DNA of 31,158 nucleotides from a virus. Numbering within the stretch: the first letter of the stretch is position 1; each line of letters opens with the position of its first letter. The stretch spans positions 1 to 31,158 of IMG/VR virus record IMGVR_UViG_3300027712_000092. One strand, 5' to 3'. Shown one piece after another: positions 1 through 31,158 of the stretch. The position numbers were made by a program, and so were the translations under genes. The notes under the pieces were generated by a model. It was not told the DNA's origin, did no database searches, and was given only the letters and a program-made list of their open reading frames with translations.

Positions 1-153
1 TTTTTTTTTTCCCTATTTTTCTGATTATTTGGGACTATTTATATCTATAACTTTAATTTTATTTATTTATTTTATATGTATAACTTTAGTTTTCTTATTT
101 ATAATGATTATAAATTATAAAAATAAATCAATTTAATTATTGTGCATTAAATT
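1..153. repeat. left copy of 153-bp terminal direct repeat
   Basis: Bases 1-153 match 31006-31158 with three mismatches (positions 9, 16 and 142, matching 31014, 31021 and 31147). A repeat at both ends of a phage contig usually means terminal redundancy or a closed circle, giving a unit of about 31,005 bp. The segment is non-coding and very AT-rich and starts in the T-run of the terminator at 30987-31013. The mismatches may be assembly errors at contig ends or population variants. Confidence 0.85.
38..93. repeat. two 23-bp direct repeats, 33 bp apart
   Basis: The core TATAACTTTA occurs at 46-55 and 79-88. The wider 23-bp copies (38-60 and 71-93) differ at two positions. They lie in the only long non-coding AT-rich tract of the unit. 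Iterons of an origin or packaging recognition sites are possible, but nothing in the sequence proves either. Confidence 0.5.
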
Positions 154-169
154 ATTATTATTAAATTTG
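139..169 (+). promoter_or_regulatory. Bacteroidetes-type promoter for the early gene run
   Basis: The -7 box TAAATTTG (162-169) fits the TAnnTTTG consensus, and a TTG at 140-142 is separated from it by 19 bases, the normal spacing. It lies 27 bases before the first start codon (197). Position 142, the G of the TTG, is one of the three bases that differ in the right terminal repeat. Confidence 0.65.
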
Positions 170-196
170 CCCTATAAAACTTTAAAAACTAAAATT

Positions 197-286
197 ATGA
201 AACACTTTTTACAACATCGCAAACCGCAATTAACATTTGCATTTTTAGTAGCAATTTATTTAATAACACAATTAGCAAGAGTATGA
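197..286 (+). CDS. 29-aa membrane peptide, first early gene
   Basis: A short ORF starts with ATG after an AAAATT leader, the typical initiation context here. It encodes a basic N-terminus (MKHFLQHRKPQ) followed by about 17 hydrophobic residues, a single predicted membrane segment. It ends in TGA overlapping the ATG of the next gene (GTATGA), a translational-coupling arrangement seen all along this genome. No family recognised. It is the first gene behind the promoter at 139-169, so it would be made early. Confidence 0.55.
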   Translation: MKHFLQHRKPQLTFAFLVAIYLITQLARV

Positions 287-486
287 CATCAAAAGCAAAA
301 CTAAAAAGTCTTGAAAAAAAAATGGAAAGTTTAGAAAATAGAAATACTACTATAAGTTTAAAAGAAGCAAGTAGATACTTTCACGATATTGAAAGATATT
401 ATAAATTAAGACAAGAACACTTTCACCTAGAATTTGAAATTAACCACTGCCAAATGTGCGGTAAATCTTTTAAAAATGAACAATAA
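283..486 (+). CDS. 67-aa hypothetical protein with CxxC
   Basis: A highly charged, probably helical N-terminal half (residues 1-50, rich in K, E, L and R) is followed by CQMCGKSF near the C-terminus. That single CxxC could help bind a metal, but there is no second pair, so a zinc finger would need a dimer. The start overlaps the previous stop. No family recognised. Early-region position suggests host take-over or anti-defence, which is inference only. Confidence 0.7.
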   Translation: MTSKAKLKSLEKKMESLENRNTTISLKEASRYFHDIERYYKLRQEHFHLEFEINHCQMCGKSFKNEQ

Positions 487-628
487 AAATCCAGTAGGCA
501 GACCTAAAAAATGGAAGGAGCAAACAGAGTTAAAACGATTTCATCAGTATTTACCTTTAATAGCGTTCCCAGAAATAAGAAAAGAAATAGACATAATTTG
601 TAAAGACTATAAAAATGACAAAGTATAA
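476..628 (+). CDS. 50-aa basic protein with GRPKK motif
   Basis: The start at 476 is chosen over the in-frame ATG at 434 because it lies at the end of the previous gene (11-base overlap), as elsewhere here, whereas 434 would overlap by 53 bases. The N-terminus MNNKNPVGRPKKW resembles an AT-hook (GRP core), which binds the minor groove of AT-rich DNA. The rest is unremarkable. No family assigned. Confidence 0.65.
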   Translation: MNNKNPVGRPKKWKEQTELKRFHQYLPLIAFPEIRKEIDIICKDYKNDKV

Positions 629-851
629 AAACGATCCTACAGAAGAATACGACTACAGTCCAAGTGCATCAGATAATTTTTGGCTATCACAAGACGACCA
701 GAGCGACGAAGCTACTGAATATGTAAAAGAGTTAGAAAATAAAATTAGAGTTGCTATAATCGACTTAAAATTCATTTACGATTTAGCTAAGCAAACAGAT
801 CAAACGTATTACGAAAACAAAATTAATAGTATAATCAATAAATTAAAATAA
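615..851 (+). CDS. 78-aa acidic hypothetical protein
   Basis: Acidic N-terminal half with many D, E and Y residues (PTEEYDYSPSASDNFWLS), followed by a helical stretch with heptad-like hydrophobics (residues 40-60). It overlaps the preceding gene by 14 bases. The net negative charge would suit a DNA mimic or protein-binding role, but nothing specific is recognisable. Confidence 0.7.
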   Translation: MTKYKNDPTEEYDYSPSASDNFWLSQDDQSDEATEYVKELENKIRVAIIDLKFIYDLAKQTDQTYYENKINSIINKLK

Positions 852-853
852 TT

Positions 854-1051
854 ATGGAAGAATGGATAAAAGAATGTGAGCAATTTCAAGACTGGTTTGC
901 TGCTTTAGGTGGAAACATAGCAAATAACGAGCAAATGATGGAAGCATTTACAAGAATAGAAGCTAAAGGACAAAGTGATAATAGATTAATTTCACTTTTA
1001 GAACAGGATTTAATTAATAACTTAGAAGTAATAAATTTTGAAAAATTATGA
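854..1051 (+). CDS. 65-aa hypothetical protein
   Basis: A small soluble, probably all-helical protein (MEEWIKECEQFQDWFAALGG). It starts three bases after the previous stop and ends by overlapping the ATG at 1048. A minus-strand ORF across 886-1119 is only a shadow. No family recognised. Confidence 0.68.
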   Translation: MEEWIKECEQFQDWFAALGGNIANNEQMMEAFTRIEAKGQSDNRLISLLEQDLINNLEVINFEKL

Positions 1052-1401
1052 AAGAAAAAATAAAATGTTACTGCGGACACACTATAACTTGTGATTGCGG
1101 AGAAGAACCTAAACAACATATAATTGATATAATGAAATCAGATGAAGAATTGGGATTGTATGAAGAACCTAAACAAGAAACACTTGAAGAAGTTGCTGAA
1201 ATATATGCAGAACCATATAGATGCCCTTCAACAAATGATAATGAATATTGTAGACACGATATAATATCAGCAATAAACTTTGGTGCTAAATGGCAACAAG
1301 AAAGAAGTTATAGTGAGGAAGATATGGAGATAGCATTTGGAACTATATCTACAAATTGGATTTCATTTGAACAATTTATTAAACAATTTAAAAACAAATA
1401 A
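1048..1401 (+). CDS. 117-aa protein with Cys cluster and shared C-terminal module
   Basis: The N-terminus has a CYCGHTITCDCG cluster (four Cys within 11 residues), a likely metal site. A second half begins at the KQETLEEV motif and ends with a module starting GAKWQQERSYSEEDM. That module is nearly identical, in DNA and protein, to the C-terminus of the gene at 1968-2174. This GAKWQQE-type module is common in small Bacteroidetes phage proteins; its function is unknown to me. Confidence 0.72.
   Translation: MKEKIKCYCGHTITCDCGEEPKQHIIDIMKSDEELGLYEEPKQETLEEVAEIYAEPYRCPSTNDNEYCRHDIISAINFGAKWQQERSYSEEDMEIAFGTISTNWISFEQFIKQFKNK
1282..1401 (+). repeat. 120-bp direct repeat, copy 1
   Basis: 118 of 120 bases are identical to 2055-2174, including the stop codon. 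It encodes the GAKWQQE module at the C-terminus of this gene. Both differences lie near the 3' end and change amino acids (Q to E and K to E). Confidence 0.9.
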
Positions 1402-1405
1402 GATT

Positions 1406-1591
1406 ATGAAAATAGTAATAAAAAGAAATGAGAATCATCCTAAAGTTACAATTGACTTAAATGATTTTCATTATGCGTATCAAATTAGAAATGCTATCGA
1501 GTTAGCGTTGAAAATTGAAGGAATTGAAGAAAGAACAATATTAGAAGTATTTAATCACTATGAAGATGTTAAACAAGAACCTAACAAATAA
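1406..1591 (+). CDS. 61-aa hypothetical protein
   Basis: The start at 1406 follows the AAGATTATG context used by neighbours; an upstream in-frame ATG at 1337 lies inside the previous gene and is rejected. The sequence MKIVIKRNENHPKVTIDL suggests a beta-hairpin followed by a helix (residues 24-40) and an acidic tail. No family recognised. Confidence 0.66.
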   Translation: MKIVIKRNENHPKVTIDLNDFHYAYQIRNAIELALKIEGIEERTILEVFNHYEDVKQEPNK

Positions 1592-1595
1592 TATT

Positions 1596-1751
1596 ATGAA
1601 ACAAATAATTTATGAATTTATTGTTACAGATAATAATAACATTGAAACAAGAACTTTTATTTCTTGTAAAGATGAATTAGAAGCTGTTAGAATTAAAAAA
1701 TTAACACTAAAAAGTAATGGTGTTATTAATGTTGAATTTAAAAAACAATAA
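1596..1751 (+). CDS. 51-aa hypothetical protein
   Basis: Starts at ATG 1596, four bases after the previous stop; an upstream ATG at 1560 is internal to the previous gene and rejected. A beta-strand-rich start (MKQIIYEFIVTDNNN) and a helical middle (DELEAVRIKKL) give a beta-alpha-beta look. No function inferred. Confidence 0.62.
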   Translation: MKQIIYEFIVTDNNNIETRTFISCKDELEAVRIKKLTLKSNGVINVEFKKQ

Positions 1752-1756
1752 AGATT

Positions 1757-1963
1757 ATGAAAAAAATAACAAGGTCAGTAATTAAGTTATCAGAAATATC
1801 TGAACACTTACAAAGCAGTGAAGTATTTGATGGGCATAAGATAAATACTTATGCAGAATTTCACATTGATAATTCAGAAAAAGATGAACTATCATTATGG
1901 CTTATTAAAACTTATCCAACAATAACAAAAAAGATTAGTTTTTTAATTCACATAGATAAATAA
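1757..1963 (+). CDS. 68-aa hypothetical protein
   Basis: A small mixed alpha/beta protein, basic at the N-terminus (MKKITRSVIK). The gene sits five bases after the previous stop and four before the next start, so it is co-transcribed with its neighbours. No motif or family recognised. Confidence 0.65.
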   Translation: MKKITRSVIKLSEISEHLQSSEVFDGHKINTYAEFHIDNSEKDELSLWLIKTYPTITKKISFLIHIDK

Positions 1964-1967
1964 GATT

Positions 1968-2174
1968 ATGAAAAAAGAAACACTTGAAGAAGCATTTAAT
2001 AAAATAGTTGATTCATCTGATTATGTACTTTTTGATTATGCTTCTTTTGAAGAAGGTGCTAAATGGCAACAAGAAAGAAGTTATAGTGAGGAAGATATGG
2101 AGATAGCATTTGGAACTATATCTACAAATTGGATTTCATTTGAAGAATTTATTGAACAATTTAAAAACAAATAA
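1968..2174 (+). CDS. 68-aa protein, short paralogue of the gene at 1048
   Basis: The N-terminus MKKETLEEAFNKIVD echoes the KQETLEEV segment of the gene at 1048-1401, and the C-terminal 40 residues are nearly identical to it. It lacks the Cys cluster, so it looks like the C-terminal half of its neighbour, duplicated and re-fused to a different linker. Function unknown. Confidence 0.72.
   Translation: MKKETLEEAFNKIVDSSDYVLFDYASFEEGAKWQQERSYSEEDMEIAFGTISTNWISFEEFIEQFKNK
2055..2174 (+). repeat. 120-bp direct repeat, copy 2
   Basis: Second copy of the repeat at 1282-1401, offset 773 bp, with two substitutions. The two copies could recombine and delete the four genes between them. Confidence 0.9.
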
Positions 2175-2178
2175 TATT

Positions 2179-2409
2179 ATGATTACATTTTTAGAATTTA
2201 CAGAAATATTGAAATACGAAGCAGATATAATGCGATATACACAATTAAGCGTTTATGAACGTTGGGCAATAGCACAAGAGAGAAGTTTATGTTTATCACA
2301 AGATGGCAGAAAAAGCTACTTAAGTAAAAAAACTTTAGATAAATGCGAGGTTATGTTGCAAGATATTAAGAATACTAACTGGAGTAGAACTTACGACTTT
2401 ATTTATTAA
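2179..2409 (+). CDS. 76-aa hypothetical protein
   Basis: The start at 2179 is chosen over the in-frame ATG at 2110, which lies inside the previous gene. The product (MITFLEFTEILKYEADIMRY) is soluble, mostly helical and basic toward the end. It is followed two bases later by a tiny membrane protein. No family recognised. Confidence 0.66.
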   Translation: MITFLEFTEILKYEADIMRYTQLSVYERWAIAQERSLCLSQDGRKSYLSKKTLDKCEVMLQDIKNTNWSRTYDFIY

Positions 2410-2411
2410 TT

Positions 2412-2507
2412 ATGTGGTACTTTATAACTTACGGAATTGGATTTGCAACTGGAGCAATTTGCATATTGTGTACTGAAATATTAATCAATAAAACAGATAA
2501 AAAATGA
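2412..2507 (+). CDS. 31-aa single-pass membrane peptide
   Basis: Encodes MWYFITYGIGFATGAICILC and a short basic/polar tail ending TDKK. There is one hydrophobic segment of about 20 residues with small-residue GxxxG-like spacing. The stop overlaps the next start (ATGATA). Its neighbour is also a membrane peptide, so they may act as a pair. No family recognised. Confidence 0.55.
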   Translation: MWYFITYGIGFATGAICILCTEILINKTDKK

Positions 2508-2593
2508 TACAGATAACTATAATACTTACATTAGTAGTTTTAACATTAATAGCTTTTAATTATTTTGACGATGAACACAAAAAAAATAACTAA
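2504..2593 (+). CDS. 29-aa single-pass membrane peptide
   Basis: A hydrophobic stretch (ITIILTLVVLTLIAF) is followed by an acidic/basic tail (FDDEHKKNN). It starts within the stop of the previous peptide (4-base ATGA overlap) and runs into the next gene at 2571, which supports real coupled translation. Role unknown. Confidence 0.55.
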   Translation: MIQITIILTLVVLTLIAFNYFDDEHKKNN

Positions 2594-2774
2594 GGATCAA
2601 GAAGATGAAGTTTTAAAACTTTACTACAATGGATTTGTAAATATGGAAAAGATTAGTTTAATTGTTAAATGTTCAGTTCCTACAGTAAGCAGAATAATTG
2701 GAGACTCTTTTGGCAACGGAATAAAATACAGCGAAAACTATTTAATCTTTGAAAGTAAAATAAATTGCAATTAA
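2571..2774 (+). CDS. 67-aa helix-turn-helix DNA-binding protein
   Basis: The stretch from EDEVLKLYYNG through SVPTVSRII (about residues 11-43) has the spacing of a helix-turn-helix of the sigma-region-4/resolvase type, with PTVSRII as recognition helix. I start at ATG 2571; a TTG two codons upstream is possible but less likely. It is the last gene before the promoter at 2775-2805, so control of that promoter or its own operon is plausible. This is inference. Confidence 0.68.
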   Translation: MNTKKITKDQEDEVLKLYYNGFVNMEKISLIVKCSVPTVSRIIGDSFGNGIKYSENYLIFESKINCN

Positions 2775-2805
2775 TTTGCATTTAATTAAAAAAGTATTAT
2801 ATTTG
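2775..2805 (+). promoter_or_regulatory. strong Bacteroidetes-type promoter
   Basis: TTTG at 2775-2778, a 19-base spacer, then TATATTTG at 2798-2805: a full match to the Bacteroidetes consensus. The predicted transcription start, around 2810-2812, coincides with the first base of the structured RNA at 2811-2897. Confidence 0.78.
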
Positions 2806-2810
2806 CATAA

Positions 2811-2897
2811 CAATATCGGTCAGGATATTTATAAAAAACATTAATAATCCCGACTATGCCAATACTGACCTATTGGATTTTAGTCGGGATATTTTTT
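2811..2897 (+). ncRNA. kissing-loop structured RNA, copy 1 (5' leader or sRNA)
   Basis: Hairpin 1 pairs AATATC (2812-2817) with GATATT (2824-2829), loop GGTCAG. An A-rich linker follows (2830-2846). Hairpin 2 pairs ATCCCGACTA (2847-2856) with TAGTCGGGAT (2881-2890), then CCAATA (2859-2864) with TATTGG (2871-2876), apical loop CTGACC. The two loops are exact reverse complements (6 bp, four G-C). Six T follow hairpin 2 at 2892-2897, so it could also work as an intrinsic terminator or attenuator 13 bases before the ATG at 2910. The same architecture with different sequence occurs at 4097-4170. Whether it is a separate small RNA or a regulatory leader cannot be decided from sequence. Confidence 0.7.
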
Positions 2898-2909
2898 AAA
2901 AACAATATT

Positions 2910-3353
2910 ATGGGAGCATCAAAAGGATTATTTGAATTAATGGGAATGCAAGAAATAGAAGTATCTAATTTCTTACCAACAAAAAAAGAAGTACAAACTT
3001 CTTCAAAACAATTTATTACTAATTTACTTGATAAAGGTGAAAGTGATAAAATAGAATTATTAGCACAAGCTAAAAGATTATCTGAAGCACTGGATGTTAT
3101 TACAACTGAACTACTAAAAGTTATTCCTTTAGAAAACTTTGAAGCTTATGGACTTAAAGGAACTTATAGAAATGGTGGCGACACAATTAACTATTTAGAT
3201 GATCCTATTTACCAGCAATTAAAAGCTGATTTAGATGCAAGGGCGGAATTATTAAAACTTGCTCTTAAACAAGACGTAATTGATGCATACGGCAATGATG
3301 TTCCTAAAGTTTCAACAACGCCAAGAAAATCAAGTTTGGCTATAACCTATTAA
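2910..3353 (+). CDS. 147-aa phage protein, replication region, unknown function
   Basis: Starts MGASKGLFELMGMQEIEV. The in-frame ATG at 2856 is rejected because it lies inside hairpin 2 of the leader RNA. It is predicted to be mostly helical (residues 25-70 and 105-125), with a glycine-rich YGLKGTYRNGGDT turn in the middle. It is followed 33 bases later by the SSB-like gene, and its expression should depend on the structured leader. Similar proteins next to SSB-like genes are familiar in Bacteroidetes phages, but I cannot name a function. Confidence 0.78.
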   Translation: MGASKGLFELMGMQEIEVSNFLPTKKEVQTSSKQFITNLLDKGESDKIELLAQAKRLSEALDVITTELLKVIPLENFEAYGLKGTYRNGGDTINYLDDPIYQQLKADLDARAELLKLALKQDVIDAYGNDVPKVSTTPRKSSLAITY

Positions 3354-3386
3354 ATTATAAATTATTAACACTTAAATATTAAAATT

Positions 3387-4013
3387 ATGGCAATTATTGC
3401 AACATCAAATGGAAGTACAAGTTTTGAACCAATAGCAACTGGAAACTATCCAGCACGTTGTTATTCTATGGTTCATTTAGGAACTATTGAAGAAAACATT
3501 TTAGGAACTTTAAAAAAATTAAATAAAGTTCGTATTACTTGGGAGTTACCTACAGAATTAAAAGTTTTTAAAGAAGAAAAAGGAGAGCAGCCACAAGTTA
3601 TTAGTAAAGAATTTACTTTATCATTACATGAAAAAGCAACTTTAAGAGGTTTTTTAAAAAATTGGAGAGGTAAAGATTTTACAGATGAAGAAGCTAAAGC
3701 ATTTGACATTGAAAAATTAGTTGGTGCTCCTTGTATGTTAAATATAACTCATAAAACTAAAAAAGATGGATCAGGTATTTATGCTGAAATAGGTTCAGTT
3801 TCTGCAATGCCTAAAGGATTTGTTTGTCCTGAATCAATTAATCCTGCATTTGTTTTTACTTATGAAAATTTTGATACTGATAAATTTGATTCTTTACCTG
3901 AATTTATGAGAAACAAAATGATTAATTCAGATGAATATAAATTAACTATGACTGGAGGTCAAGAAGTAGAAAGTCCTTCAAAAGAAGAAGATCATAATGA
4001 TTTACCATTTTAG
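3387..4013 (+). CDS. probable single-stranded DNA-binding protein
   Basis: 208 aa. The body is beta-rich with many aromatic and basic residues, as in OB-fold proteins. The C-terminus is an acidic, flexible tail ending DHNDLPF, resembling the DDDIPF tip by which SSB proteins recruit partners. No membrane or catalytic motif is visible. It lies between the 147-aa gene and a strong terminator, just upstream of the replication genes, consistent with coating ssDNA during replication or recombination. The assignment rests mainly on tail and context. The minus-strand ORF at 3473-3709 is a shadow. Confidence 0.72.
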   Translation: MAIIATSNGSTSFEPIATGNYPARCYSMVHLGTIEENILGTLKKLNKVRITWELPTELKVFKEEKGEQPQVISKEFTLSLHEKATLRGFLKNWRGKDFTDEEAKAFDIEKLVGAPCMLNITHKTKKDGSGIYAEIGSVSAMPKGFVCPESINPAFVFTYENFDTDKFDSLPEFMRNKMINSDEYKLTMTGGQEVESPSKEEDHNDLPF

Positions 4014-4022
4014 GAACTAAAA

Positions 4023-4051
4023 AAAACTTCCTATTAATTTAGGAAGTTTTT
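4023..4051 (+). terminator. intrinsic terminator after the SSB-like gene
   Basis: An 11-bp perfect stem pairs AAAACTTCCTA (4023-4033) with TAGGAAGTTTT (4040-4050), loop TTAATT, with T-run at 4047-4051. It starts ten bases after the stop codon. The flanking A and T runs make it potentially bidirectional. Confidence 0.85.
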
Positions 4052-4083
4052 ACATTTTATGTTTTTTATAAAATAAAAAGAAC

Positions 4084-4091
4084 TATATTTG
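4084..4091 (+). promoter_or_regulatory. promoter -7 box for the replication operon
   Basis: TATATTTG is identical to the -7 box at 2798-2805 and is again followed by GC. A matching -33 box is not clear (T-rich 4056-4067 only). It sits after a terminator and directly before the second kissing-loop RNA, so some promoter is expected here. Confidence 0.6.
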
Positions 4092-4096
4092 CTGAT

Positions 4097-4170
4097 GTAG
4101 AGGGGATGCTACTAAAAAATATTATAAATGCCTTATTACTTGCGACATCCCCCGCTTGTAGTAGGGCATT
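4097..4170 (+). ncRNA. kissing-loop structured RNA, copy 2 (5' leader or sRNA)
   Basis: Hairpin 1 pairs GTAG (4097-4100) with CTAC (4109-4112), loop AGGGGATG. The linker TAAAAAATATTATA (4113-4126) resembles that of copy 1. Hairpin 2 has 13 pairs (4127-4139 with 4158-4170, two G-U), a 2x2 T-T internal loop, then GCG/CGC and the apical loop ACATCCCC. GGGGATG of loop 1 is the exact reverse complement of CATCCCC in loop 2 (7 bp, five G-C). Unlike copy 1 there is no strong T-run; the ATG of the DUF6291 gene follows 16 bases later. Confidence 0.68.
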
Positions 4171-4185
4171 AACTTTTAATAAGAT

Positions 4186-4896
4186 ATGGCAAAAGACAAA
4201 AATTCATTTTTAGTTTATTCAAATTGGGAACAAACATTTGAAAATTTAACAGATGAAGAAGCAGGAAAATTAATTAAACATTTATTTAGGTATGTAAATG
4301 ATCGTGAACCAGTAGCACCTGATAGAATTACAGAAATAGTTTTTGAACCTTTAAAAGCAGTTTTGAAATTAGATTTAAAAAAGTATGAAAAAGTTATTGA
4401 AGAAAAATCTTATCAAGGTAAATTAGGTAATTTAAAACGTTGGAATAATGATTTATTTTTATTAGTTGAAAATAATACAATTACATTAGAAGAAGCAGAA
4501 ATTAAAGCATTAAATAGAAAAATATCGGTAAGCGATGAAAATATCGCTAATGCGATAAAAACACATAAATTTATCGCTGATAATGTAAATGATAATGTTA
4601 ATGTTAATGATATTTATATATTAGAAGAAAAAGAATTTTTGGAATTATTTAATAAATGTAGAAATCATTTTGATCAAATGACTACAAATTTACAATCACT
4701 TCAATCAGTAGAAAGAAGTTTATTAAATAATCAAAATAAAATTTATGATAAACAATATTTTATTGATGCACTAAGTGGTTTTTATAAACAAAAAAATATT
4801 TATCCAACAAATAGAATAAGACCTAAACACTTTTTAGAAAACCTTGAATTATATAATACTTGCTTTCACGAAAAACAACAACTTTTTAATAAATAA
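4186..4896 (+). CDS. DUF6291-type phage replication protein
   Basis: 236 aa. The N-terminal 95 residues (MAKDKNSFLVYSNWEQTF, then DEEAGKLIKHLFRYVND, FEPLKAVLKLDLKKYEK) match my memory of DUF6291, found on phage replication-initiation proteins of Bacteroidetes in the position of DnaD/O-like proteins. The C-terminal half is helical and contains LFNKCRNHFDQ and a basic stretch NRIRPKHFLENL. In this position, upstream of a RecA-fold ATPase, it probably recognises the origin or loads the replisome (inference). Expression runs through the structured leader at 4097-4170. Confidence 0.8.
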   Translation: MAKDKNSFLVYSNWEQTFENLTDEEAGKLIKHLFRYVNDREPVAPDRITEIVFEPLKAVLKLDLKKYEKVIEEKSYQGKLGNLKRWNNDLFLLVENNTITLEEAEIKALNRKISVSDENIANAIKTHKFIADNVNDNVNVNDIYILEEKEFLELFNKCRNHFDQMTTNLQSLQSVERSLLNNQNKIYDKQYFIDALSGFYKQKNIYPTNRIRPKHFLENLELYNTCFHEKQQLFNK

Positions 4897-4901
4897 AAAT
4901 T

Positions 4902-5111
4902 ATGATTAAAATTATAAAATTAACAACAACTGATAATGATATTATTTATATAAATACATTAAATATAAATTCATTTATATTAAAACAAATTAAAGATACT
5001 GATTGGTTAGAATCTTTTAATGATAATTATACTATTTTATCTTGTATTGAAGAAAGATATTATATTAAAGAAACTCCAGAGGAAATTAATTATTTAATAA
5101 ATAAATTATGA
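4902..5111 (+). CDS. 69-aa hypothetical protein
   Basis: Beta-strand-rich N-terminus (MIKIIKLTTTDNDIIYINT) and acidic C-terminus. It begins five bases after the previous stop and overlaps the next start by four bases (ATGA). No family recognised. Confidence 0.66.
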   Translation: MIKIIKLTTTDNDIIYINTLNINSFILKQIKDTDWLESFNDNYTILSCIEERYYIKETPEEINYLINKL

Positions 5112-5593
5112 ATATAGGACAAAGTATTAATAGACTAAGCTACACTATTAAAAACCAAAATAAACCCAACACAAGCGATGTAAATGCGTTAAATGAGGTT
5201 ATTAAGTTTATAAATCAAACTACAAAAGAAGAAATTAACAATAATGAGTTATTTGCAAAGCTTTATGTAATGAATTTTATCACGCAATTAAGATTAACTT
5301 CTAATTTAAACCTTGCACAAAAAAACGTAAACAAAATATTAAAAATGAGTTTAGTTAGTTTATACGAACACGCAAGGCAGGATGTAAACGTAGTTGAAAT
5401 TAAAGACTATTTTAGTAATAAAGGAATGAAAAATCCATATAGTAACGAAAATATAAAATTTAATTCTAAATTAGCATCCGAAATTAATCCAGTTGAGTTT
5501 AACGATGTTTGTCAAACTTGGGATTTTTTAGAAACTGAACAAAATCTTAACGCAATGATTACATTTGCACTAAACGAATTTAAAAACAAATAA
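5108..5593 (+). CDS. 161-aa hypothetical helical protein
   Basis: Predicted entirely helical, polar and lysine/asparagine-rich (MNIGQSINRLSYTIKNQNK start, ALNEFKNK end). No catalytic motif seen. Coupled by overlap to the 69-aa gene before it. Its place between the DUF6291 gene and the ATPase suggests a replication accessory role, for instance a loader or inhibitor, without direct evidence. Confidence 0.74.
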   Translation: MNIGQSINRLSYTIKNQNKPNTSDVNALNEVIKFINQTTKEEINNNELFAKLYVMNFITQLRLTSNLNLAQKNVNKILKMSLVSLYEHARQDVNVVEIKDYFSNKGMKNPYSNENIKFNSKLASEINPVEFNDVCQTWDFLETEQNLNAMITFALNEFKNK

Positions 5594-5595
5594 TT

Positions 5596-5736
5596 ATGGA
5601 TATTAAAAATAATATAATTCAATTTAATATTTTGGAAATTGAAAATATAAAATTAAAATTTGAAATTGGTTTTATAAAAAGTGAAAACAAACGACTAAAA
5701 AATAAAATAAAAAGATGTTTGAAGAAATTAAAATAA
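5596..5736 (+). CDS. 46-aa coiled-coil protein
   Basis: A short ORF with ATG two bases after the previous stop, overlapping the next gene by 22 bases. The product is almost only I, L, K, E, N and F with heptad spacing (NILEIENIKLKFEIGFIK) and a very basic end (KNKIKRCLKKLK). A coiled coil with a nucleic-acid-binding tail is likely. Low complexity makes it less certain as a real gene. Confidence 0.5.
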   Translation: MDIKNNIIQFNILEIENIKLKFEIGFIKSENKRLKNKIKRCLKKLK

Positions 5737-6581
5737 TACAGCAAGAAATAAATACTCCAGAATTAATTGATTTTAGTTTAATTCATAAAAAGTCTGTAGT
5801 AGATTTAAGCGTTAAACCTAAGCATCCACCTTTAGCAATTTCATTTGGTTTTGATAATCAACAATACAAAGGTGTTAATTATCCTTTAAGATTTGGAACT
5901 TATGGGAATATATCAATGATAGCTGGAGAAGAAAAAAGCCGTAAAACTTGGTTAAAATCTTTAATACTTGGATGTATTCAAGGAGGTAATTCTTATAGAT
6001 ATTCCGATTTAATTAAAGGACATAATTTAGAAGATAAATATATTATTGATATAGATAGTGAGCAAGATGATTATGATGCTTGGATGGTTGCTAATAGAGT
6101 TCCACAAATGGTTGGAGGTATAGATACTCCTAAATATTCAGATAGATTTATTTCGGTTAAACTTAGAGAATATTCATCAACTGAAAGAAGGCAATATTTA
6201 CAATGGCTATTTATGGAATCAGAATATAGAAATAAATTAGGCGTAGTTTGTTTAGATGGTTACGTTGATTTTATTAAAAACTTTAATGATAATATAGAAT
6301 CTACAGAGTTTGTGCAGGAGCTAATGAAATATTCATCTATAAGTAAATCACATATTATGGGAATATTACACTTAAATCCAAATAGCGAAAAAGCAAGAGG
6401 GCATTTGGGAACTGTTATTGGTCAAAAATGCGAAAGCGTTTTAGTAATTAAAGATGAAGGCAAATTTTCAAGTATAAAACAAACTAGAAGAAGGGGAAAA
6501 GCAATAGATCCATTTGCAATATCTGTAGATGAAAATTGGTTACCAATACAAGTTAATGAAAACTCAAACGAATGGCTATGA
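5715..6581 (+). CDS. RecA-fold (RepA/AAA_25-like) ATPase, putative helicase
   Basis: 288 aa. A Walker A-like loop GEEKSRKT lies at residues 71-78, with R where the usual sixth-position G stands; I recall K(S/A)RKT(F/W) as common in Bacteroidetes phage members. The Walker B strand is GVVCLDGY (176-183). A late motif HLNPNSEKARGHLG (219-232) fits the RepA/RecA-like ATPase class. Such proteins act as hexameric replicative helicases or recombination ATPases. It lies downstream of the DUF6291 initiator candidate, with no DNA polymerase gene nearby, so host polymerase is probably recruited. Confidence 0.82.
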   Translation: MFEEIKIIQQEINTPELIDFSLIHKKSVVDLSVKPKHPPLAISFGFDNQQYKGVNYPLRFGTYGNISMIAGEEKSRKTWLKSLILGCIQGGNSYRYSDLIKGHNLEDKYIIDIDSEQDDYDAWMVANRVPQMVGGIDTPKYSDRFISVKLREYSSTERRQYLQWLFMESEYRNKLGVVCLDGYVDFIKNFNDNIESTEFVQELMKYSSISKSHIMGILHLNPNSEKARGHLGTVIGQKCESVLVIKDEGKFSSIKQTRRRGKAIDPFAISVDENWLPIQVNENSNEWL

Positions 6582-7384
6582 AAACAGTAAATAGTATTTC
6601 AGGAGGTAAAACTTCAAGTTATTTAGCTAAACATTATTCGGCTAATTATAATATATTTTCACTTGTAAGAATTGAAGATGTTAGATGTACACCTAAAGAT
6701 AAAAAAATAGTTCAATTAGTTTCAGATAAAATAGGAATGGATTTTATTGCTACAGCTGAAAACGATAAAACTTTAAAAGTAGTTTTAGATTTAGAACAAG
6801 TAATAGGATCTAAAATAACTTGGTTAACTGGAGATACATTTGAAAAAATAATATCTAAAGGATTTTTGCCGAATCAACGTACAAGATTTTGTACAACTCA
6901 AATGAAAATTAAACCTATTGCAGAATTTTGCCGTAATGAAATAAAAGAAATTGTTTTAACTCGTTTAGGAATTAGATACGATGAAGAAAATAGAGTTAAT
7001 TATGACAATACAGATTTTCAGTTTCACAATGGATATTCTAAAAATGGTCGTAATAAATGGATAATAGAAAAATATAGAGAATTAGAATATCCTTTAGTAA
7101 ATGATAAAATAGATCATTATCAAATTTACCTTTGGAGTTTGTCTACAAAATTAGATTTTCCACAAGATAGTAATTGTGTTGGATGCTTCCATAAACCTAA
7201 ACAACAACTTCGTAAAAATTGGGATGATGAACCATTAAAAATGCAATGGTTTGCAGAACAAGAAGCAACACGAAGAAAATGGAAACAAGGCACTTCTTAC
7301 TTTAATATAAAAAAAATAGGATTACAAACAGATTTTATATTTGGTGGAGGATCAAGTTGTAATTCTGGAGGATGTACAGATTAA
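6578..7384 (+). CDS. PAPS reductase-family (PP-loop) protein
   Basis: About 268 aa. The N-terminal SISGGKTSS is the PP-loop (SGGKxS) of the adenine-nucleotide alpha-hydrolase/PAPS reductase superfamily. RFCTTQMKIKPI in the middle is the conserved RxCxxxxKxxP-type motif of this phage family. C-terminal Cys clusters (NCVGCFHKP; CNSGGCTD) could hold a metal or Fe-S centre. I use ATG 6578 because it overlaps the previous TGA (ATGA); an ATG two codons earlier is equally possible. Phage copies are proposed to act in sulphur chemistry or DNA modification, but the substrate is not known here. Confidence 0.82.
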   Translation: MKTVNSISGGKTSSYLAKHYSANYNIFSLVRIEDVRCTPKDKKIVQLVSDKIGMDFIATAENDKTLKVVLDLEQVIGSKITWLTGDTFEKIISKGFLPNQRTRFCTTQMKIKPIAEFCRNEIKEIVLTRLGIRYDEENRVNYDNTDFQFHNGYSKNGRNKWIIEKYRELEYPLVNDKIDHYQIYLWSLSTKLDFPQDSNCVGCFHKPKQQLRKNWDDEPLKMQWFAEQEATRRKWKQGTSYFNIKKIGLQTDFIFGGGSSCNSGGCTD

Positions 7385-7400
7385 TTAATAAATAAAAATT

Positions 7401-7613
7401 ATGACAAAAGAAGAAGCAAATCTATATCATAAAAATAGAAGGGTAATATTAAAGCATCAAAAAGAATTAAAGCAAAGTAAGATTAAAATTAAAAAAACTT
7501 TTACAGTTGAAGAAATTATTAATACCTTGCGTAAAGATTTAAAGCACGAACTTTGGAATAAGCAGATAAACAAATGGAGTTTAGAAGATTGGGAAAATTT
7601 TAATTTAATATGA
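7401..7613 (+). CDS. 70-aa basic hypothetical protein
   Basis: Strongly basic first half (HKNRRVILKHQKELKQSKIKIKK) and an amphipathic second half rich in W and L. It may bind nucleic acid. Stop overlaps the next start by four bases. No family recognised. Confidence 0.66.
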   Translation: MTKEEANLYHKNRRVILKHQKELKQSKIKIKKTFTVEEIINTLRKDLKHELWNKQINKWSLEDWENFNLI

Positions 7614-8041
7614 AAATTCAAATTAAATCTTTAGTGCAAAATGGATCATTAAAACGTAATAGAACTTTAATAACCGATGCTATTAAAAGTTTTGAGGGTA
7701 AAGAAATATTAATTACATTTGAAAAACCAAAAAATAAAAGGAGCAATCCACAAAATAGTTATCTTTGGGCGGTGCTTTATCCAATTACGCAACAAGCAAT
7801 AAAAAATGAATGGGGTGAAATTTGGAATATTGAAAAAGTGCATGAATTTTACAAAATACAATTTAACGTAATTGAAAAAGTAAATGAAGAAACAGGGCAA
7901 ATAATTAAATTACCAAAATCAACAACAGAAAATACAACAACGCAGCAAGAGGAATATCATTTACAAATTAGAGAATTTTTACAGGAGTGGTTTAATATAA
8001 CAGCTCCTTTACCAAATGAACATTTAACATTAGAATTATGA
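7610..8041 (+). CDS. NinB-like recombination protein
   Basis: 143 aa, the usual size of lambda NinB (Orf). The signature RSNPQNSYLWAVLYPI (about residues 44-59) corresponds to the RSxxQNxxLWA segment of NinB, and the STTENTTTQQEEYHLQI stretch matches the S/T-rich linker before the C-terminal helix. NinB is a recombination mediator that helps RecA-type proteins load on SSB-coated DNA. The NinG-like gene follows two genes later, as in lambdoid nin regions. Confidence 0.76.
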   Translation: MKIQIKSLVQNGSLKRNRTLITDAIKSFEGKEILITFEKPKNKRSNPQNSYLWAVLYPITQQAIKNEWGEIWNIEKVHEFYKIQFNVIEKVNEETGQIIKLPKSTTENTTTQQEEYHLQIREFLQEWFNITAPLPNEHLTLEL

Positions 8042-8232
8042 TAGCAAAAGAAAAAGCAGAAGAATTAGTATTGAAATTTCTTAGAATAGACAATAATACT
8101 AAAGAATGGATTAACATACATATTGCCAAACAATTTGCTTTAATAGCAGTAGAAGAAATATTAAGTTTAGATATTTATCAATCTGATCAATGGTTTTATC
8201 AAGCAGTTAAAGAAGAAATAGAAAAGTTGTGA
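8038..8232 (+). CDS. 64-aa hypothetical protein
   Basis: A small helical acidic protein (MIAKEKAEELVLKFL) wedged by 4-base overlaps between the NinB-like and NinG-like genes. Tight linkage suggests it belongs to the recombination set. No family recognised. Confidence 0.68.
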   Translation: MIAKEKAEELVLKFLRIDNNTKEWINIHIAKQFALIAVEEILSLDIYQSDQWFYQAVKEEIEKL

Positions 8233-8831
8233 TAGTTAAAGAAAAACCTTGCAAAGGAATTAATAAAGCACGAATGGTTAAAGGTTGTGGTAAATTAACT
8301 TTGTATCGTACATTTGGTTTATGTTCATCCTGCTTATCTGATTTTCTTTTTAACTCTGATGCTGGTAAAATTATATTTAATAAAATTAACTTAAAAGTTA
8401 AGTCAGATAAAGATAAAGCATTTAAAAGCGATTTGAGAGCAAAACTTAAAACAATAGGAGAATATAAAGCAGATGCAAGAAAATCGTTTCAAAAGTGGAT
8501 TAGATTACGTGATAGTGATAAAAATTGTATATCTTGCAACAGTTCTACTGCAGATGTATTTGATGGAGGTCATTTTTACAAAGCAGAAGTTTATTCTGGA
8601 TTAATATTTAACGAAAATAATTGCCATAAACAATGCAGAAAATGTAATAGGTTTATGAACGGAAACGAATTAAACTTTAGAAAGGGTTTAATTGCAAGAT
8701 ATGGAATTGATTATGTTACTAATTTAGATAATATTTGCGATATAAACAGAGTTTATAAGTACACTAAAGAAGAGTTAATTGCTAAAAAACTTCAATACGA
8801 TATTAAAATTAAAGAATATGGCAAAGAATAA
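8229..8831 (+). CDS. NinG-like (Rap) recombination endonuclease
   Basis: 200 aa. An N-terminal Cys pair (LCSSCL) is followed by a central basic helix and the NinG core: CISCNSS, DGGHFYKAE, then NNCHKQCRKCNRFMNGN, with HNH-like metal ligands (H in GGHF, H and C in CHKQCRKC). In lambda, NinG/Rap resolves branched DNA in phage recombination. I start at the ATG in the overlap with the 64-aa gene. The C-terminus overlaps a small ORF at 8818. Confidence 0.85.
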   Translation: MIVKEKPCKGINKARMVKGCGKLTLYRTFGLCSSCLSDFLFNSDAGKIIFNKINLKVKSDKDKAFKSDLRAKLKTIGEYKADARKSFQKWIRLRDSDKNCISCNSSTADVFDGGHFYKAEVYSGLIFNENNCHKQCRKCNRFMNGNELNFRKGLIARYGIDYVTNLDNICDINRVYKYTKEELIAKKLQYDIKIKEYGKE

Positions 8832-8979
8832 CATTTACGCATTAGCTCCAGACACAAATTTGCGATTAGTTGCAACACATAAGAAAACTTTTATTAGTTT
8901 TGAAAAAATTATTACTTATGGTGAATGGATTAATTTTAAAAAGCATTTTGATTATTACTATGTAACTTACAAATTATGA
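8818..8979 (+). CDS. 53-aa hypothetical protein
   Basis: The ATG at 8818 lies 14 bases inside the NinG-like gene end; an upstream in-frame ATG at 8779 is rejected as too deep in that gene. Beta-rich sequence with many aromatics near the end (HFDYYYVTYKL). Ends with ATGA overlap to the next peptide. No family recognised. Confidence 0.6.
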   Translation: MAKNNIYALAPDTNLRLVATHKKTFISFEKIITYGEWINFKKHFDYYYVTYKL

Positions 8980-9065
8980 ATTATTTATTAATAGTTTTGG
9001 CTTATGAATTTTTAAGAAGTAAATTAATATGGTTATGGTATTATTTAATTAAAAAAGGTAGTTAA
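8976..9065 (+). CDS. 29-aa membrane-associated peptide
   Basis: MNYLLIVLAYEFLRSKLIW followed by LWYYLIKKGS: a hydrophobic, aromatic-rich single helix, basic at the C-end. It starts by overlap with the previous stop and ends one base before the next ATG. It belongs to the same class of tiny membrane peptides as those at 197, 2412 and 2504. Confidence 0.5.
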   Translation: MNYLLIVLAYEFLRSKLIWLWYYLIKKGS

Positions 9066-9066
9066 T

Positions 9067-9402
9067 ATGGCAGATATATCAATGTGTACAAATCAATTTT
9101 GCAAATCTAAAGATTATTGTTATAGATTTACTGCAACACCAAGCAAGTTAAGACAAGCATATGCAGATTTTACTTGTGAGGATGATGAAATAAATTGCTC
9201 ATACTTTTGGAGTAATGGTATTGACTCTATCAAATGTAAATTAGGCGGAGTAAAACGTGATGGTGAAATATGCAATTTAGATTACTGTACTTATCCAAAA
9301 TGCGTACAGGATAATTATTGTCCTAAATGTCATCAAACTGATGGAGTTCATAAAATGGGATGCGAAACAAGAAAACAAACTATAATAATAAAAACAAAAT
9401 AA
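9067..9402 (+). CDS. 111-aa cysteine-rich zinc-binding-type protein
   Basis: At least eleven Cys, starting MCTNQFCKSKDYCYRF, then CNLDYCTYPKC and NYCPKCHQTDGVHKMGC, spaced as two or three zinc-binding knuckles. It is likely a nucleic-acid- or protein-binding adaptor. It is the last gene before the first ACGTTATATA box, so it ends the middle operon. No specific family named. Confidence 0.72.
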   Translation: MADISMCTNQFCKSKDYCYRFTATPSKLRQAYADFTCEDDEINCSYFWSNGIDSIKCKLGGVKRDGEICNLDYCTYPKCVQDNYCPKCHQTDGVHKMGCETRKQTIIIKTK

Positions 9403-9410
9403 TAAATTAA

Positions 9411-9426
9411 ACGTTATATAAATATG
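9411..9426 (+). promoter_or_regulatory. late-gene box 1 (ACGTTATATA-N2-TATG)
   Basis: ACGTTATATA at 9411-9420, then AA and TATG, where ATG is the start codon at 9424. An ACAAAAT tract lies ten bases upstream. Identical cores occur only at 14314, 21218 and 24183. It could be a phage-specific promoter giving a nearly leaderless mRNA, or a translation or repressor element. Confidence 0.65.
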
Positions 9427-9714
9427 GCAATAGGTAAAGAATTAAGTCCGATATTAGAAGAAATTGAAAATACATTATTAGATAATATAACATTAAAACC
9501 TGAATATACAAACGAAGGATTTAGAGCAGCTATATTTATATTTCAATCAGCAATTTCTGATAAAATGTTTGAATTACAAACAAAAGAAAAGATGTCTAAT
9601 AAAGATAGCGAATTAATGGCTAAAAATTTAGGAGATGAATTAAGGAATCTTATTGGTAGATTTACAGGAATAGACACACATAAATTATTTTCAGATGAAA
9701 GTACAAAGGTTTAG
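9424..9714 (+). CDS. 96-aa protein heading the first late module
   Basis: MAIGKELSPILEEIENTLLD, predicted helical throughout, with a terminal FTGIDTHKLF motif. I recall similar GKQLSPIIEEIE proteins upstream of sigma-like and terminase genes in other Bacteroidetes phages, without known function. Its start codon is part of the ACGTTATATA box. Confidence 0.76.
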   Translation: MAIGKELSPILEEIENTLLDNITLKPEYTNEGFRAAIFIFQSAISDKMFELQTKEKMSNKDSELMAKNLGDELRNLIGRFTGIDTHKLFSDESTKV

Positions 9715-9739
9715 TAATATAGTAAGAATTAAAAGGGTA

Positions 9740-9814
9740 ATGAAATTTTATTATAACAGAGGAGTAAATTCTGAAAGAATTAATAGTTTATATCGTAAAA
9801 TTATAAATGGATAG
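9740..9814 (+). CDS. possible 24-aa peptide
   Basis: ATG 9740 opens a 24-codon frame (MKFYYNRGVNSERINSLYRK) that ends overlapping the ATG at 9807. The basic, aromatic sequence and the overlap are consistent with the local gene style, but it is too short for more. Confidence 0.3.
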   Translation: MKFYYNRGVNSERINSLYRKIING

Positions 9815-9986
9815 TTTAGAAAGTATGATTTGCATAGTGCAGTTATATATTTTTTATACTAAAAATGTCGAAGTAAATATTAAAGTAAATACCTTTGAAG
9901 AAATTAGAAAATTAAAACAAGCTCACCAAATTGCAAAAGATTACTTAACATTTTATAATATGCAAATAATTGAAAGAAATTTGTAA
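9807..9986 (+). CDS. 59-aa hypothetical protein
   Basis: Bases 9807-9986 encode MDSLESMICIVQLYIFYTKN and a helical polar half. It fills the space between the 96-aa gene and the sigma-like gene and overlaps the latter by 17 bases, which fits the compact style. It may supply translational coupling for the TTG-initiated gene that follows. No family recognised. Confidence 0.52.
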   Translation: MDSLESMICIVQLYIFYTKNVEVNIKVNTFEEIRKLKQAHQIAKDYLTFYNMQIIERNL

Positions 9987-10398
9987 ACAGCATCAAAGAT
10001 GGATAAATACAGTTAAGCAATTTGGAATAACCGATTTTGCAGAGGATGTTGTCCAAGAAGCTTATTTAAAATGCCTTGAAAAAGAAACAGTAAACGAAGC
10101 ATATTTTTATTTGACCTTGCGAAGTTTATCAATGGATCTTCACAGAAAGCAAAAGCAGATAATAAAAGTTTCTATAGATGAAGTAAATATAATAACAGAA
10201 ATAGAAGAACACAACGAAGTATTAAATTTAGTTAATGATTTCCACTGGTTTGATAAAGAAGTATTTTTTTTGTATTATGATAATAAAATGTCAATGCGAA
10301 AAATAGCAGAGGAAACAGGAATAAGTTTAAGTACAATTTTCAAAACAATACAAAATTGTAATTTAAAAATTAAAAAAGAATGGCAAAAACTAGAGTAA
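9970..10398 (+). CDS. sigma-70-family-like factor (ECF type)
   Basis: 142 aa. Residues 24-37 (AEDVVQEAYLKCLE) match sigma region 2, including the conserved D-x-VQE-x-(F/Y)-LK core. Residues 107-124 (MSMRKIAEETGISLSTIF) form the region-4 helix-turn-helix that reads the -35 box. The linker is short, as in ECF factors. The first usable start is TTG at 9970, directly behind an in-frame TAA, so a weak, coupled start is likely. It may recognise the four ACGTTATATA boxes (inference). Sigma-like proteins in this position could instead act as packaging or terminase-associated HTH proteins. Confidence 0.74.
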   Translation: MKEICKQHQRWINTVKQFGITDFAEDVVQEAYLKCLEKETVNEAYFYLTLRSLSMDLHRKQKQIIKVSIDEVNIITEIEEHNEVLNLVNDFHWFDKEVFFLYYDNKMSMRKIAEETGISLSTIFKTIQNCNLKIKKEWQKLE

Positions 10399-10772
10399 AA
10401 AAATCATTAGGATTAGGTGATACATTAGAAAGAATCACAGAAGCTACAGGAATTAAAGCAGTAGTAGAAAAAGTAAGCGAATTGACAGGATGGGATTGTA
10501 ATTGCGATGCACGTAAAGAAACATTAAACCGTTTATTTCCATACGTTAAACCAAACTGTCTAACAGAAAATAACTACAACTATTTAGTAAATTTGTTTAG
10601 TAAAAAAACAATTAATGAACTTACAATTAATCAACAGTATGAGTTAAGTGATATTTACTTACAAGTATTTGGAACTAAATTAGAACATAGTAATTGTGCT
10701 TCATGTTGGAGAGATAGAGTTAATGAATTAAGAAAAGTTTACGATACACATAAAGAAGAAGATAATGAATAA
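10380..10772 (+). CDS. 130-aa conserved phage protein with Cys pairs
   Basis: Begins MAKTRVKKSLGLGDTLERIT, then EATGIKAVVEK, WDCNCDARKETLN and, near the end, NCASCWRDR. The pattern of GDTxExITxATGIK followed by CxCxxRKxxLN is one I recall from Bacteroidetes phage genes near the terminase. Two CxC/CxxC groups suggest a metal site. It overlaps the sigma-like gene by 19 bases. Function unknown. Confidence 0.74.
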   Translation: MAKTRVKKSLGLGDTLERITEATGIKAVVEKVSELTGWDCNCDARKETLNRLFPYVKPNCLTENNYNYLVNLFSKKTINELTINQQYELSDIYLQVFGTKLEHSNCASCWRDRVNELRKVYDTHKEEDNE

Positions 10773-10962
10773 AAATAAAAATTGGTATAATCAAATTTGT
10801 TTAGATTATATTCCTTTTAAAATTTTAGATAAAGTAACAGTAAAAGATATTGCTATTTGGTCTGATTTTCTTAATCAAATTAATTTTAATAATATGGAAG
10901 ATGTATATAGTTATTTAAATATTAAAATTAAAGAAATAGAAGATGCCAATACCAAAGCCTAA
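10765..10962 (+). CDS. 65-aa hypothetical protein
   Basis: MNKNKNWYNQICLDYIPFKI; a mixed aromatic/charged sequence without a motif. It overlaps both neighbours, by 8 and 20 bases. No family recognised. Confidence 0.64.
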   Translation: MNKNKNWYNQICLDYIPFKILDKVTVKDIAIWSDFLNQINFNNMEDVYSYLNIKIKEIEDANTKA

Positions 10963-11374
10963 AGCAAACGAACCTAAAAAGGAATTCTTACAGCGATGTA
11001 TGTCTAACCCTGTAATGGTAGCAGAATACTCAAAAGATAAACGCACTGCTATTTGCACAACTGCTTTTGAAACTAAATTAAATACTAACCAAAAGATTAG
11101 TTTTGATTACGATGGTACTTTGTCAACTAAAAAAGGAACTAAACTTGCAAAAGAATTAATAGTAAATAATACTTTGTATATTATATCAGCTCGTAGTTCT
11201 AAAACAGGAATGATTGATAAAGCAAGAGAGATAGGAATACCTTTTAATCATATTTACGCAACAGGATCAAACGAAGCTAAAATAGAGAAGATAAAAGCAT
11301 TAAAGATACAAACGCACTACGATAACAATAACGATGTCTTAAATCAATTAGGAAGCATTGGAAAGCATATTTAA
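10943..11374 (+). CDS. HAD-superfamily phosphatase-like protein with phage N-terminal motif
   Basis: 143 aa in two parts. Residues 1-45 (MPIPKPKANEPKKEFLQRCM, then MVAEYSKDKRTAICTT) resemble a short motif found at termini of phage head proteins (KxxFxxRCMxxPxxxxE...RxAIC). Residues 53-143 are a small HAD domain: DYDGTL (55-60, nucleophile and acid/base Asp), SARS (82-85, motif II Ser) and YDNNNDV (126-132) as the acidic motif. It may be a 5' nucleotidase or polynucleotide phosphatase for DNA-end or nucleotide metabolism. The fusion is unusual. Confidence 0.75.
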   Translation: MPIPKPKANEPKKEFLQRCMSNPVMVAEYSKDKRTAICTTAFETKLNTNQKISFDYDGTLSTKKGTKLAKELIVNNTLYIISARSSKTGMIDKAREIGIPFNHIYATGSNEAKIEKIKALKIQTHYDNNNDVLNQLGSIGKHI

Positions 11375-11377
11375 ACT

Positions 11378-12664
11378 ATGGAAGTATTAAAAATAAATCA
11401 AATTAAATTAAATCCTAATAATCCAAGAATTATAAAGGATGATAAGTTTAAAAAGTTAGTACAGTCTATTAAAGACTTTCCTGAGATGTTAAATATTAGA
11501 CCAATAGTAGTTAATCAAGATATGATTATACTTGGTGGTAATATGCGTTTTAAGGCTTGTAAAGAAGCAGGTTTAAAAGAAATACCAGTTATAGTTACAG
11601 ACTTAACAGAGGAACAGCAAAGGGAGTTTTTAATTAAAGATAACACAAGCGGTGGCGAGTGGGATTGGGATATGTTAGCTAATGAATGGGATAGCAAACA
11701 ATTAGAAGCTTGGGGATTAGATATTCCATCATTTGAAAATGAAAATATTATTGAAGCAGAACCAGAAGAAGATGATTTTGAAATTCCAAATGAAATAGAA
11801 ACTAATATTGTATTAGGTGATTTATTTGAAATAGGAGAACATAGATTATTATGCGGATCAAGTACTGAAATGGATACTTGGGAAAAATTAATGAACGGTA
11901 AACTTTCGGATATGGTAATGACTGATCCGCCTTATAACGTTGCTTATGTAGGTAAAACAAAAGAATCGCTTACTATTGATAATGATAATATGTCAAATAG
12001 CGAATTTTATCAATTTTTATATGATTTTTACACCGCATTAGGAAGTTACACTAAAAAAGGCGGTGCTTGGTATGTTTGGCACGCAGATAGTGAAGGTGCA
12101 AATTTTAGACAAGCAATGAAAGATGCTGGAATAATGGTTAAACAATGTTTGATTTGGGTAAAAAATTCAATGGTAATGGGAAGACAAGATTATCAATGGA
12201 AACACGAACCTTGTCTTTATGGTTGGAAAGAAGGAGCAGCGCATTACTTTACAAACGAAAGAACACACACAACAGTTATAGAAGATAAAATTGATATTAA
12301 AAAATTAACCAAAGATCAAATGAAAAATATGCTCACTGAAATAATGAGCGACAAAAACAAAACAACAATAATAAACTGCGACAAACCATTTAGGAATGCA
12401 GAACATCCAACAATGAAACCAATTTTATTATTAGCACCGCTAATTAAAAACAGTTCAAAAGAAAATGAACTTGTTGCAGATGGTTTTTTGGGTAGCGGTT
12501 CAACAATGGTAGCATCACATCAACTTAAACGTAAATGCTACGGAATGGAACTTGATCCTAAATACTGCCAAGTAATAGTAGATAGAATGATTAAACTTGA
12601 TCCAACATTAGAAATAAAAAGAAACGGAATAAAATATGAAAGTAATACAATCACAAGAGAATAA
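11378..12664 (+). CDS. ParB-like domain fused to DNA methyltransferase
   Basis: 428 aa. Residues 1-115 form a ParB/Srx-like domain (KINQIKLNPNNPRII; PIVVNQDMIILGGNMR). Residues 140-410 are an amino-methyltransferase with the catalytic DPPYN (183-187) before the SAM-binding FLGSG (370-374), the permuted order of beta-class N6-adenine or N4-cytosine enzymes. HPTMKP (343-348) is the usual motif beside the SAM site. No restriction nuclease is adjacent, so it is an orphan enzyme, likely protecting phage DNA or marking it for packaging. It lies just before the terminase genes. Confidence 0.88.
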   Translation: MEVLKINQIKLNPNNPRIIKDDKFKKLVQSIKDFPEMLNIRPIVVNQDMIILGGNMRFKACKEAGLKEIPVIVTDLTEEQQREFLIKDNTSGGEWDWDMLANEWDSKQLEAWGLDIPSFENENIIEAEPEEDDFEIPNEIETNIVLGDLFEIGEHRLLCGSSTEMDTWEKLMNGKLSDMVMTDPPYNVAYVGKTKESLTIDNDNMSNSEFYQFLYDFYTALGSYTKKGGAWYVWHADSEGANFRQAMKDAGIMVKQCLIWVKNSMVMGRQDYQWKHEPCLYGWKEGAAHYFTNERTHTTVIEDKIDIKKLTKDQMKNMLTEIMSDKNKTTIINCDKPFRNAEHPTMKPILLLAPLIKNSSKENELVADGFLGSGSTMVASHQLKRKCYGMELDPKYCQVIVDRMIKLDPTLEIKRNGIKYESNTITRE

Positions 12665-12806
12665 TACAATTAATACTTTTTTATCAGTAACTGATGCTAG
12701 TAAAAAATTAAATATTAAAAGAGATTTAATATTAAGATGTTGTCAAGGCAAACAAAAAAGCGCAAAAGGATTTAATTTTAATTACGATGGCATACGACAA
12801 AACTAA
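12636..12806 (+). CDS. 56-aa stand-alone NUMOD1-type protein
   Basis: Bases 12636-12806 encode MKVIQSQENNTINTFLSVTD, then ASKKLNIKRDLILRCCQGKQ and KSAKGFNFNYDG. The second half matches the NUMOD1 pattern (ASxxLxIxxxxIxxCxGKxKSAxGFxFxY), a small DNA-binding module usually attached to HNH or GIY-YIG homing endonucleases. Here no nuclease is attached. It overlaps both the methyltransferase end (29 bases) and the terminase small-subunit start (20 bases). Confidence 0.7.
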   Translation: MKVIQSQENNTINTFLSVTDASKKLNIKRDLILRCCQGKQKSAKGFNFNYDGIRQN

Positions 12807-13137
12807 AATATTTGAACAGGCAAAAGAAGCAATAATAAAACATAAATTGTTTTTTATTGACGATATAATTGCATTTTTACCTATTGCTAAAAGTACATTT
12901 TATGAATGGAAATTAGAACAATCGGACGAGCTAAAAGATTTATTAAATAAAAATAGAACGGAATTAAAAGTATCAATGCGTTCTAAATGGTACACTTCAA
13001 ACGCTCCAGCTTTGCAAATGGCACTAATGAAATTAATAGCTTCACCTGAGGAATTAAGAAAATTATCTATGACGCATACAGCTATTGAAGAAGTAGAAAA
13101 ACCAATATTTAAAAATATAGATTTGGATGTTGATTAA
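12787..13137 (+). CDS. terminase small subunit (putative)
   Basis: 116 aa. The N-terminal helix-turn-helix (FFIDDIIAFLPIAKSTFYEW, residues 21-40) would bind the packaging site. The C-terminal segment MRSKWYTSNAPALQMALMKL is one I associate with small terminases of Bacteroidetes phages. It directly precedes the large subunit, overlapping its start by 11 bases. Confidence 0.8.
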   Translation: MAYDKTKIFEQAKEAIIKHKLFFIDDIIAFLPIAKSTFYEWKLEQSDELKDLLNKNRTELKVSMRSKWYTSNAPALQMALMKLIASPEELRKLSMTHTAIEEVEKPIFKNIDLDVD

Positions 13138-14290
13138 AACAACTGCTCAAAGTAAAATATCAAAACTAAAAAAAAGAATAAGGATTGTACAAGGTGGAAC
13201 AAGTAGTTCAAAAACCTTTACAATCCTTCCTTTCTTAATTGATTATGCAATACAAAAACCAAACTCTGAAATATCAATAGTATCTGAAAGCATACCACAT
13301 TTAAAGCGTGGAGCAATGAAAGACTTTATTAAGATAATGGAATGGACTAATAACTTTAATCCAAACAATTTTAATAAATCAAATTTAACTTATAGGTTTA
13401 ATAACGGAAGTTATATTGAATTTTTTAGTGCTGATATGCCTGATAAATTAAGAGGTGCAAGACGTGATATACTTTTTATAAACGAGTGTAATAATATTAC
13501 TTTTGAAAGTTACCAGCAGTTAGCAATTCGTACAAAGAAATTTATTTATTTAGATTACAATCCGACAAATCAATTTTGGGTTCATACTGAATTAATGCAA
13601 GATGATAATTCAGACTTTGTTATATTAACTTATAAAGATAATGAAGCACTTGATCCTGCAATAGTAAAAGAAATTGAAAAGGCAAAAGAAAAAGCTAAAA
13701 CTTCAAGCTATTGGGATAACTGGTGGAATGTTTATGGATTAGGTCAAATAGGAACATTAGAGGGTGTTATATTTAATAATTGGAAAACAATAGATATAAT
13801 ACCAAATGATGCAAGACTTTTAGGTTATGGATTGGACTTTGGTTATACAAATGATCCTACTTCAATTATAGAAGTATATTTATACAATGGGCAAAGGATT
13901 ATAAATGAAATATGTTATAATAAAGGATTATCAAATAGTCAAATATCTAAATACATAAATACAAAAGAACCTTGTTATTGTGATAGTGCAGAACCAAAAT
14001 CAATAGATGAATTAAAAAGCTACGGAGTAAATGCTTATCCAGTTACTAAAGGAGCGGATAGTATTATGTTTGGTATCCAAACAATACAACAAAATGAATA
14101 TTTAATTACTAATTCAAGTATAAACTTAATAAAAGAATTAAGGAGATATGCTTGGGATAAAGATAAAAAGACAGGTGAGAAACTAAATAAACCTATTGAT
14201 GATTATAATCACGCTATTGATGCGTGGAGATATCACGAAATGGAAACAATAGGAATAAATAAAAATAAAGGAAACTATTTTATTTATTAG
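13127..14290 (+). CDS. terminase large subunit (PBSX/Terminase_3 type)
   Basis: 387 aa. ATPase half: Walker A GGTSSSKT (23-30, a known terminase variant), Walker B ILFINE (115-120) and the coupling motif LDYNPTNQFW (142-151). Nuclease half: acidic residues in GLDFGY (D237), CDSAEP (D286) and NHAIDAW (D365), the RNase H-like metal triad. It drives DNA packaging at the portal. The portal gene lies ten kilobases away instead of adjacent. Confidence 0.93.
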   Translation: MLIKTTAQSKISKLKKRIRIVQGGTSSSKTFTILPFLIDYAIQKPNSEISIVSESIPHLKRGAMKDFIKIMEWTNNFNPNNFNKSNLTYRFNNGSYIEFFSADMPDKLRGARRDILFINECNNITFESYQQLAIRTKKFIYLDYNPTNQFWVHTELMQDDNSDFVILTYKDNEALDPAIVKEIEKAKEKAKTSSYWDNWWNVYGLGQIGTLEGVIFNNWKTIDIIPNDARLLGYGLDFGYTNDPTSIIEVYLYNGQRIINEICYNKGLSNSQISKYINTKEPCYCDSAEPKSIDELKSYGVNAYPVTKGADSIMFGIQTIQQNEYLITNSSINLIKELRRYAWDKDKKTGEKLNKPIDDYNHAIDAWRYHEMETIGINKNKGNYFIY

Positions 14291-14313
14291 TGTAATACAA
14301 AAAACAATTAAAT

Positions 14314-14329
14314 ACGTTATATAATTATG
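14314..14329 (+). promoter_or_regulatory. late-gene box 2 (ACGTTATATA-N2-TATG)
   Basis: ACGTTATATA at 14314-14323, then AT and TATG (start codon at 14327). An ACAAAAA tract begins 17 bases upstream. It opens the tail module in the 36-base gap after the large terminase. Confidence 0.65.
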
Positions 14330-15013
14330 AAAATTAAAATTTCAATTCCGACTTCTTTAAATGAAATAACCTTGGAGCAATACCAAAGGTTTATATCAAT
14401 AGCAGAAAAGAACGAGGATAATAATTTCTTGCAGTTAAAAATGCTGGAGATATTTTGTGGTGTTTCTTTAGAGATAGCTTCTAATATGTCCTTAAAAGAT
14501 GTAACAGAAATAACTGCAAGTATAAATGAAATGTTTGCTAAAGAATATAAATTACAAACTATATTCAAATTGGCAGATACTAATTTTGGATTTATTCCAA
14601 ACTTAGACGAAATAAGTTTAGGTGAATTTACTGACTTAGATAATTACTTTGGTAAAATGGATAAATTGCACAATGCAATGGCGGTTTTATATAGACCTAT
14701 AATTGATAAGTTTAGAGATAAATATAGCATACAAGATTACAACGGAAGTATAACCTACTGCGATGTAATGAAGTCGATGCCAATGGATGTAGTTTTTGGT
14801 GCAATGGTTTTTTTTTACAATTTAAGCAACGAATTACTAATCAGTTCAATGAATTATTTGGAGCAGAATCCTCAAGTGAAAGCTTTAATCGACAAGCACA
14901 ATTCGGAGTTAAGTGGGGATGGTATTCATCTTTCTATGCTCTCGCTCAAGCTGATGTTAGAAGATTTGATGAAATTTCAAAACTTCAACTTATTACAGCA
15001 CTCACGTTCCTAA
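14327..15013 (+). CDS. tail assembly chaperone (G-like, unshifted form)
   Basis: 228 aa, predicted all helical. Features such as LNEITLEQYQRFISI, LEIFCGVSLE, MAVLYRPI and FGAMVFFYNLSNELL are the pattern of Bacteroidetes phage proteins in the place of lambda gpG. It begins at a late box. The C-terminal part is read in an alternative frame that is also well conserved-looking (see 14815-15069), so this is probably the short form of a G/GT pair that holds the tape measure before tail assembly. Confidence 0.75.
   Translation: MKIKISIPTSLNEITLEQYQRFISIAEKNEDNNFLQLKMLEIFCGVSLEIASNMSLKDVTEITASINEMFAKEYKLQTIFKLADTNFGFIPNLDEISLGEFTDLDNYFGKMDKLHNAMAVLYRPIIDKFRDKYSIQDYNGSITYCDVMKSMPMDVVFGAMVFFYNLSNELLISSMNYLEQNPQVKALIDKHNSELSGDGIHLSMLSLKLMLEDLMKFQNFNLLQHSRS
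14807..14816 (+). other. probable -1 programmed frameshift site (T9 run)
   Basis: GTT TTT TTT TAC in the chaperone frame forms a run of nine T (14808-14816). Slipping back by one base gives TTA from 14815 and enters a frame open from 14728 to the stop at 15067-15069. The run carries a slippery T TTT TTT heptamer. No strong downstream stem was verified. Confidence 0.6.
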
Positions 15014-15069
15014 CATTTGAAAAGGAAAAAATAGAAATAGAACAATCAATGCTCAAAAAAAATGAATAA
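14815..15069 (+). CDS. tail chaperone T-extension, -1 frame of 14327 gene
   Basis: No own start codon. After a -1 slip near 14815 the frame gives 84 residues, including FNELFGAESSSESFNRQAQF, VKWGWYSSFYALAQADVRRF and LTFLTFEKEKIEIEQSMLKK. The KWGWYxSxYxLA and FLxFEKxKxExE patterns are what I expect from fused chaperone homologues, and no stop interrupts them although the other frame is also coding. The fusion would be about 247 aa. It ends eight bases into the next gene, matching the local overlap style. Confidence 0.66.
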   Translation, partial: LQFKQRITNQFNELFGAESSSESFNRQAQFGVKWGWYSSFYALAQADVRRFDEISKLQLITALTFLTFEKEKIEIEQSMLKKNE

Positions 15070-15523
15070 TTACTACAAGATTACAGAAGATATTAGAGAT
15101 GAACTATTAAGAGATGCTATTATAAATAACGTTTCACAAGGAGATATATTTAATATTGATATAAATAAACCTACTATATTCCCTTTAGCTCATATAGTAG
15201 TAAATACTGTAGCACAATCTGAATCAGGAAACACAAATATTTTTAATGTTTCAGTTTTATTTATGGATGTTTGTGATATATCAAAAGCAAATCCTTACGA
15301 TTTATTTTTTGATAATGATAATGAAGCAGATATATTTAATGCTCAATTTGAATTAGCTAATAGGTTTTTAACTTCTTTACGCAGAGGTAATTTATACGAT
15401 AAAAACTATAGACTAAATGGAACTGCAAACTTTGAAGCATTTAGCGATAGGTTTGAAAATAAAATTGTAGGCTGGACTTTAACATTTGGAATTGAAAGTA
15501 ATAACGATATGACAATCTGCTAA
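15062..15523 (+). CDS. tail completion/terminator-like protein
   Basis: 153 aa, alpha/beta: N-terminal helix (ITEDIRDELLRDAI), then strands FPLAHIVVNTV and FNVSVLFMDVCD, ending GWTLTFGIESNNDM. This size and pattern fit the tail-terminator class that caps the tail tube next to HK97 gp10-like genes. The immediately following gene is gp10-like, supporting the call. Sequence similarity to named families was not established. Confidence 0.55.
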   Translation: MNNYYKITEDIRDELLRDAIINNVSQGDIFNIDINKPTIFPLAHIVVNTVAQSESGNTNIFNVSVLFMDVCDISKANPYDLFFDNDNEADIFNAQFELANRFLTSLRRGNLYDKNYRLNGTANFEAFSDRFENKIVGWTLTFGIESNNDMTIC

Positions 15524-16078
15524 ATGGTTAATTTAGAACACACGCAAAAAACACTTGAAAAATTTAGAGATTATGTAATTTCTGAATCTAAAAAAAATTT
15601 AGATAAAGGAGGTAAATATGGTTCGTATAATAGTACTGGAAAATTAAAAAATAGTTTTAAAGGTGATGTAAAAGTTTCTCCTAATAGTTTTCAATTAGCT
15701 TTTAATATGTCTATGTATGGACAATTTCACGATAAAGGAGTAAAAGGTTCTAATCCTTCAGGAATAAAAGGAGGAGTTCAAAAAGCTCCAAATAGTCCAT
15801 TTAGCTTTAAAAGTAAAATGATTTCAACTAAAGCATTAGATAATTGGGTAGTAAGAAAAGGATTAGCACCAAGAGGTAAAAGTGGAAAATTTAAAAGTAG
15901 ACAAGGTATAAAATTTGCATTAGCTAAAAGCATAGCATTACAAGGATTAAGACCAAGTTTATTTTTTACAAAACCATTTGAAGCAGGATATAAAAAATAC
16001 ATTGACGAAGATTTAATTAATCAATTTGCATTGGATGTTGAAGATTTAATGCAATACACACTAAAAGATATAAAATAA
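15524..16078 (+). CDS. HK97 gp10-like tail completion protein
   Basis: 184 aa, basic. The N-terminal helix (TLEKFRDYVISESKKNL) and the segment GKLKNSFKGDV, with SMYGQFHDKGVKGS, match the SGxLxxSxxxxV...YxxfvdxGxkGs pattern of HK97-gp10-like head-tail completion proteins. A glycine-rich middle and a C-terminal helix with FFTKPFEAGYKKY follow. It starts directly after the previous stop codon. Confidence 0.7.
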   Translation: MVNLEHTQKTLEKFRDYVISESKKNLDKGGKYGSYNSTGKLKNSFKGDVKVSPNSFQLAFNMSMYGQFHDKGVKGSNPSGIKGGVQKAPNSPFSFKSKMISTKALDNWVVRKGLAPRGKSGKFKSRQGIKFALAKSIALQGLRPSLFFTKPFEAGYKKYIDEDLINQFALDVEDLMQYTLKDIK

Positions 16079-17172
16079 TGCAAAGATTTAACGCAAGAAG
16101 TCCGTATATATTAAAAGTAAATGGTAGTAATGCACAAGTAGCAACAAGATTAGTTATAAATATTTATTCTCAATTAGCTAATTTATTAAAAACTTATACT
16201 ATTGATAAAAAAAGATTTTCAGCAACTAATTATATAAATTCTTATAATATTAGTCCTTATGTTTATGATTTATTAAATACTATTGATGAAAATTCATTTA
16301 GTGTTGTTGTAGATATAACTGCTTATTATACTGAAAATGGAATTGATTATATTCCTACTACTGATGATTTACCTTCATTATTAGTTGCTACAAATGGTTA
16401 TTCTGATTATAATAATCCAAACTATTTACAAAATGGTAATTTTATTCCATTATTAAAACAAGTTAATTATCCAATAAATTACGATAGAACTTTGACTTAT
16501 CCTACTGCTGATTTTGCATTTGATTTTCAAGATAGTAATGATGTATTTTTTTATGAAATAAGTAATGGTGCTACTACTAATTCTTTTGATATTGCAAATA
16601 ATGATTCTTTTAATTTTTTAAGATTACCATTAACACATAATGCAAGTGCTTATGCTGAAAAAAATAAATTTACAATTTATGTTTATAGAAATGGTGGAGG
16701 AACAAAAATAAAAGTTTATGAACAAAATTTAGTAAATCTTTGTGAATCAAAATACAATCCTATAAAATTAGATTTTATAAATAGATTAGGAGGTAAGCAA
16801 TCAATGTATTTCTTTAAAAATTCAACTCAATCTATAGAAGTTAAAAGTTCAGAATATAACACTAATACTTTTGAAGATGTTTATCCAACTTATAACGCCT
16901 TTTTAGGTCAAAAAAGAATTTACAATAAAAACGGAACTAAAACTATTAAATGTAATTCCGGATGGATTAATGAAGTAGAAAACGAAAACATACAAGATAT
17001 AATGTTAAGTGAAAACTTGCTTTTAACATACGATGAAGATGGAACTACAGTTACTAAAGCAGTTATTTTAAAAAGTAGTTCACAGCTATTTAAAACACAT
17101 TTAAATGAGAAAGTAATTAATTACGAATTAGAGTTTGAAGTTGCAAGTAGTTTAATAAATAACGTAGTATAA
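16078..17172 (+). CDS. structural tail protein (distal tail-like)
   Basis: 364 aa. The start MQRFNARSPYILKVNGSN is a recurring N-terminus of Bacteroidetes phage/prophage virion proteins. The rest is beta-strand-rich with many N, Y and T, ending EKVINYELEFEVASSLINNV. It overlaps the neighbours by one base on each side. Its place between completion proteins and the 762-aa tip protein suggests a distal tail or baseplate component. Exact role not recognised. Confidence 0.65.
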   Translation: MQRFNARSPYILKVNGSNAQVATRLVINIYSQLANLLKTYTIDKKRFSATNYINSYNISPYVYDLLNTIDENSFSVVVDITAYYTENGIDYIPTTDDLPSLLVATNGYSDYNNPNYLQNGNFIPLLKQVNYPINYDRTLTYPTADFAFDFQDSNDVFFYEISNGATTNSFDIANNDSFNFLRLPLTHNASAYAEKNKFTIYVYRNGGGTKIKVYEQNLVNLCESKYNPIKLDFINRLGGKQSMYFFKNSTQSIEVKSSEYNTNTFEDVYPTYNAFLGQKRIYNKNGTKTIKCNSGWINEVENENIQDIMLSENLLLTYDEDGTTVTKAVILKSSSQLFKTHLNEKVINYELEFEVASSLINNVV

Positions 17173-19460
17173 TGACAAGCGTAGAAATTTATATAAAAAT
17201 AGGAACGGAGTTTAAAAGAATTGATTTATTTAAAGATGAAAAAATATCTCTTACTTCTTCTGTGCAAAATATTAATGATTTATCTAAAGTATTTACAGAC
17301 TACACACAATCATTTACTATTCCTGCTTCAAAGAATAATAATTTAATATTTAATTACTGGAATGAAAGCGGAGTTAATGATGGTTTTGATCAACGTATTA
17401 GATATGATGCAATAATCGAATTAAATACTATTCCATTTAAAAAAGGTCAAATACAGATTGAAAAATGTAACGAGAAAAATAATAGAATTGAAAGTTACTC
17501 AATTACATTTTACGGAAAGGTTAAACAGTTAAAAGATTTATTTAAAGAGGATAAATTAAGTTGTTTAAATTATAATTCTTTAAATCACTCTTATACTGCT
17601 ACAGATATTAAAGATAGAATTGATGGTACAAATACTGATGGAGTTTATTATCCTTTAGTTGGAAATCAACATAAATATACATATAAAGATAATGGTGAAT
17701 TTGATATTACAGTTGGAGATAGTGCAAAAAGATCTATAGTTTATACTGATTTATTTCCTGCAATACCTGTTAGTAGAGTATTTGATTTTATTTCAAATAA
17801 ATATGGAATAACATTTACAAGTACTTTGTTTATTACTTCTTATTGGTACGAATTATATTTATATTGCAAAAATGTAGAAAAATTAAATACTTATACTGCA
17901 CCTGTTAAAATTGATTTTAAAACTAAAACAGGTTTTATGCAAGATTTAAATTTAAGTACAGATATTTTAAATGTTAATTTAAAAAAATCAAACGGAATTA
18001 CTATTTCTGATTCTTTATTATTAATATTAAGAATTACTCCAACAGATAATACAATTACATATAGATTAAAAGTAATAAATTCAGATACTGGAGTTACTGA
18101 AAAAGTTTTTGATAATTTATTAGGATATACAGAAAATCAAATTTTAAATTTTATTTATAATTTAAATGGTAATATTAATAAAAATTATTATTTTGAAATT
18201 GAAAGTATTTATCCATTAACTTTTACAACTAATTTATATTTATTAAAAGCAGGTGGACAATATGGAAGTGCTACATATTTTGAATCAGGTAATGCTTATA
18301 GTGATTCACAATCTACAACTACAACTATTAATATAGTAGACTATGTTCCTGATATGAAAATAGTTGATTTTTTTAATGGAATTATAAAACTATTTAATTT
18401 AACAATTACTGCAACTTCAGATAATACATTTAATTTAGAACCTTTGGAGTTTTTCTATTCTTATGGTAAATATATAGATATAAATAATTATGTAATTAAT
18501 GATAGTGTAGATTTAGAACGTACTAAATTATTTAAAAAATTATCCTTTAGTCACGAAAAATCTGAAAATATAATAAATAATTATTTTAGAAATACTTTTA
18601 ATCGTGGGTTTGATTATGGAGATTTAATATATGAAGATAATTTAACAAATGAAAGTGCAACTTATGAAATTAAATCACCTTTTGAAGATGTAATGTGGGA
18701 AAGAACTGCAGGAGAAAGATTTCAAACTACAACTTTAGTAGATAAAGATTTAAAACCATATAAGCCAAAACCTATACTTATGTATAGAAGTTCTTATGAA
18801 ACATTACTTGATACTCCAATTAAATTATTTACTGGAAGTGGATATATAAATATTTATAATTATATGAGGTTTTCAAATGAATTATTTATAAATAACGATA
18901 TAGCTTCTTTAAATTTTAATGAAGAAATATCTAGCTGGAATATAAATAGAACTACAAATAATTCTTTATTTAATTTATGGTATCAAAACTATATTTCGGC
19001 ACTTTATAACATACGCTGCCGAATTATAAAATTAAAAGCAATTATTCCTATTCCAATGTTATCAGATATTAAATTAAATGATAAAATAATTTATAAAGAT
19101 AAAAAATATATTATAAACACTTTTACAACTGATCTAACTACAGGAGAAGTTGATTTTGAATTAATAAGTGATTTTAGAGAATTGCCAATAATAGGGACTG
19201 GAAGATTTGCTTTAAAATCTATTTTTAATATTGATAATACAGCACAAGATTTAGAAGTAACTATTTTAAAATTAAATGCTGGATATTATGATGTTACAAA
19301 TTATGTCACTGGATATTTTGCACCTGATAATTATACAGATGCAACATTTACAGTTCCTATAGATGCAAATACTACAGGAGATATTGCATTTAAACAAATA
19401 GAAATTGCTTATCATAATCCAGATATAAAACAATACATAAACATTATACAAGATGCTTAA
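17172..19460 (+). CDS. tail tip / baseplate hub-like protein
   Basis: 762 aa, the largest gene. The N-terminal region contains ISLTSSVQNINDLSKVFTDY and TQSFTIPASKNNNLIFNYW, a pattern I know from large Bacteroidetes phage tail proteins (DLSKxxTDYxxxFxxPAS). Long beta-rich middle, then KLNDKIIYKDKKYIINTF near residue 640 and a Fn3-like end. Probably forms the tail tip or hub. No enzymatic motif seen. Confidence 0.68.
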   Translation: MTSVEIYIKIGTEFKRIDLFKDEKISLTSSVQNINDLSKVFTDYTQSFTIPASKNNNLIFNYWNESGVNDGFDQRIRYDAIIELNTIPFKKGQIQIEKCNEKNNRIESYSITFYGKVKQLKDLFKEDKLSCLNYNSLNHSYTATDIKDRIDGTNTDGVYYPLVGNQHKYTYKDNGEFDITVGDSAKRSIVYTDLFPAIPVSRVFDFISNKYGITFTSTLFITSYWYELYLYCKNVEKLNTYTAPVKIDFKTKTGFMQDLNLSTDILNVNLKKSNGITISDSLLLILRITPTDNTITYRLKVINSDTGVTEKVFDNLLGYTENQILNFIYNLNGNINKNYYFEIESIYPLTFTTNLYLLKAGGQYGSATYFESGNAYSDSQSTTTTINIVDYVPDMKIVDFFNGIIKLFNLTITATSDNTFNLEPLEFFYSYGKYIDINNYVINDSVDLERTKLFKKLSFSHEKSENIINNYFRNTFNRGFDYGDLIYEDNLTNESATYEIKSPFEDVMWERTAGERFQTTTLVDKDLKPYKPKPILMYRSSYETLLDTPIKLFTGSGYINIYNYMRFSNELFINNDIASLNFNEEISSWNINRTTNNSLFNLWYQNYISALYNIRCRIIKLKAIIPIPMLSDIKLNDKIIYKDKKYIINTFTTDLTTGEVDFELISDFRELPIIGTGRFALKSIFNIDNTAQDLEVTILKLNAGYYDVTNYVTGYFAPDNYTDATFTVPIDANTTGDIAFKQIEIAYHNPDIKQYINIIQDA

Positions 19461-19611
19461 AAATATATTACAACTATTGCAGTTGCACGATCATTATGGA
19501 ATTTCTGAAAATATAGAAATTGCTAAAGGTAAATATGAATTACCTACTTCATTTAAATTAGGAGCTAAACAACTAAAAAGACTTATAAAATGGCAATCGA
19601 GAAAGAAATAA
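19453..19611 (+). CDS. 52-aa hypothetical protein between tail tip and tape measure
   Basis: An ORF starting MLKNILQLLQLHDHYGISEN and ending in a basic helix (KQLKRLIKWQSRKK). It overlaps the tail tip end (8 bases) and the tape-measure start (22 bases), bridging the only gap in the tail module. No family recognised. Confidence 0.6.
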   Translation: MLKNILQLLQLHDHYGISENIEIAKGKYELPTSFKLGAKQLKRLIKWQSRKK

Positions 19612-21173
19612 ATTTAAATGTAAATAGTAATATTGAAGGTTCAATAGGTCAATTAAAAGCACTTAAAAGAGAATTAAAAGGTGTTGATGTAGGTACTGAA
19701 GAATTTAAGAAACTTTACAATCAAATTGATGACTTAGAGGACAAAATTAAATCTGCTAAAAATAAATCTAGTGATTGGATTGATAGCCTTGCAGCTGCTG
19801 GAGGACCCGTTGGATTATTAGGAGAATCTTTAAATAAATTAAAAGTTTCTACACAATCATTTGGCGGTGCTTTAAAAGCTACTGGAATTGGTTTAGTAGT
19901 TGGATTAGTTGCAAGTTTAGCAGCAGCATTTAACGATAATGAAAAAGCACAAAAGAAACTACAGCCTTTATTAAATGGATTAGAGAAAATATTTAATGGA
20001 ATATTTGCAGTAGTTGAACCTTTATTTAATACGCTTGTAGATTTAGCAATTTCTGCTTTACCTATGGTAAGCAATGCCTTTGGAGTAGTTTATGCTTCAG
20101 TTTCTGCAGTATTTCAATCTTTGGGTGCTTTAGGTTCTGCAATAGGTAAGTTAATTAAAGGTGATTTCAGTGGTGCTTGGAAGGATGCTAAAAGTTCTGT
20201 AAATGATTTTAGTAAAAACTATGATGAAACTATTAAAAGGTTCAATAGTGGAACTAAAGAAATGACTAAAACAGAAATAGAAGAAGCAAATAAAAGAGCA
20301 GAAGAAAAAAGGAAAGCTAAAGAAAAACAAGATGCTCTTGATAAAAAATCAAAAAAAGATTCTGAATTAACTGAAGAAGAAAAATTAAAAGCATTTAATG
20401 AATTAACAAAAAAATACAAAAAAAAATTATTAGATGATAATATTGAAATTGATTTAACTGAAATTAAAAATTTAGATACTAAAAATCAAGCTCAAAGAGA
20501 TTTAATTAAAAATAATAACCAACAGATTTTAGATGAATATCAACAATGGCAACTTCACATTGATCAAATTACTTATGATAGTGAAGAAGCACAAAAACAA
20601 AGACGACAACAAGCATTTTTACAAAAAATAGAAGATTTTCAAAATGTTGCAAATGCTGTTGGATCTATTGCAAAAAGTGGTGAAGATGTTTTGGCAAGTA
20701 TTCAAGATATAGGAATTGCAAAAGGTAAGTCTGGACAAACTGCTATGAAAGCATTAGCATTAGTACAAATAGGTGTTGATAGTGCAGTAGCATTTTCTAA
20801 AATGATGGCAGGAACTGAAGCAAGTGCAGCAGGTGCTGCTTCTCTTGCGGGTCCCGCTGCTCCAGCAACTTATTTAGCAACTAAAATAGCATTTTACGCA
20901 AGTGGTTCTGCAACAATTTTATCAAATATAGCTAAAGCAAAAAGATTACTTTCAAGTGGTGGAGATGCTGGTGGTGGTGGAGGTTCAGCTCCTGCTATGT
21001 CTGCACCTGCTGCTCCTTCTTTTAACGTAGTAGGTAATAGTGGAGTTAATCAAGTAGCAAATGTTTTAAATAATCAAGGTATGCCACCAATAAAAACTTA
21101 TGTTACAGCAGGAGAAGTTACAACGCAACAAGGACTAAATAGAAATATAGTTTCTAACGCTACATTAGGTTAA
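19590..21173 (+). CDS. tail tape measure protein
   Basis: 527 aa. The N-terminus has paired helices (LKALKRELKGVDVGTEEFKK). Hydrophobic alpha segments at about residues 93-112 and 135-190 (GIGLVVGLVASLAAAF; SNAFGVVYASVSAV) are followed by a long charged coiled coil (residues 230-350), a second hydrophobic part and a glycine/alanine-rich end. This is the classic tape-measure profile. At about 0.15 nm per residue the tail would be near 80 nm. Here it comes last in the tail module. Confidence 0.85.
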   Translation: MAIEKEINLNVNSNIEGSIGQLKALKRELKGVDVGTEEFKKLYNQIDDLEDKIKSAKNKSSDWIDSLAAAGGPVGLLGESLNKLKVSTQSFGGALKATGIGLVVGLVASLAAAFNDNEKAQKKLQPLLNGLEKIFNGIFAVVEPLFNTLVDLAISALPMVSNAFGVVYASVSAVFQSLGALGSAIGKLIKGDFSGAWKDAKSSVNDFSKNYDETIKRFNSGTKEMTKTEIEEANKRAEEKRKAKEKQDALDKKSKKDSELTEEEKLKAFNELTKKYKKKLLDDNIEIDLTEIKNLDTKNQAQRDLIKNNNQQILDEYQQWQLHIDQITYDSEEAQKQRRQQAFLQKIEDFQNVANAVGSIAKSGEDVLASIQDIGIAKGKSGQTAMKALALVQIGVDSAVAFSKMMAGTEASAAGAASLAGPAAPATYLATKIAFYASGSATILSNIAKAKRLLSSGGDAGGGGGSAPAMSAPAAPSFNVVGNSGVNQVANVLNNQGMPPIKTYVTAGEVTTQQGLNRNIVSNATLG

Positions 21174-21217
21174 TAATCAATTAGTTAAGTCCTATTTAGA
21201 AACAAAATAAATAAATA

Positions 21218-21233
21218 ACGTTATATAGATATG
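21218..21233 (+). promoter_or_regulatory. late-gene box 3 (ACGTTATATA-N2-TATG)
   Basis: ACGTTATATA at 21218-21227, then GA and TATG (start codon at 21231). ACAAAAT lies nine bases upstream of the core. It opens the head module in a 57-base gap. Confidence 0.65.
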
Positions 21234-21797
21234 CAAATTTATGAATTAGTACTAAACAAAGAAACAGATGGAGTTGATGCAATAAGCGTTGTAGATAGAC
21301 CTGCTACAGAAGAAAATTTTATTGCATTAAAAGAACAACACGAAGTTAAACTTGCAGAGGTTGACACAGATAAAAGAATTTTAATGGGTGCTGCTTTAGT
21401 TCCTAATAAACAAATTTATCGTAAAAATGGCAAAGAAGAGTTTTATGTATATTTTTCTAAAGATACAATTAAACAAGCAAGTGAATTATTTTTAATAAAT
21501 GGCAATCAAAATAATGCAACATTAATGCACGACAAAACTATAAATGATATGTCTGTAGTTGAATCTTGGATTATTGATGATGCAGTTAATGATAAGTCTG
21601 TAAAATATGGTTTTAGTTTGCCAATAGGAACTTGGATGATTTCAATGAAATGTAATAACGAGGATATTTGGCAAAAAGTAAAAGCAGGAGAAATTAAAGG
21701 ATTTTCTATTGAAGGTTATTTTGCAGATAAAGTACAAATGACTTCTAATAACAAAAAGATAATTGAACAACTAAAAGAGTTATTAAATGGGAACTAA
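21231..21797 (+). CDS. prohead protease, XkdF-like
   Basis: 188 aa. The start MQIYELVLNKETDGVDAISV, followed by VDRPATEENF, is the hallmark of the PBSX XkdF-like family of head maturation serine proteases. Likely catalytic residues are H100 (in LMHDKT) and S159 (in KGFSIEGYF). It cleaves scaffold and capsid during maturation. Gene order protease, small Cys protein, scaffold, capsid supports this. Confidence 0.83.
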   Translation: MQIYELVLNKETDGVDAISVVDRPATEENFIALKEQHEVKLAEVDTDKRILMGAALVPNKQIYRKNGKEEFYVYFSKDTIKQASELFLINGNQNNATLMHDKTINDMSVVESWIIDDAVNDKSVKYGFSLPIGTWMISMKCNNEDIWQKVKAGEIKGFSIEGYFADKVQMTSNNKKIIEQLKELLNGN

Positions 21798-21963
21798 AAT
21801 AACAAGTCCTAAAGGCGGTAAAAGAGGTTGCCTTTGTAAAGATGGCACTTACAAAAAAGAATGTTGCACTGGTGAGTTAGATGCACAAGGAGTTGGATCA
21901 TTAGTTGAACAATCTACAAGCGTAGTTGTTAATACTAATATTGAAAGAGTAATTACTAATTAA
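21787..21963 (+). CDS. 58-aa Cys-rich small head-module protein
   Basis: Encoded by 21787-21963: MGTKITSPKGGKRGCLCKDG, then TYKKECCTGE and a polar tail. The PKGGxRxCLCKDGTYxxxCC pattern recurs in Bacteroidetes phages between protease and scaffold. The four Cys suggest a metal or disulphide knot. It overlaps the protease by 11 bases. Role unknown. Confidence 0.66.
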   Translation: MGTKITSPKGGKRGCLCKDGTYKKECCTGELDAQGVGSLVEQSTSVVVNTNIERVITN

Positions 21964-21969
21964 TTAAAT

Positions 21970-22524
21970 ATGTACAAAAATGTCCTTAACAACGTGAAGC
22001 ATTTACTTTCTATGGAAGTTAAGCTTGCACAACAAACGCTAATGGATGGTGTTACTACCATTGAAGCGGAAGAGTTTGCTCCTGAATATTCAGTAGGTAT
22101 AGTAACTCCAGATGGTGTTATTCCAATGCCAGTTGGTGAATATACTACAGCAGCAGGAGAAGTAATTGTGGTTGAAGTTGAAGGTATTATTTCATCTATT
22201 GCTCCAGAAGCTATAGAAGAAGCAATGCCTGAGATGAATCATCCAGCAGCAGAAGCTACAGAGCCAGTAATGGCAGAAGCAACAGCTAAAAAAGTAGTTG
22301 AAACTGTAAGTAAAGAAACTTTTTTTGCTTTGGTTGAAAAAACTACAGAATTACAAGCAGAGGTTGAAAGATTGAAAGTTGAATTAGCAAGCAATGCACC
22401 TGCAGCAGCTCCAATTTCACACAATCCTGAAAATGTAATTACAAAAGAATCGTTCCAATTTGGAGCAAAAAGAGAAAGAACTACAGAAGATGTAGTTTTC
22501 GCAAAATTATTTAAAACTAACTAA
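21970..22524 (+). CDS. scaffold-like head protein
   Basis: 184 aa, acidic and alanine/glutamate-rich. Residues 75-105 are low-complexity (PEAIEEAMPEMNHPAAEATE), a coiled coil follows at about 108-140 (FFALVEKTTELQAEVERLKV), and the C-terminus is basic and aromatic. Low-complexity plus coiled coil immediately upstream of the capsid gene is the normal form and place of a scaffold. Confidence 0.72.
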   Translation: MYKNVLNNVKHLLSMEVKLAQQTLMDGVTTIEAEEFAPEYSVGIVTPDGVIPMPVGEYTTAAGEVIVVEVEGIISSIAPEAIEEAMPEMNHPAAEATEPVMAEATAKKVVETVSKETFFALVEKTTELQAEVERLKVELASNAPAAAPISHNPENVITKESFQFGAKRERTTEDVVFAKLFKTN

Positions 22525-22539
22525 ATTAAAATTTAAAAA

Positions 22540-23502
22540 ATGGCTACTACTGTTTCATTAACTACTACTTATGCTGGCGAATTTGCAAAAAAATACGTTG
22601 CAGCTGCATTATTATCTTCTCCAACTATCGAAAATGGTGGTGTTGAAGTATTACCAAACATAAAATACAAACAAGTATTACAAAAAATTGGTACTGATGG
22701 ATTATTAAAAGACGCTACTTGTGATTTTACTTCTACTTCTACAGTTACATTGACTGAAAGAGTATTGACTGTAAAGGATCTACAAGTGAATTTACAACTT
22801 TGTAAAACTACGTTTCATAGCACATGGCAAGGAATTGAGCAAGGTTATTCATCTTTTGATACTTTGCCTCCATCTTTTCAAGAATACCTAATTGGATACG
22901 TAGCTTCTAAAGTTGCAGCTCAAAATGAAGTTGCTATTTGGAATGGTGCTACAGGAACAAGCGGACAATTTGATGGTTTTGTAACTAAAATTGCTGCTGA
23001 TGCTGGATTACCTACTGCACAAGAAATTGCTGCTACTTCAACTAATATTACTTCTGCTTCAACAGTTATCGCTGAACTTGGGAAAATAGTTGATGCTATT
23101 CCTGCAACATTGTACGGAAAAGAAGATTTGTATTTATACATTTCTCAAGCTACTGCAAGAGCATATGTCCGTGCTTTAGGCGGTTTTGGTGCAAGTGGAT
23201 TAGGTGCTAATGGTACTAATGCAATGGGTACACAATGGTATAACAACGGTAGTTTAACTTTTGATGGAGTTAAAATATTTGTTGCTACTGGATTAAATGC
23301 AACTCAAGCAGTAGCAACTACAAAATCTAACTTGTTTTTTGGACTTTCTTTAAATTCTGATTTGCAAGAAGTAAGAATAATTGATATGTCAGAAACTGAC
23401 GGAAGCAACAATGTAAGAGTTGTAATGAGAATGGCTGCAGGTGTTCAATATGCTGCAATCGAAGATATCACTACTTATGGTATTACAAACTCTGCTAACT
23501 AA
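22540..23502 (+). CDS. major capsid protein
   Basis: 320 aa. It follows protease and scaffold, lacks enzymatic motifs and is rich in A, T and G. Segments such as SFQEYLIGYVASKVAAQNEVAIWNG (in parts: SFQEYLIGY, QNEVAIWNG) and LYLYISQATARAYVRALGG fit the HK97-fold spine helix and A-domain. Its codon use is less AT-biased than in most other genes, as expected for a highly expressed protein. A strong terminator follows 17 bases after the stop. Confidence 0.84.
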   Translation: MATTVSLTTTYAGEFAKKYVAAALLSSPTIENGGVEVLPNIKYKQVLQKIGTDGLLKDATCDFTSTSTVTLTERVLTVKDLQVNLQLCKTTFHSTWQGIEQGYSSFDTLPPSFQEYLIGYVASKVAAQNEVAIWNGATGTSGQFDGFVTKIAADAGLPTAQEIAATSTNITSASTVIAELGKIVDAIPATLYGKEDLYLYISQATARAYVRALGGFGASGLGANGTNAMGTQWYNNGSLTFDGVKIFVATGLNATQAVATTKSNLFFGLSLNSDLQEVRIIDMSETDGSNNVRVVMRMAAGVQYAAIEDITTYGITNSAN

Positions 23503-23519
23503 TAGCAAAAATAGTTAAA

Positions 23520-23551
23520 AAAAAGGTGGTGCAATAAACCCCACCTTTTTT
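23520..23551 (+). terminator. intrinsic terminator after major capsid gene
   Basis: The stem AAAAAGGTGG (23520-23529) pairs with CCACCTTTTT (23541-23550), loop of 11 bases, T-run to 23551. It would cap the capsid mRNA or reduce read-through to the tail-tube gene. Confidence 0.88.
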
Positions 23552-23577
23552 ATTATTAATCATTAAAAAAATATACT

Positions 23578-24108
23578 ATGGCTTGCGATATCTCATTAGG
23601 AAGAATTGAACCTTGTAAGGATTCAGTTTCAGGATTAAAAGCGTGTTATTTTGTAAACTTTGGTAAAATTACAGGAGTTACTTATAATGCTACAAATACA
23701 GATGTTATTGATTCAGTAACAGGAAGCTCGTTAAGTGCTTATAAATACGAATTGAAAGGTACAAATAGTTTAGACCAAACTATTACTTCTTCAAGAGAGA
23801 ATGGAACTACTTTTTTTGAGCAAAGTTTAAAACTAAACTTAAAAAAATTAACTGCTGTAGATCACAAACAAATAAAACTTTTAGCTTATGGACGTCCACA
23901 AGTAATTGTTGAAATGAATAACGGAAATTTATTTCTTTGTGGTTTAGAGTATGGAATGGAGCTTACGACTGGAAATATTACTTCAGGCACAAATTTAGGT
24001 GATGCTTCAGGTTACACTTTAGAGTTTAAAGGAATGGAAAAAGTTCCTGCTAACTTTATTGGAGTATCTTTAGCTACTGCAGGATTTACAGTTATATCTG
24101 GTTCATAA
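23578..24108 (+). CDS. major tail tube protein (putative)
   Basis: 176 aa, beta-rich. It starts MACDISLGRIEPCKDSVSGL and continues KACYFVNFGKI. I know this ACDxxxGRxxxCKDxxGGxKxxYF opening from tube-type proteins of Bacteroidetes phages. It lies between two terminators, so it can be made in its own amount. Unusually, it stands between capsid and portal and not with the tail genes. Confidence 0.68.
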   Translation: MACDISLGRIEPCKDSVSGLKACYFVNFGKITGVTYNATNTDVIDSVTGSSLSAYKYELKGTNSLDQTITSSRENGTTFFEQSLKLNLKKLTAVDHKQIKLLAYGRPQVIVEMNNGNLFLCGLEYGMELTTGNITSGTNLGDASGYTLEFKGMEKVPANFIGVSLATAGFTVISGS

Positions 24109-24129
24109 TTGTTTTTTCATATTGTTTTT

Positions 24130-24158
24130 AAACCTCACTTTAATAGTGGGGTTTTTTT
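24130..24158 (+). terminator. intrinsic terminator after tail tube gene
   Basis: The stem AAACCTCACT (24130-24139) pairs with AGTGGGGTTT (24145-24154), one G-U pair, loop TTAAT, then T-run to 24158. The next start (24196) is only 38 bases on, so a new promoter must lie between, and the only marked motif there is late box 4. Confidence 0.88.
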
Positions 24159-24182
24159 ATTAAAAACAAAATCATAACATTT

Positions 24183-24198
24183 ACGTTATATAAGTATG
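24183..24198 (+). promoter_or_regulatory. late-gene box 4 (ACGTTATATA-N2-TATG)
   Basis: ACGTTATATA at 24183-24192, then AG and TATG (start codon at 24196). ACAAAAT lies ten bases upstream. It is the only recognisable signal between the terminator at 24130-24158 and the next gene, which is the best argument that the box is a promoter. Confidence 0.68.
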
Positions 24199-24540
24199 AT
24201 AATTTTAAAAGATTTCACTTATACACAAAATTTTAAGTTTATGCCAAGAAGTACAAATATAGCTTCAATGGTATTTACTGATGAATTAACAAACACTGCA
24301 ACAACAATAAATAATCCTACTTTAGTAACTGAATTGTATTATGTTAAATTTGCATCTAACAGAACTTTTAGTTTTTTAATTGACGGACACACTTACATTT
24401 TAAATTGTTTTGATGCAAATGGAGTTCCTTTATTTAGAGAAAAAATTATGTGTACAAATCAAGTTATAAAAGATTATACAATTAATAATGGTGATTATGT
24501 AGCAAACACTACGACCAACGAATATGTAATTTATGAGTAA
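24196..24540 (+). CDS. 114-aa neck/head-associated structural protein
   Basis: Beta-rich: MIILKDFTYTQNFKFMPRST, with REKIMCTNQVIKDYTINNGD and TTNEYVIYE near the end. I have seen the CTNQ...YSINNGxY...TTNEYxxYE ending next to portal genes in Bacteroidetes phages. It overlaps the portal start by eight bases. Function not known; minor head or neck is likely from context. Confidence 0.65.
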   Translation: MIILKDFTYTQNFKFMPRSTNIASMVFTDELTNTATTINNPTLVTELYYVKFASNRTFSFLIDGHTYILNCFDANGVPLFREKIMCTNQVIKDYTINNGDYVANTTTNEYVIYE

Positions 24541-26260
24541 TATACACTTTATACAATTAGCAGATTACCAAGCACCTAAAATAAGCGAAAATAAGCGTGA
24601 TGAATGGGTAGACTTTGGAGAAGATAATAATTATTATCAATTTTTAATAGACCGTTATAATGGTTCTACTACAAACAATGCTGTAATTAATAACATTACT
24701 AAATTAATTTACGGCAAAGGTTTAACAGCAAATGATGCTAGTAGAAAGCCGAATGAATATGCACAAATGAAAATGTTATTTTCTAAAGATACTTTAAGAA
24801 AAATAACAAAGGATTTAAAATTATTAGGCGAATTTAATTTGCAATTAATCTACAACGAGAAAAAAGATAAAATTGTAAGAGTTGAACATTTACCTACTAA
24901 TTTAGTACGTTCAGAAAAATGTAATAAGGATGGATTAGTTGAAGCTATTTATTATTGTGATAACTGGCAAGACACAAAAAAGTTTCAACCTAAAAGAATA
25001 CCATTATTTGGTTACGGAACTAAAGGCGATAAATTAGAGGTTTTAAGAGTAGGTAATTATACTATAGGGCAAAAGTATTATTCTAACGTAGATTATTTAG
25101 GAGGAGTTAGTTATGCTGCTTTAGAAGAAGAAATAAGTAACTATTTAATTAATGAAGTTCAAAACGGATTTTCTGGAACTAAAATAGTAAACTTTAACAA
25201 TGGAGTTCCTACAGAAGAGCAACAAACAATTATACAAAATAAAGTAAAATCTACTTTAACAGGATCAAAAGGTAAAAAGGTAATTATAGCTTTTAATAGT
25301 GATGAAACTAAAAAAACTACTGTAGATGATATTCCTTTAAATGATGCTCCAGAGCATTATAAATATTTATCAGATGAATGTTTAGCAAAAATTATGTTAT
25401 CTCATAATGTTACAAGTCCTTTACTTTTTGGAATTGCAACTACTACCGGATTTTCTGCAAATGCTGACGAATTAAAAAATAGTTATATTTTATTTGAAAA
25501 TATGGTTATTAGACCATTTCAAGAATTAATTTGCGATGCTTTAGATAAAGTTTTAGCGTTTAATGAAATTAGCTTAGATTTAAAGTTTAGCCAATTACAA
25601 CCACTTGATGTTGATGGAGAATTAACTAAAACTGTTGATGCACAAACACAAATGAGTTCACAAGAAATTGACTTATCAAAATATGGTGAAGATATTAATT
25701 TAGATGAATGGGAATTAGTAGATAGTAGAAAAGTTAACTATGATGAAGAAGCTTCTTTAGATGCACAAATAGAAGCCTTAAACAATCCTAAAAAATCTTT
25801 ATTAAGTAAAGTTTATGAGTTTGTAAGTAGTGGAACTGCAAGACCTAATTCAAAAAGTGAACAAGATGGTGAATTATTTAAAAGCCGTTATAGATATACT
25901 GGTAATCTAAGTAGTAATTCTCGTGAATTTTGTAATAAAATGATTGGTGCTAATAAATTATATCGTAAAGAAGATATTATTGCAATGAGTAATCAAGCAG
26001 TTAATGAAGGATGGGGACCTAAAGGAATTGATACTTACGATATATTTTTATATAAAGGTGGTGGTGATTGTCATCATTTTTGGACACGTGAAACTTATAG
26101 AAGGAAAGCAGATGTTAATTCACCATTAGCAGAAGAAATAACTGCATCAAAAGCACGTAAAGAAGGTGAAATTTTACCAACTAATGACAAATTAGTTTAT
26201 ACTGCTCCTAAAGATATGCCTTACAATGGATTTTTACCAACTAATAAAAGATTTCAATAA
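24533..26260 (+). CDS. portal protein with extra C-terminal domain
   Basis: 575 aa. Residues 1-400 show the portal pattern: DNNYYQFLIDRYNGSTTNN, KLIYGKGL, a central helix around LSHNVTSPLLFGIATTTGFS and EMVIRPFQELICDALDKVLA-like helices. The C-terminal 150 residues are a separate domain with RYTGNLSSNSREFCNKM, YRKEDI, WGPKGIDTYDIFLYKGGG and CHHFWTRETYRR. Cys and His in this last part could bind metal. The portal forms the dodecameric DNA gate. It is downstream of the capsid gene, the reverse of the usual order. Confidence 0.85.
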   Translation: MSNIHFIQLADYQAPKISENKRDEWVDFGEDNNYYQFLIDRYNGSTTNNAVINNITKLIYGKGLTANDASRKPNEYAQMKMLFSKDTLRKITKDLKLLGEFNLQLIYNEKKDKIVRVEHLPTNLVRSEKCNKDGLVEAIYYCDNWQDTKKFQPKRIPLFGYGTKGDKLEVLRVGNYTIGQKYYSNVDYLGGVSYAALEEEISNYLINEVQNGFSGTKIVNFNNGVPTEEQQTIIQNKVKSTLTGSKGKKVIIAFNSDETKKTTVDDIPLNDAPEHYKYLSDECLAKIMLSHNVTSPLLFGIATTTGFSANADELKNSYILFENMVIRPFQELICDALDKVLAFNEISLDLKFSQLQPLDVDGELTKTVDAQTQMSSQEIDLSKYGEDINLDEWELVDSRKVNYDEEASLDAQIEALNNPKKSLLSKVYEFVSSGTARPNSKSEQDGELFKSRYRYTGNLSSNSREFCNKMIGANKLYRKEDIIAMSNQAVNEGWGPKGIDTYDIFLYKGGGDCHHFWTRETYRRKADVNSPLAEEITASKARKEGEILPTNDKLVYTAPKDMPYNGFLPTNKRFQ

Positions 26261-26760
26261 TGGCAAAGGCACTTTTTATTACAAGAGATGATATAGTAAA
26301 ATTTACCGCATTAAATGGTAATATTGACACAGATAAATTTATTCAATATATTGCTATTGCTCAAGATATACATTTACAAAATTATTTAGGTTCTAAACTA
26401 TTTAAAAAGTTTAATGATGGTATTGTAGCAAATAACTTAACTCAAACTTATAAAGACCTTTTAAGCGACTATATTAAACCTATGTTAATACATTGGTCAA
26501 TGGTTGAGTTTTTACCTTTTAGTGCTTATACAATAGCTAATAAAGGAGTATTTAAACATACTTCAGAAAGTGCTACTTCTGTAGATAAGTCAGAGATTGA
26601 TTATTTAGTTGAAAAGGAAAGAAGCGTAGCAAATCATTACACTACAAGATTTATTGATTATATGAGTTTTAATCAATCTAAATTTCCGGAATATAATTTG
26701 AATAGTAACGGTGATATGTTTCCAGATTCAGAAGCAAATTTTACAGGATGGATATTATAA
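26260..26760 (+). CDS. head-tail adaptor (DUF6712-like)
   Basis: 166 aa. ALFITRDDIVKFTALNGNID starts the protein, followed by KFIQYIAIAQDIHLQNYLG and KPMLIHWSMVEFLPF, a helical pattern I associate with DUF6712 connector proteins of Bacteroidetes phages. One base overlaps the portal stop. It probably forms the first ring under the portal. Confidence 0.75.
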   Translation: MAKALFITRDDIVKFTALNGNIDTDKFIQYIAIAQDIHLQNYLGSKLFKKFNDGIVANNLTQTYKDLLSDYIKPMLIHWSMVEFLPFSAYTIANKGVFKHTSESATSVDKSEIDYLVEKERSVANHYTTRFIDYMSFNQSKFPEYNLNSNGDMFPDSEANFTGWIL

Positions 26761-26768
26761 TTAGAAAA

Positions 26769-26870
26769 ATGAAATTAATTTCTCACTTAGAGAACGAAAA
26801 AAAGTTAAAGAAATTTTTAATAAAATTAGAAAAAAATAAACCATTTAAAATAAATAATAATGGCAAATAG
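26769..26870 (+). CDS. 33-aa lysine-rich peptide
   Basis: Encodes MKLISHLENEKKLKKFLIKL and a basic tail. It overlaps the next start by 11 bases and fills the only gap between the adaptor and the repeat protein. The composition is low-complexity, so it may be chance. Confidence 0.38.
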   Translation: MKLISHLENEKKLKKFLIKLEKNKPFKINNNGK

Positions 26871-27108
26871 CATTGACTGGGGAGAAGGAGCAGCAAATAA
26901 TAATATAGGATGGGGACAAGGTGCAATTAACAATTCCATTAGTTGGGGTAAATCTTATTTTACAAGTTACTCTAGTGAGACTGATATTATAGGTAATATT
27001 TCGGTTTTATTGATTTCTGATTTTAAAACTAGAATTTTAGCAGATTTAGGAACTTATTCTGCAGAAACTTGTCAGACTACAACATTAACAAACTTAAATA
27101 ATATCTAA
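26860..27108 (+). CDS. 82-aa protein with WGxGAxNN repeats
   Basis: The N-terminus has three tandem units: SIDWGEGAANNN, IGWGQGAINNS, ISWGKSYF. Such WGQGAxNNxIGWG starts are common in small Bacteroidetes phage structural proteins just upstream of fibre genes. The second half is helical. A fibre-attachment or trimerisation role is an inference from place only. Confidence 0.72.
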   Translation: MANSIDWGEGAANNNIGWGQGAINNSISWGKSYFTSYSSETDIIGNISVLLISDFKTRILADLGTYSAETCQTTTLTNLNNI

Positions 27109-28820
27109 TGAGTTTATTAACTAAAGCAAGTTTGGTAATGACTCCAAACGCTATTAAAGAAAGTAAAGTTTATTCTGTTATTCCTGCTAATGGTAATGGA
27201 GATTTAACTTTTACAAGAGGAACTAATGCAAGAGGAACTTTAAACAATGATAATTTATTAATTGAAAATGCTCCTTATAATTTAATGAGTAATAGTAATG
27301 TTTTTACTAGTGCTTATTATAATAAATCTTTAGTTGCAGTAACTTCTAACACTATAGCATCAATTACAGGAGCAGTTAATGCAAGTACATTAACAGAAGT
27401 TGCAGGAACTAATTCGCATCATATACACGAAAATGTAGGTTCTTTTAATCCTGTAGTTGGATCTTCATACACAATGAGTTGTTATTTAAAACAGCCTACA
27501 AGTTCAGCTAATAGATATGTTCAATTACCTTTTTTTATTGCAGGTTTTGGTTCTAATGCTTATGTTAATTTTGATTTACAAACTTTAACAAAGGGAACTA
27601 TAGGAGCTTCAATAACTTCAAGTGATATTTCTATAATTAGTAATGGATGGATTAGAATTACTGCAACAGCAGTTGCTACTGCTACAGGTGCAAGTGGTTT
27701 TCAATTATCTTTAATTCCTGCATCAACTTCAACTAGAACAGAATCTTATACAGTTACAGCAGGAAGTGAAAATTCAGTTTATATTTATGGATTTCAAGTA
27801 GTTTTTGGAACGGTTGCAAAAGATTATTTTAATACTACGGATCGTTTAAATGTTCCTAGATTAAACTATGATACAGTTGGAGGTTGTCCTAATTTATTAT
27901 TAGAACCACAAAGAACAAATATAAATACAAATTATTTAGGTGCAGATTGGATTCTTATTGGTCTTACTAGAACTTTAAATTTTGGAATATCTCCCGATGG
28001 TACAAAAAATTCAACTAAACTTGTTAATTCAGGAATTTATAATCAAGCAATTAGAAATACTTATACCTTAACTTCAGGTAAAACTTATACATTTTCTATT
28101 TATATAAAATTAACTTCAGGAACTATTTCAACAAATAATGCTTTAATTGAAATATTTGGAATTAATACTACAACTGTATATATTAATGATTTATCTTCTC
28201 AATGGAAAAGATATTCAGTAACTTTAACTGCATCAACTACTTCAATATTTACTGCTCAATTTAGAACAGATGTTGCAAATACTACAGAAGTTTATGGACT
28301 GCAAATTGAAGAAGGAGCTTATCCAACAAGTGTAATTCCTACAACAGGTTCAACTGTAACAAGAAATGCTGATCAATTTTTAAGAAGTAATATTTATACA
28401 AATGGATTAATAACAAGTTCTGGAGGTGCTTGGTATCTTGAAATAAATAATAATTTATCTTTAACAAGAGATAATTCAGGAACTGGACTTTATATTGGTG
28501 ATAGTGCAACAGCACCTTCTAATAGTTTTGGAGTTATTAATACAGGAACTGGTAGATTAGTTATTAATAAAAAAATAGCTGGAACTTTAACTTCTTTATA
28601 TACTACAACTACTAATACAATTAAAGTTGTTTTTAATTGGAATGGATCTACAATGGATGTTTTTGTAAATGGAACTAAACAAGTTACTGCAACTACTTTT
28701 ACTTCTACAGCTTTAGAATTTTTGAGTGCATATTTATGTTATGTACCTAAATATATAAAAGGAATTTATTTATTTCCTGCTCCTTTAACAGATACAGAAT
28801 GTATAAATTTAACTGCATAA
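27108..28820 (+). CDS. tail fibre / receptor-binding protein
   Basis: 570 aa, strongly beta and rich in T, S and N. Residues 40-240 form a first carbohydrate-binding-like sandwich (YTMSCYLKQ, RYVQLPFF, GWIRITATAVA). The segment NVPRLNYDT, then CPNLLLEPQRTN (about 255-270), is a well-known junction in phage fibre proteins before a second similar sandwich (YTFSIYIKLTSG, WKRYSVTL). A LamG-like domain (WYLEINNNLSL ... VFNWNGSTMDVFVNGTK) ends it. It likely binds host surface glycans. Confidence 0.8.
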   Translation: MSLLTKASLVMTPNAIKESKVYSVIPANGNGDLTFTRGTNARGTLNNDNLLIENAPYNLMSNSNVFTSAYYNKSLVAVTSNTIASITGAVNASTLTEVAGTNSHHIHENVGSFNPVVGSSYTMSCYLKQPTSSANRYVQLPFFIAGFGSNAYVNFDLQTLTKGTIGASITSSDISIISNGWIRITATAVATATGASGFQLSLIPASTSTRTESYTVTAGSENSVYIYGFQVVFGTVAKDYFNTTDRLNVPRLNYDTVGGCPNLLLEPQRTNINTNYLGADWILIGLTRTLNFGISPDGTKNSTKLVNSGIYNQAIRNTYTLTSGKTYTFSIYIKLTSGTISTNNALIEIFGINTTTVYINDLSSQWKRYSVTLTASTTSIFTAQFRTDVANTTEVYGLQIEEGAYPTSVIPTTGSTVTRNADQFLRSNIYTNGLITSSGGAWYLEINNNLSLTRDNSGTGLYIGDSATAPSNSFGVINTGTGRLVINKKIAGTLTSLYTTTTNTIKVVFNWNGSTMDVFVNGTKQVTATTFTSTALEFLSAYLCYVPKYIKGIYLFPAPLTDTECINLTA

Positions 28821-28824
28821 TATT

Positions 28825-29112
28825 ATGAATATTTACAAATTGAAATACGCAGATAAAGAAACTGCAATAGCGGATTTACTATTAAAAAATGTTTATGTTA
28901 AACAAATAATAGATAAAGAAGAAGTTTTATATTTTGGAGAAGGAATTAAAGCTATTGTAGAAATAGGATTAATCTGCATTAATCAACCTACAGAAGAAAT
29001 AGCTCCAATATTTACAGATGGTTATCACTATGATGTTATGTCTGAACAAGATATTGAATTTGGAGAAAATGAAATAATAGTTAATAATCCTAAGCACTCA
29101 TTTTGGTTATGA
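28825..29112 (+). CDS. 95-aa fibre-associated protein
   Basis: MNIYKLKYADKETAIADLLL and, later, FTDGYHYDVMSEQDIEFG; a small alpha/beta protein with acidic end. The DGYHYDVM phrase occurs in similar small genes behind fibre genes in Bacteroidetes phages, possibly as fibre chaperone. Stop overlaps the next ATG (ATGA). Confidence 0.7.
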   Translation: MNIYKLKYADKETAIADLLLKNVYVKQIIDKEEVLYFGEGIKAIVEIGLICINQPTEEIAPIFTDGYHYDVMSEQDIEFGENEIIVNNPKHSFWL

Positions 29113-29288
29113 TACAAAAAGCAAATATACAAGGCGTAATTGCATTAATTATTATAAGCGTTGGTTTATATATTTTAGGATGGAACGGAGCAGAAAACGA
29201 TGTTAAAATAGCTGTAGTTGGATTAATGGGTTCTGTTATTGGTTATTATTTTGGGAACTCTAAAAAAACCAATTCAGATGTATCATAA
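29109..29288 (+). CDS. 59-aa two-helix membrane protein, holin candidate
   Basis: I start at ATG 29109 (overlapping the previous stop); a TTG two codons earlier is less likely. The first hydrophobic segment is GVIALIIISVGLYILGW, the second IAVVGLMGSVIGYYFG, and the end is polar and basic (NSKKTNSDVS). Size and topology fit a class II holin. The next two genes are a second membrane protein and a DUF5675 protein, so a lysis cassette is likely. Confidence 0.68.
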   Translation: MIQKANIQGVIALIIISVGLYILGWNGAENDVKIAVVGLMGSVIGYYFGNSKKTNSDVS

Positions 29289-29454
29289 TTTAGAAGATTT
29301 TAAACTTTGGTGTTTAAATTTGTTTGTATTATTTTTTTCGTTTACAAATGTTGAAGTAACACTTAAAATAATATCTTTGCTTTTAGCTATAGGATATACT
29401 TTGCGTAGGTGGTATTTAATGGAAAAAAAACAAAACAATGAAAATAATTCTTAA
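29278..29454 (+). CDS. 58-aa membrane protein, second holin-like
   Basis: Start at 29278, overlapping the previous stop; an upstream in-frame ATG at 29239 is rejected. Two hydrophobic stretches: LWCLNLFVLFFSF and ITLKIISLLLAIGYTL-like (LKIISLLLAIGYTL). Basic/polar tail. It could be an antiholin or a holin partner. Confidence 0.62.
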   Translation: MYHNLEDFKLWCLNLFVLFFSFTNVEVTLKIISLLLAIGYTLRRWYLMEKKQNNENNS

Positions 29455-29830
29455 AAGACTTCACAAAACAGACAAATCTACAATAGGTGAATTATCTATT
29501 GATGGTAAATTTGAATGTTATACACTTGAAGATGTAGAACGTAAAGAAAAAGTTTTTGGTAAAACTGCAATACCTAAAGGAACTTATGAGTTAGTAATGA
29601 CAATGAGTAACAGATTTAAGAAAATGATGCCTTTGTTGTTAAACGTTCCAGATTATGCAGGTGTAAGAATACATAGTGGAAATAAAGCGGAAGATACAGA
29701 GGGTTGTTTGCTTTTAGGAACTACAAGAGGACAAGATTTTATCGGCGGATCACGTGATGCAATAGCAAAATTTTATCCTAAATTAGAATCAGCGTTAAAA
29801 GTTGGAAAAGTAACCATAACAATCGAATAG
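29438..29830 (+). CDS. DUF5675-family protein, putative lysis enzyme
   Basis: 130 aa. The N-terminus KIILKRLHKTDKSTIGEL, then CYTLEDVER, and the core VRIHSGN (76-82) with DTEGCLLLG (86-94), are DUF5675 marks. The HSGNxxxDTxGC arrangement resembles the His...Cys active site of YkuD-type L,D-transpeptidases, so cell-wall activity is plausible. Behind two holin-like genes it is the best endolysin candidate, though its activity is not known to me. Confidence 0.76.
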   Translation: MKIILKRLHKTDKSTIGELSIDGKFECYTLEDVERKEKVFGKTAIPKGTYELVMTMSNRFKKMMPLLLNVPDYAGVRIHSGNKAEDTEGCLLLGTTRGQDFIGGSRDAIAKFYPKLESALKVGKVTITIE

Positions 29831-30727
29831 ATGCCAAATAAGGAAAGAAGATACAGACTTACAGACTTAGAAGTAAAAAAATTTAATTTCCAACGCAACT
29901 CCCACAACAAATATAGAATATCAATAGCAGAAGAAAGGGAACTTTTGCGTATGCGTGATAGACAATATACAATCAAACGTTTATTTTTTGATATTGAAAC
30001 AAGTCCTAATATAGTTTATAGCTGGAGAATAGGTTACAATTTATCTATTACTCCAGATAACATTATTGACGAAAGAAAAATTATTTGTATATCTTATAAA
30101 TGGGAAAATGAAGATAAGATTTATAGTTTAAAATGGGATGAAAACCAATGCGATAAACAAATGCTTATTGACTTTGTAAAAGTTGCTAATGAAGCAGATG
30201 AACTAATAGCACACAACGGAGATAGATTTGACATTAAATGGATAAGAACACGTTGTATTTATCACAGAGTTCCAATGTTACCAAATTATAGAACTTTAGA
30301 CACATTAAAGAAAGCTAAAAGCGGGTTTAATTTTAATTCTAATAAATTAGATTATATAGCTAAATTTTTAGGCGTTGGAGCAAAGATTTCACATAGTGGT
30401 TTTGATATGTGGGTAAAGGTTATGAAAGGCGATGCAGAAGCAATGGATGAAATGGTAAATTATTGTAATGGCGATATAGTAGTATTGGAAGATGTATTTT
30501 TAACAATGCTTAATTATATGAAAACTAACACACACGTAGGAGTATTAAATAATAACCTAAAATATAGTTGTCCTACTTGTGGTGGTGATCATCCAGTATT
30601 ACTAAAAAATAATGTTACTTCAATGGGTACAATTAAAAGACTAATGGAGTGCGGTGATTGTGAATACACTTACGAAATAAGCAATTCAAGTTATATGAAT
30701 TTTTTAAAATTTAACAACCTAATTTAA
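29831..30727 (+). CDS. DnaQ-like 3'-5' exonuclease with zinc ribbon
   Basis: 298 aa. Exonuclease motifs: FDIETSP (53-59, Exo I), HNGDRFD (128-134, Exo II) and YCNGDIVVLED (211-221, Exo III), an RNase H-like fold. The C-terminus carries CPTC (247-250) and CGDC (274-277), a zinc ribbon. It may be a proofreading-like, RNA- or DNA-trimming nuclease. Unusually it stands behind the lysis genes and apart from the replication set; in a circular unit it is just upstream of the early region. Confidence 0.82.
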   Translation: MPNKERRYRLTDLEVKKFNFQRNSHNKYRISIAEERELLRMRDRQYTIKRLFFDIETSPNIVYSWRIGYNLSITPDNIIDERKIICISYKWENEDKIYSLKWDENQCDKQMLIDFVKVANEADELIAHNGDRFDIKWIRTRCIYHRVPMLPNYRTLDTLKKAKSGFNFNSNKLDYIAKFLGVGAKISHSGFDMWVKVMKGDAEAMDEMVNYCNGDIVVLEDVFLTMLNYMKTNTHVGVLNNNLKYSCPTCGGDHPVLLKNNVTSMGTIKRLMECGDCEYTYEISNSSYMNFLKFNNLI

Positions 30728-30732
30728 TTAAT

Positions 30733-30894
30733 ATGAACAACATTCCAGAACCTATTAAGAACTTATTAGATGGAGCAGCTACAGAATATGCTTCAAGTCC
30801 TTCAACAACAAACGCAGGTTTTTTTTTACGTTTGATTTGTAAATTTATTAAACCTACTACTATAATAAAAATGTTTGCTCACAAGTTAAGTTAA
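30733..30894 (+). CDS. 53-aa hypothetical protein
   Basis: Encodes MNNIPEPIKNLLDGAATEYA, then SSPSTTNAGFFLRLICKFIK and a basic end. One moderately hydrophobic basic helix (FFLRLICKFIK) suggests membrane contact. It begins five bases after the exonuclease stop. Its last bases overlap the 5' strand of the tRNA-like RNA (30889-30896). No family recognised. Confidence 0.6.
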   Translation: MNNIPEPIKNLLDGAATEYASSPSTTNAGFFLRLICKFIKPTTIIKMFAHKLS

Positions 30895-30985
30895 TCTTTT
30901 GGTGTAATCGGGAATAAATACCGACAAGGGAAACATAGTAATTTTATATTACTGGATAAGGGTTCAAATCCTTTACTGATTAACT
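30889..30985 (+). ncRNA. tRNA-like (cloverleaf-like) structured RNA
   Basis: A closing helix of 8 bp pairs AGTTAATC (30889-30896) with GATTAACT (30978-30985). Inside are three hairpins: TCGG/CCGA (30908-30911 with 30921-30924), AGTAAT/ATTACT (30937-30942 with 30948-30953) and AAGGG/CCTTT (30958-30962 with 30970-30974) around the loop TTCAAAT. That last loop matches the TTCRANY consensus of a tRNA T-arm, and a CCA follows at 30988-30990. D-arm and anticodon arm do not fit a normal tRNA, so it is a degenerate tRNA, a mimic or another RNA. A terminator begins two bases later. Confidence 0.5.
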
Positions 30986-30986
30986 G

Positions 30987-31013
30987 ACCACTTCTTTTGA
31001 GGTGGTTTTTTTT
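30987..31013 (+). terminator. intrinsic terminator at genome end
   Basis: The stem ACCACTTC (30987-30994) pairs with GAGGTGGT (30999-31006), one G-U pair, loop TTTT, followed by T at 31006-31013. It ends the late transcript and the structured RNA, and lies at the edge of the terminal repeat. Confidence 0.9.
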
Positions 31014-31158
31014 GTCCCTAATTTTCTGATTATTTGGGACTATTTATATCTATAACTTTAATTTTATTTATTTATTTTATATGTATAACTTTAGTTTTCT
31101 TATTTATAATGATTATAAATTATAAAAATAAATCAATTTAATTATTTTGCATTAAATT
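31006..31158. repeat. right copy of 153-bp terminal direct repeat
   Basis: Matches bases 1-153 with three mismatches. It contains the second copy of the 23-bp tandem repeats (31043-31065 and 31076-31098) and of the upstream half of the early promoter. The window stops within the promoter spacer. Confidence 0.85.

Follow-up and report, generated by a model that had tools for sequence, protein, structure and literature searches.

Two copies of a structured RNA element, each placed directly behind a promoter, were found in the window, a 31-kb virus record (31,158 nucleotides) whose relatives are Flavobacterium siphophages. The copies belong to an RNA family whose existence is near certain and which is apparently undescribed. 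With somewhat better than even confidence, we interpret them from their sequence as phage cis-regulatory leaders, namely transcription attenuators with an intramolecular kissing loop.

Both copies lie on the plus strand downstream of an intergenic, Bacteroidota-type -7 promoter box (TATATTTG, 2798..2805 and 4084..4091), which is followed by the same parts in the same order: a 5' hairpin (P1), an A/U-rich linker of 14-17 nt and a long hairpin (P2) topped by a further stem (P3). The loop at the apex of P3, called K', matches the reverse complement of the P1 loop, called K, at every base. In copy 1, P1 (2812..2829) starts 6 nt after the TTTG of the box and consists of 6 bp (AATATC with GATATT) closing the loop K, GGTCAG (2818-2823). 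The linker TATAAAAAACATTAATA (2830..2846, 17 nt) leads to a terminator-like P2/P3 hairpin (2847..2890) with K' CTGACC (2865-2870), followed by A and six T (2891..2897) and by a gene for a 147-aa protein of unknown function that is conserved in Flavobacterium phages (2910..3353). This copy scored 40.9 bits in cmsearch with a covariance model that did not have it among its seeds. An ATG within its P2 hairpin is in frame with the gene and would lengthen the product to 165 aa (2856-3353); translation from this ATG would pass through the terminator hairpin, and it is likely a spurious start.

In copy 2, the gap between TTTG and P1 is 5 nt, and P1 (4097..4112) has 4 bp (GTAG with CTAC) and an 8-nt loop composed of A and the K sequence GGGGATG (4102-4108). 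The linker TAAAAAATATTATA (4113..4126, 14 nt) is followed by the P2/P3 hairpin (4127..4170; 64.5 bits in cmsearch, with copy 2 itself among the seeds of the model), whose 8-nt P3 loop (4145-4152) is A plus the K' sequence CATCCCC (4146-4152). The U-tract AACTTTT (4171..4177) is weak and displaced, and close relatives of this copy show AACTTTT to AATTTTTTT at the same position. The gene downstream (4186..4896) encodes a DUF6291 replication-protein-like product (Pfam PF19808, E 5.6e-21) whose relatives are annotated as replication protein. The sequence-only reading had described two copies with promoter box, 5' hairpin, linker and long 3' hairpin, exactly complementary loops and, in copy 1, a run of six T at the end; all of these parts are present, the loops and the T run being readable directly from the sequence. 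Fully paired 6-nt loops and 8-nt loops of A plus 7 nt resemble the kissing geometries of TAR/TAR* and of ColE1 RNAI/RNAII.

The two copies fold as had been noted, with energies of -25.9 (copy 1) and -24.9 kcal/mol (copy 2) and z-scores of -5.4 and -3.7, respectively; none of 200 shuffles was equally stable. With a score that combines structure and kissing, they occupied the top two places in the window (64.1 and 60.2), and they alone among the high-scoring places have a promoter. When the complete window was dinucleotide-shuffled 3617 times, the best scores had a 99th percentile of 51.2, and a score of at least 60 was reached at only 3 places. A chance origin of the architecture was ruled out by these shuffles together with those of the family scans described below. 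The copies are also not DNA repeats or mobile units, their sequences being unrelated to each other. With 2760-4200 as query, the virus record returned only this span itself and one 30-base minus-strand self-match of a terminator at 4022-4051, and the two K sequences occur elsewhere in the genome only as isolated short matches. This terminator (AAAACTTCCTATTAATTTAGGAAGTTTTTAC), an ordinary strong intrinsic one, ends the transcription unit just 5' of the second promoter and offers a useful comparison for P2 within the window. A promoter-like intergenic box at 162 (TTAAATTTGC) precedes a plain short leader devoid of the kissing element, so that the element does not simply accompany each promoter.

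Viral contigs with relatives of the downstream genes were collected and scanned for the architecture; they showed the same promoter box and arrangement with entirely different loops. A scan anchored on TAnnTTTG sites at a similar distance, in which larger loops were allowed and shuffled sequence served as control, yielded 74 matches against 1 in shuffles for the first set of loci (score of at least 44) and 96 against 1 for an enlarged set (score of at least 48). At a listing threshold of 46, about 94 non-redundant elements with 61 different K sequences were obtained from 2955 promoter sites. Across the family, P1 lies within a few nucleotides of the expected transcription start, the linker has a median length of 15.5 nt (51% A, 34% U) and the loops comprise 6-15 nt. 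Among isolated phages the element is carried by mumin6-1 (two copies), Harreka_1, elemoA_7-9A, tooticki6-1, lillamy9-1, morran9-1, filifjonk9-1 and Flavobacterium phage 11b. A variant leader in another contig (L084, 142-290) contains an extra hairpin (ACACCTA...TAGGTGT) inside the linker and retains K:K'. A possible distant member, seen by eye and unscored, lies 5' of a DUF6291 gene in Pedobacter sp. Leaf170 (L146, ~3850-4000), with a complementary loop of 10 nt and a much larger apical domain. In Rfam 15, the window gave no match at the gathering threshold and sub-threshold noise at a permissive one, and literature searches yielded no description of a kissing-loop leader family. That the pairing is retained while its sequence differs from virus to virus suggests a family of RNA switches so far undescribed.

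Because a MAFFT alignment of the full membership left the helices out of register, N-padded members served as seeds of the covariance model. In 16 diverse members, which had been found and chosen by their pairing, 14 of 14 modelled stem pairs showed two-sided compensatory changes, and modelled positions were paired in 96.9% of cases versus 62% in shuffles (again with seeds chosen for pairing). The covariance model built from these members, which leaves out the kissing pairs, gave 35 non-redundant matches outside the seeds, 31 of which had K:K', a partly independent test of the kissing pair at the sequence level. The isolated K:K' duplex has a mean energy of -9.8 kcal/mol. The sequence-only reading had called for a covariance search and for homologues whose loops pair; both were thus obtained, the homologues from dozens of phages, and its proposal of a structured RNA under selection is borne out by covarying hairpins and a loop-loop pair that occurs at promoters in 61 sequence versions.

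The loops tend, judged by sequence comparison, to change faster than the stems between close relatives. Outside K, copy 2 and its relative in L057 agree at 60 of 60 aligned positions; within K, two pairs differ, both compensated. Over 17 disjoint close pairs, double changes were found in 10 of 119 K pairs and in 5 of 296 stem pairs (p = 0.002), a comparison biased by the fact that detection requires an exact K:K' match of at least 6 nt. Before the replication operon, closely related isolates carry the K alleles GTGGAACG (mumin), GTGAGACG (tooticki, lillamy, filifjonk) and GTGAGAAG (morran), and every K allele at this locus in these five phages has a matching K'. Hypervariability of K as a universal rule was rejected: in the GGTCAG group K is conserved and the P1 stem changes, although the rule is true in several groups.

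The sequence following P2 carries the functional assignment. Counted from the final G/C in P2, U is present at position 2 in 98% and at position 3 in 95% of the family and stays mostly at frequencies of 0.55-0.81 up to position 10; at least 6 U within 8 nt were found after P2 in 82% of elements as compared to 4.4% of random upstream segments. The 5' arm of P2 is A/C-rich and the 3' arm U/G-rich. In the family and in copy 1, a G/C-containing hairpin with a U-tract directly after it is therefore found between promoter and first gene, as is characteristic of an intrinsic terminator, and P2 looks like one by its sequence. Copy 2 departs from this pattern with AACTTTT only, which does not follow immediately; because its U-tract is displaced and short, termination at copy 2 and its close relatives may be weak. 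The end of P2 is mostly separated from the ATG by an A-rich stretch of about 10-50 nt, and since a strong U-tract at this distance 5' of the start codon is the prevailing arrangement, a transcription attenuator leader is the reading that fits the element best, one of four roles that had been offered beforehand.

RNA starting from the TAnnTTTG promoter would, to judge by its position, have P1 at its extreme 5' end. Intrinsic termination at P2 would then end many transcripts as leaders of about 90 nt, and a regulated fraction would read on into the operon, often into replication genes. An alternative antiterminator hairpin was sought and rejected: pairing of upstream sequence with the 5' arm of P2 amounted to 0.27 in real and 0.27 in shuffled sequences. 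As no such pairing rises above shuffles, the kissing interaction is the candidate for the switch, and K:K' likely fulfils this role on the sequence evidence. K:K' could pair once K' exits the polymerase, at a time when the 3' arm of P2 is still unmade, and early kissing would topologically hinder the closure of P2, which spans 11-14 bp, about one helical turn or more. Early kissing should therefore favor read-through, and loss of K:K' would favor termination. Because K:K' and P2 are compatible on paper, we infer this effect on termination from timing and topology. Candidate triggers that might tip the balance are leader RNA acting in trans, a protein and the speed of transcription.

A sub-group of the DUF6291 leaders, together with a single leader that precedes a different gene start (L200), has a third K segment at the start codon, as in GTCGCAG-a-ATG, CTTCGAC-a-ATG and GTGCAG-att-ATG. 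The third K tracks K as K varies, covarying with K'; 6 non-redundant cases were found, a number reached in 0 of 5000 permutations. It is limited to a minority of the DUF6291 leaders, is absent from both copies in the window and is an optional addition. In this sub-group the third K at the start codon is complementary to K', so that K' could, by sequence, choose between P1 and the ribosome-binding site as its partner. Binding of K' to the third K would let one loop gate translation as well, and the complementarity suggests that K' is a functional, accessible loop.

The genes 3' of the element include DUF6291 replication-type genes, members of the P0001 family, HNH-type endonucleases, a methylase-like gene and large proteins of ~780 aa (types other than DUF6291 were judged by eye from the N-termini and from the mumin annotation). 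The element marks transcription units and is not tied to a single protein, and this speaks against a metabolite riboswitch. HNH-type-looking genes directly follow the leader in several relatives (L057 6348-6700, L003 4036, L110 3638 and L140 11674), as if such genes inserted between leader and operon and used the leader's promoter. Matches were found in 1 of 299 Flavobacteriaceae genomes (close to the beginning of contig 164) and in 1 of 8 Bacteroidota genomes (significant, on one contig near a DUF6291 gene), both searches having scored only a few first-look candidates and being limited in sensitivity; within this limit the element is essentially confined to phages.

A ligand- or protein-sensing riboswitch would agree with the 5' UTR location and with a terminator as expression platform. 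We consider it extremely improbable, as the downstream genes are very different and neither a family-wide conserved unpaired nucleotide nor an Rfam match was found; the sequence-only reading had recognised no described riboswitch class in it, in agreement with the Rfam result, and its suggestion of a ligand-sensing leader is not supported. A stabilizer role, with the 5' end locked in the kissing pair and early mRNAs thereby shielded from ribonucleases, appears quite unlikely to us: P1 a few nucleotides from the expected transcription start and a compact fold that leaves an unstructured A-rich stretch before the start codon would suit it, but the U-tract after P2 and the third K at start codons would be left unexplained, and in the limited search the host genomes make no use of the element. 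Two hairpins directly after phage promoters, together with the operon-end terminator at 4022-4051 downstream of copy 1, would also be expected if the folded leader bound RNA polymerase and caused downstream terminators to be ignored, as in phage HK022. Here, however, the loops vary freely and a U-tract follows, and we hold this reading to be very unlikely.

The terminated leader of about 90 nt might instead work as a small RNA that, through its K or K' loop, kisses nascent leaders or the start codons of read-through mRNAs made by the phage that encodes it. It would then control dosage or exclude phages sharing its K, similar to P4 CI RNA, P1 c4 RNA and IsrK. By analogy with IsrK and phage P4, an action in trans is plausible, and the third K at start codons, the faster change of K than of stems and the different K alleles on one scaffold in Muminvirus and Lillamyvirus isolates agree with it. 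The same K was never seen twice in one contig (0 of 23 pairs), but this is not significant and uninformative, since the background sharing of K is just 1.8%. Intramolecular K:K' would compete with pairing in trans, and no antisense promoter was seen: near copies 1 and 2 there is no minus-strand TAnnTTTG, the nearest lying at 4692 inside a gene. Muminphages are reported to be virulent and to lack lysogeny genes (PMC7077304); the element therefore cannot be a prophage immunity device only, and lysogenic immunity is not its general purpose. We regard self-regulation in trans as unlikely overall. Equally doubtful is the further proposal of a new RNA class in which the variable kissing pair would be a specificity code, with its own pair for each operon and lineage and terminated leaders acting on matching leaders or start codons only; if true, it would mean per-operon dosage control and competition among related phages. 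For a small RNA directed at host or defence RNA there is no support, as K changes together with its own K'. Of the interpretation in the sequence-only reading, the structured element and its expected homologues are supported and the attenuator is favored, whereas the ligand-sensing riboswitch, the pure stabilizer and the host or defence RNA target are not supported.

An attenuator leader of this kind would constitute an RNA-only layer of control that recurs in phages infecting Flavobacteria and further Bacteroidota, a group of hosts with poorly understood gene regulation. Its specificity would reside in a loop pairing of 6-10 nt that evolution has rewritten dozens of times, and the family thus represents a library of naturally evolved kissing pairs that share conserved scaffolds, with which RNA specificity can be studied and orthogonal attenuators built. 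With cultured carriers at hand (muminphages, 11b, Harreka_1, elemoA), the element is directly testable.

Parts of the architecture are shared with known systems. The guanidine-II riboswitch (mini-ykkC) also consists of two kissing-loop hairpins, with conserved ACGR loops and a ligand; here ACGR tetraloops are absent (6-15 nt, 61 K sequences) and no ligand is suggested. The put RNA of HK022, which acts in antitermination through the beta' subunit of RNA polymerase, comprises two hairpins with conserved residues directly downstream of phage promoters and is not known to have loop-loop pairing or a U-tract. The leaders described here likewise place two hairpins at the start of a phage transcript (early timing being assumed), but they have loop-loop pairing, a U-tract and loops that are not conserved. 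In P4 CI RNA immunity and P1 c4 RNA, the mutually complementary leader segments seqA-seqB-seqC control termination or translation. They recall K-K'-K as short complementary segments in a leader and belong to processed leader RNAs that act in trans, whereas an intrinsic U-tract and virulent phages are found here. Attenuators of pT181-type plasmids (PMC4878617) are similar in having a leader with a kissing-loop 5' hairpin and an intrinsic terminator after it, often before a replication gene; in the phage element the kissing partner is in the same RNA, and an antiterminator strand and an antisense promoter were not found. At the IsrK/AntQ locus of the Salmonella prophage Gifsy-1, a short terminated RNA, IsrK, and a longer read-through mRNA, which needs RNA-RNA pairing for its translation, arise from a single phage promoter (PMC4825925); a comparable arrangement is proposed here, with a possible gate on translation in the third-K sub-group. 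IsrK is a single locus, whereas the leaders of the Bacteroidota phages form a family in which the kissing loop is intramolecular, the loop sequences vary and the terminator stands directly before the operon.
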